NCBI GenBank assembly: GCA_035502855.1
Contig: DATJTX010000009.1
Coordinates: 1-58,359, forward strand
DNA from: Candidatus Baltobacteraceae bacterium
GTDB lineage: Bacteria; Vulcanimicrobiota; Vulcanimicrobiia; Vulcanimicrobiales; Vulcanimicrobiaceae
Length of the DNA: 58,359 bases
Direction: 5' to 3'
This document shows, in pieces, positions 1-58,359 of the stretch; positions within the stretch are counted from its first letter, which is position 1, and every line of letters starts with the position of its first letter. A program made the translations under genes and the position numbers. The notes below the pieces were generated by a model, which saw nothing but the letters and a program-made list of their open reading frames with translations, did no database searches and was not told where the DNA came from.

Positions 1-204
1 CCCCCGCATCCGGGCCGCTCTCCAGCAGCCCTTCACACCGGGAGGGGCTCGCAGACATGCAGCCCAAGCCGCCGCCACGGTAAGAAGTAATGGGGCGCGA
101 TAATCAGCTCCCAGGTAAGAAGGCTTTATGGCGCGACTCGCAGCGCGGGGTGGAAGCAGAATATACGGAACCGGCGAATTAGAGATTCAAGGTGGGAAAA
201 GCGA
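1..204. other. No confident gene; window edge
   Basis: I see no supported gene in this stretch. All three plus-strand frames are open from the edge but close by about position 112, so the 3' end of a gene starting outside the window could end here. None of the short translations is recognisable. The last part leads into the methyltransferase at 205 and has a purine-rich GGTGGG about 12 bases before its ATG. Confidence 0.4.
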
Positions 205-1380
205 ATGTTCGCCGACAGTTCGGCTAAACAGTACCCGGCGCACCACGAGATTTTGGGGGAGGCGCCCCCGCCGAACAATGCCCTGAGTATGATGCTCGAG
301 ATGGTCGGCGCCGGGAAGCGGGTCCTCGACGTCGGTTGCGCTAGCGGATATCTCGGCGAGGCCCTCGGCGGGCGGGGTTGCTCGGTCACCGGCATCGACG
401 TCAACGCACATGCTCTCGAACGTGCGCGAGAGCGTTGCGACGAAGCGTTCGCCGCCGATCTGGACGTCACGCCGCTTTCGCGCATTCTCGGCGAGCGCCA
501 ATTCGACGTCATCGTATTCGGGGACGTCCTCGAGCATGTGCGCAACCCGCTCGAGATCCTCGAAAGCGCACGAGCCCATCTTGGCGCTCATGGTTACGTC
601 GTCGCATCGTTCCCCAACATCGGTCACGGCGCCGTTCGCCTGGCTCTTCTTGCAGGCCGTTTCGAATATCGGGAGCTGGGGTTGCTCGACGAGACGCACC
701 TCCGCTTCTTCACGCGCAAAACGATCGATGAGTTGCTGTTGCACGCCGGCTTCTCGATCGACGAAATGCGTCAAACAACGCTCCCGCTCTTCGAGGAATC
801 TGACCTGGTCCCGAAGGTCCGCCGCGAGGAGTTTCCGGCCGAAACGATCCAGGCGATCCTCGGCGATCCCGATCATGAGATTTTGCAGTTCGTCGTTCGA
901 GCATCGCCGATCTCGGACGCCGCTCGTGTGCGTGCGCTCGGGCGCCGTTTTGCCATCGCAAACGACGCATTAGCCGACGCAGTAGGTCGCGTAGCGCGGC
1001 TTGAGCGCACTCTCGAACGACTCGATCGCAAACGCAAGACCTTGGAGCAAGAGTTTGAGCAATGCGAGCGCGAGCGAAGACTGCATCTGGCGGCGTCTGA
1101 TCGTGCCGATGCTCTCGTCTCCGAGCACGCGAAGAGGATTGCAGACTTGCAGCAGCGCTTCGACCTCCTTTCGGAGCGATTCAATGTGCTTCAGGTCGAA
1201 AGGGATCGGGAGCGTGACGCACGCGAAGCGCTCGAGCAGCAGGCGTGCGCCTTTGCCCTTGAAGTCGAGGAGCGTGCAAGAGCGGACGCGGACGCCCTCT
1301 CCAAGGAGATCGTCGGCATCCATTCCGGGATGGGCTGGCGCCTCAGAAACGTTGTTCGGCGGGTACTCGGGCGTCGCTGA
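205..1380 (+). CDS. SAM-dependent methyltransferase with C-terminal coiled coil
   Basis: A class I methyltransferase of 391 aa. Motif I is VLDVGCASGYLG (about residues 40-51), followed by the acidic VTGID strand and the FDVIVFGDVLEHV motif typical of methyltransferases in O-antigen and glycan clusters. Residues about 250-370 are a long charged coiled coil rich in Arg, Glu and Leu. The tail SGMGWRLRNVVRRVLG resembles the C-termini of glycosyltransferases that act on surface polysaccharides. By inference it methylates a surface glycan or carrier-bound intermediate. The exact substrate cannot be read from the sequence. It is convergent with the next gene. Confidence 0.8.
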   Translation: MFADSSAKQYPAHHEILGEAPPPNNALSMMLEMVGAGKRVLDVGCASGYLGEALGGRGCSVTGIDVNAHALERARERCDEAFAADLDVTPLSRILGERQFDVIVFGDVLEHVRNPLEILESARAHLGAHGYVVASFPNIGHGAVRLALLAGRFEYRELGLLDETHLRFFTRKTIDELLLHAGFSIDEMRQTTLPLFEESDLVPKVRREEFPAETIQAILGDPDHEILQFVVRASPISDAARVRALGRRFAIANDALADAVGRVARLERTLERLDRKRKTLEQEFEQCERERRLHLAASDRADALVSEHAKRIADLQQRFDLLSERFNVLQVERDRERDAREALEQQACAFALEVEERARADADALSKEIVGIHSGMGWRLRNVVRRVLGRR

Positions 1381-1394
1381 CATCGAGCGATACG

Positions 1395-2252
1395 CTACCC
1401 GATAGCGAGGATGTCGTAGATCTCGGCTCCTAGATGCTCCAGACTTTCGCGCGAGAACGCATAATCGCTCAGCGATCCGAAGTACACCGCACACGTTCCC
1501 GCACGCGCGCCGGGATCGGCGGGATTACTGTAGCCGGCGGCATGAACGCCGTCCCCGCGCCGAGCAACGCTGCACCCCGCGGCGTAGGAGTCGCCGCCGG
1601 TGAACACCAAACCGCGCGCATATCCGGCAACGAACTGCACGGCGCCGTACAACGAGCGGATGAATCCGCGCGGCGACTCACAGAAGTAGAGACTTCCTTC
1701 ATGCGAAGCCGGCGAATGCGGCTGATAGATGCCGCGGGCGAGGTACACACCGCTCGAGAGATCGTAAATGTAGCCATCGACCGCGTCGGCCCACGATCGA
1801 CCGAGGCGCGGACCGAATGCCGTGCTGAGGAGGCGGCCCTCGTGCATCAGCAACCCGCTGAGATGGTGCGTGTCCTTCGGCGCGGACCCGGCCCGCCACA
1901 GAATGTCACAGTCTCCGTCAGCGAGATTGACGCGAACGACCTCGTCACTGCCCGTCGACGCAACAATGACGTGCTCACCGTCGAGCACGAGCGCATGCAC
2001 GTCGATTACCGTCGGCAACGGAATTGACTCGACGAAGCGCGGCGCGAACACGTCCCACACGGCAATATGTGACGCGTCGTCTTGCGTATAGGCGCAGTAC
2101 ACGTTCGTCCCGTCGGTCGCGAGCCCGCACGCGGAAGCTGGACTCGATCCCGGGGCGCGGATCGGCTGCCACTCGCCGGAGGGCGTGCGCACCGCGAGCA
2201 TCGCATCGTCAGCGCCACGACCGTTGCAGAACGAAGCGACAAGAACGTTCAC
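1395..2252 (-). CDS. DUF4915/TIGR03032-like beta-propeller protein
   Basis: Protein of 285 aa with repeated short beta-strand motifs and no signal peptide. The segment around PHSPASHEGSLYFCES, followed by a GYARGLVFTGGDSYAAG-type stretch, matches the pattern of DUF4915/TIGR03032 proteins as I remember it. Members of that family occur in glycan and sulfotransferase clusters and have no assigned reaction. It is divergent from the sulfotransferase at 2306, with 53 bp between the start codons, so the two probably share a promoter region. Family assignment is by eye and moderately secure; function is unknown. Confidence 0.55.
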   Translation of the reverse strand: MNVLVASFCNGRGADDAMLAVRTPSGEWQPIRAPGSSPASACGLATDGTNVYCAYTQDDASHIAVWDVFAPRFVESIPLPTVIDVHALVLDGEHVIVASTGSDEVVRVNLADGDCDILWRAGSAPKDTHHLSGLLMHEGRLLSTAFGPRLGRSWADAVDGYIYDLSSGVYLARGIYQPHSPASHEGSLYFCESPRGFIRSLYGAVQFVAGYARGLVFTGGDSYAAGCSVARRGDGVHAAGYSNPADPGARAGTCAVYFGSLSDYAFSRESLEHLGAEIYDILAIG

Positions 2253-2305
2253 GAGGCTTCTCTACAAGCGCAGGACTCACGCTCCCTTGGCCTAAGCTCG
2301 GCGGC

Positions 2306-2989
2306 GTGCCGGCTTTTTTCGAACGCAACGCGGCATTCGTGCATCTGCCGAGGACCGGCGGGACGAGCGTCATGCGCGCGCTCGCGCCCTGCGGCTGCGC
2401 ATCGTTCGCTGCCCCTGGACTGTGGGACGCTTTGGAGCAGTATACCGATCCCGGCACCGTTGTCCGCGCCGTACGGGAAAATTTCTACATCACGACGCTG
2501 AGCGACTTCCCACAGCAGCATCTGCCGGCAGCAGCGCTCCGGTTGCTCGTAGGGCCCGAGCGCTGGAACGATCTCTTTACCTTCGCGTTCGTCCGTAATC
2601 CGTGGGACCTCGTCGTATCCACCTACGAGTTTGCTCGCCGCGACGTCGAGATCGATCGGCTGCGCGGTGCTGATCCCGACCGCGTCGAACTGCTCGACCG
2701 AAGCCCCACGTTCGAGCGCTTCGTCGAGTTCTATCCCGCACTGCGCTCGGATATGAGTGCGATGCTTTGTGATCGCACGGGTGCATTGCTCGTCACGTTC
2801 GTCGGACGGTACGAGGCACTCGAGGAAGGGTTCGCAACCATCTGTGAGCACGTGGGCATCAGCGCCGCGCTCGAGGTGACGAACGCGTCGCAACGTCGCC
2901 ACTACCGCAGCTACTACGACGACCGCACCCGAGCGCTGGTCGAGCACCATTTCGCGCGCGATATCGACCGTTTCGGCTACGCGTTCTGA
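2306..2989 (+). CDS. Sulfotransferase family protein (first copy)
   Basis: Protein of 227 aa. The 5'-phosphosulfate-binding loop is HLPRTGGTSV near the N-terminus and the 3'-phosphate-binding motif is FAFVRNPWDLVVSTYEF (about residues 93-109). These are the two diagnostic motifs of PAPS-dependent carbohydrate-type sulfotransferases. I chose the GTG at 2306 because it places the first strand (AFVHLPRTGG) directly after the start. The open frame extends further upstream, but that part overlaps the divergent neighbour and reads as low-complexity arginine. The end overlaps the convergent sulfotransferase by 13 bp. It probably sulfates a glycan made by this cluster. Confidence 0.78.
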   Translation: MPAFFERNAAFVHLPRTGGTSVMRALAPCGCASFAAPGLWDALEQYTDPGTVVRAVRENFYITTLSDFPQQHLPAAALRLLVGPERWNDLFTFAFVRNPWDLVVSTYEFARRDVEIDRLRGADPDRVELLDRSPTFERFVEFYPALRSDMSAMLCDRTGALLVTFVGRYEALEEGFATICEHVGISAALEVTNASQRRHYRSYYDDRTRALVEHHFARDIDRFGYAF

Positions 2990-3612
2990 ACCTGCGGAAA
3001 TGTATATCCGAAACGGTGCACATCCTGCGCGTACCATTCGGCAACGAGTTCCCGCGCTTCGTCGTCGTAATATGCCTGGAGTGACTCACGCTCGCCGGCG
3101 TTACGATGCGGCAGCGGACCCAAAACTCCGAGCCGATCGAATACCTGCGCGATAGAAGCGTCGAGTTGCTCGAATCGCAGCACGTCGTCGACCAGGATCC
3201 GGTCGTTTGTGTCATAGAGGAAGCGGTATTGTGGCTCCCACTGAACGTGCGCGCGCGCCCGGATCGCGCGCAGATACGCTTTGAACGTTGCATCCCCGTC
3301 GATGCCGAGGAACGCTTGCAAGTCGGGTCGGCGGCGCAAGAAGACGAACTGCGAGACCGCGCGGTCCCACGGGTTACGGACGACGGCGAAGCGGTAGTAC
3401 CGCTCAAAGGTCTCCTCTCCGATCACCTTGCGAACGAGCGCCGCGGTGAGGTGCTGCAGTCCACCGGTCTGATATGGGTTGCAGTACGCGTCGACGAAAC
3501 CGCCCCACAACTCGTTGGTCGTGCGCGGTCCCGGCCACAGTACGTCTTCGATGCTGGTCCCGCCGCATTTTGGAATGTGAATGAAGACGCAGCGTAGCGA
3601 ATGCGAGATCAC
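2977..3612 (-). CDS. Sulfotransferase family protein (second copy)
   Basis: Protein of 211 aa with the PAPS-binding loop FIHIPKCGGTSIEDVLW at the N-terminus and the second motif FAVVRNPWDRAVSQFVF. It is related to the gene at 2306 and faces it tail to tail with a short overlap. The start is the GTG at 3612, which overlaps the stop of the upstream PhyH gene as GTGA, a layout used repeatedly in this cluster. It ends with HRFGYTFPQ, close to the RFGYAF end of the first copy, so the pair may be an inverted duplication. Confidence 0.78.
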   Translation of the reverse strand: MISHSLRCVFIHIPKCGGTSIEDVLWPGPRTTNELWGGFVDAYCNPYQTGGLQHLTAALVRKVIGEETFERYYRFAVVRNPWDRAVSQFVFLRRRPDLQAFLGIDGDATFKAYLRAIRARAHVQWEPQYRFLYDTNDRILVDDVLRFEQLDASIAQVFDRLGVLGPLPHRNAGERESLQAYYDDEARELVAEWYAQDVHRFGYTFPQVQNA

Positions 3613-4226
3613 GGAGTCACCTCGATCGCCTCGTACGACGGAAAGAGCCGGGCGCGATCGATGCGCACTCCGGGAAGCGTAAAGCGAATCGCCAGTGCCA
3701 TGCGGCCGTGCGCCGTCACGTTCGTACCGGAGCGGTGCACCGTGTCCTGATCGAAGAGAAAATACTCCCCCGGGGCAAGCTCCATCGCGATGTCCCGCGA
3801 CTCCGGAGCCGGCAGCGTGCGGATCTCCACGCAACCGTTCTCACGCGTGGCCGGCTCGAGCGCCAACCATGCGGAGACGTTGATCATGGGATCGAGCATC
3901 GTCGTCCAGTGGTCACGATCGCGGTGCCAGTCGAAGATGCCCGCGCCTGCGGCTTTGGGAAAGAAGTTCGAACGCCAGAGCACGATCGAGGGTCCGAGGA
4001 TGCCCCTGACGCGCTCGATGATCGCCGGCGTCAGGCACATCGTTCGTACCAGCTCTGAGTCTAGGTGTCGCGACTGCGCCGGCGAGCGAGGATCCGGGCC
4101 GGTCGTGCCCAAAAGACGGTATGCCTCGTCACAGAACGTGCGCGCCTGTGAGTGAGAGAACGCGGTGAACGGCCCGGCGAATCCGTTGAGCGCAAAATCG
4201 ATTGCGGTCACGTCGTGAGGTTCCAC
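3609..4226 (-). CDS. Phytanoyl-CoA dioxygenase (PhyH) family oxygenase
   Basis: Protein of 205 aa resembling the PhyH branch of non-haem Fe(II)/2-oxoglutarate oxygenases. The metal triad can be read as His101 and Asp103 in WHRDRD and His164 in DTVHRSGTN, with a candidate 2-oxoglutarate-binding Arg in ALAIRF. PhyH enzymes hydroxylate lipids, carrier-bound acyl groups or small molecules. Its place upstream of a sulfotransferase suggests a hydroxylate-then-sulfate order, which is inference. It overlaps the next gene by 4 bp and lies 6 bp after the glycosyltransferase gene. Confidence 0.75.
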   Translation of the reverse strand: MEPHDVTAIDFALNGFAGPFTAFSHSQARTFCDEAYRLLGTTGPDPRSPAQSRHLDSELVRTMCLTPAIIERVRGILGPSIVLWRSNFFPKAAGAGIFDWHRDRDHWTTMLDPMINVSAWLALEPATRENGCVEIRTLPAPESRDIAMELAPGEYFLFDQDTVHRSGTNVTAHGRMALAIRFTLPGVRIDRARLFPSYEAIEVTP

Positions 4227-4232
4227 ATGCGA

Positions 4233-5813
4233 TTAGCGAAAGACATTTCGAACCGATTCGGCGACACGCTCGACGTCGAGCGCCTCGTGGGCCGTCGGGA
4301 CGAGATGAACGTTGGCGATCCCAAGGCCGCATAAGGCGTCGCGTTCCGGAAGCGTTGCGGTAATCACAACATCGGCGCGCCGTGCCGCAGCAAGGCCGGA
4401 CGCCACCTCATCGCATTCGCGCGCGAAGTGCGAATCGGTCGCATCATAAATGAATTTCATGGCCTGGTTACGCCCGAGAATCGGGTAATACGCTTCGAAA
4501 AGCTCCGCTCGGGTGATCCACGCGTAGTCGAGGATCGGCAAGATTTCGTCGATGGCCGCTTCCTTTAGGGGGCCACCCTCGACATGACGGAGCACCTCGA
4601 TGCCGAGCGCTTCCAGCTTGGACGCGTATGGGACGATCGCGGTGAAATTGTCAACTAAGAAGATCACGTGGAAGCCCTGATCGCGCATGATTTTGAGAAG
4701 CGTGAAGAGGCGCTCGGCTCCCACCTCTCGACCCTGCACAGGCACGTACGAATCGACGACGAGCACGACCTGTCCGCGGCGAATCCGGCGCGCCGCTTCG
4801 GCCGATCTCCCGGATTGGTGATGGCTGACGAGCGACTCACGCCAGCGTTCGGCGAATTTCGCCTGATTGGCCGCCTGGTACCGTTTCACGTCGCGGATCA
4901 CGGCGGCGCCGCCGGCCACGTCCTCGTCATGAACGACCTGCGAGCGCGGTTGATACACGACGCGAAACCCAGCCGCGCGGGCGCCAAAGCAGAGATCGGC
5001 ATCTTCGTAGTATGCCGGCGCGTATCGTGTATCGAAGCCGCCCAGCGACCGAAACACGTCGGCACGAACCAGTAGTGAAGCACCCGAGCAATAGTCGACG
5101 TCACGCACGTAGTTGTAGCGGGGATCGTTCGGATCGTCGCCGCGACCGTAGCTCGCGCCCGATCCGTCGCGATAGATGATGCTGCCGGCTTCTTGCAGCC
5201 TGCCGTTGGGATGGATCAGCTTGGATCCGACGATCGCGATCGAGCCGTCGCTTTCGGCCGTCGTAACGAGCTCGTCGAGCCATCCGTCGTGTACCGATGT
5301 GTCGTCCTTGAGAAAGCATAGGTACTTTCCCCTTGCGATCGATGCGCCGCGGTTGCATGCGCCGATGGGACCCTCTTCGTGCTCGTTGCGAGCGACGATG
5401 AGGCCGGGTAACGCGTCCGCGAGCAGCGTGATTTCGCCTCTGGATCCGTCGTCGACGACGATGATCTCCAATTCGAGTGTCTCGAACCATGAGCTCGCGA
5501 TCGAAGCGAGGCAGCGCACGGTAAACTCGACGCGATTGGATGCCGGTATAATGATCGACGCAATCGGTTCGAACGAAAGTGGGCGCTCGGCCGTTCGGCG
5601 CAGCCATAGCTCGCGCAATCGCTCGAGCGCGGGGGGGTGGAAACGCTCCAGCGCAATCGCACCGTTGGCGGGCCGCGCGAGCGCCGTGTGCAAGCGATAG
5701 AAGCGGCTGGCCTTCAGCCGTTCGAGATCGGCCCGCAGTTCCTCGACTCGCTCGCGTGCCGATCGCGCGCGCCGTACCGCGGCTTCGAATCGCTGATGAT
5801 TCGTTTCATTCAT
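4233..5813 (-). CDS. Two-domain glycosyltransferase (GT2 plus GT-B-like domain)
   Basis: Protein of 526 aa. Residues about 15-60 form a short coiled coil. A family-2 glycosyltransferase domain starts at SIIIPASNRVEFTVRCLAS, with VVDDGS and a later EDADLCFGARAAGF motif. The C-terminal 190 residues (from VVLVVDSYVPVQGREVG) look like a GT-B N-terminal half. The start is ATG 5813, overlapping the SGNH stop as ATGA. A longer open frame upstream only covers the neighbour. It probably acts in the cytoplasm, adding sugars to a surface polymer or carrier-bound chain. Confidence 0.78.
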   Translation of the reverse strand: MNETNHQRFEAAVRRARSARERVEELRADLERLKASRFYRLHTALARPANGAIALERFHPPALERLRELWLRRTAERPLSFEPIASIIIPASNRVEFTVRCLASIASSWFETLELEIIVVDDGSRGEITLLADALPGLIVARNEHEEGPIGACNRGASIARGKYLCFLKDDTSVHDGWLDELVTTAESDGSIAIVGSKLIHPNGRLQEAGSIIYRDGSGASYGRGDDPNDPRYNYVRDVDYCSGASLLVRADVFRSLGGFDTRYAPAYYEDADLCFGARAAGFRVVYQPRSQVVHDEDVAGGAAVIRDVKRYQAANQAKFAERWRESLVSHHQSGRSAEAARRIRRGQVVLVVDSYVPVQGREVGAERLFTLLKIMRDQGFHVIFLVDNFTAIVPYASKLEALGIEVLRHVEGGPLKEAAIDEILPILDYAWITRAELFEAYYPILGRNQAMKFIYDATDSHFARECDEVASGLAAARRADVVITATLPERDALCGLGIANVHLVPTAHEALDVERVAESVRNVFR

Positions 5814-6619
5814 GACGTGCGCAATAGGCCTTCGACGATCAATGGAACGATCTTCGTGGAATGGTGGTCGCCGCTGCCGTAGAGCGACTGTTCCCGTACC
5901 CCGTTCGACCACGTCAGCGCCCATACGTCGATATATCCGATCCCTTCGGTGCGGGAAAATTCACGCAGAGCGCGGTCGGCGATCACGTACGTACGGAATC
6001 GGAGGTCAAGCGGTTTCCCACCCGGGCGCACCTCGCGTTGGGGCGGTCCGATGCCGAGAAGGTGTAATGCGGAAAAACCGCAGTCACGCAGGCGACACAA
6101 TCCGGTAAAGAGCGGAGCAAGCCGTGCCTGATAATCGCGATAGACGTCCTCGTAGTCCAATTGCGTCGCCGGTTCGTACGGCTCCGCGTCCGGCGGAGTG
6201 CCTTCGAAAGGTGGATCGAGCTCGAACCAGGCTTGGCGGCGGTACAGCGACTCTTGGAGGTCCCACGCGTCAGCGCCACCGCAGGAAACGACGAGCGTTC
6301 GGTTTACGCGCGCCGGTGCAAGCACGATCTTGCTCTGTTCACCTTCGAACGCCTCGACATCATAGCTGAAGGCGGGATCACCGTCTTCGGCATGCACGAG
6401 AAAGCCGAGCTCCCAAAGCCAGCGGGACACCATACCGCCGAAGCGACCCTGCGCGAATAAGCGCGAAGACCGAAAATACGGCGCCGTTCTCGATCGCGTA
6501 ACGACGAGCCGGTCGCCGATCGCCTCACCTGCCAGCGCGTGGCCGTCGAAGATTGCCGCGCGGCTGTCGCCGATGAACGAAATGAGCCGCTCGACCGGCG
6601 CCAGGCTCAGCGTGCTCAC
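5810..6619 (-). CDS. SGNH/GDSL-like hydrolase or acyltransferase
   Basis: Protein of 269 aa without a signal peptide. Block I is FIGDSRAAIFDG near the N-terminus, with Ser in GDS as the likely nucleophile. VVSCGGADAWDL can serve as the oxyanion block, and SGDHHSTK near the C-terminus supplies an Asp-x-x-type His dyad. The family includes esterases and O-acetyltransferases for glycans. The start is GTG 6619, overlapping the stop of the carrier protein as GTGA. Its placement right after a carrier protein suggests that it loads, trims or transfers an acyl group. That role is inferred. Confidence 0.6.
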   Translation of the reverse strand: MSTLSLAPVERLISFIGDSRAAIFDGHALAGEAIGDRLVVTRSRTAPYFRSSRLFAQGRFGGMVSRWLWELGFLVHAEDGDPAFSYDVEAFEGEQSKIVLAPARVNRTLVVSCGGADAWDLQESLYRRQAWFELDPPFEGTPPDAEPYEPATQLDYEDVYRDYQARLAPLFTGLCRLRDCGFSALHLLGIGPPQREVRPGGKPLDLRFRTYVIADRALREFSRTEGIGYIDVWALTWSNGVREQSLYGSGDHHSTKIVPLIVEGLLRTS

Positions 6620-6852
6620 ACGATGACTCCACGTTCGGCGAGAACCGCGCGAATCTCGCGCACCGAGGTCAGTCGCTCGGCGTCGGCCGCCGAAAGCTCG
6701 ATGCCGTACTGGCGGTCGAGATTGGCGGCGATCGCCACCTCCGCGAACGAGTCCCATGTTCCGATCGTTTGCCACGTCGAATCGTCATCGATTTCGCTCT
6801 CGGGAGCATTCACGGCGCGAGCGATCAGGGTCCGAAGGGCCGGGTCCATCAT
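6616..6852 (-). CDS. Free-standing acyl carrier protein
   Basis: An acidic helical protein of 78 aa with a phosphopantetheine attachment motif, TWDSFAEV (Ser in the DS position), followed by the usual I-L-S/T-V-I pattern of the second half of carrier domains. It has no neighbouring adenylation or ketosynthase domain. The ATG at 6852 overlaps the stop of the upstream oxygenase gene, and its own stop overlaps the SGNH start, so the three genes are tightly coupled. Free carrier proteins in such clusters hold acyl or aminoacyl groups for hydroxylation or transfer. Confidence 0.8.
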   Translation of the reverse strand: MMDPALRTLIARAVNAPESEIDDDSTWQTIGTWDSFAEVAIAANLDRQYGIELSAADAERLTSVREIRAVLAERGVIV

Positions 6853-8120
6853 CCTTGTCGGTGCTCGAAGATCGCGCACTCGAGAAAGAAACCGAGATCG
6901 CGCTCATCGGGTCCCAGCCCCAGTCGCTTCGGATTTGCGGTTTCGCTCGACGTGATGCGCACGTGCACGCTCGCCCCGGCCTCGATCGTTCCCGATCCCG
7001 TAACTTCGGCGTATCCGGGTGACACCAAGGGGGCGGCCCATTCCCGGCCGTCGACTTCGATTCGAATCCGTGTCCCTTGCACGCCGTCGGGGATGCGCAA
7101 GCGCAGCGTCAGAGCGCGCACCTCGCGTTCGGCATATACCCTGAAGCGCAGTTCGCCGCCCGCCCAACCGTCCGAATATTTCCCGCCGGCATCGCTCGCC
7201 CGCACATAACCCATAACCGGCACGCCCTGAGCCGATTCGAGCTGGGCGCACCTGATACGCAGTCGCGCTGCGAGCGCCGTGTCGCTCTCCCGTTTCGCGA
7301 GTTCGGATTGATAGAGCTGGATCAAATTGTCGCGGGCCTGCATCGACTCGCGCAGCTCGCGCTCGTCGTCCGCGGTCAGACGATAGCCCGCAGCGTAGCG
7401 ATCGGCGAGCGCGCGGGGGACGAAGAAGGTCGTGTGCTCGGTCGCGATTTCCGCCTCAGGGCGCTCGAGCGTGTAGAGGTAGATCGAGAGCGATTTGCGC
7501 GTGCGGTGTCGCTCCTGCGGTGGAAGATCGATGCGGTCGAACCCGTGCCACGAACGTTCGCTGGTCTCGAAGATGATGCACCGATTGAACGCTGGGTCGT
7601 ATTCAGCGGCCGGCCCCGCATCTTCGCGCGGGTCGGCGTAGAGGGAGATCGCGCCGCCCCACTCGCGACGCCAGCTTTCGTTGAGGTACACGATTAGGTT
7701 GACGCGTCGATGCAGTTTGGTTACGGGATGATAATTGAAGTCGACGTGCGGCTTTAAGTCGCGGCCGTAAAAATTTTCGTGTGTCCCACCGCCGTAATTG
7801 GTTGGATCATACAGCAAGCCGTCGATCCCGGTCACCAGCCCGGTCCAATCTAGAAACGCGGAAGAACGGAAGAACGCGTCTGCCGCCGCGTAGGCTTCCC
7901 CAAGCGCCGGGAGGTCGGGGCGAAAAACTTTTCGTCCGATGCCCGGTTGCTCGTTTTCGACGCGCGGGGGCGGGAACTGCTCGAGCAACCGCCGCGCAAA
8001 CGAGGGTATGAAGAACCCGTCGATCACGACATGCCGGAACGGAGCCGCCCTCTCGAAGCGCTCGTGCAACGCTCGCGCAGTCGCCAGCACGGCGGGGTCG
8101 ATCATCGTGTCCGTTTGCAT
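6849..8120 (-). CDS. 2OG-Fe(II) oxygenase with C-terminal beta-rich domain
   Basis: Protein of 423 aa. The N-terminal half is a prolyl-4-hydroxylase-like oxygenase: HVDFNYHP carries the His-x-Asp ligands, a later His lies in RSWHGFD, and RKSLSIYLYT gives the 2-oxoglutarate-binding Arg. A helical linker (about 230-290) is followed by a beta-rich C-terminal domain of unknown role, possibly carbohydrate binding. I chose ATG 8120; a GTG lies one codon earlier and another ATG five codons later, with no clear ribosome-binding site to decide. It heads the minus-strand run down to the sulfotransferase and diverges from the gene at 8204. Confidence 0.75.
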   Translation of the reverse strand: MQTDTMIDPAVLATARALHERFERAAPFRHVVIDGFFIPSFARRLLEQFPPPRVENEQPGIGRKVFRPDLPALGEAYAAADAFFRSSAFLDWTGLVTGIDGLLYDPTNYGGGTHENFYGRDLKPHVDFNYHPVTKLHRRVNLIVYLNESWRREWGGAISLYADPREDAGPAAEYDPAFNRCIIFETSERSWHGFDRIDLPPQERHRTRKSLSIYLYTLERPEAEIATEHTTFFVPRALADRYAAGYRLTADDERELRESMQARDNLIQLYQSELAKRESDTALAARLRIRCAQLESAQGVPVMGYVRASDAGGKYSDGWAGGELRFRVYAEREVRALTLRLRIPDGVQGTRIRIEVDGREWAAPLVSPGYAEVTGSGTIEAGASVHVRITSSETANPKRLGLGPDERDLGFFLECAIFEHRQG

Positions 8121-8203
8121 CACGTTCGTGCGGCAAGCGCCTTCTCTGACGCACGCGCTTTCCCTTGCGGGAACCGACCGCCGGCGCGGCGCAGAACGAA
8201 GCG

Positions 8204-8782
8204 ATGATCATTGGGAGGACGGGACGGGCACGTCTACCCATCACGTTCGACGCGCGCGCATTGCTACGCGACGCGCTTGCGCTGCCGCCTGACGCGTGGG
8301 AGCCGCACTTCAACCGCGCCCTGTACCGCAACGACTGGAGCGGTGTCGCCTTGCGCAGTAATGGCGGTGTGGGCCTGTATCCGAATCCGCATTCGTCGCA
8401 AGCATTCACCGATACGCCGTGGCTTGCTCGCTGTCCGGCCGTGCGCGAAGCGCTCGCGCGGTTCGCGTGCCCGACGAGCGCGGTGCGGTTCTTGCGCGTC
8501 GGCGCGGATTCGGAAATCTTCGAGCATCGTGATTACGACCTGACCGCCGAGGGCGGCGAAGCGCGCGTGCACGTTTGCGTACAGACCAGCAACGACGTAA
8601 CCTTTCTGCTCGATAGCACGCCGGTCGTGATGCTCCCGGGCTCGTGCTGGTATCTCGACGTGAGCCGCCCGCATCGCGTGATCAATGCCGGCGCGACGGC
8701 GCGCGTGCACCTCGTCGTCGACTGCATGATCGACGGCTGGTTGCGCGAGCTGATCGCCGCGGGTGATCCAGGCGATGGATGA
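8204..8782 (+). CDS. Aspartyl/asparaginyl beta-hydroxylase family protein
   Basis: Protein of 192 aa matching the Asp/Asn beta-hydroxylase fold (PF05118 type). FEHRDYD carries the His-x-Asp metal ligands, RPHRVINAGATARVHLVVD carries the second His and the 2-oxoglutarate-binding Arg, and FLRVGADSEIFEH is the typical lead-in. Known members hydroxylate Asp or Asn side chains in proteins. The start was set at ATG 8204; a TTG 13 codons upstream is possible. It overlaps the Nif11-like gene at its 3' end, so it is probably translated with it. By inference its substrate is the neighbouring peptide or the tail-collar protein. Confidence 0.8.
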   Translation: MIIGRTGRARLPITFDARALLRDALALPPDAWEPHFNRALYRNDWSGVALRSNGGVGLYPNPHSSQAFTDTPWLARCPAVREALARFACPTSAVRFLRVGADSEIFEHRDYDLTAEGGEARVHVCVQTSNDVTFLLDSTPVVMLPGSCWYLDVSRPHRVINAGATARVHLVVDCMIDGWLRELIAAGDPGDG

Positions 8783-8975
8783 TTTCGAGCGCTTGCGAGC
8801 GATCGTCGACGGCGACGAATCACTGCAAGCCGAGTTGTTCGCGCAGACCGATCCGACGGCGTTCATCGCAGCGCTGACGCGCATCGCCGATCGCCACGAC
8901 CTGCTCGTGCCCGAAGCGCGCATTTGGCAGGCGCTCGAAGAAGGGCGCACCGTATGGTACGCGACATGGGCGTAA
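8763..8975 (+). CDS. Small Nif11-like leader-peptide protein
   Basis: An acidic protein of 70 aa. The pattern FERLRAIVDGDESLQAEL followed by FIAALTRIADRHDLLVPE resembles the Nif11 domain seen in nitrogen-fixation-associated small proteins and in leader peptides of some ribosomally made peptides. It continues with an aromatic tail containing WYATWA and no obvious GG cleavage site. The GTG start at 8763 overlaps the preceding gene; ATG 8775 is an alternative. It sits between a hydroxylase and a sulfotransferase and could be a substrate or an adaptor. No enzyme that cyclises peptides is visible. Confidence 0.6.
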   Translation: MIQAMDDFERLRAIVDGDESLQAELFAQTDPTAFIAALTRIADRHDLLVPEARIWQALEEGRTVWYATWA

Positions 8976-9922
8976 GTTCGTTTGCGACGTGGTTTCCAAT
9001 TCGTGTCTACGGGCGTGGGCGTGAAGTGCGCGTGCAATGGTTTCGGCGCGATGCAGGGTTGTGTTTCGACGATCGCTTTTTTCACGACACGGTCTCGCGC
9101 GCCGCAAAACGCCCGTTCAACCTGGCCTTTTACCGCGACACCGGTGTCGACGTGCTTCACGAGGCCGCCGCAGAGATGCCCGGCCTGCGGCCGAACGGCT
9201 TGCTTTTTCACCTCTCGCGCTGTGGATCGACACTGGTTTCAAACGCGTTTGCCGCACGATTCGATGTGCTCGTGCTGGCCGAACCCGGTCCGCTCAACGA
9301 CGTGCTGGTGATGCCCGGATTGGACGATGAGGAGCGCCTCGCGCTGCTGCGCAGCGTCGTTTCGGTCCTCGCGCGTCCGCAGCGCGCCGATCAGCGCGCC
9401 TGCGTGATCAAACTGGACGCCTGGCACGTGCGTTCGTTTGCGCCGTTGGAAGCCGCATTTCCGCGCGTGCCATGGTTTGTTTTACACCGCGATCCACGAG
9501 AGATATTGGTTTCGCACCTGTGCACGCCAAGCTTGATGATGTCCACGGTCAATGCTCCCGCGACGCTTGGGCTCTCGCTGGTGGAGGCGGCGCAAGTCCC
9601 GCGTGACGTCCATTGCGTGCGCGTGCTGAGCGAACTTATGCGCGCCGTGCACGAACGCGCGCCCGAACCGGATCGACTGGTGGATTACGCGGAATTGCCG
9701 CAGGCGATCTGGGAGCGGATCGGTCCGGGATTCGATCTGCCGTTTACGCCGAACGCCGTCGCTCGCTTGCATGCCGGTGCGAGCGCACATGCAAAAGATC
9801 CGCGCCGGCCGTTCACCCCGGACAGCGATGAGAAGCGCGCCGCAGCGGCGGCACTCCCTTCCGAGATCGTCTCACCGCTACTCACCGCCTACGCCTGGTT
9901 CAAACGGCCCATTACGCAGTAA
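8954..9922 (+). CDS. Sulfotransferase of a divergent family
   Basis: Protein of 322 aa. A P-loop-like PAPS-binding segment, LLFHLSRCGSTLVSNAF (about residues 80-96), and a later WFVLHRDPREILVSHL mark it as a sulfotransferase, but of a different family from the two carbohydrate-type copies at 2306 and 2977. ATG 8954 was chosen because AAGGG lies 8 bases upstream; ATG 8966 is possible. The gene overlaps the Nif11-like gene by 22 bp, so the two are probably coupled. It may sulfate Tyr, Ser or a hydroxylated Asp in a partner protein, which is inference. Confidence 0.75.
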   Translation: MVRDMGVSSFATWFPIRVYGRGREVRVQWFRRDAGLCFDDRFFHDTVSRAAKRPFNLAFYRDTGVDVLHEAAAEMPGLRPNGLLFHLSRCGSTLVSNAFAARFDVLVLAEPGPLNDVLVMPGLDDEERLALLRSVVSVLARPQRADQRACVIKLDAWHVRSFAPLEAAFPRVPWFVLHRDPREILVSHLCTPSLMMSTVNAPATLGLSLVEAAQVPRDVHCVRVLSELMRAVHERAPEPDRLVDYAELPQAIWERIGPGFDLPFTPNAVARLHAGASAHAKDPRRPFTPDSDEKRAAAAALPSEIVSPLLTAYAWFKRPITQ

Positions 9923-9987
9923 TCACCATCCCCAGCGCGGAAGCCGGTCGTCCTCACTGCACATGATGGGAGACGGGAGGCCATAAC

Positions 9988-10503
9988 GTGGAAGTCTATA
10001 TCGGAATGATCTTTCTTTTCGCCGGTGATTTTGCACCGAGAGGTTTTCAGCTCTGCAATGGGCAGCTGTTGTCGATTCAAAGTTATTCGGCACTCTTTTC
10101 GATTCTCGGAACCCACTTCGGCGGCGACGGAGTCAGAACGTTCGGATTGCCTAATTTGCAAGGGCAATTTCCAATCGGAACCGGGACCAGCGCAACGGGA
10201 ACGTACATCATCGGCGAGACCGGCGGCGCCGCCGACGTGACGCTTCTGATCAACAACATGCCGCAGCATACGCACACGCTCAACGGCGACCAAGCCGCGG
10301 GCGGCAAAGTCTTCCCTGGACCGAATCACGTCTTGGGCGGCAACAGCGCTGCGCCGATTTATTCGGCGAACGCGCCGAACACGACGCTCAGCCCGAAATC
10401 CATCGGCCCAGCCGGGTCCAACCTACCCTTCTCGATTCTGCCGCCGTATCAGGCGTTTAGCTACATCATCGCAATCACGGGACTCTATCCGTCACGGAAC
10501 TAG
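9988..10503 (+). CDS. Phage-tail-collar / microcystin-dependent-protein-like
   Basis: Protein of 171 aa matching the tail-collar family known as microcystin-dependent protein (MdpB type). The N-terminus MEVYIGMIFLFAGDFAPRGF with LCNGQLLSI, the GLPNLQGQFPIGTG loop, MPQHTHTLNG and the ending FSYIIAITGLYPSRN are all characteristic. The GTG start at 9988 has a strong GGGAGG site 7 bases upstream. No other phage gene is near, so this is not a prophage. Its linkage to the hydroxylase, Nif11-like and sulfotransferase genes suggests it is their substrate or effector. A terminator follows. Confidence 0.85.
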   Translation: MEVYIGMIFLFAGDFAPRGFQLCNGQLLSIQSYSALFSILGTHFGGDGVRTFGLPNLQGQFPIGTGTSATGTYIIGETGGAADVTLLINNMPQHTHTLNGDQAAGGKVFPGPNHVLGGNSAAPIYSANAPNTTLSPKSIGPAGSNLPFSILPPYQAFSYIIAITGLYPSRN

Positions 10504-10525
10504 CTCCGGCGTTACAACGATGAAT

Positions 10526-10557
10526 GGGAACGCCGCTGCCGGCGTTCCCCTGGTTTT
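10526..10557 (+). terminator. Rho-independent terminator after the tail-collar gene
   Basis: A 9-bp perfect stem (GGGAACGCC with GGCGTTCCC) and a 6-base loop, followed by CTGGTTTTC. It ends the plus-strand unit 8204-10503 and, in reverse, may also serve the convergent small gene at 10567. Confidence 0.75.
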
Positions 10558-10566
10558 CAGCCGGCT

Positions 10567-10878
10567 TTACGGCGGGCCCCAGCGGCCGCCGATCCAGATA
10601 TAGATGCCGCCTCGGCGCGAGTAGTAGCCCGGATGCCAGATCCAGCCGTAGTGCGGCGGGCGTCTCCAGCCGCCAGCGACCCAGATGTAGCGATGGCCGC
10701 TCCAGCGTTGGTAGCCGCCGACCCAGACGTACCCGCGGCCGGGCGGGCGCCCGTGTCGCTCGTAGCGGGGAGGCGGCGGGGCATACCGCGGACCGCCGTA
10801 CGGCTGTGCCGGGGCGGCCACGGTGCTGAGTCCGATGCACGCTGCCAGGCCGAGTAAGACGAGCAAACGACGAAACAT
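10567..10878 (-). CDS. Exported YXWXXGXW-repeat small protein
   Basis: Protein of 103 aa with an N-terminal signal peptide (MFRRLLVLLGLAACIGLSTVAAPA) and a mature part of aromatic-glycine repeats such as YVWVGGYQRW, YIWVAGGW and IYIWIGGRW. This is the YXWXXGXW repeat family, a set of small exported or outer-membrane-associated proteins of unknown job. ATG 10878 is supported by GGAGGAGAG just upstream; the seven additional codons before it are not needed. The last Cys of the hydrophobic segment could make it a lipoprotein, but the box is poor. Confidence 0.75.
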   Translation of the reverse strand: MFRRLLVLLGLAACIGLSTVAAPAQPYGGPRYAPPPPRYERHGRPPGRGYVWVGGYQRWSGHRYIWVAGGWRRPPHYGWIWHPGYYSRRGGIYIWIGGRWGPP

Positions 10879-10980
10879 GGGTTCTCTCCTCCGGAGCAAA
10901 CGGTGCTCACGAATCGGTTACCCTGAGAAGCGCGGGTTGACTCGCCCCCTCACGCAATTTCAATCTGGGGCAAAATCGGT

Positions 10981-10988
10981 AGGATTTC
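10981..10988. repeat. Left 8-bp target-site duplication
   Basis: AGGATTTC lies directly outside the left inverted end of the mobile element and is repeated as AGGATTTC at 14071-14078 directly outside the right end. The duplication length fits IS1-family insertion (usually 8-9 bp). Confidence 0.85.
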
Positions 10989-11007
10989 GGTAGTGGGTCA
11001 GTTTGAA
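10989..11007 (+). repeat. Left 19-bp terminal inverted repeat
   Basis: GGTAGTGGGTCAGTTTGAA, an exact inverted match to 14052-14070. The stop codon of the 82-aa passenger gene lies inside it. Confidence 0.9.
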
Positions 11008-11246
11008 TCGGCAGGCTCCTGCGGAGCTTGATCGGCCAAGCGCAACCGTCGCTTGCGGCGACGTTCCTCATGCTCTCGCGCGTATTCCGCAAGTGCATCT
11101 GCCGAGTGGTTTAGGCCGTAGAAAAAGAGCTTCTTCGCCAGTGGTCCCTTGGCGTCGTCACCTGCCAAGTCGAAGAAGTCGCAAACGTCGTCCCCGGTGA
11201 TGGTGAACTGCACGGGATATTCCTCGGGCGGGTCCTTCTTAGCCAT
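10998..11246 (-). CDS. Small hypothetical passenger protein
   Basis: Protein of 82 aa starting at ATG 11246 (MAKKDPPEEYPVQFTITGDD) and ending in a highly charged EHEERRRKRRLRL tail. The central part DVCDFFDLAGDDAKGPLAKKLFFYGLNHSADAL looks like a short helical domain. It resembles no family I can name. Its C-terminal codons and stop run into the left terminal repeat, which suggests it evolved with the element. A longer frame upstream adds 26 residues without a ribosome-binding site. It could be a regulator of transposition or a partner of the passenger ribonuclease. Confidence 0.5.
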   Translation of the reverse strand: MAKKDPPEEYPVQFTITGDDVCDFFDLAGDDAKGPLAKKLFFYGLNHSADALAEYAREHEERRRKRRLRLADQAPQEPADSN

Positions 11247-11420
11247 GGGCTGGCATTGTGACACAGAACCGGGCAGACTGCCAATAGTACGTATTGTCTG
11301 GCATTGAGAAATATTATCTGCCAATAGGAGTCAATAGCCGGGCGTAGAAATCGACTGCGAACAAGTGCTCGCGAGGACGCGATCAGCGCATCGTCCAAGC
11401 GATCAGGTCCGTCAAACCGA

Positions 11421-11447
11421 ACGCCCCGGGTCGGAACCCAGGGCGTG
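11421..11447 (-). terminator. Terminator downstream of the tRNA
   Basis: ACGCCCTGGGT and ACCCGGGGCGT (minus strand) form an 11-bp stem with one mismatch around a 4-base loop, directly 3' of the tRNA CCA end and followed by TCGGTTT. It probably ends the tRNA transcript. Confidence 0.6.
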
Positions 11448-11450
11448 TTA

Positions 11451-11548
11451 TGGCGGAGAAGACAGGATTCGAACCTGCGGGGGCGCTTCTGAGGGCCATC
11501 CCCGCCCGAACCTAAGTCGGGTGCCTTAAGCCACTCGGCCACCTCTCC
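11451..11548 (-). tRNA. Class II tRNA, anticodon UAG (Leu codon), serine-like body
   Basis: The 98-nt gene includes an encoded CCA. It folds as acceptor GGAGAGG/CUUCUCC (7 bp, one G-U), D arm GCC/GGC with loop GAGUGGCUUAA, anticodon stem CCCGA/UCGGG with loop CUUAGGU, a 26-nt variable region, and T arm GCAGG-UUCGAAU-CCUGU. The anticodon reads UAG, which decodes CUA leucine. However, the discriminator base is G73, usual for serine tRNAs, whereas leucine tRNAs nearly always have A73. The D arm and acceptor are also serine-like. Charging identity is therefore uncertain. It lies inside a mobile element. Confidence 0.85.
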
Positions 11549-11742
11549 CGGAGAGAGAAGCCCCGCCAGCCTTGGCGGAAGACGGGGCTAGGAGCACCAG
11601 GAGCCTGCGGGGGCAACCGACCGCGGGCCTTCCGCTTTTCCCGGGGTGCCATTTTTGCGCTCGCTTGGGGATTCCTTGCGAACAACCCCAAGATGTTGTG
11701 GAAAGATAAGAACCAGACACTATAGGTTTGAGAGGAACCCTC
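11549..11742. other. Non-coding stretch with hairpin upstream of tRNA
   Basis: No gene is supported. A hairpin with arms AGCCCCG and CGGGGCT lies at about 11559-11590, just 5' of the tRNA on its own strand. It could be a terminator for the transposase transcript or a processing signal. Confidence 0.4.
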
Positions 11743-12590
11743 TTAGGCTGCTAGTCCCGCGATGAAGTCCGGTAAGTTCGCCAGGTCATCAAGCCTCCAA
11801 AGGCGATCGGTCACGCCGTGCGCGATCGCGGGTGTCGTTTTCAGGGTGTGATGAATACGGCAGAAATTGTAGTACATGAAATGCAACGCGAGCGCTCGTT
11901 GTAGATTCTGCGCTTTCTTCGAGAACGCATTAGTTAGCCGTGTGAAACGACGCATCGACATACGCATCGTAAGATTATTGCGCTCGACAAACGCCGTTGA
12001 AATATGCTCGGGATCGGGAGCGCCAAATACGCGCGTGCGGACAACTTCCTTGACGATGAGCGGACTGTATTTCCGCTCGGGGTTGTCGTCGTCGAAGCCA
12101 AATACTTTCACTTCCGTGCCATGGTCGCCGCGTATACGAAAATAACGCTGAATTGGCTCTTTGTAGCGATTGAAGCCGTCCGTCGAAATTTGAACATGCG
12201 ACGTGATTCGACGCGAGAGATCGCGCACGAAGTAATGAGCGTCGGCTAACGTGCGCTTTCCAAGATGCCACGAAACGATGAGCTTCGTATCAGCATCAAT
12301 CACGGTCCAAGTCCAGAGGTCGCCATAACGATCATCACCGCGATACTCACGCGGCAAGTTCCGCTCTTTCGCATGGCAGAACGACCAAATCTCGTCGAGC
12401 TGGACGCGCACGCATGAGAGGTTCTGCATCGTTTCATCGTGATAGCGGTCGCACGCGTCGCCAACCTCGGCCAACAGTTTAAGGTCGTGCCCTTGGCGGC
12501 GCCCGTCAGCCGCGAGGTGCCCCGGATCGAATTGCCTTCGACCAGGGCAGCCAGGACACGGACGCGATCCTCAAGCGGGAGCCTATTCAT
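11743..12590 (-). CDS. IS1-family transposase, two frames joined by -1 frameshift
   Basis: Frame A starts at ATG 12590 (MNRLPLEDRVRVLAALVEGN, a helix-turn-helix-like start). Frame B carries the DDE-type catalytic part: QLDEIWSFCHAKERN, GDLWTWTVIDADTKLIVSWHLGKR, TDG, and FVERNNLTMRMSMRRFTRL. A single -1 shift at CTTAAAC (12477-12483) joins them into exactly 283 codons, giving 282 aa. The heptamer resembles known slippery sites, so programmed frameshifting is plausible; simple decay is the alternative. It has a good promoter at 12600-12628. The protein catalyses cut or copy of the element through the 19-bp ends. Confidence 0.8.
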
Positions 12591-12599
12591 GACCGCTCA

Positions 12600-12628
12600 A
12601 GCATAACACAATATGCGTAAGCGGTCAA
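12600..12628 (-). promoter_or_regulatory. Promoter of the transposase gene
   Basis: On the minus strand TTGACC (12628-12623) and TATGCT (12605-12600) are 17 bp apart, close to the sigma-70 consensus. The predicted transcript start falls only a few bases before the ATG at 12590, so the message would be leaderless or nearly so. The inverted pair TGACCGCT/AGCGGTCA brackets this promoter and may be an operator. Confidence 0.6.
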
Positions 12629-12852
12629 GCATGGGCGCTCAGTTTGTTTTGAACGTTATATATTGCACCCGTGCCCCTCTGTGGTACATTATGTGCCCAG
12701 CCCCTTTACAGATACTGAGACTTTAGGGCCTTGACTCACCATGCCAGGCGCTCTATCATGTGCTCATGATGTTCCCGTCACGCGCTTTAGCGTGACGTAT
12801 CCCGTTCCCGGTTGCACAGCGCCCATACCCGCGGCAACCGAATGATGTTCCC

Positions 12853-12885
12853 GGGGAGCCGAGAGGCTCCCCGTATTGATTTTTA
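12853..12885 (+). terminator. Rho-independent terminator before the NYN gene
   Basis: GGGGAGCC-GAGA-GGCTCCCC is a perfect 8-bp stem with a tetraloop, followed by GTATTGATTTTTATT. It would stop a rightward transcript arising in 12600-12850. Confidence 0.7.
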
Positions 12886-12920
12886 TTAGTCAACTTTAGA
12901 ACACGCCGCGGGAGGGCAAC

Positions 12921-13520
12921 TTGTCTACATCAGTCCGTCTTTTTATCGACTTTTGGAACTTCCAAATCCAATGGCGTGATCGCACAAACGACGCGCACCT
13001 GGATTGGGCAAAATTACCCGCGGCGCTGTCCAGCGCAGCGCAAGCGGCGGCGCCACAATTGGGTGCGCTTCGCATCGACGACACCCGTATCTACGCTTCG
13101 GTGAATCCCCACAAAGACGCAAAGCTGCGCGGATGGCTTGACACGTTCCTGGACAGGCAACCCGGGTTTCGAGTGTTCGTCCACGAACGACGCTCTCGCA
13201 GAAAACCCGTGCATTGCGGGGCCTGCAACACCGATTTACCGGACTGCCCAAATTGCCATACGCCCTACGAGCGCGCTGTTGAGAAGGGCGTCGATTCCGC
13301 AATTCTCACGGATATGTTTTCCCTCGCATGGGAAGACGCGTACGAAGTGGCTATACTCGTCAGCGGCGACGCTGATCTAATTCCGGCGGTCGAAAAAATC
13401 CAGGACCGTGGCCTGAAAGTCGTCAATGCGACTTGGCAGAGTTACGGAAACAATCTTGCCAAGGCATGTTGGGCATCATTTTTCGTTGATCCACTCGTCC
13501 AGCAACTGACGCGCCCCTAG
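12921..13520 (+). CDS. NYN/LabA-DUF88 domain ribonuclease with Cys4 insert
   Basis: Protein of 199 aa starting at TTG 12921 with GGAGG five bases upstream. LFIDFWNFQ carries the first acidic residue of the PIN-like NYN fold. EKGVDSAILTDMFSLAWEDAYEVAILVSGDADLIPAVEKI carries the KGVD and SGDAD motifs that complete the acidic active site. A short zinc-ribbon-like insert, CGACNTDLPDCPNC (about residues 97-110), splits the domain. The family cleaves RNA, and relatives act on tRNA or mRNA. As a passenger of a mobile element it may be a maintenance or defence nuclease. That is inference. Confidence 0.8.
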   Translation: MSTSVRLFIDFWNFQIQWRDRTNDAHLDWAKLPAALSSAAQAAAPQLGALRIDDTRIYASVNPHKDAKLRGWLDTFLDRQPGFRVFVHERRSRRKPVHCGACNTDLPDCPNCHTPYERAVEKGVDSAILTDMFSLAWEDAYEVAILVSGDADLIPAVEKIQDRGLKVVNATWQSYGNNLAKACWASFFVDPLVQQLTRP

Positions 13521-13750
13521 GGCTTTTTCCCCCAGCGCGCCTCGGCTGCTTTCTTCGCGACCTCTTTGCGTTGCTCGGGCGTCATGGACGCGGCCCGCGC
13601 CTTCCCACCCTTAAGGCCACCTAGGCGCCCTAGCGCTTGCGCGGCGGGGTTCTTCTCGGGCTCGGGTGTGGCTTCACCAGCGATCCGGTCAAGGATCGAC
13701 TTCGCGGCGAGGTTGGGGTCAAAGGGCGGCTTACTTGAGCGCTTAGGCAT
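13517..13750 (-). CDS. Small basic Ala/Lys-rich protein
   Basis: Protein of 77 aa starting at ATG 13750 (MPKRSSKPPFDPNLAAKSI). The C-terminal half, GRLGGLKGGKARAASMTPEQRKEVAKKAAEARWGKK, is a common small-protein module found widely in soil bacteria, with a nucleic-acid-binding appearance. Its function is not established. It is convergent with the NYN gene, and the two stop codons overlap. The upstream extension of the frame is arginine/cysteine-rich noise. Confidence 0.7.
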   Translation of the reverse strand: MPKRSSKPPFDPNLAAKSILDRIAGEATPEPEKNPAAQALGRLGGLKGGKARAASMTPEQRKEVAKKAAEARWGKKP

Positions 13751-13782
13751 ACCCCAAGCGTAGCACGAACCGCGCGACGCTT

Positions 13783-13992
13783 CTAGCGATTCTGAAAATA
13801 GCTCCATGCGGCGTACGCAAGCACGATGATCCCGAGCGACCAGGGAATAGTGTGCCACAGAAACTCCTGCAGATAGCCAGCACCGAAGCCGTCCGCCCAC
13901 AGGCTGAGCGAAGTCGCGTCATGAGCGCACACAAAAATGATCAGCGCGACTGCCATCGCGGGGATCACGCGTTTCGCGGTTTCTTTGGTCAT
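13783..13992 (-). CDS. Small integral membrane protein
   Basis: Protein of 69 aa with two hydrophobic segments (about residues 9-25, VIPAMAVALIIFVCAH, and 43-64, LWHTIPWSLGIIVLAYAAW), each long enough to span the membrane. I recognise no family. It is the outermost passenger on the right side of the mobile element and ends 33 bp before the small basic protein gene starts, so the two may be co-transcribed. Confidence 0.5.
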   Translation of the reverse strand: MTKETAKRVIPAMAVALIIFVCAHDATSLSLWADGFGAGYLQEFLWHTIPWSLGIIVLAYAAWSYFQNR

Positions 13993-14051
13993 CCCGCATT
14001 TAATAATCGGGGACCAACCCTAGTCGCCTGCTTGGTGCCGCTTGGTCAGAT

Positions 14052-14070
14052 TTCAAACTGACCCACTACC
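14052..14070 (-). repeat. Right 19-bp terminal inverted repeat
   Basis: Exact reverse complement of the left end at 10989-11007, defining the right boundary of the mobile element. Confidence 0.9.
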
Positions 14071-14078
14071 AGGATTTC
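14071..14078. repeat. Right 8-bp target-site duplication
   Basis: AGGATTTC, identical to 10981-10988. Joining the two flanks rebuilds a continuous pre-insertion sequence running into CACACGTGTGAG. Confidence 0.85.
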
Positions 14079-14391
14079 CACACGTGTGAGTAACGCTGTG
14101 TACAACTCGTTTTGCGGTGCTTGCTTTGGGGGCCGCATTTGGGCGCTAGACCGGGCTATTTTCAAGCTGTCAAGGGGTCGTTTTATGACGTGCTCGATAC
14201 GGCGAAAAGCCCCAAAAATGGGCCTTCGGCGGCCTGTGGATAAGTGGATAAAGTCGTGGAGGAAATCCGCAGGAGCCCCGCCCCATTAAGCCAACCGAAA
14301 GCGTCCTCACCGGGCCGCACGCAACTGCGACTACCAGTCGTTTAACGGGCGGAGCGGAGTTCGTCGCTCGTCAAGAGGGAGCTCGCATAGG
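14079..14391. other. dnaA upstream region with DnaA-box-like sites
   Basis: No gene is visible. TGTGGATAA at 14235-14243 is a perfect reverse-strand DnaA box (TTATCCACA). GTGGATAAA follows at 14244-14252, and TGTGTACAA at 14097-14105 is a weaker candidate. The region probably takes part in origin function or DnaA autoregulation. AAGAGGGAG about 10 bases before 14392 is the dnaA ribosome-binding site. Confidence 0.6.
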
Positions 14392-15762
<1,371 letters not shown>

Positions 15763-15768
15763 GCGCAG

Positions 15769-15797
15769 GGCCGGGAATGAAATCCCGGCCTTTCCTT
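15769..15797 (+). terminator. Terminator after dnaA
   Basis: GGCCGGGA-ATGAAA-TCCCGGCC, an 8-bp perfect stem with a 6-base loop, followed by TTTCCTT. It separates dnaA from the origin-like region and dnaN. Confidence 0.8.
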
Positions 15798-16039
15798 ATT
15801 TACGATGTTCACCGTTTCAGGCACAAGGGCACGCCTTTCCGGGTGGATAACTGCGCAGGTGCGCCAAGCGGTGAACATGTGTATCCGGCCGGGTCCGCGA
15901 TGAACAGCTTATCCAAGGCGCAAACGGGCATGGCAACAAGCAAAAAGGCACTTATCCGCGAAATACACCGCCCTACTACTGTTACGACGGTAATGTAAAC
16001 CTTACTACGACGTCAGAACGAGTCTCGAATCGGTGGAGT
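15798..16039. other. Putative replication origin between dnaA and dnaN
   Basis: No gene is visible. DnaA-box-like sites are GTGGATAAC (15843-15851), GTATCCGG (15880-15887), CTTATCCAA (15908-15916) and CTTATCCGC (15951-15959). CCTACTACTGTTACG at about 15971-15985 resembles, on the complementary strand, the TAG-type trinucleotide run that DnaA uses for unwinding. An AT-richer stretch follows before dnaN. Origin identity is inferred from position and boxes. Confidence 0.6.
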
Positions 16040-17155
16040 ATGAAGTTCACCTGTAACACCAAAGATATCTCGGGCGCGGTCGGGGCCGCCAGCAAAGTGG
16101 TCAACGCGCACACGACCGTACCGATCCTCTCCAACGTGCTCTTGCAGGCCGAGGACGGAAAGATCGCGGTTCGGGCGACGGACCTCGAATTGACCCTCGA
16201 GCACGCCTTCCGAGCCGAAGTCGGAGAGGGCGGATCGGTGACGATCCCGGCCAAGCTCTTCTCTAGCTATCTCGCCAACCTGCCGGCGGGGCTGTTGGAA
16301 CTCACCGGCACGCCGACGCGCGCCTCGGTCAAGTGCGAACGCAGCAACTACGACTTTCACGCGCTCCCGGCCGACGAGTATCCGCCGTTGCCGGCTGCGA
16401 CCAAAGGCTCGCATTTCACGATCGGCTCGAAGCGTTTCCGCGAAGGGATCGAGGCGACGATCTTCGCAGCCTCCAGCGAAGAGGCGCGCGGCGCGGTCTT
16501 GATGGGAACGCTGCTCGAACTCGACGGCAATTCGCTGACGATGGTCGCGACCGACGGCTACCGCCTGGCACGCTACCAAACGACGCTCGACGACGGCATC
16601 ACCGGATCCGAGAAGTACATCGTGCCCTCGCGCGCGCTGGCGGAAGCGGCGCGCAACCTCGGCGGTGCGGATCAGATCGCGGTCAGTGCCCTCGGTGCGC
16701 AAAACAACCAGCTCCAGATGACCGCGGGCGACACCTCGATCACCGTCCGTCTGGTCGACGGACAATATCCGAACTACCAGCAGGTGATTCCGGCCAAGTT
16801 CGATCGCAGCGTGACCGTCAACACACAAGCGCTGATCGGCAGCCTCCGCCGCGCGGAATTGGTCGCCGGCGATCGCGCCAGCATGGTTAAACTCGCGGTC
16901 TCCAATCAGACGCTGATCGTTACCGCCAGCAGCGACGTCTCGGGCAACGCCTACGAAGAGCTGGAAGTCGAGCAGACCGGTGAGGATCTCTCGATCGCTT
17001 TCAACGCGCGCTACTTGGTCGAGATTCTCAACCACGTCAAGAGCGCGCAGACGGTCATCGAATTTCTCGGCCCGCTCTCTCCCGCCGCGATCCGCCCGGT
17101 CGAACCACCGGAAGGCGCCCAGCAATTGTACGTGCTCATGCCGCTACGGCAATAG
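16040..17155 (+). CDS. dnaN: DNA polymerase III beta sliding clamp
   Basis: Protein of 371 aa, the usual clamp length, beginning MKFTCNTKDISGAVGAASKVV and ending LYVLMPLRQ, the typical clamp C-terminus (YVLMP). Three repeated clamp domains can be followed through the sequence (for example VRATDLELTLEH in domain 1 and MVATDGYRLARYQT in domain 2). It encircles DNA and holds the replicative polymerase. The ATG at 16040 is preceded closely by GGTGGAG. A 40-bp palindromic repeat separates it from recF. Confidence 0.97.
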   Translation: MKFTCNTKDISGAVGAASKVVNAHTTVPILSNVLLQAEDGKIAVRATDLELTLEHAFRAEVGEGGSVTIPAKLFSSYLANLPAGLLELTGTPTRASVKCERSNYDFHALPADEYPPLPAATKGSHFTIGSKRFREGIEATIFAASSEEARGAVLMGTLLELDGNSLTMVATDGYRLARYQTTLDDGITGSEKYIVPSRALAEAARNLGGADQIAVSALGAQNNQLQMTAGDTSITVRLVDGQYPNYQQVIPAKFDRSVTVNTQALIGSLRRAELVAGDRASMVKLAVSNQTLIVTASSDVSGNAYEELEVEQTGEDLSIAFNARYLVEILNHVKSAQTVIEFLGPLSPAAIRPVEPPEGAQQLYVLMPLRQ

Positions 17156-17190
17156 GATGCGCGATCGACGCTGCGCGAGCGAAGCCGCGC

Positions 17191-17230
17191 GACTTTAGCG
17201 AGCAAAGCTTCAGCTTTGATCGATAAAGTC
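17191..17230. repeat. Palindromic repeat, family B, copy before recF
   Basis: A 40-bp near-perfect inverted repeat: GACTTTAGCGAGCAAAGCT on the left pairs with AGCTTTGATCGATAAAGTC on the right. A related copy lies at 29522-29562. This copy ends two bases before the recF GTG and so occupies the whole ribosome-binding region of recF. Confidence 0.7.
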
Positions 17231-17232
17231 TG

Positions 17233-18357
17233 GTGATTCTCCAGCGTCTCGCCCTTTCGAATTTTCGGAACTACGCGCAGCTCGATCTCGATCCGGCGCC
17301 GGGATTGAACGTGTTCATCGGCGCGAACGCGCAGGGCAAGAGCAATCTGCTCGAAGCGATCGCGATGCTCGGCACCGGCAAGTCCTTTCGCACCAGTCGC
17401 GACACCGATCTCGTGCGCGACGAGGTCGAGCTGGCGGTCGTCGGCGGCGACGCGAGCGTGCGCGCCGGCATCGTCCACCTCGGCTGCGCGATCGCGAAAA
17501 GCGGCAACCGCACGCGCAAAACCTACACGATCAACGGCCAAGGCGTCCGCTACGCGCGTTTTCTGGGAAGTATCCGAGTCGTGACCTTCGTTCCGGCCGA
17601 TCTGCAGCTCGTCGCCGGTGCGCCGGCGTTACGCCGAGCGTTGATCAACATCGCCCTCGCGCAAGACGATCGCCGCTATTACCACGAGCTCGCCCGCTAC
17701 GGCAAGGCGTTGCAGCAAAAGAACGCGATGCTGCGCGGCACCGTCGTCTTCGACGACGAGCTGCTCGCGGTGTACAACAACACGCTGATCGACGCCGGCA
17801 CCAACCTCATGCTCGCGCGCAACCATTTCGTGCAGGAGCTGGCGCGCGAGGCCGAACGCATCCATGCCGAGTGGACGCACGGCGCGGAGCACCTCCAGGT
17901 GAGTTACGCCCCGAGCATCCGCTTCGAAGCGCCGACCGCCGAGGCGGTCGCGGGCGCGTTCGAAGCCCGGCTGCGGGAGGTGGCCGAGAGCGAGCGCGCG
18001 CGCAAGGCTTCGGTGGCGGGTCCGCATCGCGACGATCTCGCGCTGGTGCTCGACGGCCATCCGCTGGCATCGCACGGCTCCCAGGGTCAGGGCCGGACGG
18101 CGGTGCTCGCCCTGAAGGTCGGCGAATATACCGTCATGCGCGATCGATCCGGCGAAGCGCCGCTGCTCTTGCTCGACGACGTCCTCTCCGAGCTCGATGC
18201 CGAACGTGCGGCCGCGTTTCTCGCCGGCGTCGGCGCCCTTCGACAAGCTCAGGATGACAGGGTGCAAACCTTTGTGACCGCGACGCATCTGCCCGAGGGC
18301 TTGCCGGACGCCGCCCGTACCTATCGCATCGAACGCGCGCAGGTTGCGGCGTGCTGA
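17233..18357 (+). CDS. recF: DNA replication and repair protein RecF
   Basis: Protein of 374 aa. The N-terminus LQRLALSNFRNYAQLDLDP, the Walker A loop GANAQGKSNLLEAI, the ABC-type signature region GSQGQGRTAVLALK and LLLLDDVLSELD (Walker B) identify RecF, which loads RecA at gaps. The GTG at 17233 gives the canonical N-terminus. Residues about 336-345 (ALRQAQDDRV) are encoded by a family-A repeat fragment inserted between Walker B and the final FVTATHLP strand. No Shine-Dalgarno sequence is seen because a palindromic repeat abuts the start. Confidence 0.95.
   Translation: MILQRLALSNFRNYAQLDLDPAPGLNVFIGANAQGKSNLLEAIAMLGTGKSFRTSRDTDLVRDEVELAVVGGDASVRAGIVHLGCAIAKSGNRTRKTYTINGQGVRYARFLGSIRVVTFVPADLQLVAGAPALRRALINIALAQDDRRYYHELARYGKALQQKNAMLRGTVVFDDELLAVYNNTLIDAGTNLMLARNHFVQELAREAERIHAEWTHGAEHLQVSYAPSIRFEAPTAEAVAGAFEARLREVAESERARKASVAGPHRDDLALVLDGHPLASHGSQGQGRTAVLALKVGEYTVMRDRSGEAPLLLLDDVLSELDAERAAAFLAGVGALRQAQDDRVQTFVTATHLPEGLPDAARTYRIERAQVAAC
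18235..18266. repeat. Family-A repeat fragment inside recF
   Basis: CCCTTCGACAAGCTCAGG followed by ATGACAGGGTG is one arm of the repeat family seen at 57035-57061 (CACCCTGAGCCTGTCGAAGG) on the opposite strand. It is read in frame and adds about ten residues to RecF near its C-terminus. Confidence 0.65.
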
Positions 18358-19184
18358 AACTCTCGCAGGCGCTCGGCGCGTGGAGTCCCGGCGACGAGAG
18401 CGGTCCCTCCGATCCGGTCGTATTGCTCGGCGCGGCGTGGAGCGAGATCGTCGGCGTAGAGAACGCGCGCAATTCGCATCCGGCGCAACTCGCCGGCGAC
18501 ACGCTCACGATCGTTACCGCCTCGAGCGTGTGGAGTGCGCAGCTCAGCTACCTCTCGGAGCAGATCGTCACCGCGCTGCGCGCGCGCTTGCCGAGCGCCG
18601 CGATCGAAAAAGTGCGTTTTCGCGTCGGAAAGCTGCCCGCGGCCGGCAGCCATTCACGCCGCGCGCGGGTTATACATCAGGGAGGGTCGCAGCCCGCACA
18701 ACGCGAGCCCGCGGCCGACGCGGCCGAAGCGCTCGCGCGTTTTCGCGGCAGCGTCACCGCGGCCGAGCGGGCGAAACGCGCTCGCGCGTGGAAAGAATGT
18801 AGCGGTTGCACTGCCTTGATCGCGCCCGGTTCCGGGCCGCTCTGCACCTCGTGCGGGATCGCCCGCGAGGCCGAGCGGGAGCGCCACATCTCGCGGCTAC
18901 TCTTTGAAGCGCCGTGGCTGGGGTTCGCCGGAACGGCAAAGCTGATCGAGGACCTGCGTCAGGACGAATACGAGTCGATCCGCCGCCGCCTGCTCTCTCG
19001 CTGGTGGGACCGGCTCTGCCGTGTTCGTCGAAGCGGAACGCTCTCGCGCGACGGCGCCGAGCGGCTGGTTGCGAGTTCGTACGTCTTGCTCAAGACCGAA
19101 CTCGCACCGGAGCGACTCACCCCGGCTATTGTGCGCAACACGCTCGGCGACGAGCTTCACGACCTGATCTATGAAACGAATTAA
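18351..19184 (+). CDS. dciA: DciA (DUF721) family protein with zinc-ribbon extension
   Basis: Protein of 277 aa. Residues 1-95 match the DciA/DUF721 fold (WSEIVGVENARNSHPAQLAGDTLTI, then WSAQLSYLSEQIVTALRARL), the loader of the DnaB helicase in most bacteria. The gene position between recF and gyrB is typical. Unlike the usual 100-190 aa protein it continues with an Ala/Arg linker, a CSGC-x(14)-CTSC zinc-binding module (about 150-172) and a helical C-terminal region to 277. GTG 18351 overlaps the recF stop. The extension is unusual. Confidence 0.8.
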   Translation: MLKLSQALGAWSPGDESGPSDPVVLLGAAWSEIVGVENARNSHPAQLAGDTLTIVTASSVWSAQLSYLSEQIVTALRARLPSAAIEKVRFRVGKLPAAGSHSRRARVIHQGGSQPAQREPAADAAEALARFRGSVTAAERAKRARAWKECSGCTALIAPGSGPLCTSCGIAREAERERHISRLLFEAPWLGFAGTAKLIEDLRQDEYESIRRRLLSRWWDRLCRVRRSGTLSRDGAERLVASSYVLLKTELAPERLTPAIVRNTLGDELHDLIYETN

Positions 19185-21092
<1,908 letters not shown>

Positions 21093-21108
21093 GCTTCCCT
21101 AAGCCCGG

Positions 21109-24100
21109 ATGGGTATGTACGTTCGCATGCGCAGGCGAGCAGCTCTGGCGGTGTTGGCGATCGTGCTTATCGCTATCGGCGTGCTCGCCGCCGATCGCGG
21201 TCCCGTGCTCGCTTGGGCGCTGCCGCGGGCGCTCTCGCTTGCCACCGGAGCGCAGGTCACGATCGGCCGTATCGCCATCGGCAGCGATCGCGCGATTCTG
21301 CAGGACGTCGACGCGCGCAAGAACGGGGCGTCACTCGCGCATGTCGCACGCGTTCAGATCGACTACAGCCTGCGCGATCTCTTGCCCGGCAGCCGTCACC
21401 GTTACGGACTGCACGCGATCGAACTCGACCGGCCGGTGTTCACGCTGATCCGCACCAACGGCGCATACAACCTCCCGCTCCCTTCCTCCACGGCGCCGCA
21501 CGCGCCGGCCGCGCCGCACTGGCCCAACCGCGTCCCCATCGCCTTCACCGTGCGCGTGCGCGACGGCGCGATCGCGCTGCGCGAGCCGCGCGCGCTGGAT
21601 CCGCAAGCGCGTGCGATCGACGTGCGCGATCTCAACCTCGACGCGACGATCGACGGCGCGGCGCGCACGCACTACCGCCTCACCGGCGCGTTCGCCGGTG
21701 CCGTGCGCCAACCGTTCACGCTCGCCGGCACGATCGACGAGACGCGCGGCTACGCGATGCACCACGTCACCGCCGCCGCAATCCCGCTGCGCGCGCTCAC
21801 CGACTTTTTCGTCAATACGCCGGCCGCGCAGGTGCTCGCGGGTACCGCGACCGGCATCGACGCGCGGCTCTATGCGCTCGACGTCCAGCCGCACGAACCG
21901 ATCGACTACCATGTGAGCGGGCGCGTCGCGATCGACGGCTTGAACATGCGTCTCGTCGGTCTGGCTCAACCGGTTACCGGATTGCACGGTGAAGTGCAGA
22001 TGGTCGACGATCAAATCTTCTGGAACCGCATCGACGGCGAGGCGGCTGGGATTCCGCTGCGCATCACCGGCGGGGTCTTCGACTTTGCCCAGCCGCAGTT
22101 TCATATCGCGGTCGCGGCGCACGCGCAGCTCGCGAATCTGCGCAAGCTCTTCGCGTTCGCCGCGAACCAACCGCTCGCGGGTGACGCGCGCATCGCGGTG
22201 CGCGTCGAAGGCAGCGTCGACGCGCCTGCCATACTCGCGAGCGTCGATGTGCGCAACGCATCCTACCGCGGCATCCCCTTCGATCGGGTACGCGCCGACG
22301 TGGCCTATCGCAATTCGACGGTGCTCTTCATGCCGCTCGAAGCGCAAGCGCACGGCGCCGATCTGCGCGTCCGCGGTGCGTTGGAACTCGGACAACAACT
22401 CCATTCGCGGCTTGCGCTACGCGTCGATGCGCCGGCCGATGCACTGCCCTACGCGGGCGAACTGCTCGGGGCGGAACCGCTGGCCGCGGACTTCACGCTC
22501 GACGGTCTCGACACGAATTTCGCCGGCTACGGCGCGTTGCAATCGACGCGCGGCATCGCGCGTACCGCGGCGGTCGTTGAACTCGGCCGCGGGGGCCTGC
22601 TCGCGATCGCACCGTTGTGGGTCGATACCGAGCGCGGCAGTGCGGCCGGCGCGTATTATTTGAACCGCGCCGACGATACGAGCGCGTTTTGGGTGCATGC
22701 GCATGACTTCACGATGCGTCCGCCGCAGCGAAGCTCGTCGCTCGCGGCGAGTCTGCCCAAGATGCCGCCGATCCACGGAACGATCGACGACGTGGACGTC
22801 GAAGGCGGCGGCCCGAGCGGTTATCACGCGCTGATGGCCGGCGTCTTTCACGCCGCCGGGCTGACGATCGGCGGCGTCGGCATCGATGCGCTCGATGCGC
22901 GGTTCGCCGGTTTGCTGGCCGACGCCGCGATCGATCCGCTGCACGCGCGCGGGCCGTGGGGCTCGATGGACGGCAGCGGCGCGCTCTCGCTCGATTCGTT
23001 CGCCGTGCGCGGAATCTATCACGGCACGCTGGAAGGCTTGCGCGCGTTCCTTTCCGGAACGCCGGCGAGCGGCCGCATCGACGGAACCGCGGCGGTCGCG
23101 CTCAGCCCGCGCGGTATCGTCGTGCAAGCCGACGATCTCGTGTTGCGGGACGCGAGCGTGCGCGGAATTCCGATCTCACACGCGCGCGGCACGCTCACGA
23201 TCGCGGGCAATGCGCTCGATATCGCGAGCGCGCGCGCACAGGTCGCCGGCGGAACGATCGTCGCCGCCGGCAATTACGATCGCGGCATCTCGCTGGTCGC
23301 TACGAATCTGAACGGCGCGCGCTTGCGCGCGCTCGGACTGCCGCTGGCACGCGGCAGCATCGACGCCGACGGCACCGTGCGCAGCGGCGCGCCGCTGCCG
23401 GCGTTCAGCGGCGGCGTCGCGCTCGCGAACGGCGCGGTGCAGAACTTCTCGGTCGCGGGCAGCGCGCTGCTCGCGCTGCATGCAAACGGCGCCCGGCTCG
23501 AGCACGTCGTCGGCGGCATCGACGGCATCTACGCAATGGCGAACGGCGATCTCGGGGCGCTTACCTCGGGTGCACCGCAATACGCCGTGACTGCGCACGT
23601 TCCGGCCGGGAGTTTGGGGCGCGCTATCGGGGCGATCGGAATCGGCGGCCCGCCCGCGGAAGGCACGTTCGATACCACGCTCGCCGTCAGCGGCGCCGGG
23701 TTGAATCCGCACGTGCGCGGGCCGATCGGCGTTCCGTCCGGCTCGATCAACGGATTGTATTTCACCGGCGCGGCCGGCTTGCTCGGCGCCGATCGCGGCG
23801 GCGTGATCCTCAATCACGGCGCGGTCGACGTTCACGGCACGCACCTACTCTTCGCCGCCGCCGAGAATCCGCACGTCAGCGGGCTGCGCGTGCGCGCCGC
23901 GCACACCAACCTCGCCGATTTCGACGACTTCTTCGATATGGGCGACGCGCTGCAGGGGACGGGCAGCATGCGCTTCGACGTGATCTCGCAAGGACACCGG
24001 CTCTCCAGCAACGGTGCGATCGCGATCGAGGGCTTCGGCTACCGGAACCTGCCGATCGGAAATACCAGCGCGGTCTGGTCGAGCCAGCACAATCTCGTGC

Positions 24101-26307
24101 GCGGCTCGCTCGATATCGGCGGCGCCGGAGGCTCGCTTTATTCGCACGGGAGCATCGCGGTCGTTCCGCACGCCGCGCTTCTGGACACGCTGCGCGATTC
24201 GAGCTACGCGCTCACCGCGCGGGTGAAAAGCGTCGACCTCTCCACCTGGATCGCAGCATCCGGCTATCCGCAGGTTCCGGTGACCGGGCGCTTCGACGCC
24301 AACGTCAACGTCAACGGGCGCTTCCCGCACTTGACGATGAACGGCAGCGCTGATCTGCAGCCCGGCGGAACGATTTGGCGATTGCCGATCGATCGCGCCG
24401 CGATCGCCTTCTCTTCGAAGGGCGAGCGCTTGCAGCTGGACTCCGCGACGCTTTTGGCACCGGGATTGACGGTTAGCGCGAGCGGCAACTTCGGTGTCGG
24501 GCTTACCTCGCCGGTCGCGATGACGCTTCGCGCGAGTTCGAACGACGTGCCGCAACTGGTTGCGACGCTGTGGCACAAACAGGTGCCGGTGAGCGGAGCG
24601 TACGAGACGACGGTGACGCTGGGCGGCACGTTTTTCCGTCCCTCGCTGCAGGCCGCGTTCCTGGCGCAGAACGCCGTGCTCTACGGGCTGAACGTTCCCT
24701 CGCTCTTCGGTTCGTTCGAACTGCACGGACGCAACGTCGTGCTGCGCGACGCCGGCGCGAAATTGCTCAAGGGTTCGGTTGCGATCGCGGGCACCGTTCC
24801 GCTGCAGCTCGTTCCGTTCGGAATCGCCCGCAACGCTCCGGTCAGTTTCAGTTTCACCGCGAGCGGCGTCGACCCGAGCGATTTCGACACGATCATCGGC
24901 AACGACACGAAACTCGGCGGAACGATCGACGGCGATCTCGGCGTGAGCGGAACGCTGGCGAAGCCGCACGTCTCCGGACGCTTCAGCGTCAAGAATGGTA
25001 GCTACGCGAGCAACTTCGAGCTCACCCCGATCACCGCGATCGACGCCGACCTCAACTTCACCCAGACCGCCGCGAGCCTGGAACAATTCAAGGCGCGCTT
25101 CGGCAGCGGTACGGTGAGCGGGACGGGACGGGTCGCGATCGATAAGGGCACGACGTTCGCAGCGCACGTGACCGCGCGCGGCGCGCAGCTCAATCTTCCC
25201 ACCTACGGAAGCGGCACGTTCGACGCGGACCTGGTCCTCGAGCGCACGATCGCCCAGAAGACGCCCGATCTGCGCGGCACGGTCACGCTCCAGAGTGCCA
25301 CGATTCCGTTCGCGGCCTTCCTGGCGGCGACGGCCAAGAGCGCGGGAAACGGCGCTGCGCCCCTGCCGCTCGACCTCGACATGCAGCTCAACGCCGGAAA
25401 GAACGTTCGCGTTCGCGGCTCCGGCTACGGCGCGGGGCTGGACCTGGGTGCCACCGGCGGCGTTCACCTGGCCGGCAGCTTGGCGAATCCGACCCTCGAG
25501 GGCAGCTTCACCGCCAAGAATGGCACGCTGACCTACTACGACCGCGCCTTTCGCGTCCAGGAGGCCAAGGTGGTCTTTCACGCCGCCGACGGGCTGATCC
25601 CGACCATCCACGCGACCGCCAGCACCCACGTGACCAACCCCGACCCCAACAGCCCCTTCAGCACCGTCGACGTCACCGCGACCGTCACCGGGCCGGTCAC
25701 CAACCCGAAGATCGCCTTTACCTCGAATCCGCCGGGCTATACGAATGACCAAATTCTGGCACTGATCGCACCGTTCGGCGGCGTGATTCTGACCGGAGTC
25801 TCCTACGCGCCGAATCAGCCGGGGCGCGCCGGCGTGCCGAACAACGCCCTCTCGCCCGTTCCGGGCGCGCAGCCCATCGGCGGGACAAGCAACTCGATCA
25901 CGGCCGGTCAGGAGGCATTCAACATCGTCAATGCGCAGTTTGCTGCGGGGCTGCTCTCGCCGGTCGAGGGAGCGCTCTCCCAGGGCCTCGGGCTGCAAAA
26001 TGTCAACTTGACGCTCAACTACTATGGGAACGTCGGGTTCTCGGCGTCACGTTTCTTGGGCAAGACCGTGAACTTCTTATATGCGACGACCTTTGGGTTA
26101 CCGACCACGACCTCATTCGGGCTGCAGCTCATCGGCGAGCGCACCTCGACCAGCGCCCAGCTTTCGTTTTACTTTACCAACGGTGCGCAGCGGCTGTTCG
26201 AGACGCCGGTGGCCAATGCGTCGCTCAGCGATTCGCGTCTCTCGGTCGGCGAGCCGCTGCAAGGCCAAAGCGGCTTCGCGTTCACGTTGCAGCGACTTTT
26301 TTGGTAG
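21109..26307 (+). CDS. tamB: TamB-like translocation and assembly module protein
   Basis: A very long protein of 1732 aa with one N-terminal membrane anchor (RAALAVLAIVLIAIGVLAA) and then a long run of AsmA/TamB-type beta repeats, ending in the DUF490/TamB C-terminal domain (about 1390-1732). Near the end is a stretch YTNDQILALIAPFGGV, typical of the conserved TamB tail. Family members bridge the periplasm, helping outer-membrane protein assembly and phospholipid transport. It overlaps the open frame of bamA directly downstream, giving a tamB-bamA pair. It is longer than the E. coli protein (about 1260 aa). Confidence 0.88.
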   Translation: MGMYVRMRRRAALAVLAIVLIAIGVLAADRGPVLAWALPRALSLATGAQVTIGRIAIGSDRAILQDVDARKNGASLAHVARVQIDYSLRDLLPGSRHRYGLHAIELDRPVFTLIRTNGAYNLPLPSSTAPHAPAAPHWPNRVPIAFTVRVRDGAIALREPRALDPQARAIDVRDLNLDATIDGAARTHYRLTGAFAGAVRQPFTLAGTIDETRGYAMHHVTAAAIPLRALTDFFVNTPAAQVLAGTATGIDARLYALDVQPHEPIDYHVSGRVAIDGLNMRLVGLAQPVTGLHGEVQMVDDQIFWNRIDGEAAGIPLRITGGVFDFAQPQFHIAVAAHAQLANLRKLFAFAANQPLAGDARIAVRVEGSVDAPAILASVDVRNASYRGIPFDRVRADVAYRNSTVLFMPLEAQAHGADLRVRGALELGQQLHSRLALRVDAPADALPYAGELLGAEPLAADFTLDGLDTNFAGYGALQSTRGIARTAAVVELGRGGLLAIAPLWVDTERGSAAGAYYLNRADDTSAFWVHAHDFTMRPPQRSSSLAASLPKMPPIHGTIDDVDVEGGGPSGYHALMAGVFHAAGLTIGGVGIDALDARFAGLLADAAIDPLHARGPWGSMDGSGALSLDSFAVRGIYHGTLEGLRAFLSGTPASGRIDGTAAVALSPRGIVVQADDLVLRDASVRGIPISHARGTLTIAGNALDIASARAQVAGGTIVAAGNYDRGISLVATNLNGARLRALGLPLARGSIDADGTVRSGAPLPAFSGGVALANGAVQNFSVAGSALLALHANGARLEHVVGGIDGIYAMANGDLGALTSGAPQYAVTAHVPAGSLGRAIGAIGIGGPPAEGTFDTTLAVSGAGLNPHVRGPIGVPSGSINGLYFTGAAGLLGADRGGVILNHGAVDVHGTHLLFAAAENPHVSGLRVRAAHTNLADFDDFFDMGDALQGTGSMRFDVISQGHRLSSNGAIAIEGFGYRNLPIGNTSAVWSSQHNLVRGSLDIGGAGGSLYSHGSIAVVPHAALLDTLRDSSYALTARVKSVDLSTWIAASGYPQVPVTGRFDANVNVNGRFPHLTMNGSADLQPGGTIWRLPIDRAAIAFSSKGERLQLDSATLLAPGLTVSASGNFGVGLTSPVAMTLRASSNDVPQLVATLWHKQVPVSGAYETTVTLGGTFFRPSLQAAFLAQNAVLYGLNVPSLFGSFELHGRNVVLRDAGAKLLKGSVAIAGTVPLQLVPFGIARNAPVSFSFTASGVDPSDFDTIIGNDTKLGGTIDGDLGVSGTLAKPHVSGRFSVKNGSYASNFELTPITAIDADLNFTQTAASLEQFKARFGSGTVSGTGRVAIDKGTTFAAHVTARGAQLNLPTYGSGTFDADLVLERTIAQKTPDLRGTVTLQSATIPFAAFLAATAKSAGNGAAPLPLDLDMQLNAGKNVRVRGSGYGAGLDLGATGGVHLAGSLANPTLEGSFTAKNGTLTYYDRAFRVQEAKVVFHAADGLIPTIHATASTHVTNPDPNSPFSTVDVTATVTGPVTNPKIAFTSNPPGYTNDQILALIAPFGGVILTGVSYAPNQPGRAGVPNNALSPVPGAQPIGGTSNSITAGQEAFNIVNAQFAAGLLSPVEGALSQGLGLQNVNLTLNYYGNVGFSASRFLGKTVNFLYATTFGLPTTTSFGLQLIGERTSTSAQLSFYFTNGAQRLFETPVANASLSDSRLSVGEPLQGQSGFAFTLQRLFW

Positions 26308-26396
26308 AAAGCCCAGCATTTATGGGGTGGCAAGGACCGCTCGGCACTAGCGCGAACCAGGGGCCGGAACTCCGAAACTCCTCGCGCTCTGCCGCG

Positions 26397-28697
26397 ATGA
26401 AGGACAACAAGAATCGCATGATCCTCGATCTACGGCGCGCGCCTCGCGCATTCGTGCGCAGCGCGGGCGCCGTGCTCGCCCTCGTCGTCGTGTTCTCGCT
26501 GGTTGCGCCGCCGCTCGCCCGTTCGGCCGCCGCGAACGCACCCGAGATCGTCTCGGTCGACGTTACGGGCAACCTGCACGTGCCGACGGCGACGATCATG
26601 GCCGTCATCCAGGCACGTCCGGGCGAGGTGTACGATCCGAAGATCGTGCAGGGCGACCTGCAGCGCATCAGCGCACTCGGCTACTTCGCCGATATCGCCG
26701 CCCCGCTCATCCGGGCGCGGCCCAACGGCGTGGCGATCACCTATCGCGTGATCGAGAACCCGGTGATCACGAAGATCACGTTCACCGGCAACAAGAACGT
26801 CCCGACCGACACGCTGCTGGCCTTGATGGATCTTTCGGTCGGTCAGGTTTTCAATTCGAACACGTTCCACTCGGACGTGCTCAAGATCAACAACTATTAC
26901 GAGCGCATCGGCTACGCCGGGCAAGTGCCCACGCACATCATCGGCGTCAAGCTCGATCCGGCGACCGGCGTACTGGCGCTGTCGATTCGCGAAGGACTCG
27001 TCGTTCGCAAGATCGTCATCGGCGGCGATCCGGTGCTTCCGCCGCCGGCGATCCTCAAAGAGATCGACCTCAAGCCGGGCATGGTGTTTTCCGAGGACAT
27101 CGCGCGCAAAGACCAGGAGAAGCTCAAGAACTGGTACGACGACAAGTGGCACATCGAGCTGGGCAACTTCGAGCCGGGCATCGAGCCGTCGACGATCGAT
27201 GAGAAGACCGGCACCGCCGACGTCAAGTACGATATCTACGTCGCGCGCGTCGCCGCCGTCCAAATCATCGGGAACACGCGCACCAAGGACCAAGTGATTC
27301 GCCGTCTCCTGCGCGTCACGCCCGGCATGGTCGTCGACACCGATTGGATCAAGTCGGACTACGAGCGCTTGAACTCCACCGGCTACTTCTCGAAGGTCAC
27401 GCCGGATATCAAAGACGGCCCCGATCCGAAGAAGCCGCAAGACGTCACGCTCGTTTGGGACGTTGTCGAACAGCGCACCGCGGCGGCGTCGGTCGGCTTC
27501 GGTTACTCCGGCGGACTCACCGGCGAAGGCCTGTACGGGACGCTCGGTTTCCAGGACACGAATCTGCACGGCACCGGCAACTCCGCCTCGATTCAATTCG
27601 AACAGGGCGCGAACGTGACGTCGGATACGCTCTCGGGCTCGATTCCGTATCTCGGCGACACGCCGAAGCTCGAGAAGTACTCGCTCAACGCCAGCATCTT
27701 CTCGACCCGCAACACCTACTACTATCCGGTCTACTCGGTCGGCTCAAGCGTCATCGCGCCGCCGGCCGTCGTCGGCGGCACGCCCGCGCCGATTCCGGTC
27801 ACGCTCTACGAGAACACCAACTCCTCGCTGATCAGCGGCGTCGTCTCGACCAGTTCGTCCTCGGCGCAAGGCTTCTCGATCGGCCTTGGGCGCCGGCTTT
27901 CCGATTATCTCACCGCGTCGATCACGCCGACGATTCAGCGGGTGAAATACTCGACCACCGTGCCCTCGCCGTATTATTTCGAGGGTTCCCAGCCCAACGT
28001 GCTGGTCGGGCCGACACCCAATCCGCTCGAGTCGAACGCGAACTACAACGGCAGCTTCGGCATCGCCGCGACCTCGATCGCGAATGTGAACACCGGGCTG
28101 CCCTACCAGCTCAACACGATCAACTTCGGCATCGGAACCTCGCCGATCACGACCGACGATCCGTACAATCCGCGGCGCGGCTGGAAAGCGGTGCTGAACG
28201 AGCAGATCTCCGCCCCGGCATTCCGGTCGAGCTTCAGCTACACCGAGACTACGCTCGACGTGTCGCACTTCATCCCGGTGCTCAAAGACGCGACCTTCGG
28301 TATTCACGGGGCCGGCTATTGGTCGACCGGGGTGATTCCGCCCAACGAGCTCTTCGAGTTCTCCGATCAACAGGTGCGCGGCTACGATACCGTCTTCTAC
28401 GGGACCGACGCGTTCCTCGGACAGATGGAACTGCGTCAGCCGCTGACCTCGGACCGTAAGCTCTCGGTGGTGGCCTTCGTCGACGAGCTCGATTTCCGGA
28501 TTCGAGGCGCCTATCCCGAACTCGATCCGTACACCGACCGCGTGATCGCCTATCCGGGCGATTGGGCGCTGCGCGGAGATCTCGGCATCGGGCTGCGCTT
28601 CGACGTGCCCCAGCTCGGACTGCACACGATCCGGATCGATTTCGCCAAGGGCGCCAACGGCGGACATACGAGTTTCGGCATCGGCCAGAGCTTCTAG
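26397..28697 (+). CDS. bamA: Outer-membrane protein assembly factor BamA
   Basis: Protein of about 766 aa with a signal peptide (VRSAGAVLALVVVFSLVAPPLARSAAA), then four POTRA repeats starting at EIVSVDVTGNLHVP, ITKITFTGNKNVP, VVRKIVIGGDPVLP and VAAVQIIGNTRTKD. These are followed by a 16-strand-type barrel from RTAAASVGFGYSGG to the C-terminal SFGIGQSF with terminal Phe. E. coli BamA has five POTRA domains. The barrel folds outer-membrane proteins. ATG 26397 is preferred, ATG 26418 is possible, and the open frame from 26301 adds residues with no signal character. Skp-like chaperones follow. Confidence 0.93.
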   Translation: MKDNKNRMILDLRRAPRAFVRSAGAVLALVVVFSLVAPPLARSAAANAPEIVSVDVTGNLHVPTATIMAVIQARPGEVYDPKIVQGDLQRISALGYFADIAAPLIRARPNGVAITYRVIENPVITKITFTGNKNVPTDTLLALMDLSVGQVFNSNTFHSDVLKINNYYERIGYAGQVPTHIIGVKLDPATGVLALSIREGLVVRKIVIGGDPVLPPPAILKEIDLKPGMVFSEDIARKDQEKLKNWYDDKWHIELGNFEPGIEPSTIDEKTGTADVKYDIYVARVAAVQIIGNTRTKDQVIRRLLRVTPGMVVDTDWIKSDYERLNSTGYFSKVTPDIKDGPDPKKPQDVTLVWDVVEQRTAAASVGFGYSGGLTGEGLYGTLGFQDTNLHGTGNSASIQFEQGANVTSDTLSGSIPYLGDTPKLEKYSLNASIFSTRNTYYYPVYSVGSSVIAPPAVVGGTPAPIPVTLYENTNSSLISGVVSTSSSSAQGFSIGLGRRLSDYLTASITPTIQRVKYSTTVPSPYYFEGSQPNVLVGPTPNPLESNANYNGSFGIAATSIANVNTGLPYQLNTINFGIGTSPITTDDPYNPRRGWKAVLNEQISAPAFRSSFSYTETTLDVSHFIPVLKDATFGIHGAGYWSTGVIPPNELFEFSDQQVRGYDTVFYGTDAFLGQMELRQPLTSDRKLSVVAFVDELDFRIRGAYPELDPYTDRVIAYPGDWALRGDLGIGLRFDVPQLGLHTIRIDFAKGANGGHTSFGIGQSF

Positions 28698-28718
28698 GGA
28701 GTTTGTATAAGGAAAAGT

Positions 28719-29522
28719 ATGAAACGACGCGCTCTAACGACCCTCGTGCTCCTCGTGAGCTTCTGTGCCTTGGTCGGTCCGGCGGCGATCGCCGCCGACC
28801 TGACCGACGTCGGCTACCTCGACCAGTCTGCGGTCGCGAACCTGCCGGCGTTCATCAGCGCGAACGCGCAGCTTACCGCGTACAAAAATCAGCTCGACGC
28901 GCAGTTCGCGAAGGCTATGCGCGGCGCCAAAACCGACGCGGATAAACAGCGCATCTCGCTGCAGTTCCAGCAAGAGTTCTCGGATAAGCAAAACGAGATC
29001 GTGGGCCCGCTCTTTGCGCGCGCGCAGGGCGCCATCGCCGACGTGGCGGCGAGCAAGAAGCTGGCGATCGTGGTCGATAAGCGCATCGTGATCTACGGCG
29101 GTCAAGATATCACCAGCGACGTCGTCAACCTCGTGCGCGGCTCGGCCGCCATCGCACCACCGCAGACGAGTCCGCCGCCCTCGCCGATAGGGTTCGTCGA
29201 TCAATCCGCGCTGGCCAACTCGGCCGACGTCAAGACCGCAAGCGATCAACTGCAGAAATTCGAGTCGGCGCAGCAGCCGGTCTACGCCGCGCGTTTCAAG
29301 AACGCGCGCGACGACGTGAGCAAACAACAGGTGATGGCTGACTACAACAAAGCGATCCAAGACGAGCAGAACAAACTGCTCAAGCCCCTGATCGACCAAA
29401 CGAAGAACGCGACCGCGACCGTCGCGCGCAGCAAGAACCTCCTGCTGGTCATCGATCGCGCGGACGTCGTTTTCGGAGGCACGGACATCACGCAAGATGT
29501 CCAAAATGCACTCAATAACTAG
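28719..29522 (+). CDS. Tandem OmpH/Skp-like periplasmic chaperone
   Basis: Protein of 267 aa with a signal peptide (MKRRALTTLVLLVSFCALVGPAAIAA). The mature part contains two OmpH-like units in a row, each starting with G(Y/F)(L/V)DQSA and ending with a (Y/F)GG-DIT-DV motif. Between these lie coiled-coil helices. Skp/OmpH chaperones hold unfolded outer-membrane proteins and normally have one such unit and form trimers. A duplicated unit in one chain is unusual. The gene lies 21 bp after bamA and overlaps the next chaperone-like gene. Confidence 0.82.
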   Translation: MKRRALTTLVLLVSFCALVGPAAIAADLTDVGYLDQSAVANLPAFISANAQLTAYKNQLDAQFAKAMRGAKTDADKQRISLQFQQEFSDKQNEIVGPLFARAQGAIADVAASKKLAIVVDKRIVIYGGQDITSDVVNLVRGSAAIAPPQTSPPPSPIGFVDQSALANSADVKTASDQLQKFESAQQPVYAARFKNARDDVSKQQVMADYNKAIQDEQNKLLKPLIDQTKNATATVARSKNLLLVIDRADVVFGGTDITQDVQNALNN

Positions 29523-30837
29523 ACTCTATCCCGACAAAGCTAAAGCTTTGCGGGCTAGAGTCCCGCTCGCTCTGCTCGCTCTTTCGTTAGCGATCGCCGT
29601 ATGTAGCTGTTCGCACGTTGACGTGCACTCGGCCAATATACGCGGCATCGCGTACGTGCGCGTCGACGACGTGATCCGGCACGATCCGCTCTACCCGCAG
29701 CTGCAACAGCTCAACGACGCGATCGCCGCGATCAATTTCGAGGCGGCGCTGCCGCACGCGCCGCTGAGCCCCGCCCAGATCGCAGTGCAGACCAAGGATC
29801 TCAACGAGCAACTGCAGGCGGCGCAAAATCGCGCCAACGCGATCATTGCGAGCAAACAGCAGACCTACGAGCAGCAGGAGCACGACGCCGACGTCGCGGC
29901 GGTCAAGGCCGCGGGCATCGATCCCGCTGCCGCCGGTTTGGGTGCGCAAATGAACGTGACGTCGCAAGCGCAGGCGCAGGCGGCCGCGCAAGCCGCGCAG
30001 CAGGGCTACGCGCAATATCAGCGCGGCGTGATCGCGCAGGACAACGCGGCAATGCAATCGATCGCGAATCAATTGAACCAAGAAGCCAACGACAAATTGC
30101 GCGCGCGCGCGCAGCAGTATCAGCAGAGCGAGAGCGATCTCTCGCTGAAGGTGGCGCAACAGGACGCGCCGCAGCGGATGTCGCTGCAGACGCAGTTGAA
30201 CACGCTTGCCTTGACGGCCGATCAGCGCAAGAGCATCGACGCGCAGTTGAGCGCCCTCAACGCGAAGGAAGCGAGTCAGGTCAACGCCCTGCGTGCCGTG
30301 GACGCGGCCGCGCTCGCGGCCTACCGCAAGCAGGTCGGCGCGCAGACGCAAGCCGCGATCCGGGCGCAGCAGAGCGCGATCTCGGCCCAGACCACCGCGA
30401 AACTCACCCAGCGCCGCGACCAGGTCGGTGCGCAGCTCCGTGGCCTGGGAGCGCCGCCCGTGCCGACCGTCAAGCTTCCCCCCGACCTGCAGCAGCGTCT
30501 GGCGCAGATTCACCGGCAATACGCGGCGAAGTTCCAGGCCGACGCGCAGCAGGCGGTCGAAGAGTACCAGGCGACCAAGAGCGACCTCGACGCCCAATTC
30601 GCCGCCTTACACGGCGAGGGCGTCAGTGCGACCGGGGCCGCGGCGGTCCAACTGCGCGCCCTGCAGAAGCGTCACGACGACCTGCAGGCGCAAATCAATG
30701 CCCAGATCCGGCGCGACGCCGTGCGTCTCGCGACGAAGATGGGGTTCAGCATCGTTTTCGATAACGTCGCGGCCGCCAGCGGCGGTTACGATTTGACCAA
30801 TGATCTCATCACCGACATCGAAAGCCAACACGAGTGA
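29497..30837 (+). CDS. Long OmpH/Skp-like coiled-coil lipoprotein
   Basis: Protein of 446 aa. After a hydrophobic export segment (PLALLALSLAIAVCSC) comes a long Gln/Ala-rich coiled coil with few breaks, ending in MGFSIVFDNVAAASGGYDLTNDLITDI, which matches the C-terminal strand of OmpH proteins. A Cys pair at the end of the signal suggests a lipid anchor. Starts at 29497 and 29506 are both possible. Codons 9-22 lie in a palindromic family-B repeat. It overlaps the previous gene by 26 bp and the next by 4 bp. Confidence 0.75.
   Translation: MSKMHSITRLYPDKAKALRARVPLALLALSLAIAVCSCSHVDVHSANIRGIAYVRVDDVIRHDPLYPQLQQLNDAIAAINFEAALPHAPLSPAQIAVQTKDLNEQLQAAQNRANAIIASKQQTYEQQEHDADVAAVKAAGIDPAAAGLGAQMNVTSQAQAQAAAQAAQQGYAQYQRGVIAQDNAAMQSIANQLNQEANDKLRARAQQYQQSESDLSLKVAQQDAPQRMSLQTQLNTLALTADQRKSIDAQLSALNAKEASQVNALRAVDAAALAAYRKQVGAQTQAAIRAQQSAISAQTTAKLTQRRDQVGAQLRGLGAPPVPTVKLPPDLQQRLAQIHRQYAAKFQADAQQAVEEYQATKSDLDAQFAALHGEGVSATGAAAVQLRALQKRHDDLQAQINAQIRRDAVRLATKMGFSIVFDNVAAASGGYDLTNDLITDIESQHE
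29522..29562. repeat. Palindromic repeat, family B, inside a chaperone gene
   Basis: A 41-bp near-perfect inverted repeat: GACTCTATCCCGACAAAGCT pairs with AAGCTTTGCGGGCTAGAGTC with one mismatch and one indel. It shares its outline with 17191-17230. It lies across the stop of the first Skp-like gene and encodes residues before the hydrophobic core of the next one. Confidence 0.7.
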
Positions 30838-31235
30838 AAAAACAGCTACTTCTCATCTCTCTCGCCGCCGCGATCCTCGCGGGCTGCGCCAACGCAAGTC
30901 CCGTCGGGCTGGTGGACGTCAACCGCATCGTTGCGAATTGGCCGGTCTATCAACAATTCCAACAGCAACTGCTGCTCGACGAGCAGGCCATTACGCAGAG
31001 CAAGGGTTCGAACGCGCAAAAGCAGCGTGAAGCGGCCGCGCTTCAGAAGAAATACGCGGGCATCACGCAAGAGCTCACCAGCCAAATCCGCGACGCGGCA
31101 ACCAAAGTTGCGCAGGAGAAGAAACTCACGCTGGTCGTGACCAAAGAGGGCGTCGGCTACGGCGGCGTCGACATCACTCCGGACGTCGAGAAGGTGATGA
31201 ACATCACCGACAAGGCCTCTCCCTCGCCGGGATAA
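30834..31235 (+). CDS. OmpH/Skp-like lipoprotein
   Basis: Protein of 133 aa starting at GTG 30834, which overlaps the previous stop as GTGA. The lipoprotein signal is MKKQLLLISLAAAILAGC with a standard LAGC lipobox. The rest is one OmpH unit: VGLVDVNRIVANWPVYQQF, a coiled coil with KYAGITQELTSQI, and LTLVVTKEGVGYGG-DIT at the end. It is the smallest and most normal of the three chaperone-like proteins in a row. It probably works in the periplasm next to BamA, anchored to a membrane. Confidence 0.8.
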   Translation: MKKQLLLISLAAAILAGCANASPVGLVDVNRIVANWPVYQQFQQQLLLDEQAITQSKGSNAQKQREAAALQKKYAGITQELTSQIRDAATKVAQEKKLTLVVTKEGVGYGGVDITPDVEKVMNITDKASPSPG

Positions 31236-31248
31236 TGACCGCGACGTC

Positions 31249-32268
31249 ATGTTAGGCACGCTCGCGGATCTGCAGGCGCGCGTCGGCGGACGCGTGATCG
31301 GCGACGGAACGGTCGCGATCGCGCGCGTGAGCGCGGTCGCGGACGCGAGCGCCGATGCCTTGACCTTCGCCACCGACGAAAAATTCTACGCCGCGGCGCT
31401 GGCGAGCAATGCCGCGGCCGTGCTGGTCGACGCGAGCGTCGCGATCGACACGAGTGCCGCGAGCAAACCGTTGCTGATCGTCGAGAACGCGCGCGCGGCG
31501 CTCGCGGCGTTGCTGGCCGCGCTCAAACCGCCGCGTCCGCGCGGCCCCTATCGCGACCCGAGCGCGGTGGTCGACGCGAGCGCGCAGATCGGCGAGAACG
31601 TGTACCTCGGCGCGCACAGCTACGTGGGTGCGCGCGCGCGCATCGGGGCCGGCAGTACGCTCTCGCCCGGCGCCTTCGTCGGCGACGACGCGGCGATCGG
31701 CGAAGAGACGTGGCTGCAGCCGCGGGCGGTCGTGCACGAACGCTGCGAGGTCGGTTCGCGCGTCGTGCTGCACTCGGGTTGCGTGATCGGCAGCGAGGGT
31801 TTCGGCTGGGCCTTCATCGAGGGCCGGCTCGAACGCATTCCGCAGATCGGCAACGTGGTGCTCGAAGACGAAGTCGAGATCGGCGCCAACACCTGCATCG
31901 ACCGCGCGCAGACCGGCAGCACGCTGATCGGTCTGGGTACGAAGATCGACAACCTGGTGCAGATCGGCCACAACTGCCGCATCGGCAAGCATTGCGCGAT
32001 CGCGGCGCAAACCGGCTTTGCCGGTTCGACCACGGTCGGTGATTTCGTGAAGATCGCCGGTCAGGTCGGCACGCGCGGGCACATGCACATCGGTTCGGGT
32101 TCGACCGTCGCCGGGCAGTCGGGCGTGTGGGGCGACGTGCCCGAGGGCGCGATGATCTCGGGCAATCCCGCGCGCGATCATCGCGAAACGCTGCGCACCG
32201 AAGTCAATCTGCGCAAGCTTCCGAAGTTGATCGCGCGGATCGAGGCGCTGGAGAAGAAAGGTGACTAA
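31249..32268 (+). CDS. lpxD: UDP-3-O-(3-hydroxyacyl)glucosamine N-acyltransferase LpxD
   Basis: Protein of 339 aa, the usual LpxD length. The N-terminal uridine-binding domain (residues 1-100) has ALTFATDEKFYAAAL. It is followed by the left-handed beta helix of hexapeptide repeats, with the catalytic-type His in QIGHNCRIGKHC. It adds the second acyl chain in lipid A synthesis, in the cytoplasm. ATG 31249 lies 13 bp after the last chaperone gene. The order skp-lpxD is widely conserved. It overlaps lpxC by 8 bp. Confidence 0.95.
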   Translation: MLGTLADLQARVGGRVIGDGTVAIARVSAVADASADALTFATDEKFYAAALASNAAAVLVDASVAIDTSAASKPLLIVENARAALAALLAALKPPRPRGPYRDPSAVVDASAQIGENVYLGAHSYVGARARIGAGSTLSPGAFVGDDAAIGEETWLQPRAVVHERCEVGSRVVLHSGCVIGSEGFGWAFIEGRLERIPQIGNVVLEDEVEIGANTCIDRAQTGSTLIGLGTKIDNLVQIGHNCRIGKHCAIAAQTGFAGSTTVGDFVKIAGQVGTRGHMHIGSGSTVAGQSGVWGDVPEGAMISGNPARDHRETLRTEVNLRKLPKLIARIEALEKKGD

Positions 32269-33070
32269 CGCGGCGACGCTGACCGCGCCGCTGCGCTTCG
32301 AAGGCGTCGGCCTGCACACCGGCGCCGCCGCGTCGATGGAGATTCACCCGGCGGCGCCCGGCGCGGGCATCGCGTTCGCCGCCGGCGCCGTGCGCATTCC
32401 GGCGCTCGTCGACTACGCATCGGAATCGCCCCTCGCAACCGTCATCGGCCGCAACGGAACGACGATCTCGACCACCGAGCACGTGCTCTCGGCCCTGCTC
32501 GCACAGGGCGTGAGCGACGCCGAGATCGTCCTCGACGGTCCCGAGGTGCCGATCCTCGACGGCAGCGCGCTGCCGTACGTCGAAGCGCTCGAACGCATCG
32601 GCCTGCGCGAGTCGGACGTGCCGCGCCCCCTCTTCGCACCGCACGAGGTGTTCGAGTTTCGCGAGGACGACAAAGCGGTGATCATTTTACCGTCGTCCGC
32701 GTTTCGCGTGCGTTTCGTCGGCGACTATCCGCCGCCGATCGGCACGCACTACGTCGACGTGACGGTGACGCCGGCCGTCTACCGCAACGAGATCGCGGCC
32801 GCGCGGACGTTCGCGTTTCTGCGCGACGTCGAGGCGATGCGCGCCCAAGGCCTGGCGCGCGGAGGGAGTTTGGAGAACGCATTGGTCTACGACGACGAGG
32901 GTCCGATGCAGCCGCTGCAATGGCCCGACGAAGTCGTGCGCCACAAGGTGCTCGATCTGATCGGCGACTTCGCGCTGCTGGGTGCTTGGCCGCAGTGCGA
33001 GGTAATTGCGATCAAGAGCGGGCATGCTATGCATGCGCGCGTGATACGCGAATTGAGGAACCGTGGCTGA
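32261..33070 (+). CDS. lpxC: UDP-3-O-acyl-N-acetylglucosamine deacetylase LpxC
   Basis: Protein of 269 aa, shorter than the usual 300. The zinc ligands are present: His in TTEHVLSAL, and His and Asp in HKVLDLIGDFALLG. The catalytic His is in KSGHAMHARV. It performs the committed step of lipid A synthesis in the cytoplasm. GTG 32261 gives VTNAATLTAPLRFEGVGLHTG, with the expected FEGVGLHTG motif near the start. It overlaps lpxD and fabZ by a few bases, showing tight coupling. Confidence 0.93.
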   Translation: MTNAATLTAPLRFEGVGLHTGAAASMEIHPAAPGAGIAFAAGAVRIPALVDYASESPLATVIGRNGTTISTTEHVLSALLAQGVSDAEIVLDGPEVPILDGSALPYVEALERIGLRESDVPRPLFAPHEVFEFREDDKAVIILPSSAFRVRFVGDYPPPIGTHYVDVTVTPAVYRNEIAAARTFAFLRDVEAMRAQGLARGGSLENALVYDDEGPMQPLQWPDEVVRHKVLDLIGDFALLGAWPQCEVIAIKSGHAMHARVIRELRNRG

Positions 33071-33536
33071 AATCGACATCCGGCAGATCATGGAGATTTT
33101 GCCGCATCGCTATCCGATGTTGCTGGTGGACCGGGTGACCGAGTACACACCCGGAAAGCGGGTCGTCGGATATAAGAACATCACGTTCAATGAGCCGGTC
33201 TTCACCGGGCACTTTCCCGGGAACCCGCTCTTTCCCGGCGTGTACATGGTCGAAGCCTTGGCGCAATTGGGCGGAACGGTCGTGCTGGAACCGGGCGAAT
33301 TCGCGCGCAAGGTTCCGTTTCTCGCCGGCATCGACGGCGCGAAATTCCGCCGCCCGGTCATACCCGGCGATCGCTTGATGATGGAGGTCGTCCTCAAAAA
33401 TCACAAGCGGAACATTTTTTGGGTTCACGCCGAAGCCAAGGTCGACGATCAGCTCGCGTGCGCCGCCGAGCTGACGTTCTCGATCGCGCCGGATCCGCGC
33501 GGCTTCAGCCTCGACGCGGCGGTACTCCATCCATGA
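33063..33536 (+). CDS. fabZ: 3-hydroxyacyl-ACP dehydratase FabZ
   Basis: Protein of 157 aa. LPHRYPMLLVDRV carries the catalytic His and GHFPGNPLFPGVYMVEALAQ carries the catalytic Glu of the hot-dog fold. It dehydrates 3-hydroxyacyl-ACP, competing with LpxA for the same substrate, which explains its place between lpxC and lpxA in many genomes. The start is GTG 33063, overlapping lpxC by 8 bp; its stop overlaps the lpxA start as ATGA. Confidence 0.94.
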   Translation: MAEIDIRQIMEILPHRYPMLLVDRVTEYTPGKRVVGYKNITFNEPVFTGHFPGNPLFPGVYMVEALAQLGGTVVLEPGEFARKVPFLAGIDGAKFRRPVIPGDRLMMEVVLKNHKRNIFWVHAEAKVDDQLACAAELTFSIAPDPRGFSLDAAVLHP

Positions 33537-34300
33537 TTCATCCAACGGCGATCGTTCATCCGAACGCGAAAGTGGTGCGCGGCATCGAGATCGGCCCGTA
33601 CTGCGTGGTCGGCGAGAACGTCTCGATCGGCAAGGGCACGGTGCTGCAGGCGCACGTCGTGGTCAACGGTTGGACGGAGATCGGCGAAGATTGTGAGATC
33701 TATCCGTTCGCAACGATCGGTGCATCCTCGCAAGACCGCAAGTACACCGGCGAGCGCTCCTTCACCAAGATCGGCAACCGGACGGTGCTGCGCGAATATT
33801 GTTCGATTCAGCGCGCAACCGGTGAAGATCAGGTAACGGCCGTCGGCGACGATTGCTTGCTGCTCGCCTACACGCACATCGCGCACAATTGCATCCTGGG
33901 CAACGGCGTCACCATGTCCAACCTCGCGCAACTCGCGGGCCACGTGGAGGTGGGCGATTTCGTGACGATCGGCGGTCAAGCGGGCGTGCACCAGTTTACG
34001 CGCATCGGACGCTACGCGATGGTGGGCGGGGCGAGCAAGATCACCAAAGACGTGCCGCCGTTCTTTCTGATCGAAGGAAATCCGGCCGAGCCGTACGGAC
34101 TCAACTCGGTCGGACTGCGGCGCGCCGGCTTCACCGTCGAAGAGCGCAACGAGATCAAGAAGTTCTACAAGATCCTCTACAACCCCAAACTCAACGTTTC
34201 GCAGGCCGTCGAGTCGATGAAGGCCGAAGCCTCGAGCGAGCCGGGTCGCGAGTTGGTCGCGTTTCTCGAAGGCCCCTCGCAACGCGGCATTTTGAAATAA
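33533..34300 (+). CDS. lpxA: UDP-N-acetylglucosamine acyltransferase LpxA
   Basis: Protein of 255 aa starting MIHPTAIVHPNAKV, the normal LpxA start, so ATG 33533 is chosen over the longer frame, which covers fabZ. Hexapeptide repeats form the beta helix. The catalytic His lies in AYTHIAHNCILGNGV, followed by AGHVEVGDFVTIGGQAGVHQF, both typical. The C-terminal helices have RNEIKKFYKILYN. It adds the first acyl chain to UDP-GlcNAc. A 100-bp palindromic repeat separates it from lpxB. Confidence 0.95.
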   Translation: MIHPTAIVHPNAKVVRGIEIGPYCVVGENVSIGKGTVLQAHVVVNGWTEIGEDCEIYPFATIGASSQDRKYTGERSFTKIGNRTVLREYCSIQRATGEDQVTAVGDDCLLLAYTHIAHNCILGNGVTMSNLAQLAGHVEVGDFVTIGGQAGVHQFTRIGRYAMVGGASKITKDVPPFFLIEGNPAEPYGLNSVGLRRAGFTVEERNEIKKFYKILYNPKLNVSQAVESMKAEASSEPGRELVAFLEGPSQRGILK

Positions 34301-34329
34301 CTGACGTGCAATGATGAGCATAGTGATTC

Positions 34330-34429
34330 GTCATCCCGAGCGTAGTGAGCGCAGCGAGCGGAGTCGAAGGACCGCCGCAACGCCGATCCCTCGACTTCGC
34401 TCGCTGCGTTTGCGACGCTCGGGATGACG
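34330..34429. repeat. Palindromic repeat, family A, before lpxB
   Basis: A 100-bp element beginning GTCATCCCGAGCGTAG and ending ACGCTCGGGATGAC, its reverse complement, with inner arms AGCGAGCGGAGTCGAAGG and CCTCGACTTCGCTCGCTG. It ends two bases before the lpxB GTG; GACGAGG overlapping its right end can serve as ribosome-binding site. Confidence 0.85.
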
Positions 34430-34431
34430 AG

Positions 34432-35550
34432 GTGCGGTACTTTTTTTCAACCGGTGAAGCCTCGGGCGAACTAAACGCCGTGCTGCTGGCGCGGGCGATT
34501 CGCGCCCACGATCCGCAGGCGCGCTTCGAAGGCATCGGTGGCGAGCGGATGCGCGCCGACGGATTTACGCTTTGGCGCGATCACACCGGCTGGGCGAGCA
34601 TGGGGCCGCTGGCGGCGGTTCCCCGCATTCCCAAACTCTTGCTCACGATGTGGCGCACGGCGCGGCACCTGGCCGCGGTGAAACCCGATCTGATCGTGCT
34701 GGTCGATTTCGGCGCGTTCAACATGCGCCTGGCCAAGACGCTGCGCACCCGGCTGCGGTACGGCGGCCCGATCATGTACCTCTTTCCTCCCGCAACCTGG
34801 CTGGACAAGGTCAGCGTCGCGACCGCGGTGAGCACGATGACGGTGCCGGTGACGGCCTTCGCGCATCAGTATGAATTCTACAAATCGCACCGGATGCCGA
34901 TCATGTTCTTCGGTCATCCGCTCACCTCGCAGTACGAACCGCGCCCGCCGCGTCCGGCCCCGCCACGCGACGGCGGCACGATCGCGCTCCTGCCGGGCAG
35001 CCGCGCCGGCGAGCTGCGCCATCACGTGCCCGCGCTGCTCGGCGCGCTCAAAATTCTGCGCACGGCGCGCCCGAATCTGCACGCGGTCTTCGGTGCGGCC
35101 GACGCGCCGGGCGAGCGCGCCCTGCGGCGCGCGATCGAGCGCGCGCGGCTGCGCAACGTGACGGTCACCCGCGGCGTAGCCGGCGCGGTCGCCGATGCGG
35201 ACGCGGCGTTCGTCGCGTCGGGAACCGCGGTGCTGGAAACCGTGCTGATCGGCGTGCCGTCGATCGCGCTCTACGTCATCGATCGCGTGCTGGTCAAACA
35301 CGCGCGCAGCATCTACGCGGGCCGCTTTATCACGCTGCCCAATCTCGTGCTCGAGCGCGAGCTCGTTCCGGAGCTGCTTCAGGACGATGCGACGCCGCAG
35401 CGTCTCGCCGACACGATGGAAGCGCTGCTGCGCGACCCCGGCGCGCAGTACGCGCAGTTCGCGCAGGTACGCGAACGGCTCGGCCCGCGCAGCGCACTCG
35501 ACGATTGCGGCAAGTTCGCGATCGCGCTGGCAAAAGCCGGTGCGCGATGA
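34432..35550 (+). CDS. lpxB: Lipid-A-disaccharide synthase LpxB
   Basis: Protein of 372 aa. The N-terminus YFFSTGEASGELNAVLLARAI is the LpxB hallmark, and FEGIGGERM, PATWLDKV, FFGHPLTSQY, LLPGSRAGEL and SGTAVLETVLIGVPSI follow. It joins two lipid A precursors with release of UDP. The start is GTG 34432, directly after the palindromic repeat. A frame open to 34345 would read through the repeat and is rejected. It overlaps the metallophosphatase gene by 4 bp. Confidence 0.93.
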   Translation: MRYFFSTGEASGELNAVLLARAIRAHDPQARFEGIGGERMRADGFTLWRDHTGWASMGPLAAVPRIPKLLLTMWRTARHLAAVKPDLIVLVDFGAFNMRLAKTLRTRLRYGGPIMYLFPPATWLDKVSVATAVSTMTVPVTAFAHQYEFYKSHRMPIMFFGHPLTSQYEPRPPRPAPPRDGGTIALLPGSRAGELRHHVPALLGALKILRTARPNLHAVFGAADAPGERALRRAIERARLRNVTVTRGVAGAVADADAAFVASGTAVLETVLIGVPSIALYVIDRVLVKHARSIYAGRFITLPNLVLERELVPELLQDDATPQRLADTMEALLRDPGAQYAQFAQVRERLGPRSALDDCGKFAIALAKAGAR

Positions 35551-36275
35551 TCCGGCTCTACCACACCTCGGATCTGCACGATCATCGCGGCTTCGCACCG
35601 CGCCTGCGCGCCTTGCGCGACGAACGGCCGGGCTTGCTCTTCGATTGCGGCGATTCGCTGCGCGGCAGCCAGACCGTGTACCACCGGCGCGAACCGATCA
35701 TCGAAGAGATCGACGAGGCCGGTTACGACGCGCAAGCGATCGGCAATCGCGAGTTCCACTACCTCTTTGCGCTGCTGCGCGCGCGCGCGGACTCGATGCG
35801 TCATCCGCTGGTGTGCAGCAACCTGCTCGATGCCAAGGAGCGGCAGCTGCCGTTCGCGCGCTCGATGGTTATGCGGGTCAACGACGTCACCGTCCACATC
35901 GCGGGCTTGCTCATCATGCAGTATCCGCAGGGGAGTCCGTGGCAGCGCGTTTTCGGCTGGCGCTTTCTCGATCCGTGGGACGCGGTTGCGCCGATTGCCG
36001 AGCGCGTTCCCGACGGCGAGCTCTTGCTCGTGCTCTCGCACGTGGGGTTGCGCCTCGACCGCGAGCTGGCGCGGCGCGTGCCGCGGATCGATCTGATTCT
36101 GGGCGGGCATAGCCACGACACGCTCTTCGCACCGGAGGTGGTGAACGGCGTGCCGATCGTGCACGCGGGGCCGTACGGCCAATTCGTCTCGCGCACCGAA
36201 CTCGCGTACGATCAGGCGCGCCGGCGCTTCGCGATCGCCGATTTCGCGCTCGTGCCGCTGCTCGGCGCCCCCTAA
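35547..36275 (+). CDS. Metallophosphoesterase in the LpxH position
   Basis: Protein of 242 aa starting at ATG 35547 (MIRLYHTSDLHDHRGF). The metal-binding motifs are D-L-H, CGDS, GNREFH, LSHVG and GGHSHD, matching the calcineurin-like fold of 5'-nucleotidase type rather than classical LpxH. No lpxH or lpxI is otherwise visible, and the gene overlaps lpxB by 4 bp. It may therefore cleave UDP-2,3-diacylglucosamine, as LpxH and LpxG do. That role is inferred from position; the fold is clear. Confidence 0.75.
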   Translation: MIRLYHTSDLHDHRGFAPRLRALRDERPGLLFDCGDSLRGSQTVYHRREPIIEEIDEAGYDAQAIGNREFHYLFALLRARADSMRHPLVCSNLLDAKERQLPFARSMVMRVNDVTVHIAGLLIMQYPQGSPWQRVFGWRFLDPWDAVAPIAERVPDGELLLVLSHVGLRLDRELARRVPRIDLILGGHSHDTLFAPEVVNGVPIVHAGPYGQFVSRTELAYDQARRRFAIADFALVPLLGAP

Positions 36276-37429
36276 TGGCGCGCATTCTGTTCGTGACCAA
36301 CGGGCACGGCGAGATCGCGATCGCCGACCGGATCGCGCGCGACGTGCGTTCGCTCGCGCCGGAGATCGAGATCGATCACCTGCCGCTGGTGGGAGAGAGC
36401 CGCGCGTACTTCATGAACGAAGTGGGCCCGCGGCAGGCGATGCCCAGCGGCGGGCTCATCGCGATGGGGAACCTGTCGAACATTCTGCGCGATCTGCGCG
36501 GCGGGCTGCTTGCGCTCACGCTCGCGCAGCGGAAATTTTTGGTACGCGTGCGCGGACGCTACGCCCTCGCGGTGGCGATCGGAGATGCCTTCGCGCTGCT
36601 GATGACGCTCGCGACGCGGGTGCCGGCGGTCTACGTGGGAACGGCGAAAAGCGTGCGCGTTGCGCCGTACGGAGCGTTCGAACGGCGCGTGCTGCGCCGT
36701 GCGGACGTCGTCTTCGTGCGCGACGAGCCCACCGCGGAACGTTTGCGCGCGCAGGGCGTCGATGCGCGCGCACCCGGCAACGTGATCGTCGATCTCTTCG
36801 GCGAACGCGACGATCCCCGCGCGGATGCGGTGACGGAGGGCTTCGATCCGCTGCTGGCCGTCTTTCCCGGCAGCCGCCAGAGCGCGTACCGCGACGCGCA
36901 ATTCTTGCTCGACGTCGTGCGGCGCGTCGCCGCCGATCGTCCGGGCCTGGGCGCCGTGCTCTCGATCGCGCCGCTGCTCGATGCCGCGCGATTCGCGCGG
37001 CACCTCGCGCAGGACGGATGGGAAGTCGAAGACTCCGCCGACGTGCGCATGCCGTTCGTACTGCGCGATCGCGGACGCGCGCTCGCACGCGCGTGGCGCG
37101 GCGAGATCGGACCGTTGCTCGCGCGCGCGGCACTGGTGATCGGGCAGGCCGGCACCGCCAACGAAGCAGCGGCCGCGGCGGGCGTGCCGGTGATCGCGTT
37201 CGAACGCGACCGCGATCGGAAAACGGCGTGGTACCGCATGCGCCAGCATGGTTTGCTTGGCGATGCGTTGTTGGTGTTGCCCGGCGATCCGGTGCGCGCT
37301 GCCGCCGGCGTTGCGGCATTGCTCGACGACGCGCCGCGGCGCGCGCGCATGGGTGCGCTCGGGCGCGAGCGCATGGGTCCCGCGGGCGGCGCGCAGGCGA
37401 TCGCGCGAACGATCGTGGAGCTAACGTGA
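36275..37429 (+). CDS. LpxB-related glycosyltransferase-like protein (TIGR03492-type)
   Basis: Protein of 384 aa beginning MARILFVTNGHGEIAIADRI. It shares with LpxB the GT-B layout, FPGSRQSAYRDAQF (phosphate loop), and GQAGTANEAAAAAGVPVIAF near the C-terminus. It resembles the lipid-A-disaccharide-synthase-related family of cyanobacteria and Deinococcus, as I recall it (TIGR03492), whose reaction is unknown. It overlaps the metallophosphatase stop by one base and the ligase start by 4 bp. It is probably involved in envelope glycolipid synthesis. Confidence 0.72.
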   Translation: MARILFVTNGHGEIAIADRIARDVRSLAPEIEIDHLPLVGESRAYFMNEVGPRQAMPSGGLIAMGNLSNILRDLRGGLLALTLAQRKFLVRVRGRYALAVAIGDAFALLMTLATRVPAVYVGTAKSVRVAPYGAFERRVLRRADVVFVRDEPTAERLRAQGVDARAPGNVIVDLFGERDDPRADAVTEGFDPLLAVFPGSRQSAYRDAQFLLDVVRRVAADRPGLGAVLSIAPLLDAARFARHLAQDGWEVEDSADVRMPFVLRDRGRALARAWRGEIGPLLARAALVIGQAGTANEAAAAAGVPVIAFERDRDRKTAWYRMRQHGLLGDALLVLPGDPVRAAAGVAALLDDAPRRARMGALGRERMGPAGGAQAIARTIVELT

Positions 37430-38637
37430 GCGCTTTCGATCGGCTGCAAGCGAGCGCGAACGCGATTGCCTTTGCGTGCATTCCGTTCTTTCCGAGCTTC
37501 ATCACCCTCACCAACGTCGCGTTTCCCGGCATCTCGATCGTGCCGGTGCCGCTGGCGCTGGTGCTGCTCGGGGCGATGCTCGCTCTGGCGGTCGTGGCCT
37601 CGTTCGCGCTCGCGAGCCCGCCGCGGCGAAAACCCGCGCTGTTCTATCCACTGCTCGTCTGGTTGGGGACGTGCGTGCTCGCGCTGGTGCTCGGTTTGAA
37701 TCAGCGCGACGGCAGCGTCTTCGTTGCGATCTTGGCGCTCTCGATGATCTGGCACGCGCACATCGATCGTTTTTACGAACGGCCGGCGGTCGCGCGCGCG
37801 ATCTGGTGGTCGTATCTGCTCTCCGGTACGGCGGCGGCGCTGGCCGCGATCGCGATGGTGGTGCTGCGCGTGCCCGCCGCGCAGTACACGATCGCCAACG
37901 GCCGCGCGGTGGGAACCTTCGTGCTTCCGGGAGAGCTGGCAGGCTATTTGATCTTCTTTCTGCCGATCGCTTATGCGCTGGCGCGAATCGCGCAGGGCGC
38001 GGCGCTGCGCGTGCTGGGGTGGATTGCATGCGGCGCCGGTTTGCTCGCGATGATCTTGACGTTCTCGCGCACGGGTTGGGTAGGGTTGGCGGCCGGAATC
38101 GCATTTCTGATCGTGATGCGTTCGCGCACCGGACGAGCGCGGTTCGTCCAGGGCGCGGCGATTCTGGCGGCGACGCTCGCGATCGTGCTGATGCTCTTCA
38201 ACGAGCATCACAATCCGAGCGAAAATTACACGCGGCTTTCGATTTGGCAGGCGGCGATCGGCGTGATCGAGCGGTTTCCGCTCACCGGCGTCGGCCCGTT
38301 CGGCTTCTCGAAGATCTATCCGCTGGTGCGTTTGCCCGACGGCGACGTAACCGCGTTTCACGCGCACAGCATGTATCTGACTTTTCTCGCAGAGCTGGGG
38401 ATCGTGGGATTCCTGGCCTTTGGCTGGGTGATGTGGAGCTTTGCGCGCGAATGGTTCCGGCGTTTACGCGCTGCGCCGGCGCACGCCGAGCTGCTCACCA
38501 CCGCGATTGCGGCGGGAGTTGCCGGTGCGCTCGTGCAAGGGCTGATCGACACCGTGAGCGTCGTGATCTTCGGCCTGCTGCTTCCCATGCTCGCGCTCGC
38601 ACTCGCGAGCGCGCGCAGCGGCACGGCCGGCGCATGA
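37426..38637 (+). CDS. O-antigen ligase (WaaL/Wzy-like) membrane protein
   Basis: Protein of 403 aa with about ten hydrophobic segments. The ligase signature is in the large periplasmic loop: ENYTRLSIWQAAIGVIERFPLTGVGPFGFSKIYP, followed by AFHAHSMYLTFLAELGIVGFLAF, with the conserved Arg and the H-S-N/M-type motif. It joins polysaccharide to lipid A core, or polymerises repeat units, at the outer face of the inner membrane. GTG 37426 overlaps the previous stop. The longer frame to 37018 covers the neighbour and is rejected. Confidence 0.8.
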   Translation: MSAFDRLQASANAIAFACIPFFPSFITLTNVAFPGISIVPVPLALVLLGAMLALAVVASFALASPPRRKPALFYPLLVWLGTCVLALVLGLNQRDGSVFVAILALSMIWHAHIDRFYERPAVARAIWWSYLLSGTAAALAAIAMVVLRVPAAQYTIANGRAVGTFVLPGELAGYLIFFLPIAYALARIAQGAALRVLGWIACGAGLLAMILTFSRTGWVGLAAGIAFLIVMRSRTGRARFVQGAAILAATLAIVLMLFNEHHNPSENYTRLSIWQAAIGVIERFPLTGVGPFGFSKIYPLVRLPDGDVTAFHAHSMYLTFLAELGIVGFLAFGWVMWSFAREWFRRLRAAPAHAELLTTAIAAGVAGALVQGLIDTVSVVIFGLLLPMLALALASARSGTAGA

Positions 38638-39176
38638 CGCGGCGCATCGTTGCGGCTCTCGCGCTCGCGCTGCTCGCCGGATGCAATCCGAGCGTGCAAA
38701 ACAACGCGACGCCCACTCCCAGCCCGAACCCAACATCGAGCGCGCTCTCGCTCAAGATCAGCGGCCACGGCACCGCGAAGCAGCCGGTGCGCATCGTCGA
38801 GCAAACGGCTAAGAGCGACCGGGTACAATACGATCTGCTGGCGACTTCGTACGTGACCATCGGGTCCGAGGGCAATACGCGTGCCGACTTCAAGCACGTC
38901 CACATCACCTTTCACGGAAAGGACGGCTCGATGCTGATCGCCGACGCGCCGCAAGCGATTCTCGACCAGGTGTCGAATACGATCGAACTGGTCGGGGGCG
39001 TGCACGCCCACAATAACGCCGGCTCGACGCTGGCGTGCGATACCCTGCGCTACGACCACCGCACGGAGATGATCTACGGCTCGGGACACGTCGCGATTAC
39101 CGGCCCGGGCGGATTCCATGCGACCGGGAATCGCTTCGAATCGAATATTTCGCTGACTCACACAGTAATGCAATGA
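38634..39176 (+). CDS. lptC: LPS export protein LptC/LptA-like lipoprotein
   Basis: Protein of 180 aa. ATG 38634 gives a lipoprotein signal MTRRIVAALALALLAGC, a Pro/Thr-rich linker and an OstA/LptA-type beta-jellyroll: VQYDLLATSYVTIGSEGNTRADF, LIADAPQAILDQVSNTIELVGGVHAH, GHVAITGPGGFHATGNRFE. It carries LPS across the periplasm. The order lptC-lptB-lptF here matches LPS export clusters. Whether it acts as LptC, LptA or both is open, since no second such gene is seen. It overlaps lptB by 4 bp. Confidence 0.82.
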   Translation: MTRRIVAALALALLAGCNPSVQNNATPTPSPNPTSSALSLKISGHGTAKQPVRIVEQTAKSDRVQYDLLATSYVTIGSEGNTRADFKHVHITFHGKDGSMLIADAPQAILDQVSNTIELVGGVHAHNNAGSTLACDTLRYDHRTEMIYGSGHVAITGPGGFHATGNRFESNISLTHTVMQ

Positions 39177-39919
39177 ACGAAAACGGCAGTCGAATCAAAC
39201 TTCGCGGGCTGGTGAAGACGTACGGTGAGCGCACGGTCGTGAGCGGCGTGAGCGCCGAGGTGCATCAAAGCGAAGTGGTCGGGTTGCTCGGGCCCAACGG
39301 CGCGGGTAAGACGACGACGTTCTACATGGTGGTGGGGTTGGTCAAACCCGACGGCGGCAGCGTGGTGCTCGAACGGGACGGGAGCGAGCTCGAGCTCTCG
39401 AGCGAACCGATGTATCAACGCGCGCGCAACGGTATCGGCTACCTCGCCCAGGAGAATTCGATCTTCCGCAAGCTCTCGGTCGCCGACAACATCCGGTTGA
39501 TCTGGGAACAGAACGGCGTCTCGCGCGCCGACCAAAACCGCCGCCTGCCGATCCTGCTCGAAGAATTCGGCCTGCGCAAGCTCACCCACGCTCGCGGGGA
39601 CTCGCTTTCGGGCGGCGAACGGCGGCGCGTCGAGATCGCGCGCGCGATCGCGATGGAGCCCGCGTTTCTCTTGCTCGACGAACCGTTCACCGGCATCGAT
39701 CCGATCGCGGTGGCCGACATTCAAGCGATGATCCGCCAGCTGCGCGACCGCGGCATCGGAATTTTGATCACCGATCACCAGGTGCGCGAGACGTTGGCGA
39801 TCGTGGACCGCGCGTACATCATGAACAACGGCCGCATCGAAGTCTCGGGAACCGCGCACGAAGTGCTCGAGTCGCCGATCGCGCGCACCTTCTACTTGGG
39901 CGAGGGTTTCCGGCTGTAG
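39173..39919 (+). CDS. lptB: LPS export ABC transporter ATPase LptB
   Basis: Protein of 248 aa with Walker A GLLGPNGAGKTTTFYMVVGL, the Q-loop GYLAQENSIFRKLSV typical of LptB, signature LSGGERRRVEIARA and Walker B FLLLDEPFTGIDPIAV with the conserved His in LITDHQVRETL. It powers LPS extraction from the inner membrane with LptF/G. ATG 39173 overlaps the lptC stop; the last base of its stop is the first base of the lptF GTG. Confidence 0.95.
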   Translation: MNENGSRIKLRGLVKTYGERTVVSGVSAEVHQSEVVGLLGPNGAGKTTTFYMVVGLVKPDGGSVVLERDGSELELSSEPMYQRARNGIGYLAQENSIFRKLSVADNIRLIWEQNGVSRADQNRRLPILLEEFGLRKLTHARGDSLSGGERRRVEIARAIAMEPAFLLLDEPFTGIDPIAVADIQAMIRQLRDRGIGILITDHQVRETLAIVDRAYIMNNGRIEVSGTAHEVLESPIARTFYLGEGFRL

Positions 39920-41028
39920 TGTTGCGGCTCTCGATTCTCGATCGCTACATGCTCACGGAACTCGGCGGACCGTTCGTCTTCGGGCTCTCGGCGTTCACGC
40001 TGATCTTCGCGGCGACGCAGTTGCTCGCGATCGGGCGCCTGGTTTCGAACGATCACGTGCCGCTCTGGCCGGCGATCGAGATCTTCGTCTGGAGCCTGCC
40101 CGCCTACATGGGACTGGTGTTTCCGATGGCGCTGTTGCTCGGAACGCTGCTCGCGATTCAGCGCCTCTCGGGCGACAGCGAGCTGACGCCGATCAAGGCG
40201 GGCGGCATCAGCTTCACGCGCGTCACGATTCCGCTGCTCGCGGCGGGCGTGGTGATGTCGTTCGTGACGTTTTGGGTGCAAGAGATCGTGACGCCGTACG
40301 CCGCCGACCAGGTCTCGCAGATCGAAGACGCGGTGATCAGCGGGGCAAGTCCGTTTAATCGCGACCTCACCGTACAAGCGCCCTTACCGGGCGGCGGCAA
40401 GCAGATTACGATTGCCACGTCCTACGAGAAACATTCGCAGGCGCTCTTGGGCGTCACGTTGATTCAATACGACCGCAACAACGTTCCGACGCAGATCGTC
40501 TTTGCCGATCGTGCCGACTTTACGGCCGACAAATGGCAGCTCGAAAATGCGAGCCTGTATCGCTTCAATCCCGACGGGACGCTGATCTCCGAGCCGCGCG
40601 TCGCGCAGCAGCAGGTCGAACTGGGCGAGAAGCCAACGGACATCGTCAAACGCTTGAGCCAGGACGATCCTGAGAACATGAGCCGTGCGGAGATCGCCGA
40701 CATCGTGCACTCCGGTCAGCTGACGCCGGTCGAGTTGCGCAAGTATGTGACGACCTATCAAGAAAAGCTCGCGCAGCCTTTCGCGTGCTTCGTGTTCGTG
40801 CTGATCGCGATCCCCTACGGCGTGCGCGCCGCGCGCAGCGGCGGCGGCACCAGCGTCGGCTTCGGCCTGGCGCTCTTGATCGCGTTCGTGTACTACATCG
40901 TACTCACGGTATTCTCGTTCGTCTCGGAAGCGAACGTCTCGCTTGCGTGGCTGTGGGCGTGGATGCCGAACATCATCTTCACCGTGATCGGCGTGCTGCG
41001 CTTGCGCCGTGCGGCCGTGTCGGTATGA
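39919..41028 (+). CDS. lptF: LPS export permease LptF/LptG (YjgP/YjgQ) family
   Basis: Protein of 369 aa with three N-terminal membrane segments (for example PFVFGLSAFTLIFAATQLLAI and YMGLVFPMALLLGTLLAI), a large periplasmic jellyroll (about 150-270) and three C-terminal segments. The motif RLSGDSELTPIKAGGISF is diagnostic. E. coli has two such permeases. Only one is in this cluster, so it may form a homodimer or pair with a gene elsewhere. The start is GTG 39919; the DUF3084 gene overlaps its stop. Confidence 0.9.
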   Translation: MLRLSILDRYMLTELGGPFVFGLSAFTLIFAATQLLAIGRLVSNDHVPLWPAIEIFVWSLPAYMGLVFPMALLLGTLLAIQRLSGDSELTPIKAGGISFTRVTIPLLAAGVVMSFVTFWVQEIVTPYAADQVSQIEDAVISGASPFNRDLTVQAPLPGGGKQITIATSYEKHSQALLGVTLIQYDRNNVPTQIVFADRADFTADKWQLENASLYRFNPDGTLISEPRVAQQQVELGEKPTDIVKRLSQDDPENMSRAEIADIVHSGQLTPVELRKYVTTYQEKLAQPFACFVFVLIAIPYGVRAARSGGGTSVGFGLALLIAFVYYIVLTVFSFVSEANVSLAWLWAWMPNIIFTVIGVLRLRRAAVSV

Positions 41029-41972
41029 CCTGGGTCGATTTCACCCGCGGCACCGGAACCGTGCTGCTGATCATGGCGGTCGCGGGCGCAATTGCCTACG
41101 TCGGGGATCGCGTCGGGCATCAGGTCGGGCGGCGCCGGCTCACGCTCTTCGGCATTCGTCCGCGCTACACGTCGACGATCGTGGCGATCGGAACCGGCAT
41201 GCTGATCGCGCTGGTCGTGACGATCGTTGCGCTTTTGGCTTCGCGCGAAGTGCGCACGGCGTTCTTCCGGATGAATCAGATCAGCACGCAGATCGCGCAG
41301 CTGCAGGCGCAGCAGCGCGACCTCGAAGCCAAGGTCAACACCGGCGAACTGGTGGTGCCGGTGAACGCGCTGATGGTTCCGTTCTTCACCAAGATCAAGC
41401 AGGGCGAGCCGATCGATCAACGCCTGGCGCAGATCAAGGCGTTCTATACCGGCGCGGTCGCGTGGATCAACCAAAACTGGGCGACGCGCGGCTTGCGCCG
41501 CTACGTCCCGCCGCCGGGCATCGACAAGACGCTGACGCAAGAATTCGGCGCGCCGCGCGTGACCACCGCGTCGCTCGCAGGCGATCTGCTGATGTTCGTG
41601 ACCGCGCCGCAGAATCTGTATCGCAATGACACGATCCACTTCGAGTTGAACCTGATTCCCGATTCGCTGCGGGTGAAAAAGGGCGGCGTCATCCAGTCGC
41701 TGGTGATTCCGGGCAACGCGCACGCCGATCCCCAACTCGCGATCAACGAACTCGAGCAGGCTGTGGCGAGCGTCGCGCGCACGCAGTTGAAGCTGCCGCC
41801 GTTCCTTTCCGACAACGTGCAGGTCGTGCAGGGCTATCCCTCGCTCGACGTGATGGCCAAAGAGCTCGCGAGCGGAAGCGGTAACTACGTGATGACCGCG
41901 TTCGCCGCCGAGGACATCTACCCGCACGTGGGCGGGATTCCCATCGTCGTCACGCTGACGTCGGCCAAGTGA
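41025..41972 (+). CDS. DUF3084 family membrane protein
   Basis: Protein of 315 aa. Two N-terminal membrane segments (TVLLIMAVAGAIAYVGDRVG and MLIALVVTIVALLASREV) flank GRRRLTLFGIRPRYTSTI, the characteristic DUF3084 start. A coiled coil (ISTQIAQLQAQQRDLEAKV) and a periplasmic domain follow. The family is known from cyanobacteria and Deinococcus-like lineages and has no assigned function. Its place in an LPS export operon suggests an envelope role. ATG 41025 overlaps the lptF stop by 4 bp. Confidence 0.8.
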   Translation: MTWVDFTRGTGTVLLIMAVAGAIAYVGDRVGHQVGRRRLTLFGIRPRYTSTIVAIGTGMLIALVVTIVALLASREVRTAFFRMNQISTQIAQLQAQQRDLEAKVNTGELVVPVNALMVPFFTKIKQGEPIDQRLAQIKAFYTGAVAWINQNWATRGLRRYVPPPGIDKTLTQEFGAPRVTTASLAGDLLMFVTAPQNLYRNDTIHFELNLIPDSLRVKKGGVIQSLVIPGNAHADPQLAINELEQAVASVARTQLKLPPFLSDNVQVVQGYPSLDVMAKELASGSGNYVMTAFAAEDIYPHVGGIPIVVTLTSAK

Positions 41973-42379
41973 AGGTTCTCGGCGTCGATCCCGGCACGCG
42001 CAAGATCGGTTTCGCCGTCGTGGACGCCGACGGGCAGACCGTCGATCTGGGCATCGAGGCGATCGAGGGGTTCGCGCAGCGCGCCCGCGACCTGATAAAA
42101 CGCTGGGAATTCACTGCGGTCGCGGTGGGAACCGGCACGAACGCGCACGCGCTGATGGGGGATTTGGCCGGGCTCGGGGTTCCGGTGATTTCCGTCGACG
42201 AACGGGAAACGACGCTGCGGGCGCGCTCGTTATACTTCGCGGACCATCCACCACGGGGCTGGCGGCGGCTGATACCGCTGGGGATGCAGCTGCCCCCGCG
42301 GCCGATCGACGACTACGCGGCGGTGCTCATCGCTCGCCGCTTCTTAGCTGACGGAGGCAACCCCGGGTTTCGGGTATAA
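41969..42379 (+). CDS. ruvX: RuvX/YqgF-like RNase H-fold nuclease
   Basis: Protein of 136 aa with the YqgF pattern: VLGVDPGTRKIGFAVVD carries the first Asp, VDERETTLRARSLYF the Glu, and IDDYAAVLIARRFL the last Asp. Family members process pre-16S rRNA ends and may act on Holliday junctions. GTG 41969 overlaps the DUF3084 stop by 4 bp. The DUF3084-RuvX pair also occurs in other lineages. Confidence 0.8.
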   Translation: MKVLGVDPGTRKIGFAVVDADGQTVDLGIEAIEGFAQRARDLIKRWEFTAVAVGTGTNAHALMGDLAGLGVPVISVDERETTLRARSLYFADHPPRGWRRLIPLGMQLPPRPIDDYAAVLIARRFLADGGNPGFRV

Positions 42380-42458
42380 CTGAAACGTCCGCCCTTTTCA
42401 GACGATATTAATAGTCGCCTGCGGCAAATGGGTGGACGCCGCAGCTGACGGAGGGATC

Positions 42459-43511
42459 ATGCGCCGCTGGCTCTGCACGCTGCAGATCGGGGTACTCATC
42501 GCGGTACTCTGGCCGGGCGTTGCCTCCGCGTCGTTGAACGGCTTCGACCCGCAGCCCGTCGATCTCTCGGCGCAACTCTTCGCACGCTGTTTCGGCGAAT
42601 CGACCGATCGCCTCGCATCATACGATGCGGTCGACGGCGATACGCTCGCGGAAACGCCGCTGCGCGAGTTGGCCTTCCGCGTTGAAGACATCGTGCCGGC
42701 CGCGCCGCCCGCTGCCGCGGTGCAACTGCCGACGCCGGCGATCGGCATCGCCGATGCCGCCTTCGCGGCGCCCGTGCAAACTGCATCGATCCCCGCGATC
42801 AGCACCCAGTTGCGCGTTCCGGCGGTTGCGTACTATCAAGACGTTGCCCCGGTGCCGACCGACGCGCCGGCCACACACCGCTTCGATCTCTCGGGCCTGC
42901 ACGTGGACGCGACGCAGGCGTTCACGGCGGCCAGCTTCGGTGCGGCGACCCCGAGCACACTGTCTGAGGGCTTGCAGATTCCGCTGCGCGTTGGACACGT
43001 GCAGTTTGCGCCGCACGCCGAAGCCGGAACGACGACGCTCGGCGCCGGAGCGACGCTCGACGTGCGCGCCGGTAAGCGCGATCTGGGCGTCGATCTCTCG
43101 AGCGCCCTCACCCACTCCACGCTGAGCGCACCGGAATTTTCGGCGACGAGCACGAGCGGAACTTCGCCGTTGCTCGGCCTGACCGGCAGCAATCTTCCGG
43201 TCTTCGTGCCGGCGTATGCGGACGTGAGCACGCACACGCTTTCGACCGGCCTCACCGTTCCGGTGACGCGCTCGCTAACCGCGAATCTGCAGTACGATCA
43301 ACAGCATTTGCTCGGCGCGTACGGCGCTCCGGGTATTTCGAATCTCGATGCGAACAACACGATCTACGGCGCGCAGCTCACGTTCAATCTGCCGCGCAGC
43401 TCGAGCGCGATCTCGCTCTCGACGCGCCAGTATCGCTATCAGGACAACATCGTTCCGGCGAATGCGCTGACGCAAACCAACACGAACCTCAACTTCACGA
43501 TCAAGTTCTAG
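42459..43511 (+). CDS. Exported outer-membrane-type beta protein, unknown family
   Basis: Protein of 350 aa starting at ATG 42459 with GGAGGG upstream. The signal peptide is MRRWLCTLQIGVLIAVLWPGVASA. After an Ala/Pro-rich region (about 60-140) come alternating amphipathic strands such as HTLSTGLTVPVTRSLTANLQY and a final NTNLNFTIKF with terminal Phe, as in outer-membrane barrels. I recognise no family. It is likely a BamA client. It lies about 80 bp after ruvX, its stop overlaps the next start by one base, and it may have its own promoter. Confidence 0.6.
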   Translation: MRRWLCTLQIGVLIAVLWPGVASASLNGFDPQPVDLSAQLFARCFGESTDRLASYDAVDGDTLAETPLRELAFRVEDIVPAAPPAAAVQLPTPAIGIADAAFAAPVQTASIPAISTQLRVPAVAYYQDVAPVPTDAPATHRFDLSGLHVDATQAFTAASFGAATPSTLSEGLQIPLRVGHVQFAPHAEAGTTTLGAGATLDVRAGKRDLGVDLSSALTHSTLSAPEFSATSTSGTSPLLGLTGSNLPVFVPAYADVSTHTLSTGLTVPVTRSLTANLQYDQQHLLGAYGAPGISNLDANNTIYGAQLTFNLPRSSSAISLSTRQYRYQDNIVPANALTQTNTNLNFTIKF

Positions 43512-44332
43512 TGCCGCTGCTGCCGCGCGCGATCGTCGGCGCCGTCGTTCTGTGCGTCGCGATCGCTCTCGCGCTGATTCAATTCGCCTCGGATGCGCTC
43601 TATGCGCGCGCGGCGCCGCATGCGCCGGTTGCGCACATTCCGGTCGGCTTCGGAGTGCGCGTCTATCGCGCGCTCGACGCGATCGCGCCGCAAGGCTTCG
43701 TGGAGGACGCGCTCGGAATGAACGCGCTCGAGCAGGGCGACGCGGCGGCGGCGCAGCGCTATGCGCTGCGGATGCCGCCTGGGCCGCGCCGCGACGAATT
43801 GCTGGCGCAGATCGCGCAGGCGCAAGGTCAGGACGCGCTGGCACGGCAGTATTATTTTGCCGCCGCGGACGTTGAGGCGATGCAGCGCGAGATCATGGCG
43901 CTGGCGCAGACCGACCAGCCGGCTGCGCTGAAATTGGAAAGCGCGTTTCGCGAGCGCCTGATTGCGCTCGGAACCCATCCCGATGCGGTGGCGCAGTCAT
44001 ATGCGATCAGCGGAGGGATCGAGGGGTGGCGGCATCACTACGCCGCGGCCTTCGCGCTGAACGAGCGCGCGCTCGCGCTCGCACCGCTGAACGTGGGATA
44101 TGTTTTGTTGGCGGCTAACAGTGCCTACGATGGACATGACGACGCTACCGCACGCCGCCTCTTCCGGCGCGGCATCGTGATCGATCCGCGCTGCGGCAAT
44201 TGCTACGCCGGTTTGGGATTGCTGGCGATCCGCGAAGGGAATCGCGCGCAAGCGCAGGCCGATTTGGCGCGCGCGCTGACGGTCGATCCGCACGCGCAGG
44301 AGATTGCCGCGCTGGAGCGCGCGGTGCGGTGA
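43511..44332 (+). CDS. TPR-repeat membrane-anchored protein
   Basis: Protein of 273 aa with one N-terminal membrane helix (AIVGAVVLCVAIALALIQFA) and a periplasmic helical-repeat part. The C-terminal two units (YAAAFALNERALALAPLNVGYVLLAANSAYD and ATARRLFRRGIVIDPRCGNCYAGLGLLAIREGN) are clear tetratricopeptide repeats. TPR proteins of this kind often act as scaffolds in polysaccharide export. GTG 43511 shares a base with the previous stop, and the glycosyltransferase start overlaps its end by 4 bp. Confidence 0.7.
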   Translation: MPLLPRAIVGAVVLCVAIALALIQFASDALYARAAPHAPVAHIPVGFGVRVYRALDAIAPQGFVEDALGMNALEQGDAAAAQRYALRMPPGPRRDELLAQIAQAQGQDALARQYYFAAADVEAMQREIMALAQTDQPAALKLESAFRERLIALGTHPDAVAQSYAISGGIEGWRHHYAAAFALNERALALAPLNVGYVLLAANSAYDGHDDATARRLFRRGIVIDPRCGNCYAGLGLLAIREGNRAQAQADLARALTVDPHAQEIAALERAVR

Positions 44333-45357
44333 AAGTAGCGATCGATGCGCAGTTGGCCGTCGGTACGGCCACCGGCATCGGCGAGTATGTGCGCGGCTTG
44401 GTCGATGCGCTGCGCGCCGGCGGGCTGGACGTGGTCGAACTCTCCGATCCCAAACTCGATCCGTGGCGCTTCGACCGGCGCGTGGTGTGGGATCAGATCG
44501 TGCTGCCGCAGCGCGTGCGTCAGGTTCAGGCCGACGTCATGCACTGCGCTTCCGGAACGGTTCCGCTGGGCCTTGCGATTCCGTACGTCGTGACCGTGCA
44601 CGACGTGGCTTGGCTGCGCGTGCAGGCGCACGCGCGTCCGTACGCGCGCTACTATTTTGGCCGGTTTTCGATGGATCGCTACCGGCACGCCAGCGCGATC
44701 GCGGTCGACTCGGCCTTCTCGCGCGACGAACTGCTGGAAGCGGCGCGGCAACTCGATCCAAATCTGGTTCGCGTCGTCTACCCCGGCGTCGCACGCGATT
44801 ACTGCGAGCTGGAGCGGCGCGGCGGCGACGGCGTGACGATTCTCGCGATCGGCACGGTTGAGCGGCGCAAGAATCTCGAGGTGCTGATCGAGGCGCTAGC
44901 GTTTCTGCCGAAGGCGCGTCTGGTGTCGGTGGGGCCGTATACGCCGTACCAGGACGAATGCGAAGGCATCGCGCGCGTGCTCGGCGTGCGCGAGCGGGTG
45001 GAATTTCGCGGTTACATCCCGCGCGAGGAATTGCTGGAACTGTGCGCCCGTGCCGCGGTGGTGGCGGTTCCCTCGACGTACGAAGGCTTCGGCTATGCGG
45101 CGGCGCAGGCACTGTGCGCCGGCATTCCGGCGGTCGTGTCGGATCAGGCATCGCTGCCCGAGATCGTGGGCGCCGACGCGCAGGTGGTGCCGGTCGGGAG
45201 CATTCAGGGATGGGTGGAGGCGCTGGGCGCGGCGCTGCGCGGTGAGGATGATGCGCGCGCGGCAGCCGGACGCGAAGGGGCGATCGCGCGCTTTACGTGG
45301 AGCAAGAGCGCGCGCGACATGCGCGCGGCGTACGAGTTGGCCTTCGCCTCGCGTTAG
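44329..45357 (+). CDS. Glycosyltransferase family 4 (GT-B)
   Basis: Protein of 342 aa. It starts VKVAIDAQLAVGTATGIGEYVRGL (GTG 44329), the usual GT4 N-terminus with the Gly-rich acceptor loop. ILAIGTVERRKNLEVLIEAL and VPSTYEGFGYAAAQALCAGIPAVVSD are the nucleotide-sugar-binding motifs of the C-terminal half. It adds a sugar in surface polysaccharide synthesis. A frame open to 44200 covers the TPR gene and is rejected. It is convergent with the LuxR-type gene, overlapping by 4 bp. Confidence 0.88.
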   Translation: MKVAIDAQLAVGTATGIGEYVRGLVDALRAGGLDVVELSDPKLDPWRFDRRVVWDQIVLPQRVRQVQADVMHCASGTVPLGLAIPYVVTVHDVAWLRVQAHARPYARYYFGRFSMDRYRHASAIAVDSAFSRDELLEAARQLDPNLVRVVYPGVARDYCELERRGGDGVTILAIGTVERRKNLEVLIEALAFLPKARLVSVGPYTPYQDECEGIARVLGVRERVEFRGYIPREELLELCARAAVVAVPSTYEGFGYAAAQALCAGIPAVVSDQASLPEIVGADAQVVPVGSIQGWVEALGAALRGEDDARAAAGREGAIARFTWSKSARDMRAAYELAFASR

Positions 45358-46796
45358 GCGGCGCTGTTCGACTCGAGGAAGAGGCGGACGAGTTCCGAGC
45401 GGTTCCCGATATTCAGGATCTTGTTGATGTGCTTGATGTGGACGCGAACCGTGCCCTCGGCCATCCCGAGCGTCTCGCCGATCTCGCGCGCGGTCTTGCT
45501 GCTGGAGACGAGCAGGTCGGCGACTTCGCGCATGCGTCCGCGGATGCGCGAAATCGGCGCGGTAAGCCGCTCGTACTGACGCGCCGCCAGCGAACGCGGA
45601 TACACGGCGGTCAAACGCTCCACCCGTTCGCGCCAGCGCGCACCGCCGCCGAGCTCGACCGCGCGCAACGCGCAGCTCGTCGCCCGGTGGATGTATTTCA
45701 TTTCTTTGAATATCTTGTAGGCGGCCTGCGCATGCCGCAACGCTTCTTCGCCCTCGGTCAGATGCGAGAGTGCAAACAGCTTGAACGCCTCAGGACGCCG
45801 ACCATGACCCATAGCTGCCATCCGCGAAACGCTGTTACTTGCAGCGTGCTCGAATAACACGAGAGCGCGTTCGCGATCGGCGCCGAGGACATCCATGGCG
45901 CCAAAGACGCCTGTCGCCTCTTCGCCGCGTGCCCGAGCCCAATCGACCTCCGAAAAGCTGTCGAATGCGTTCGTGCACGACGACGCAGCGGACACCGGCT
46001 CCCCGATCGCGGCACTTATCCGCGCGCGATCCGCAAAAATCAGACCCCGCCGCATCTCGTCTGGCGCGAGCGCAAAAGTGGCGTCCAAGAGTTGCATAGC
46101 GGGAATCCAATCGCCGCGAGTAGCCTTCCGCCATGCAAGTGCGCGCTGCGTGTAAAAGCGGTAAGTGCTCGCCTCGTCGGGCCACTCAATCTCTCCGAGA
46201 AGTACTTCTCCGCGTAGGCCCAATTCGCCAAGCTCCACCTCGCGGACGAGGGGCGCGAGGGACTCAGCGATGCGGGCTAGCAGCCCTCGGTCGACATTCT
46301 CTTTGAGGGCTAAAGAAAGCGCGTGAAGCTGGTACAGCGCTTGCCTTTCGAACTGCTCACGAAGGCCATCGATCCATGCTCGGGTCATCGCGTAACGGAT
46401 TCGTTGCTCTGGTGTCTGTGGCAGCGCCTTCGATAGTTCCTCACGAACCGTGTCGGGCGCGTCGTCAATAAAAGCAATGAGCGCGCGCGCGTATGCGACC
46501 TCCGCTAATGCCCACTTTGAAGTCGAGGGAAACCACTCTTTACGCGGAAGGTCCAAGGCCGCGAGCGCCGCGTTTTCATGTGCGCGACCGACGGCCGCAA
46601 GCTTTTCATTGCCATGCTGCGCAAGCCACGCGCCGAGATTTCGCTTCGCTTCCTGATCACCGCGACGCAGCGCGACCCAAAGACGAACATGTATTGCGTC
46701 GGGGTCATCGGGGAACGGCGCCAGCAAAGAATCCACCTCGGCGAAAGCGCCGAGGTGAAAGAGATCCCACGCCCGCGTGACCTCAGCCCTCGAACC
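45354..46796 (-). CDS. LuxR-type transcription regulator with helical-repeat domain
   Basis: Protein of about 480 aa. The C-terminal 65 residues are a LuxR-type helix-turn-helix: VADLLVSSSKTAREIGETLGMAEGTVRVHIKHINKIL. The rest is a TPR-like helical array with no receiver, PAS or autoinducer-binding domain. The start is uncertain: ATG 46796 is used, while ATG 46841 and TTG 46859 are also in frame and none has a good ribosome-binding site. A small exported peptide gene lies directly upstream. Codon use seems less GC-biased than in the neighbours. Confidence 0.75.
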   Translation of the reverse strand, partial: GSRAEVTRAWDLFHLGAFAEVDSLLAPFPDDPDAIHVRLWVALRRGDQEAKRNLGAWLAQHGNEKLAAVGRAHENAALAALDLPRKEWFPSTSKWALAEVAYARALIAFIDDAPDTVREELSKALPQTPEQRIRYAMTRAWIDGLREQFERQALYQLHALSLALKENVDRGLLARIAESLAPLVREVELGELGLRGEVLLGEIEWPDEASTYRFYTQRALAWRKATRGDWIPAMQLLDATFALAPDEMRRGLIFADRARISAAIGEPVSAASSCTNAFDSFSEVDWARARGEEATGVFGAMDVLGADRERALVLFEHAASNSVSRMAAMGHGRRPEAFKLFALSHLTEGEEALRHAQAAYKIFKEMKYIHRATSCALRAVELGGGARWRERVERLTAVYPRSLAARQYERLTAPISRIRGRMREVADLLVSSSKTAREIGETLGMAEGTVRVHIKHINKILNIGNRSELVRLFLESNSAA

Positions 46797-46868
46797 CATC
46801 AGGGTCGATTTTACGGCTTGGCAGCGCCACCCCTCTGGCATCTGCCAAGTTTGGGCCAAAAAGACTGG

Positions 46869-47012
46869 TTAGTCCGGCGGTCCTCCCGCGGAGTCAAAGG
46901 AGTGCATGTGGCCCGTCACGGGGGTGGCCGGCGCTTGGACGGCGGCATGCGTGGCGGCTCCAGCGGTGCCCCCTAGGAAATGAATCAAAAGGGCCAGGAA
47001 AATCGACAGCAT
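46869..47012 (-). CDS. Tiny exported or membrane peptide upstream of the regulator
   Basis: A 47-aa open frame: start ATG 47012 with an excellent GGAAGGAG five bases upstream, and stop TAA at 46869. The N-terminal 14 residues (MLSIFLALLIHFLG) are hydrophobic, followed by Ala/Thr/Pro-rich sequence with three His residues (for example TGHMHSFDSAGGPP). It lies just before the LuxR-type gene on the same strand. It may be a small secreted signal or membrane peptide. No homologue comes to mind. The strong ribosome-binding site is the main support. Confidence 0.5.
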   Translation of the reverse strand: MLSIFLALLIHFLGGTAGAATHAAVQAPATPVTGHMHSFDSAGGPPD

Positions 47013-47172
47013 CAGGGCTCCTTCCGGAAGAGGGGAGAAGTCGAACTACCCGCACCCGGGTAATGTTTCAGCACTTTTTGCCGATTACTCCTGATCCTGC
47101 CATAAAAATCCGAAACGGGCTACTTAAATCTCCGCATGGCGGTGCGTAGGGCCCTTGGCCTACGCTCGTCCC

Positions 47173-47730
47173 ATGGACGAAGAACTGACCCTCCACGAGC
47201 TTACTCGTCTGGAGGCCGATCGCAAACTCAAGTCATTGCCGACGGCGGTTCTCGAGACCGCCTGGGTGCGCGAGGCCCAGGTTGAGGCCGTGATCGACGC
47301 CGTGCTGGTCGTCGCCCTGAGCAATACCCAGGCGATCGCCCGGGCGAGGCACGCCGGAGAATGGTGCGCCCGCATTGCCGGTGCCCTGCCGTGCGGACCC
47401 GATCCGGCCTTTGCCCGCCGCGTGGGGGCTCTGAGCGAGGTCGACCCCGCCGCGCTCGAGCGGATCCCCGAACTACGGCATCTCGCGCCGTACGTGCGTG
47501 ACTATCAGGCCTACGCGATCGAGGGCGGAGGGAATCCGCGCGCGATGTCGCTGGTGACCTGCGTGGCGCGCGAGTTCGACGAGCGCATCACGCTCGACGA
47601 GGACGGCCGCGCACCGTCGCCGCAAGCCGTGCTGGGGATGATGATCGCGCACGCCGACGAGATCACGCGCCCGATCGTCGAAGCTTTGCAAACTGCCGTG
47701 CATCCGGTCAGCCATGTCCGAGTCGCTTGA
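47173..47730 (+). CDS. Degenerate HD-like helical protein
   Basis: Protein of 185 aa from ATG 47173 (MDEELTLHELTRLEADRKL). The central part, ARHAGEWCARIAGALPCGPDPAFARRVGALSEVDPAALERI, follows the helical pattern of HD/HD-GYP phosphohydrolases, but the HD doublet is replaced by SEVD, so metal binding is unlikely. It may be a non-catalytic sensor or scaffold. The TTG 18 bases upstream is a weaker start. It overlaps the next gene by 17 bp, which points to co-translation. Confidence 0.5.
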   Translation: MDEELTLHELTRLEADRKLKSLPTAVLETAWVREAQVEAVIDAVLVVALSNTQAIARARHAGEWCARIAGALPCGPDPAFARRVGALSEVDPAALERIPELRHLAPYVRDYQAYAIEGGGNPRAMSLVTCVAREFDERITLDEDGRAPSPQAVLGMMIAHADEITRPIVEALQTAVHPVSHVRVA

Positions 47731-48148
47731 TCACGTTGCCGACGAGGCCGAGGATTCCGTCGTGCAGATCGCGCTTGCCAAAGAACTCAAACAGATGGAG
47801 TTCGATCGCGTCGATCGCGCGATTCGCACGCAAATCGCCGCCATCGTCAAAGCGGTCACCGTGTACGCGCGTGCCGGACGCCAGCGCGGCGTCACCGACT
47901 ACGCCGGCTTTCGCGAGGCGATCGATCAGTTGAACGCGCACCTGTTGGGCTGGGAAGTTTCGGCGGCGCTCAAAGACTACCAGGTCGAAGCGCTCTACGA
48001 CGCGTCGTTTGCACTCAACGCCGCGTGTAAGGCCGGGGCCGCGAAGGCGGCTGCCGAGCCGGATGCGGCGGCGATCAAAGAGTCGTTCGAACGCGGCTGC
48101 GAATCATTGCGTAAGTTTTGGGTGAGCATGGGAGAATCCACGACGTAG
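47714..48148 (+). CDS. Hypothetical all-helical protein
   Basis: Protein of 144 aa, acidic and Ala-rich, predicted entirely helical, with no signal peptide or membrane segment. I recognise no family. Repeated heptad-like stretches such as SVVQIALAKELKQMEFDRVDRAI suggest coiled coil or helical bundle. It overlaps the degenerate HD-like gene by 17 bp and precedes a pilin-like gene by about 55 bp, so the pair may act together in a regulatory or assembly role. Confidence 0.6.
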   Translation: MSESLDHVADEAEDSVVQIALAKELKQMEFDRVDRAIRTQIAAIVKAVTVYARAGRQRGVTDYAGFREAIDQLNAHLLGWEVSAALKDYQVEALYDASFALNAACKAGAAKAAAEPDAAAIKESFERGCESLRKFWVSMGESTT

Positions 48149-48202
48149 TCAACGTCGATCCATCGTGGTCGCATTATACGCTGCGCGGGTACTGACCCGA
48201 GC

Positions 48203-50320
48203 ATGCGCCGAGGCGAAGCGGGATTCACCTTGCCCGAACTGGTCGTGGCGGTGGCGATCACACTGATCCTGCTCGCAGCCGGCGGCTACTGGATGCTCGC
48301 GATGCGCCCGGGCGCACTTCGCAACGCGGTCGACGATTTCGATTCGAACCTCGCCGGCGCCAAGGCGCTGGCGGCCAGCAGCGGCAACGGCGCGACGCTC
48401 GTCTTCGCGCCGCAGCCGAACGGACTGACGGGCTTTACGCTGCGCGTCTATTCCGGCCGGCCGAATGCGGCGAATGCGGTGAGCGCAACCAACACGATGG
48501 CGGTGAACAGCGGTGCAAGCGTGAGCGAAGCGCACTTCGGCAGTCCGCCGTTTGCGATCTTCTTGAACAGCGCGGGCTATCCGACCGGAACGGCAAATTA
48601 TCCGGCGCTCGATGCGCACGAGAATCCGACGTTCAATGTGATTGCGCAGCAGCCGCCATGTCCGAGCGGCGGCATCGTGCTCACGTTCACGAGCGCGCAA
48701 GGCGTCACGGCGACCCGCACGCTGCCGTGCAATACGACGCTCGACACGGTCGGTGGCACCGATCCGACGCCGACCCCGAACGCACCGCACATCTCGCCGA
48801 CGTATCTGCTGGCGCACGATACCAGCGATGCGGGCCCGCTGCGCTTCAAAGCGGCCGAGTACGGCTACTACCATTGGTACGCCTCGACGGTAAACGGCGC
48901 GCCGTGTCAGACAATCGCCTCGGATACGGGTGCTGCGCCGGCGACGTTCGCGAGCCCGTGGCCGTACGCGCAGCCAAGTCCCGCAAGCCAAGGCGGCGCT
49001 GCGCCTTCGCCGCCGGAGTTTGCGCCGTACACGTGGCCGATCGGCGACCCGAACGATCCGCCCGCGTGGTTCTCGCTCTCGCCGGTGTTGCACAACGGCG
49101 GCATGTGCACGGTAAGCGTCGCCGATGATTACAGCCAATCGGGAACCGTAACGGTGCAAGTGATGGGCGATCTTACCGCTTCAACGACGTCGGTGCCGGC
49201 GATGACGGTGGGCGGCGGCGCGCAGACAATCGGATTCACGAAAACGTTCGACTCGCAGCAGCTGCTGCTCTCGGCCGGCGGACCGTGCCTCGGTGTCGTC
49301 AGCGCGACTACGGCGTCGGGCTCGTTTCCGAGCTCGCCGTCGCACACGCCGGCCAATGCGAGCGTGACGATCACACCGGTCGGCGCGGGCAGCTGCACGC
49401 TGATCGTGCAGGATCAATACGGCGAACAGATCGCGATCGGTGCGACGGTAAAGAAACCCGATCAGCCCTTCGCAACTTGGCCGGCCTCGCTCGTCGTCGC
49501 GACCGGCGGCGGCGCCGTCGCGATGACGTCGAGCGGCGCGCTAGCCTATGAAGGCGGCGATTACGCGCTTGCGCGGGTTGCACCGGCGATCAACGCGCTG
49601 TTCGGCGGCGGCATTGCTCGCGCGCAAAGCAGCGTATATACCGGGCCATGTTACGCGCAGGCATTTGCGTCGGGAACGAGCGGCGCCGTTGATACGTCTT
49701 TGCCGTCGAGCGTCGCGGGCGCGCTCGGCGTAAGCGTGACAACCGACGGATGCATTTTGAATGGCGCTGCAAGCGCACCATACGGCGGCGCGTCACCAAC
49801 CGGCGCGATCGTTGCATACGAACCAATCGGAAGCGGACAGACTGGGAATTTCTCCACGACGAACGTGGGCGCTTGCGTTCAACTAGGCTCCTGGAATCCG
49901 CCGAGCGCGAGCGGCGAACAGGCTTCGCTTTCGGCGACCGGGCGCACCGCGGGAAGCTGCATCGTTGACCTGTCGGATGGAGTATCGACGCAAACGCCAA
50001 AGCCCGATGCTGGACAGGTTTCCCTATCAGTTGTTAATGCATTGTCGTTTACAACAGTGACGTGCACAGGCTTCGTCGATCAAGAAGGCGACCGCGGATG
50101 CAGCGTGTCTTGTGAAGGAACGAGCGGAGGCTGCCAGAGCTCGGGTCAGTCAGTCATTTTTCCTTGCAACGGCTTGAATGGCGTTGGTCTATTCGATGTT
50201 ACTACGGGCGAAGGGACCGATACGACCGGGCTGCAGATCAATCCGGGCCAAAGCATCTCGGTGACCACATCAAGCGACGGAACGGCATTTGTCTCCGCGA
50301 GCTCATGCGCGAGCTCCTGA
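48203..50320 (+). CDS. Very large pilin-like secreted protein
   Basis: Protein of 705 aa. The start MRRGEAGFTLPELVVAVAITLILLAA is a type IV prepilin leader with cleavage before Phe (G-FTLPEL) and the Glu at +5. After the pilin helix the protein carries about 600 more residues rich in Thr, Ser, Gly and Pro, with several Cys pairs and Ig-like repeats. Normal pilins have 130-200 aa. It may be a tip adhesin or a large minor pilin. No other pilus genes are near. It is convergent with the next lipoprotein gene. Confidence 0.75.
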   Translation: MRRGEAGFTLPELVVAVAITLILLAAGGYWMLAMRPGALRNAVDDFDSNLAGAKALAASSGNGATLVFAPQPNGLTGFTLRVYSGRPNAANAVSATNTMAVNSGASVSEAHFGSPPFAIFLNSAGYPTGTANYPALDAHENPTFNVIAQQPPCPSGGIVLTFTSAQGVTATRTLPCNTTLDTVGGTDPTPTPNAPHISPTYLLAHDTSDAGPLRFKAAEYGYYHWYASTVNGAPCQTIASDTGAAPATFASPWPYAQPSPASQGGAAPSPPEFAPYTWPIGDPNDPPAWFSLSPVLHNGGMCTVSVADDYSQSGTVTVQVMGDLTASTTSVPAMTVGGGAQTIGFTKTFDSQQLLLSAGGPCLGVVSATTASGSFPSSPSHTPANASVTITPVGAGSCTLIVQDQYGEQIAIGATVKKPDQPFATWPASLVVATGGGAVAMTSSGALAYEGGDYALARVAPAINALFGGGIARAQSSVYTGPCYAQAFASGTSGAVDTSLPSSVAGALGVSVTTDGCILNGAASAPYGGASPTGAIVAYEPIGSGQTGNFSTTNVGACVQLGSWNPPSASGEQASLSATGRTAGSCIVDLSDGVSTQTPKPDAGQVSLSVVNALSFTTVTCTGFVDQEGDRGCSVSCEGTSGGCQSSGQSVIFPCNGLNGVGLFDVTTGEGTDTTGLQINPGQSISVTTSSDGTAFVSASSCASS

Positions 50321-51295
50321 TTATGGCCAAGTCGGATGGTTCGGATCGGTGTACGAGCGCGGGTCGATCGTGAGCTCCGCGAATCCCATCGCGCTGACGC
50401 TGACGTTTCCATTGTAGCCGAACGGGAGGTATTGCCCGGCGAACCATATCGCCCGCGGATCGGCCGCGTAGTTCATTTGCGAGAGCGTTGTCGAATTGAT
50501 GTAGCCTGCACAGGATGTTCCCCCGGAACTGTTTATCGCGCCTGTTGAGATCGGATAGGTGCTTGCGCCCACTGTTGCCACTTGCGCGTAGGCATTATTC
50601 GCGCGCACATTTTCGAGTAGCCACTCATCGATACTCGATCCAGCCAAATCGTTCTGTGTTCGTTCATATTGCCATGCGATATAGCATGGCATTTCCGTCG
50701 TCGCGTCCAGGGTTGCGAGGCGATAATCGCCGTTCGTCTCCCACGATGGCGCGGTATAGCCGGACGGCACGGTTGGCAGCGTAGGCGCCGCCAGCGTTTG
50801 ATTGCCGCCCGTGAGCGTCACATTATCGTGCACGGTAGCTTGCACCGTGAAACTCACCGGCGATGGCGATGGGCATGGTCCGCCGCAGCTCCCGGGAGGC
50901 GTTGTATAGCCCGGTGGAACCGAGGCAACGGCATCGGCCCCGATCACGAGCAGATAGTGCCCGTTCGGAACGTTGTTCAGGGCGAATGTGCCGTTCGGCG
51001 CGGTGGTCACTTGCGGCGAGGGCAGCGGCGTCGGGCAGCCGTCGTTTTCGGGCGTGATCGACGTTGCCGGTGAGGGTGTTGGGCCGCACGGCGCCCACGG
51101 CATCAACTTCACCGTGACGCCTGCCAGCGGCGAGCCGTTCGCGTCGTTCACCAGCGTGCCGCTCGCGTTGGTCACACCTGGGGTTGCCGACGGCGTGCCG
51201 ATAGGCGGCGGCACGGTTCCGCCATTGCCACCGCCGCCGCACGCGGCAAGCGCTGCTGCGATGCCAATCGTGCCTGCGATCAAACGCACGTTCAT
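50321..51295 (-). CDS. Exported lipoprotein with carboxypeptidase-regulatory-like domain
   Basis: Protein of 324 aa from ATG 51295. The lipoprotein signal is MNVRLIAGTIGIAAALAAC, followed by a Gly/Pro linker. Residues about 50-125 (ASGTLVNDANGSPLAGVTVKL through TFALNNVPNGHYLLVIGAD) are a carboxypeptidase-regulatory-like beta sandwich. The C-terminal half (from ATLDATTEMPCYIAWQYERT) is not recognised. Surface attachment is likely. The end abuts the end of the pilin-like gene, and its tail reads through the DPRSYTDPNHPTWP motif. Confidence 0.65.
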   Translation of the reverse strand: MNVRLIAGTIGIAAALAACGGGGNGGTVPPPIGTPSATPGVTNASGTLVNDANGSPLAGVTVKLMPWAPCGPTPSPATSITPENDGCPTPLPSPQVTTAPNGTFALNNVPNGHYLLVIGADAVASVPPGYTTPPGSCGGPCPSPSPVSFTVQATVHDNVTLTGGNQTLAAPTLPTVPSGYTAPSWETNGDYRLATLDATTEMPCYIAWQYERTQNDLAGSSIDEWLLENVRANNAYAQVATVGASTYPISTGAINSSGGTSCAGYINSTTLSQMNYAADPRAIWFAGQYLPFGYNGNVSVSAMGFAELTIDPRSYTDPNHPTWP

Positions 51296-51364
51296 CGGGC
51301 CCACACCCCCGTGGGTGCCCAACTTTACGAGGTGCGGTCGCGATCCCTGGAATCTTTACCGAGG

Positions 51365-53014
51365 TTAATAAATCGGCGAACCGGGCGCGCCCGGTGCGAC
51401 CGATCCATCGTCGGGCGCGAAGACGAGCCGCAGCGGGTAGCTCGAACCGGCCTCCGGCATCGTGACGATCGTCACCCGCACGAACCCCTTCGCCGGCACG
51501 ACGTACTGGCGCAGCTTGTAGCGCGAGAACGGCGGCACTTGATGCGACTGCAAAAGCACGCCGTCGATTAAATATGTGCCGGTTGCGTAGCCGCCGCGCG
51601 GATTTTCGTAGATCGCGATGTTCTGCGGCGTCGGCAGCGGGTTCTGCACGTTCACCACAAACGATTCGAGCACGCCGTAATCGCCGGAGAGCGCTTGACC
51701 TGCAAGCGTATTCGGCAGCGGAATCTGCCCGATCGGCAGTTCGAGATATGGATCGTTCACGTTCCACTGCGTCGAGAAATGAAACTCCGGAATCGTATAG
51801 ATGCCGCGCGCGTGCTTCACCGTGCTGGTGAGCAGTTGGCCGGTCGTCAGCGCGGTCGAAGGATCGTCGCTCGCGTTCTGCGCGACCAGCGTGAGGTGCA
51901 CGCTGCTGCCTTCCAAAATGCGCAGCTGCATCAGATTGGTCACGATCGATTTCGCCGGCATGTCTTGCGCGGCGATGACCTGCGTCGCATCGCCCGGAAT
52001 CTGAATCAACCGCCCCTGATTCTGCACGACGTCGGCGAGAAAATCTTTGGTCGCGAGATGCCCGGCTTCCATCTCGTACCGGCTCGAACCGATGCCGCTG
52101 ATGAATTGCAGCGTCGCCGGCTCAGGCGAGCGATTCTGCGCGACCAGCACGATGCGCCGGTCGGGTTGCCCCGGCGGATTGTAATGGAAGTAGAGAAAGC
52201 GAGAAGGCACTTCCCAGCGCAGATCGGCTTCGAACAGGATGCCGTTTTGCGTCAGCTTCTCGGGGAAGTCGCTGACCATCAGAATATCGGGTGAAATGCG
52301 CGGCACCGCGATGTTTTGAATGTTTGCGTGCACCGTGCCGTTGACGCTGAAGTAGTTCACGCCTTGGATCAGCACCGGCACGTCGACGCCGGCGCTCTCG
52401 TCTTGCGCGAGATCTCCGCTGAGCGGAACGTCGCTCGGCGAGATGACCACCTGCGCGCCCGGCCGCGTCGTGGTGTCATGAATGATTGCGTTCGCGACCA
52501 GCGTTTGCAGATAATCGCGCGTCGCTGCCGGATCGCCGGTGACGCGCAGATCGACTTCGCTCGGCAGCGTGCCGGCGTAATACGCGACGCGCACGCCGAC
52601 TTGCGTGCTGATGCCGCGCGAATCGGTCACCGTGATGACGCCCGCGCCGGGCGTGGCGCCGGTAAGCGTGATCGTGCGCGCATCTTGATCGACGCTCATC
52701 GTGTACGCGCTGCTCGTCGCCGGCGTGACCGTGAGCGGCGCGACGGCACCGTTGACCGTCAGCGTTTGCGACGCGCCGACCGCCACGTAGGCGACGTTGG
52801 GCGAAACGGTGATCGGCGGCGGCGTGGGCGTGGGTGTCGGGGTCGGTGTGGGCGTCGCCGATGCGGATGCGTTCGGCGAGGGCGAGAGCATCGGCTGCGC
52901 GAAGGGCGTGGGCGTAATCGCCGGCGTGGGCGTGGTTTGTGCGCCTACGGAAACAGCGCCGCACACGACGGCGCCGCTCCAGAGCGCAACGATGAGCAGG
53001 GTACGTCGATGCAA
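51365..53014 (-). CDS. Large exported protein with Pro/Thr repeat linker
   Basis: Protein of 549 aa starting at TTG 53014, two bases after the recQ stop. A signal peptide (LLIVALWSGAVVCGAVSVGA) is followed by a (TP)n tract (about 50-66), a bacterial Ig-like domain (ITVSPNVAYVAVGASQTLTV) and a large beta-rich region. I know no family for the main part. The close spacing to recQ suggests read-through, although the roles are unrelated. Without a ribosome-binding site the start is uncertain. Confidence 0.6.
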   Translation of the reverse strand: MHRRTLLIVALWSGAVVCGAVSVGAQTTPTPAITPTPFAQPMLSPSPNASASATPTPTPTPTPTPPPITVSPNVAYVAVGASQTLTVNGAVAPLTVTPATSSAYTMSVDQDARTITLTGATPGAGVITVTDSRGISTQVGVRVAYYAGTLPSEVDLRVTGDPAATRDYLQTLVANAIIHDTTTRPGAQVVISPSDVPLSGDLAQDESAGVDVPVLIQGVNYFSVNGTVHANIQNIAVPRISPDILMVSDFPEKLTQNGILFEADLRWEVPSRFLYFHYNPPGQPDRRIVLVAQNRSPEPATLQFISGIGSSRYEMEAGHLATKDFLADVVQNQGRLIQIPGDATQVIAAQDMPAKSIVTNLMQLRILEGSSVHLTLVAQNASDDPSTALTTGQLLTSTVKHARGIYTIPEFHFSTQWNVNDPYLELPIGQIPLPNTLAGQALSGDYGVLESFVVNVQNPLPTPQNIAIYENPRGGYATGTYLIDGVLLQSHQVPPFSRYKLRQYVVPAKGFVRVTIVTMPEAGSSYPLRLVFAPDDGSVAPGAPGSPIY

Positions 53015-53016
53015 AG

Positions 53017-54666
53017 CTAGGCGATTTTCGCCGCTTCGGCCCTCGATACTGCCTTTGCGAGAAGCGTCTTATAGCCGACGCTCGGGAAGAGCACGGTCAC
53101 CAGGTCTTTTTCCGCGCGCTCGACCGTGCCGGTGCCGAACTTCGGGTGCACCACCACATCGGCAATCTTGTAGCCGCCGGTCGACGCGCCGATCGCCGGC
53201 AGATCGGCCGCGCGCGTGACCGTGCGCAGACAATTATCGCACGTGCCGCAATTGGTGACCTCGAAGTCCTCGCCGAAGTAATTCAGGATAAAACGCCGGC
53301 GGCACGAGGTCACTTCGGCGTACTGCAGCATCATCGCGAGCTTGGACTGATCGTACGATTTCTTGGTCTCGTAGTTCGCCAAGCTCAGCACCAAATCGCG
53401 GTTCTTGCGCACCGCTTCGGTGAGGCCGTAGGCCGATTTCCCGCTCGCTTCGATGAAGCCCGATTTCTTGAGCAGCGCGAGGATCACTTTGAGCTTGGTG
53501 AGCGGCAGTTGCAGAATCTTGCGCAGGTCGGTCATCGAGACGCCGCCCTCTTGATCGCCGAAGACTTCGATCGTGCCGAAGACGCGCTGCACTTCCTCGA
53601 TGTCCGGATACTTGCCGGTGAGGAAGTAATTCTGCACCCGCGTATCGCTCATGCGGTAGATGAGGATGCAGCGCGAGAGGAGGCCGTCGCGTCCAGCGCG
53701 ACCCGCTTCTTGGGTGTAGGCTTCCAGCGAACCCGGTAGATCGTAGTGCACCACGAAGCGGATGTTCGACTTGTCGATGCCCAGGCCAAAGGCATTGGTC
53801 GCGACCACGGCGCGAATCGTCTCGTTCATGAAGCATTCATGCACGAGCGTGCGATCTTCTTTGTGCAGTTTGGAGTGATAGACCGCAGCCGGAATGCCGA
53901 GCGTGTCGGTGAGGAAGCGCTGCACCTCGAGCGCGTTCTTGATCGTCGCGGTGTAGATGATGCCGGTGCCTTCCAACGCATCGCGGCCGGTGAAGAGCGA
54001 GGAGAGGATCTTGAGCTTGTCGGCTTCTTTGTCGGCCTTGCGCGCTTCGTACTGCAGGTTCGGGCGATCGAACCCTTTGACGATCGGTTTGACGTCGTCG
54101 ATGCCGAGCTGATGCAGGATGTCTTCGCGCACCGCCGGCGTCGCGGTGGCGGTGAGCGCGAGCACGGTCGGGCGGTTCAGGCGCCGGATCACCGCGCCGA
54201 GCGCGAGATAGGCGGGCCGGAAATCGTGGCCCCACTGCGAGATACAGTGGGCTTCATCGACCACGAACAGCGGCACTTTGATCGACTGTAAAAGCTCGAG
54301 AAAACTGCGGTCTTCCAGCTTTTCGGGCGTGGTATAGGCGATGCGGATCGTGCCGCTAGCGATGCGCGCTCGCGCGCGCAGCTCCTGATCTTCGGAGAGG
54401 GTGGAATTCAGTGCAACGACGTCGGTGATGCCGCGTTCGCGCAGCATGTCGAGCTGATCTTTCATGAGAGCGATCAGCGGCGAGACGACGACCGTTGTCC
54501 CTTCGAGCATCAGGGCCGGCAGTTGATAGGTGAGACTTTTGCCGGCGCCCGTCGCGAGAATGGCGAGCGTATCGTGCCCCGCCATAACGCGAGTCACGAC
54601 TTCTTCCTGGCCCGGATAAAAGCGCTTGAATCCGAACTTCTCTTGAAGGGCGGAATGGAAATCCAC
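53017..54666 (-). CDS. recQ: ATP-dependent DNA helicase RecQ
   Basis: Protein of 549 aa. Helicase motifs: FGFKRFYPGQEEVV (motif 0), ATGAGKSLTYQLPAL (I), VVDEAHCISQWGHDFRPAYL (II), LALTATATP (III), and the later ATNAFGLGIDKSNIRFVVHYD and QEAGRAGRDG (V and VI). The RQC zinc-binding part has CRRRFILNYFGE and CGTCDNC. A short C-terminal domain replaces HRDC. It unwinds DNA in repair. GTG 54666 is chosen because the longer frame overlaps dnaX; GGGGAGG lies 14 bases upstream. It is divergent from dnaX. Confidence 0.9.
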   Translation of the reverse strand: MDFHSALQEKFGFKRFYPGQEEVVTRVMAGHDTLAILATGAGKSLTYQLPALMLEGTTVVVSPLIALMKDQLDMLRERGITDVVALNSTLSEDQELRARARIASGTIRIAYTTPEKLEDRSFLELLQSIKVPLFVVDEAHCISQWGHDFRPAYLALGAVIRRLNRPTVLALTATATPAVREDILHQLGIDDVKPIVKGFDRPNLQYEARKADKEADKLKILSSLFTGRDALEGTGIIYTATIKNALEVQRFLTDTLGIPAAVYHSKLHKEDRTLVHECFMNETIRAVVATNAFGLGIDKSNIRFVVHYDLPGSLEAYTQEAGRAGRDGLLSRCILIYRMSDTRVQNYFLTGKYPDIEEVQRVFGTIEVFGDQEGGVSMTDLRKILQLPLTKLKVILALLKKSGFIEASGKSAYGLTEAVRKNRDLVLSLANYETKKSYDQSKLAMMLQYAEVTSCRRRFILNYFGEDFEVTNCGTCDNCLRTVTRAADLPAIGASTGGYKIADVVVHPKFGTGTVERAEKDLVTVLFPSVGYKTLLAKAVSRAEAAKIA

Positions 54667-54750
54667 GACGAGTTTTGAGGCCTCCCCTGTGTCAAGGATA
54701 ACATACCCGCCGGCAGGCGGTACCAAACGGGCGCCGCGAACCTTCCCGGC

Positions 54751-56340
54751 GTGTCCCTCTATCGCACCTGGCGCCCGAAGTCGTTCGCCGATCTCGTCGG
54801 GCAAGATTCCGTCGTTCGCACGCTCACTCACGCCATCGAGGGCGGCAAGCTCGCTCACGCCTACCTGTTTTCCGGGCCCCGCGGCTCGGGCAAGACGTCG
54901 GCGGCGAAGATCTTGGCGCGCTGCATCAATTGCGTTAGCGGTCCAACGGCTCATCCCGATAATACCTGCGAAAATTGCATCGCGATGCTCAACGGCACGG
55001 CGCTCGACGTGTTGGAAATCGACGCCGCGAGTAATCGCGGCATCGACGAAATTCGCGCGCTGCGCGATGCGGTAAAATTCGCACCGTCAGTGATGCGAAT
55101 GAAAGTATATATCATTGATGAAGCGCACATGCTTACTAAAGAGGGTGCCAACGCGTTCTTAAAGACGCTTGAGGAACCGCCCGCGCACGCCGTTTTTATC
55201 CTGGCGACCACGGAACCTGAGAAATTGCCGGTAACGATTCTCTCACGATGTCAGCGCTACGCCTTCAGACGTATCTCGATTCCGGTGATGATCGAACGGA
55301 TGCGCGAAATCGCGACCTATGAAGGGATCGCGATCGACGAGGCGGCGTTGGCGGCGATTGCGTACCGCGCCGACGGCGGGTTGCGCGACGCGCTCACGAT
55401 GTTGGAACAGGCCGCGGCCTTTGCCGACGGGCCAATCACGACCGCGGTCATTGAGTTGGCCTTTGGCGCCACCGGTCGCAATTATGCCAACACCCTTTTG
55501 GACGCGGTGGTTGCACGCGATGCCGCCGTGACGCTGCGCACGATCGAGGAGGCCAGCGACGCCGGCGCCGACATGGTGGTGCTCACGCGCGCGCTGATCG
55601 CGGATTTCCGCAATCTGCTGGTGGCGCACATCGATCCCGAATTGCTCGCGCGCGACCTCGCGCCCGAAGACGCCGAGCGCGCCCGCGTGCGCGCGGTAGA
55701 CGTGCCGCAGGGCACGATCGTGCGCGCGCTGCGCGTGCTGGCCGACGCCGCCAGCCTGGCCCGAACCGGCGCCAACCCCCGCCTGGAGCTGGAAACCGCC
55801 CTGCTCCGCTTCTTATTGGAAGAGGAAACTGTCACCCCGAGCGTAGCGGCGAAGCCGCGTAGTCGAGGGGCCGACGTGACCCCGAGCATCGGTAGCGCCG
55901 CTCCCTCCGGTCGCGCCGCTTCGGTTGAAAAGGCGCCTCCGGCGCCCCCTGTCACCCCGAGCGTAGCGGCGGAGCCGCGTAGTCGAGGGGCCGCCTCCGA
56001 CGCTCCAGTGACGCTGCAACAACTCCGGGCTGCCTGGACCACCATTCGCGGCAAGGTTGAAGCCGAGCGCCCGCCGCTGCGCGCCCCACTCTCCGGCGCC
56101 ATGGTCGACGCGCTCGACGGCAATGTCCTCGTCCTCAAACTCCGCAACGCCTTCGAAACCGACATCCTCAAAACGCACACCAAACTCGTCGAATCGGCGA
56201 TCGCCGACGTCCTCGGCGTGTCACTGCACGTCCGCCTCGAAGCCGGTGCGGCTCCGGCACACTCAGCAGAGCCTACGCCCGTCAACGAAGAAGAAAGCGC
56301 CGACGAATTATTCGGTTACGCCAACGAACGGATTAAGTAA
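54751..56340 (+). CDS. dnaX: DNA polymerase III subunits gamma/tau
   Basis: Protein of 529 aa from GTG 54751 (SLYRTWRPKSFADLVGQDSVV). Walker A GPRGSGKTSAAKIL, the zinc module CINC-x(10)-CENC, DEAHML and the sensor ILATTEPEKLP mark the clamp-loader ATPase. Domain III extends to about residue 360. The linker (about 361-415) is built largely from in-frame family-A repeats giving VTPSVAAKPRSRGA and VTPSVAAEPRSRGA. A tau-like C-terminal domain follows. It loads the clamp and is followed by ybaB and recR in the usual order. Confidence 0.95.
   Translation: MSLYRTWRPKSFADLVGQDSVVRTLTHAIEGGKLAHAYLFSGPRGSGKTSAAKILARCINCVSGPTAHPDNTCENCIAMLNGTALDVLEIDAASNRGIDEIRALRDAVKFAPSVMRMKVYIIDEAHMLTKEGANAFLKTLEEPPAHAVFILATTEPEKLPVTILSRCQRYAFRRISIPVMIERMREIATYEGIAIDEAALAAIAYRADGGLRDALTMLEQAAAFADGPITTAVIELAFGATGRNYANTLLDAVVARDAAVTLRTIEEASDAGADMVVLTRALIADFRNLLVAHIDPELLARDLAPEDAERARVRAVDVPQGTIVRALRVLADAASLARTGANPRLELETALLRFLLEEETVTPSVAAKPRSRGADVTPSIGSAAPSGRAASVEKAPPAPPVTPSVAAEPRSRGAASDAPVTLQQLRAAWTTIRGKVEAERPPLRAPLSGAMVDALDGNVLVLKLRNAFETDILKTHTKLVESAIADVLGVSLHVRLEAGAAPAHSAEPTPVNEEESADELFGYANERIK
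55831..55992. repeat. In-frame family-A repeats inside dnaX
   Basis: GTCACCCCGAGCGTAGCGGC...GCGTAGTCGAGGGGCC occurs at 55831-55872 and again at 55951-55992, with a more diverged unit (GACCCCGAGCATCGG...) between. All are read in the same frame and make the linker of DnaX. Confidence 0.8.
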
Positions 56341-56348
56341 AGAACGAA

Positions 56349-56380
56349 GCGCCGCATTACTGCGGCGCCTCGTGCGCTTT
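56349..56380 (+). terminator. Hairpin after dnaX, possible terminator
   Basis: A perfect 8-bp stem (GCGCCGCA/TGCGGCGC) with a TTAC loop lies 9 bp after the dnaX stop. The following CTCGTGCGCTTT has only a short T run, so termination may be weak. Confidence 0.5.
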
Positions 56381-56390
56381 GATGTGTGTC

Positions 56391-56407
56391 GGCAGATTGA
56401 TACCCTG
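56391..56407 (+). repeat. Inverted copy of tRNA-like anticodon-arm segment
   Basis: GGCAGATTGATACCCTG is the exact reverse complement of 56500-56516, inside the tRNA-like sequence. Weaker similarity extends about 20 bases further toward the 5' half of that sequence. Confidence 0.6.
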
Positions 56408-56467
56408 AACAACCCGACGATAACACACCTATGACGACTTCGCAACAGCGGGTGGAGCTGCCGCGGC

Positions 56468-56539
56468 TGGAGCGCCCGGGAATCGAACCCGGAGCCGGCC
56501 AGGGTATCAATCTGCCAGTCGACACCATCGATGCGCCCC
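56468..56539 (-). pseudogene. tRNA-like sequence, probably a decayed tRNA
   Basis: On the minus strand GGGGCGC pairs with GCGCUCC as a 7-bp acceptor stem, with A73. A T arm CCGGG-UUCGAUU-CCCGG is perfect. The D and anticodon arms do not fold canonically: the centre reads CUGGCAGAUUGAUACCCUGGCC with a GAU triplet but no 5-bp stem. CCA is not encoded. I therefore call it a tRNA remnant or mimic rather than a working tRNA. Flanking bases lengthen the acceptor-like stem to 11 bp (GGCUGGGGCGC/GCGCUCCAGCC). Confidence 0.45.
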
Positions 56540-56582
56540 AGCCGCCTCCTATCCCACCGTGCCTGGACGGCATCTAGCCCTT

Positions 56583-56642
56583 GTCATCCCGAGCCCCTCG
56601 ACTGCGCTCGGGATAAACTCCGCGAAGCGTAGTCGAGGGACC
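56583..56642. repeat. Palindromic repeat, family A, before ybaB
   Basis: GTCATCCCGAGC with CCCTCGACTGCGCTCGGGAT forms a hairpin, followed by CGCGAAGCGTAGTCGAGGGACC. It lies about 26 bp before the ybaB start. Confidence 0.8.
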
Positions 56643-56668
56643 ACCTCAAACCCAACGAAGAGAACAGC

Positions 56669-56977
56669 ATGAACCAAGCGCAACTGATGCAGCAGGTCAA
56701 GAAGATGCAAGCCGAGATGGTGAAAGCGCAAGAAGAACTTGCCAACACCACCGTGCAAGGCAGCGCCGCCAACGGAATCGTGACCGTCGAGATGACGTGC
56801 GATCAGCGAATGAAATCAATCAAGATCGGAAAGGATGCGGTCGACCCCGACGACATCGAAACACTCGAAGATCTCGTGACGGTCGCGGTTAACGACGCGC
56901 TCACCAAAGCCAATGAAAAAGCCCAATCCCGCATGGGCGGCCTCACCGGCGGCATGCGCATCCCCGGCGTGATGTGA
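56669..56977 (+). CDS. ybaB: YbaB/EbfC nucleoid-associated protein
   Basis: Protein of 102 aa. MNQAQLMQQVKKMQAEMVKAQEELANTTVQGSAANGIVTVEM is the standard start of the YbaB/EbfC family, with the central DPDDIETLEDLVTVAVNDALTKA helix. It forms a dimer that binds DNA and is nearly always found between dnaX and recR, as here. ATG 56669 lies after a palindromic repeat, with AACGAAGAG upstream as a modest ribosome-binding site. Confidence 0.92.
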   Translation: MNQAQLMQQVKKMQAEMVKAQEELANTTVQGSAANGIVTVEMTCDQRMKSIKIGKDAVDPDDIETLEDLVTVAVNDALTKANEKAQSRMGGLTGGMRIPGVM

Positions 56978-56988
56978 TCAGACCCCTT

Positions 56989-57061
56989 GTCATCCCGAGC
57001 GTAGCGAAGCGTAGTCGAGGGACCGCCGCAACGTGTCACCCTGAGCCTGTCGAAGGGTGCC
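56989..57061. repeat. Palindromic repeat, family A, before recR
   Basis: GTCATCCCGAGCGTAGCG...GTAGTCGAGGGACCGCC is followed by a second type of arm, GTCACCCTGAGCCTGTCGAAGGGTG. The last part, AAGGG, lies 8 bases before the recR ATG and can act as its ribosome-binding site. Confidence 0.8.
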
Positions 57062-57065
57062 ACTA

Positions 57066-57677
57066 ATGCCCACAAAAAGTGGAAGCATCACGGGACCGGT
57101 GCAAGCCCTCATCAACGAGTTCTCGAAACTCCCAACCGTCGGCGCTAAGACCGCCGCACGGTTAGTGTTCCATTTACTGAACCGTCCGCGCAACGAAGCG
57201 CAAGCGCTGGCCGAAGCAATCCTCGCCGTGAAGGACAAGGTGCGTTTCTGTTCGGTGTGTTTTTCGCTGACCGAAGACGACCCGTGCGATCTCTGCACCG
57301 ATGAAGAACGCGATCGCTCGATCATCTGCGTCGTCGCAGAAGCAAAAGACATCTACGCGATCGAACGCACCGGTGCATTCAAGGGCCGCTACCACGTGCT
57401 CGGCGGATTGATCTCCCCGATGGACGGCATCGGGACCGCGCAACTGCGGGTGAAGGAGCTTGTCGAGCGCATTGGCGTTGAAAATCCAACTGAGATCATT
57501 CTCGCAACGAATCCAAACGCCGAGGGCGAGGCAACGGCACTCTATCTTGCGCGGTTATTGCAGCCGCTATGCTTAGTCGTGAGCCGTTTGGCCTATGGGC
57601 TGCCTATAGGCGCGGACCTCGACTATGCTGATGAAATGACTCTAGGGAGAGCATTGCAGGGCCGACGAGCGATCTAA
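57066..57677 (+). CDS. recR: Recombination mediator protein RecR
   Basis: Protein of 203 aa. Features: helix-hairpin-helix LINEFSKLPTVGAKTAARLVFHLL, zinc finger CSVCFSLTEDDPCDLC, TOPRIM domain (VVAEAKDIYAIERTGAFKGRYHVLGG) and the C-terminal LARLLQPL...RLAYGLPIGADLDYADEMTLGRAL. RecR works with RecF, encoded 40 kb away in this window, to load RecA. ATG 57066 is chosen for AAGGG 8 bases upstream; GTG 57057 lies inside the repeat. Confidence 0.95.
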   Translation: MPTKSGSITGPVQALINEFSKLPTVGAKTAARLVFHLLNRPRNEAQALAEAILAVKDKVRFCSVCFSLTEDDPCDLCTDEERDRSIICVVAEAKDIYAIERTGAFKGRYHVLGGLISPMDGIGTAQLRVKELVERIGVENPTEIILATNPNAEGEATALYLARLLQPLCLVVSRLAYGLPIGADLDYADEMTLGRALQGRRAI

Positions 57678-57766
57678 CTACCGCGCTCGCTGAGGAATGA
57701 GCCAACCCGTTGCTTGGGGAACTCTCGAAGACGCTTCTTACCCACGAGGCGGGATCGCCCTATGCT

Positions 57767-58066
57767 TTACCGGCCCAATCGCAACGAGATCTTACCGGCT
57801 CCAAGTTGGAAGGCCGGGTCTTTCCGCAAGTCACGCATGCACGTTGCCTTCGGTGTCTTGCGACGCTCCGATGGTGTCGTCAGCTCGGGGTATGCAGCGC
57901 AGAGCCCTTCCCAAAACTCTCGTGTTGAGAGCACTTTACCAGCAGCATTCTTGCGTAACCACTCTTCAGCTGCGGCAGCAAATCGCGAGCGTCGGGGCAC
58001 GGTAATTATCCTCCGGAATCGAGGGTTCGCCGGCATTTGCCCGTTCACTTCCATGGCTCGCCGCAC
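57767..58066 (-). CDS. Small basic hypothetical protein
   Basis: Protein of 99 aa from GTG 58066, preceded by GAGGAG at a 6-base spacing. It is basic (RFRRIITVPRRSRFAAAAEEWLRKN) with a central helical part containing STREFWEGLCAAYPELTTPSERRKT. It resembles a small DNA-binding or accessory protein but I cannot name a family. It is divergent from the DUF262 gene with only 12 bp between start codons. ATG 58054 is an alternative start. Confidence 0.5.
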   Translation of the reverse strand: MRRAMEVNGQMPANPRFRRIITVPRRSRFAAAAEEWLRKNAAGKVLSTREFWEGLCAAYPELTTPSERRKTPKATCMRDLRKDPAFQLGAGKISLRLGR

Positions 58067-58078
58067 GGAGAACTCCTC

Positions 58079-58359
58079 ATGATCGGTACAGACACTGCGG
58101 AGTCACCGCGCAACGAGGTCAAGGTTCAGGTCTGGACCGTTCGCGAACTTGTTGACGCCTTGAATGGCATCGGCGAAAAAGGAATATTTATCCCTTCGTT
58201 TCAGCGCGGACTCGTCTGGCAAAAAACGAAGCGCGCGGAGTTGATACAGTCGGTTCGTGAGTCATTGCCGATTGGGTCCCTTCTCATGTACTACGCTGGG
58301 ATTCGCGACAACAAGCCCACGTATGAACTCGTAGACGGCTTGCAAAGGTCAACAAGTCT
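58079..58359 (+). CDS. DUF262 family protein, N-terminal part
   Basis: The first 93 codons of a gene cut by the window edge. ATG 58079 has GGAG 8 bases upstream. FIPSFQRGLVWQKTKRAELIQSVRES followed by YELVDGLQRSTS is the DUF262/GmrS-N pattern, with the DG(Q/L)QR motif of this ParB-like nuclease fold. Such proteins occur in modification-dependent restriction (GmrSD, BrxU type) and other defence systems. The rest of the protein, which would decide the type, is missing. Confidence 0.75.
   Translation, partial: MIGTDTAESPRNEVKVQVWTVRELVDALNGIGEKGIFIPSFQRGLVWQKTKRAELIQSVRESLPIGSLLMYYAGIRDNKPTYELVDGLQRSTS

Follow-up and report, generated by a model that had tools for sequence, protein, structure and literature searches.

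A chimeric tRNA gene, with a serine-type body and a leucine anticodon, as cargo of an IS1-family transposon in Candidatus Baltobacteraceae

The window (the whole stretch of 58,359 nucleotides that was analysed) contains one tRNA gene, as detected by ARAGORN and Rfam, and this gene is chimeric, as judged from its sequence: the body is of the serine type and the anticodon, UAG, is that of a leucine tRNA. The gene almost certainly lies inside a transposon of the IS1 family, where it accompanies the transposase and other cargo (Table 1). The reading preferred here, plausible but still tentative, is that the tRNA is transposon cargo that would be charged with serine and would decode CUA, replacing leucine with serine, perhaps as a brake on the element's own transposase.

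The tRNA gene and the element that carries it

The gene is intact and combines a serine-type acceptor, D-arm and T-arm with a complete leucine UAG anticodon loop (UUAGG). It scores 52.3 bits with Rfam RF00005 and 99 bits with the covariance model of its own family, the window copy being part of the training set. When the anticodon arm and the variable arm were removed before scoring, the remaining body scored 28-30 against four host Ser tRNAs versus 10-16 against four host Leu tRNAs, and the D-arm (GGCCGAGTGG...AAGGC) differs from the Leu type (GGCGGAA...GACGC). Compared to a canonical tRNA-Leu, the gene has the leucine anticodon loop and lacks both A73 and the Leu D-arm; compared to a canonical tRNA-Ser, it has the acceptor, D-arm, T-arm, long variable arm and G73, and lacks a serine anticodon (NGA or GCU), UAG being present in every element-borne copy of the tRNA. 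The initial annotation had described the UAG anticodon, G73, the serine-like acceptor and D arm and the 26-nt variable arm, and all were confirmed by ARAGORN, Rfam and the body scores; the comparison with host Leu and Ser tRNAs that it proposed places the gene far nearer the Ser set.

The host genome (G000) is a metagenome-assembled genome (MAG) from a soil bacterium, 96.6% complete, with 47 tRNAs. A73 occurs together with the usual GGCGGAA D-arm in each of its Leu tRNAs (CAA, CAG, GAG and UAG). Had the leucine tRNAs of the lineage shared G73 and the D arm of the window tRNA, this would have spoken against the initial annotation; those of the host do not, and a lineage-wide odd tRNA-Leu is ruled out by these canonical genes. 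Among the host Ser tRNAs, position 73 is G in CGA, GCU and GGA and U in Ser(UGA). A tRNA-Leu(UAA) was not detected, which may reflect an assembly gap or an intron-interrupted gene. The chimeric identity of the window tRNA is thus confirmed at the level of sequence.

Table 1. Positions of the tRNA gene, the surrounding transposon and its other features in the window
Feature	Position	Strand	Remarks
Cargo-bearing IS1-family transposon, 3,082 bp	10989..14070	.	TIRs, TSD, relatives' homologous TIRs
Left target-site duplication (TSD) AGGATTTC	10981..10988		
Left terminal inverted repeat (TIR) GGTAGTGGGTCAGTTTGAA	10989..11007	+	perfect 19 bp
Small ORF, 82 aa, cargo	10998..11246	-	no Pfam match
Terminator-type hairpin	11421..11446	-	starts 5 nt past tRNA CCA
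tRNA gene	11451..11548	-	ARAGORN: tRNA-Leu(UAG); Ser-type body
Encoded CCA of tRNA	11451-11453	-	
G73 of tRNA	11454	-	
Variable arm of tRNA, 26 nt	11479-11504	-	
Anticodon UAG (Leu, CUA) of tRNA	11512-11514	-	
IS1-type DDE transposase	11743..12590	-	PF03400 (DDE_Tnp_IS1)
Transposase, overlapping frames in window copy	12300-12590 and 11743-12474	-	
CUA codon, transposase Leu232 (NL; G004 protein numbering)	11902..11904	-	CTA in 14/14 clade members
CUA codon, transposase Leu221 (RRFTRL; G004 protein numbering)	11935..11937	-	CTA in 14/14 clade members
Cargo gene, NYN-domain protein	12921..13520	+	PF01936, E 1e-12
Cargo gene, small basic GGLKGGKARA protein	13520..13750	-	near transposase in most copies
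Small ORF, probable membrane protein, cargo	13783..13992	-	
Right terminal inverted repeat	14052..14070	-	perfect 19 bp
Right target-site duplication AGGATTTC	14071..14078		

The features of an IS1-family element are present: a DDE transposase (26.2 bits with PF03400, cut-off 24.1) and TIRs with 8-9-bp duplications, which enclose both the tRNA and the transposase. An 8-bp direct repeat, AGGATTTC, flanks both TIRs of the window element, and the location inside an IS1-type element proposed by the initial annotation is borne out by the 19-bp TIRs, this TSD and the DDE_Tnp_IS1 transposase. Homologous TIRs and 8-9-bp TSDs delimit the relatives in genomes G004 (ACCAGGGTC), G121 (GACGGCCTC), G099 (TATTGCCGC), G019 (CGTTTAGGC) and G083 (GAAAGCGG); the second element end was not found for G005 and G015. 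The window TIR recurs exactly in IS1-family elements of Mesorhizobium and nearly so in those of Hoeflea, on plasmids of both genera. The window transposase is a single copy in its genome, and elsewhere full-length copies are nearly always one per genome.

A protein of the GGLKGGKARA...AAxARW type is encoded near the transposase in the window and at L082, L102-L108 and L111; two copies tested had no Pfam match, and in a Mesorhizobium relative of the element a comparable position is occupied by a gene annotated 'histone H1'. The window element is directly upstream of dnaA (14392). This gene adjoins four of the 13 fuller IS1-type loci (the window, L106, L108 and L109; genomes G000, G015, G026 and G083), and in both G000 and G083 the copy is no more than a few bases away from a common TTTCCACAC-type motif, which suggests either a target preference for the origin region or an old shared insertion.

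Relatives within and outside the phylum

A motif pattern derived for the tRNA matched 7 of the 149 genomes of the phylum and the reversed control pattern matched none, indicating that the pattern does not arise by chance. Copies linked to an element were located via the transposase or the covariance model. In the search that began from the transposase, ARAGORN called a tRNA at five of the 13 fuller loci, window included; the covariance model brought the intact copies to six (the addition being G083, L108 6905-7000) and also found a degenerate copy lacking the D-arm (G116, L115 6290-6367). Thus, there are six intact Eremiobacterota element copies and a seventh remnant, and UAG is kept in all seven. 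Across 147 genomes the six intact copies scored 92-100 bits, five of them being within the training set of the model, and the next matches, at 82 bits or less, were serine tRNAs at all 24 loci examined, mostly Ser(UGA). The tRNA body was nearest to host Ser tRNAs in each of the eight family members tested. G73 is present in G000, G121, G015 and G083, and A73 in G004 and G005, so that G73 is not invariant in the family (two exceptions among six intact copies); the two A73 copies count against a strict serine identity. The G121 copy has C33, and that of G083 has a T-loop change from UUC to UCC.

Further support for function was provided by the pairing of the seven aligned copies, in which 97.6% of pair cells form, the seven acceptor and five T-stem pairs are present throughout, and 13 of 24 pairs show two-sided changes, a level that neither shuffles nor slid structures approach. 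Terminator-type hairpins follow the tRNA at all six loci folded; the one in the window has a folding energy of -24.4 kcal/mol (z -2.8), and comparable hairpins in G004, G005, G121, Afipia and Bradyrhizobium have z values from -3.5 to -4.9. It is very probable, from these comparisons, that the gene encodes a functional tRNA under selection. In three copies a terminator-like hairpin also lies within about a dozen nucleotides 5' of the tRNA (window 11561-11580, minus strand; L104, before 10224; L087, before 2418, minus strand), so that expression may occur via read-through of the terminator of the upstream gene.

Only 5' halves of the tRNA occur at L080 8556-8599 (G110) and L081 7819-7862 (G047), with no transposase adjacent; in G110, the half and the 3' end of an ORF overlap, and their contig also carries genes of the conjugation type. 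ARAGORN with introns allowed and Rfam found no intron-bearing tRNA in either genome, and the halves were treated as remnants.

Outside the phylum, a strict pattern applied to about 85,000 species genomes gave two convincing bacterial matches, Bradyrhizobium sp. Oc8 and Afipia clevelandensis. The Bradyrhizobium copy is within a 3.07-kb transposon that is bounded by TIRs and an 8-bp duplication (GATCGATG) and encodes an IS1595-type zinc-ribbon transposase, and the Afipia copy is in a prophage that matches an IMG/VR provirus record. A metagenomic viral contig (L124) has a Ser-body UAG tRNA beside an IS1595-type transposase as well; TIRs of this element were not found. All three copies have G73 and are independent of the window family, so that the carriers of Ser-body UAG tRNAs include a prophage and no fewer than two transposon families. 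Other matches were discarded: those in archaea are canonical archaeal Leu tRNAs, Maritimibacter gave clustered eukaryote-like tRNAs, probably contamination, and one in a deltaproteobacterium, where no tRNA was called, is due to chance. The phage and plasmid collections gave ordinary tRNA-Ser-like matches only.

Some IS1-type elements carry other unusual tRNAs. On IMG/VR contigs L170-L173 (3781-3866 in L170) and L181 (3776-3859), tRNAs with a leucine-type body and the ochre suppressor anticodon UUA are followed on the same strand, after about 220 nt, by an IS1-type transposase; the L181 element is only 1.3 kb long (3518-4840, TSD AATCTCCC) and contains the tRNA and the transposase alone. None of the transposases beside these ochre tRNAs has an in-frame stop. 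At L206 (3820-3894), a tRNA with a Glu-like D-arm, the Thr anticodon AGU and C33 precedes an IS1-type transposase by 181 nt. The L106 element (G015) has a second tRNA (5605-5679) with the anticodon CUG (Gln) and A73, whose body is closest to the host tRNA-Arg(CCG).

Charging, decoding and the CUA codons of the transposase

Bacterial SerRS recognises the long arm and the acceptor and not the anticodon (PMC7609411). SerRS is encoded by a single gene in each of seven genomes searched, on a contig different from that of the element in the host, and no synthetase paralogue was recognised by Pfam among the element ORFs; hence there is no dedicated synthetase and charging would fall to the host enzyme, which most likely loads the tRNA with serine by reading its long arm and acceptor stem. 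Serylation of the window tRNA is accordingly rated as likely from its identity elements. In cell-free work with E. coli (PMC11099018), a tRNASer with a leucine anticodon inserted serine at leucine codons, and allo-tRNAs did so in E. coli cells (PMC7609411). Because the body is of the Ser type in every copy, SerRS is single and proof of the principle has been published for E. coli, serine at CUA is the best inference for these elements, and its insertion in cells appears somewhat probable. The initial annotation was right that the tRNA is chimeric and lies in an IS1-type element, and its proposal that CUA is read as serine stands as this best inference.

An ordinary tRNA-Leu(UAG) was found in at least G000, G004, G083, Bradyrhizobium and Afipia, whereas the pattern search for it gave a doubtful match in G005 and none in G121 and G015. 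In the former hosts the element tRNA would therefore compete with the normal CUA reader, and serine would enter at some CUA codons only. The C33 of the G121 copy would weaken decoding, as an altered U33 would in other natural mistranslating tRNAs, for which such changes have been reported (PMC11415595). The initial annotation had proposed counting CUA codons in the host genome and the element; on the ORFs of the window, CUA accounts for 3.1% of the Leu codons in chromosomal ORFs versus 7 of 59 in element genes (p=0.003). This rarity of CUA in the G+C-rich host (about 3% of window Leu codons) suggests that the host would tolerate the misreading.

The target most likely to matter would be the element's own transposase mRNA. 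In the transposase tree, where some inner support values are low, the tRNA-bearing copies form one clade together with G099 and G019. Within it, CTA stands at positions 221 and 232 in each of the eight full copies and in every one of the six scoreable fragments of the same type, while the other Leu columns show Leu codons of every sort. Of the invariant degenerate columns, about 110 in number, only five have a single codon throughout, and two of the five are these CTA codons. Outside the clade, site 221 has CTG, TTG or CTT, and site 232 encodes His or uses a different Leu codon; the 80 viral-contig homologues include 11 with CTA at 221 and one with CTA at 232. The overall CTA share of the transposases is no higher in the clade than outside, so that the signal sits in the two sites and not in general usage; CUA is also frequent, yet not invariant, in the small GGLKGGKARA gene and a P63C gene. 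Since the clade members share common descent, the conservation does not represent fourteen independent events.

The invariant pair lies in the conserved C-terminal part, which makes the transposase the likeliest target of consequence. Serine at one or both sites would weaken the protein and dilute the active enzyme, holding transposition down in a self-limiting manner. Such a brake is possible but less likely than not, and several observations speak against it: the transposase frame of the window copy is broken or depends on a frameshift, no tRNA was detected in G099 and G019, yet both CTAs are kept and the transposases are intact, and the transposases of the independent IS1595-type copies (Bradyrhizobium and L124) have no marked CUA codons, indicating that the brake is no general rule and arguing against a single general mechanism. 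Nor were telling stop or CUA codons matching the tRNA found in the transposases of L170, L181, Bradyrhizobium and L124. The initial annotation had offered a "selfish or regulatory" tRNA; the conserved anticodon, the covariation, the terminators and the two invariant CUA codons make this proposal concrete and single out neither option.

Other readings would leave the tRNA as a decoder and change its purpose. It might mistranslate CUA in incoming phages or plasmids that are richer in this codon, protecting the host-element pair or excluding rival phages. The rarity of CUA in the host, the independent copies in a prophage and other mobile elements, and the fact that engineered swapped tRNAs keep out phages and mobile elements, a point discussed in PMC11099018, are consistent with such a barrier, which is nevertheless fairly unlikely, as most copies are single and sporadic (7/149 genomes) and the two invariant transposase codons are left unexplained. 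If the tRNA were instead charged with leucine, it would supply a CUA reader for CUA-rich element genes. The excess of CUA in these genes, the leucine found at the conserved sites in many homologues and the A73 of G004 and G005 agree with this; the serine-type acceptor, D-arm and T-arm of all copies, the G73 of the other four genomes and of the three copies outside the phylum, and the ordinary tRNA-Leu(UAG) already encoded in at least five of the hosts (G000, G004, G083, Bradyrhizobium and Afipia) make a rare-codon helper unlikely. Strict CUA conservation at both sites, together with the tRNA, could also mean that the transposase of the clade requires serine there and works only beside its own tRNA, and site 232 is indeed usually His, not Leu, outside the clade. 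Leucine, however, occupies site 221 in almost every homologue (79 of the 80 viral-contig copies), and G099 and G019 have intact transposases with no tRNA detected, so that this dependence is very unlikely.

A role apart from decoding, as a decoy for a tRNA-cleaving toxin, an RNA signal, or a processing or terminator device, with serine charging incidental, would accommodate the C33 of G121 and the T-loop change of G083, both of which would impair decoding, the terminator-like hairpins that closely precede the tRNA in some copies, and the NYN-domain putative RNase in the cargo of the window element. The NYN gene is absent from the other tRNA-bearing elements and divergent copies keep the anticodon and most tRNA invariants, which renders such a role quite unlikely. 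Finally, a host tRNA gene captured by the element might have drifted in its anticodon and be functionless; elements outside the clade have no such tRNA, none was detected in two clade members, and 5'-half remnants exist in G047 and G110. UAG in all seven element-linked copies and the strong compensatory pairing largely contradict this neutral passenger already, and it is highly improbable.

The preferred reading, a serylated CUA-reading cargo tRNA, has a broader form in which the tRNA is coupled to the two invariant codons, transposase activity is set by how CUA is read, and IS1- and IS1595-type elements are wider carriers of code-altering tRNAs, as suggested by the Leu-body ochre (UUA) tRNAs in IS1-family elements of viral contigs. 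This extension is speculative and, taken as a whole, somewhat unlikely.

Comparison with known systems

If serine charging is true, the element carries a mobile, natural, amino-acid-swapped bacterial tRNA. Such tRNAs have so far come from engineered cells, from a few soil Actinobacteria (Pro) and from the allo-tRNAs, whose role is unknown. One tRNA, one transposase and two codons would form a small testable system for the self-regulation of selfish elements by mistranslation, and tRNA cargo is worth looking for in IS elements generally. The element resembles passenger-bearing transposons of the IS1 and IS1595 families in its DDE transposase, TIRs, 8-9-bp TSDs and passenger genes; no description of a tRNA as an IS-element passenger was found in the freely accessible literature searched.

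The nearest known kinds are the allo-tRNAs and tRNA-ProX, and the window tRNA, by its sequence features, fits the definition of neither. Allo-tRNAs (Mukai et al. 2017; reviewed in PMC7609411) are bacterial tRNAs of the serine type whose anticodons are those of other amino acids, leucine among them, and the same pairing of serine identity with a non-serine anticodon is predicted here; they differ in their 8/4 or 9/3 acceptor branches, whereas the element tRNAs have an ordinary 7/5 cloverleaf and are found in transposons. The tRNA-ProX of Streptomyces and Kitasatospora (ProA, ProN and ProT) are natural dual-identity tRNAs (PMC11415595). Like the element tRNA, they join the body of one amino acid to the anticodon of another; theirs is a proline body, in contrast to the serine body, the lack of an extra SerRS and the transposon location here. 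They often occur with a companion ProRS. In the CUG-clade yeasts, tRNA-Ser(CAG) is likewise a serine tRNA that reads a leucine CUN codon, and it has an altered position 33 (compare the C33 of G121), but there the reassignment of CUG is nuclear and genome-wide, while here a bacterial mobile tRNA exists beside an intact tRNA-Leu(UAG). The engineered Ser/Leu-swapped tRNAs (PMC11099018) share the design of a tRNASer with a Leu anticodon and insert serine at Leu codons; those were designed, whereas the element tRNA is natural.
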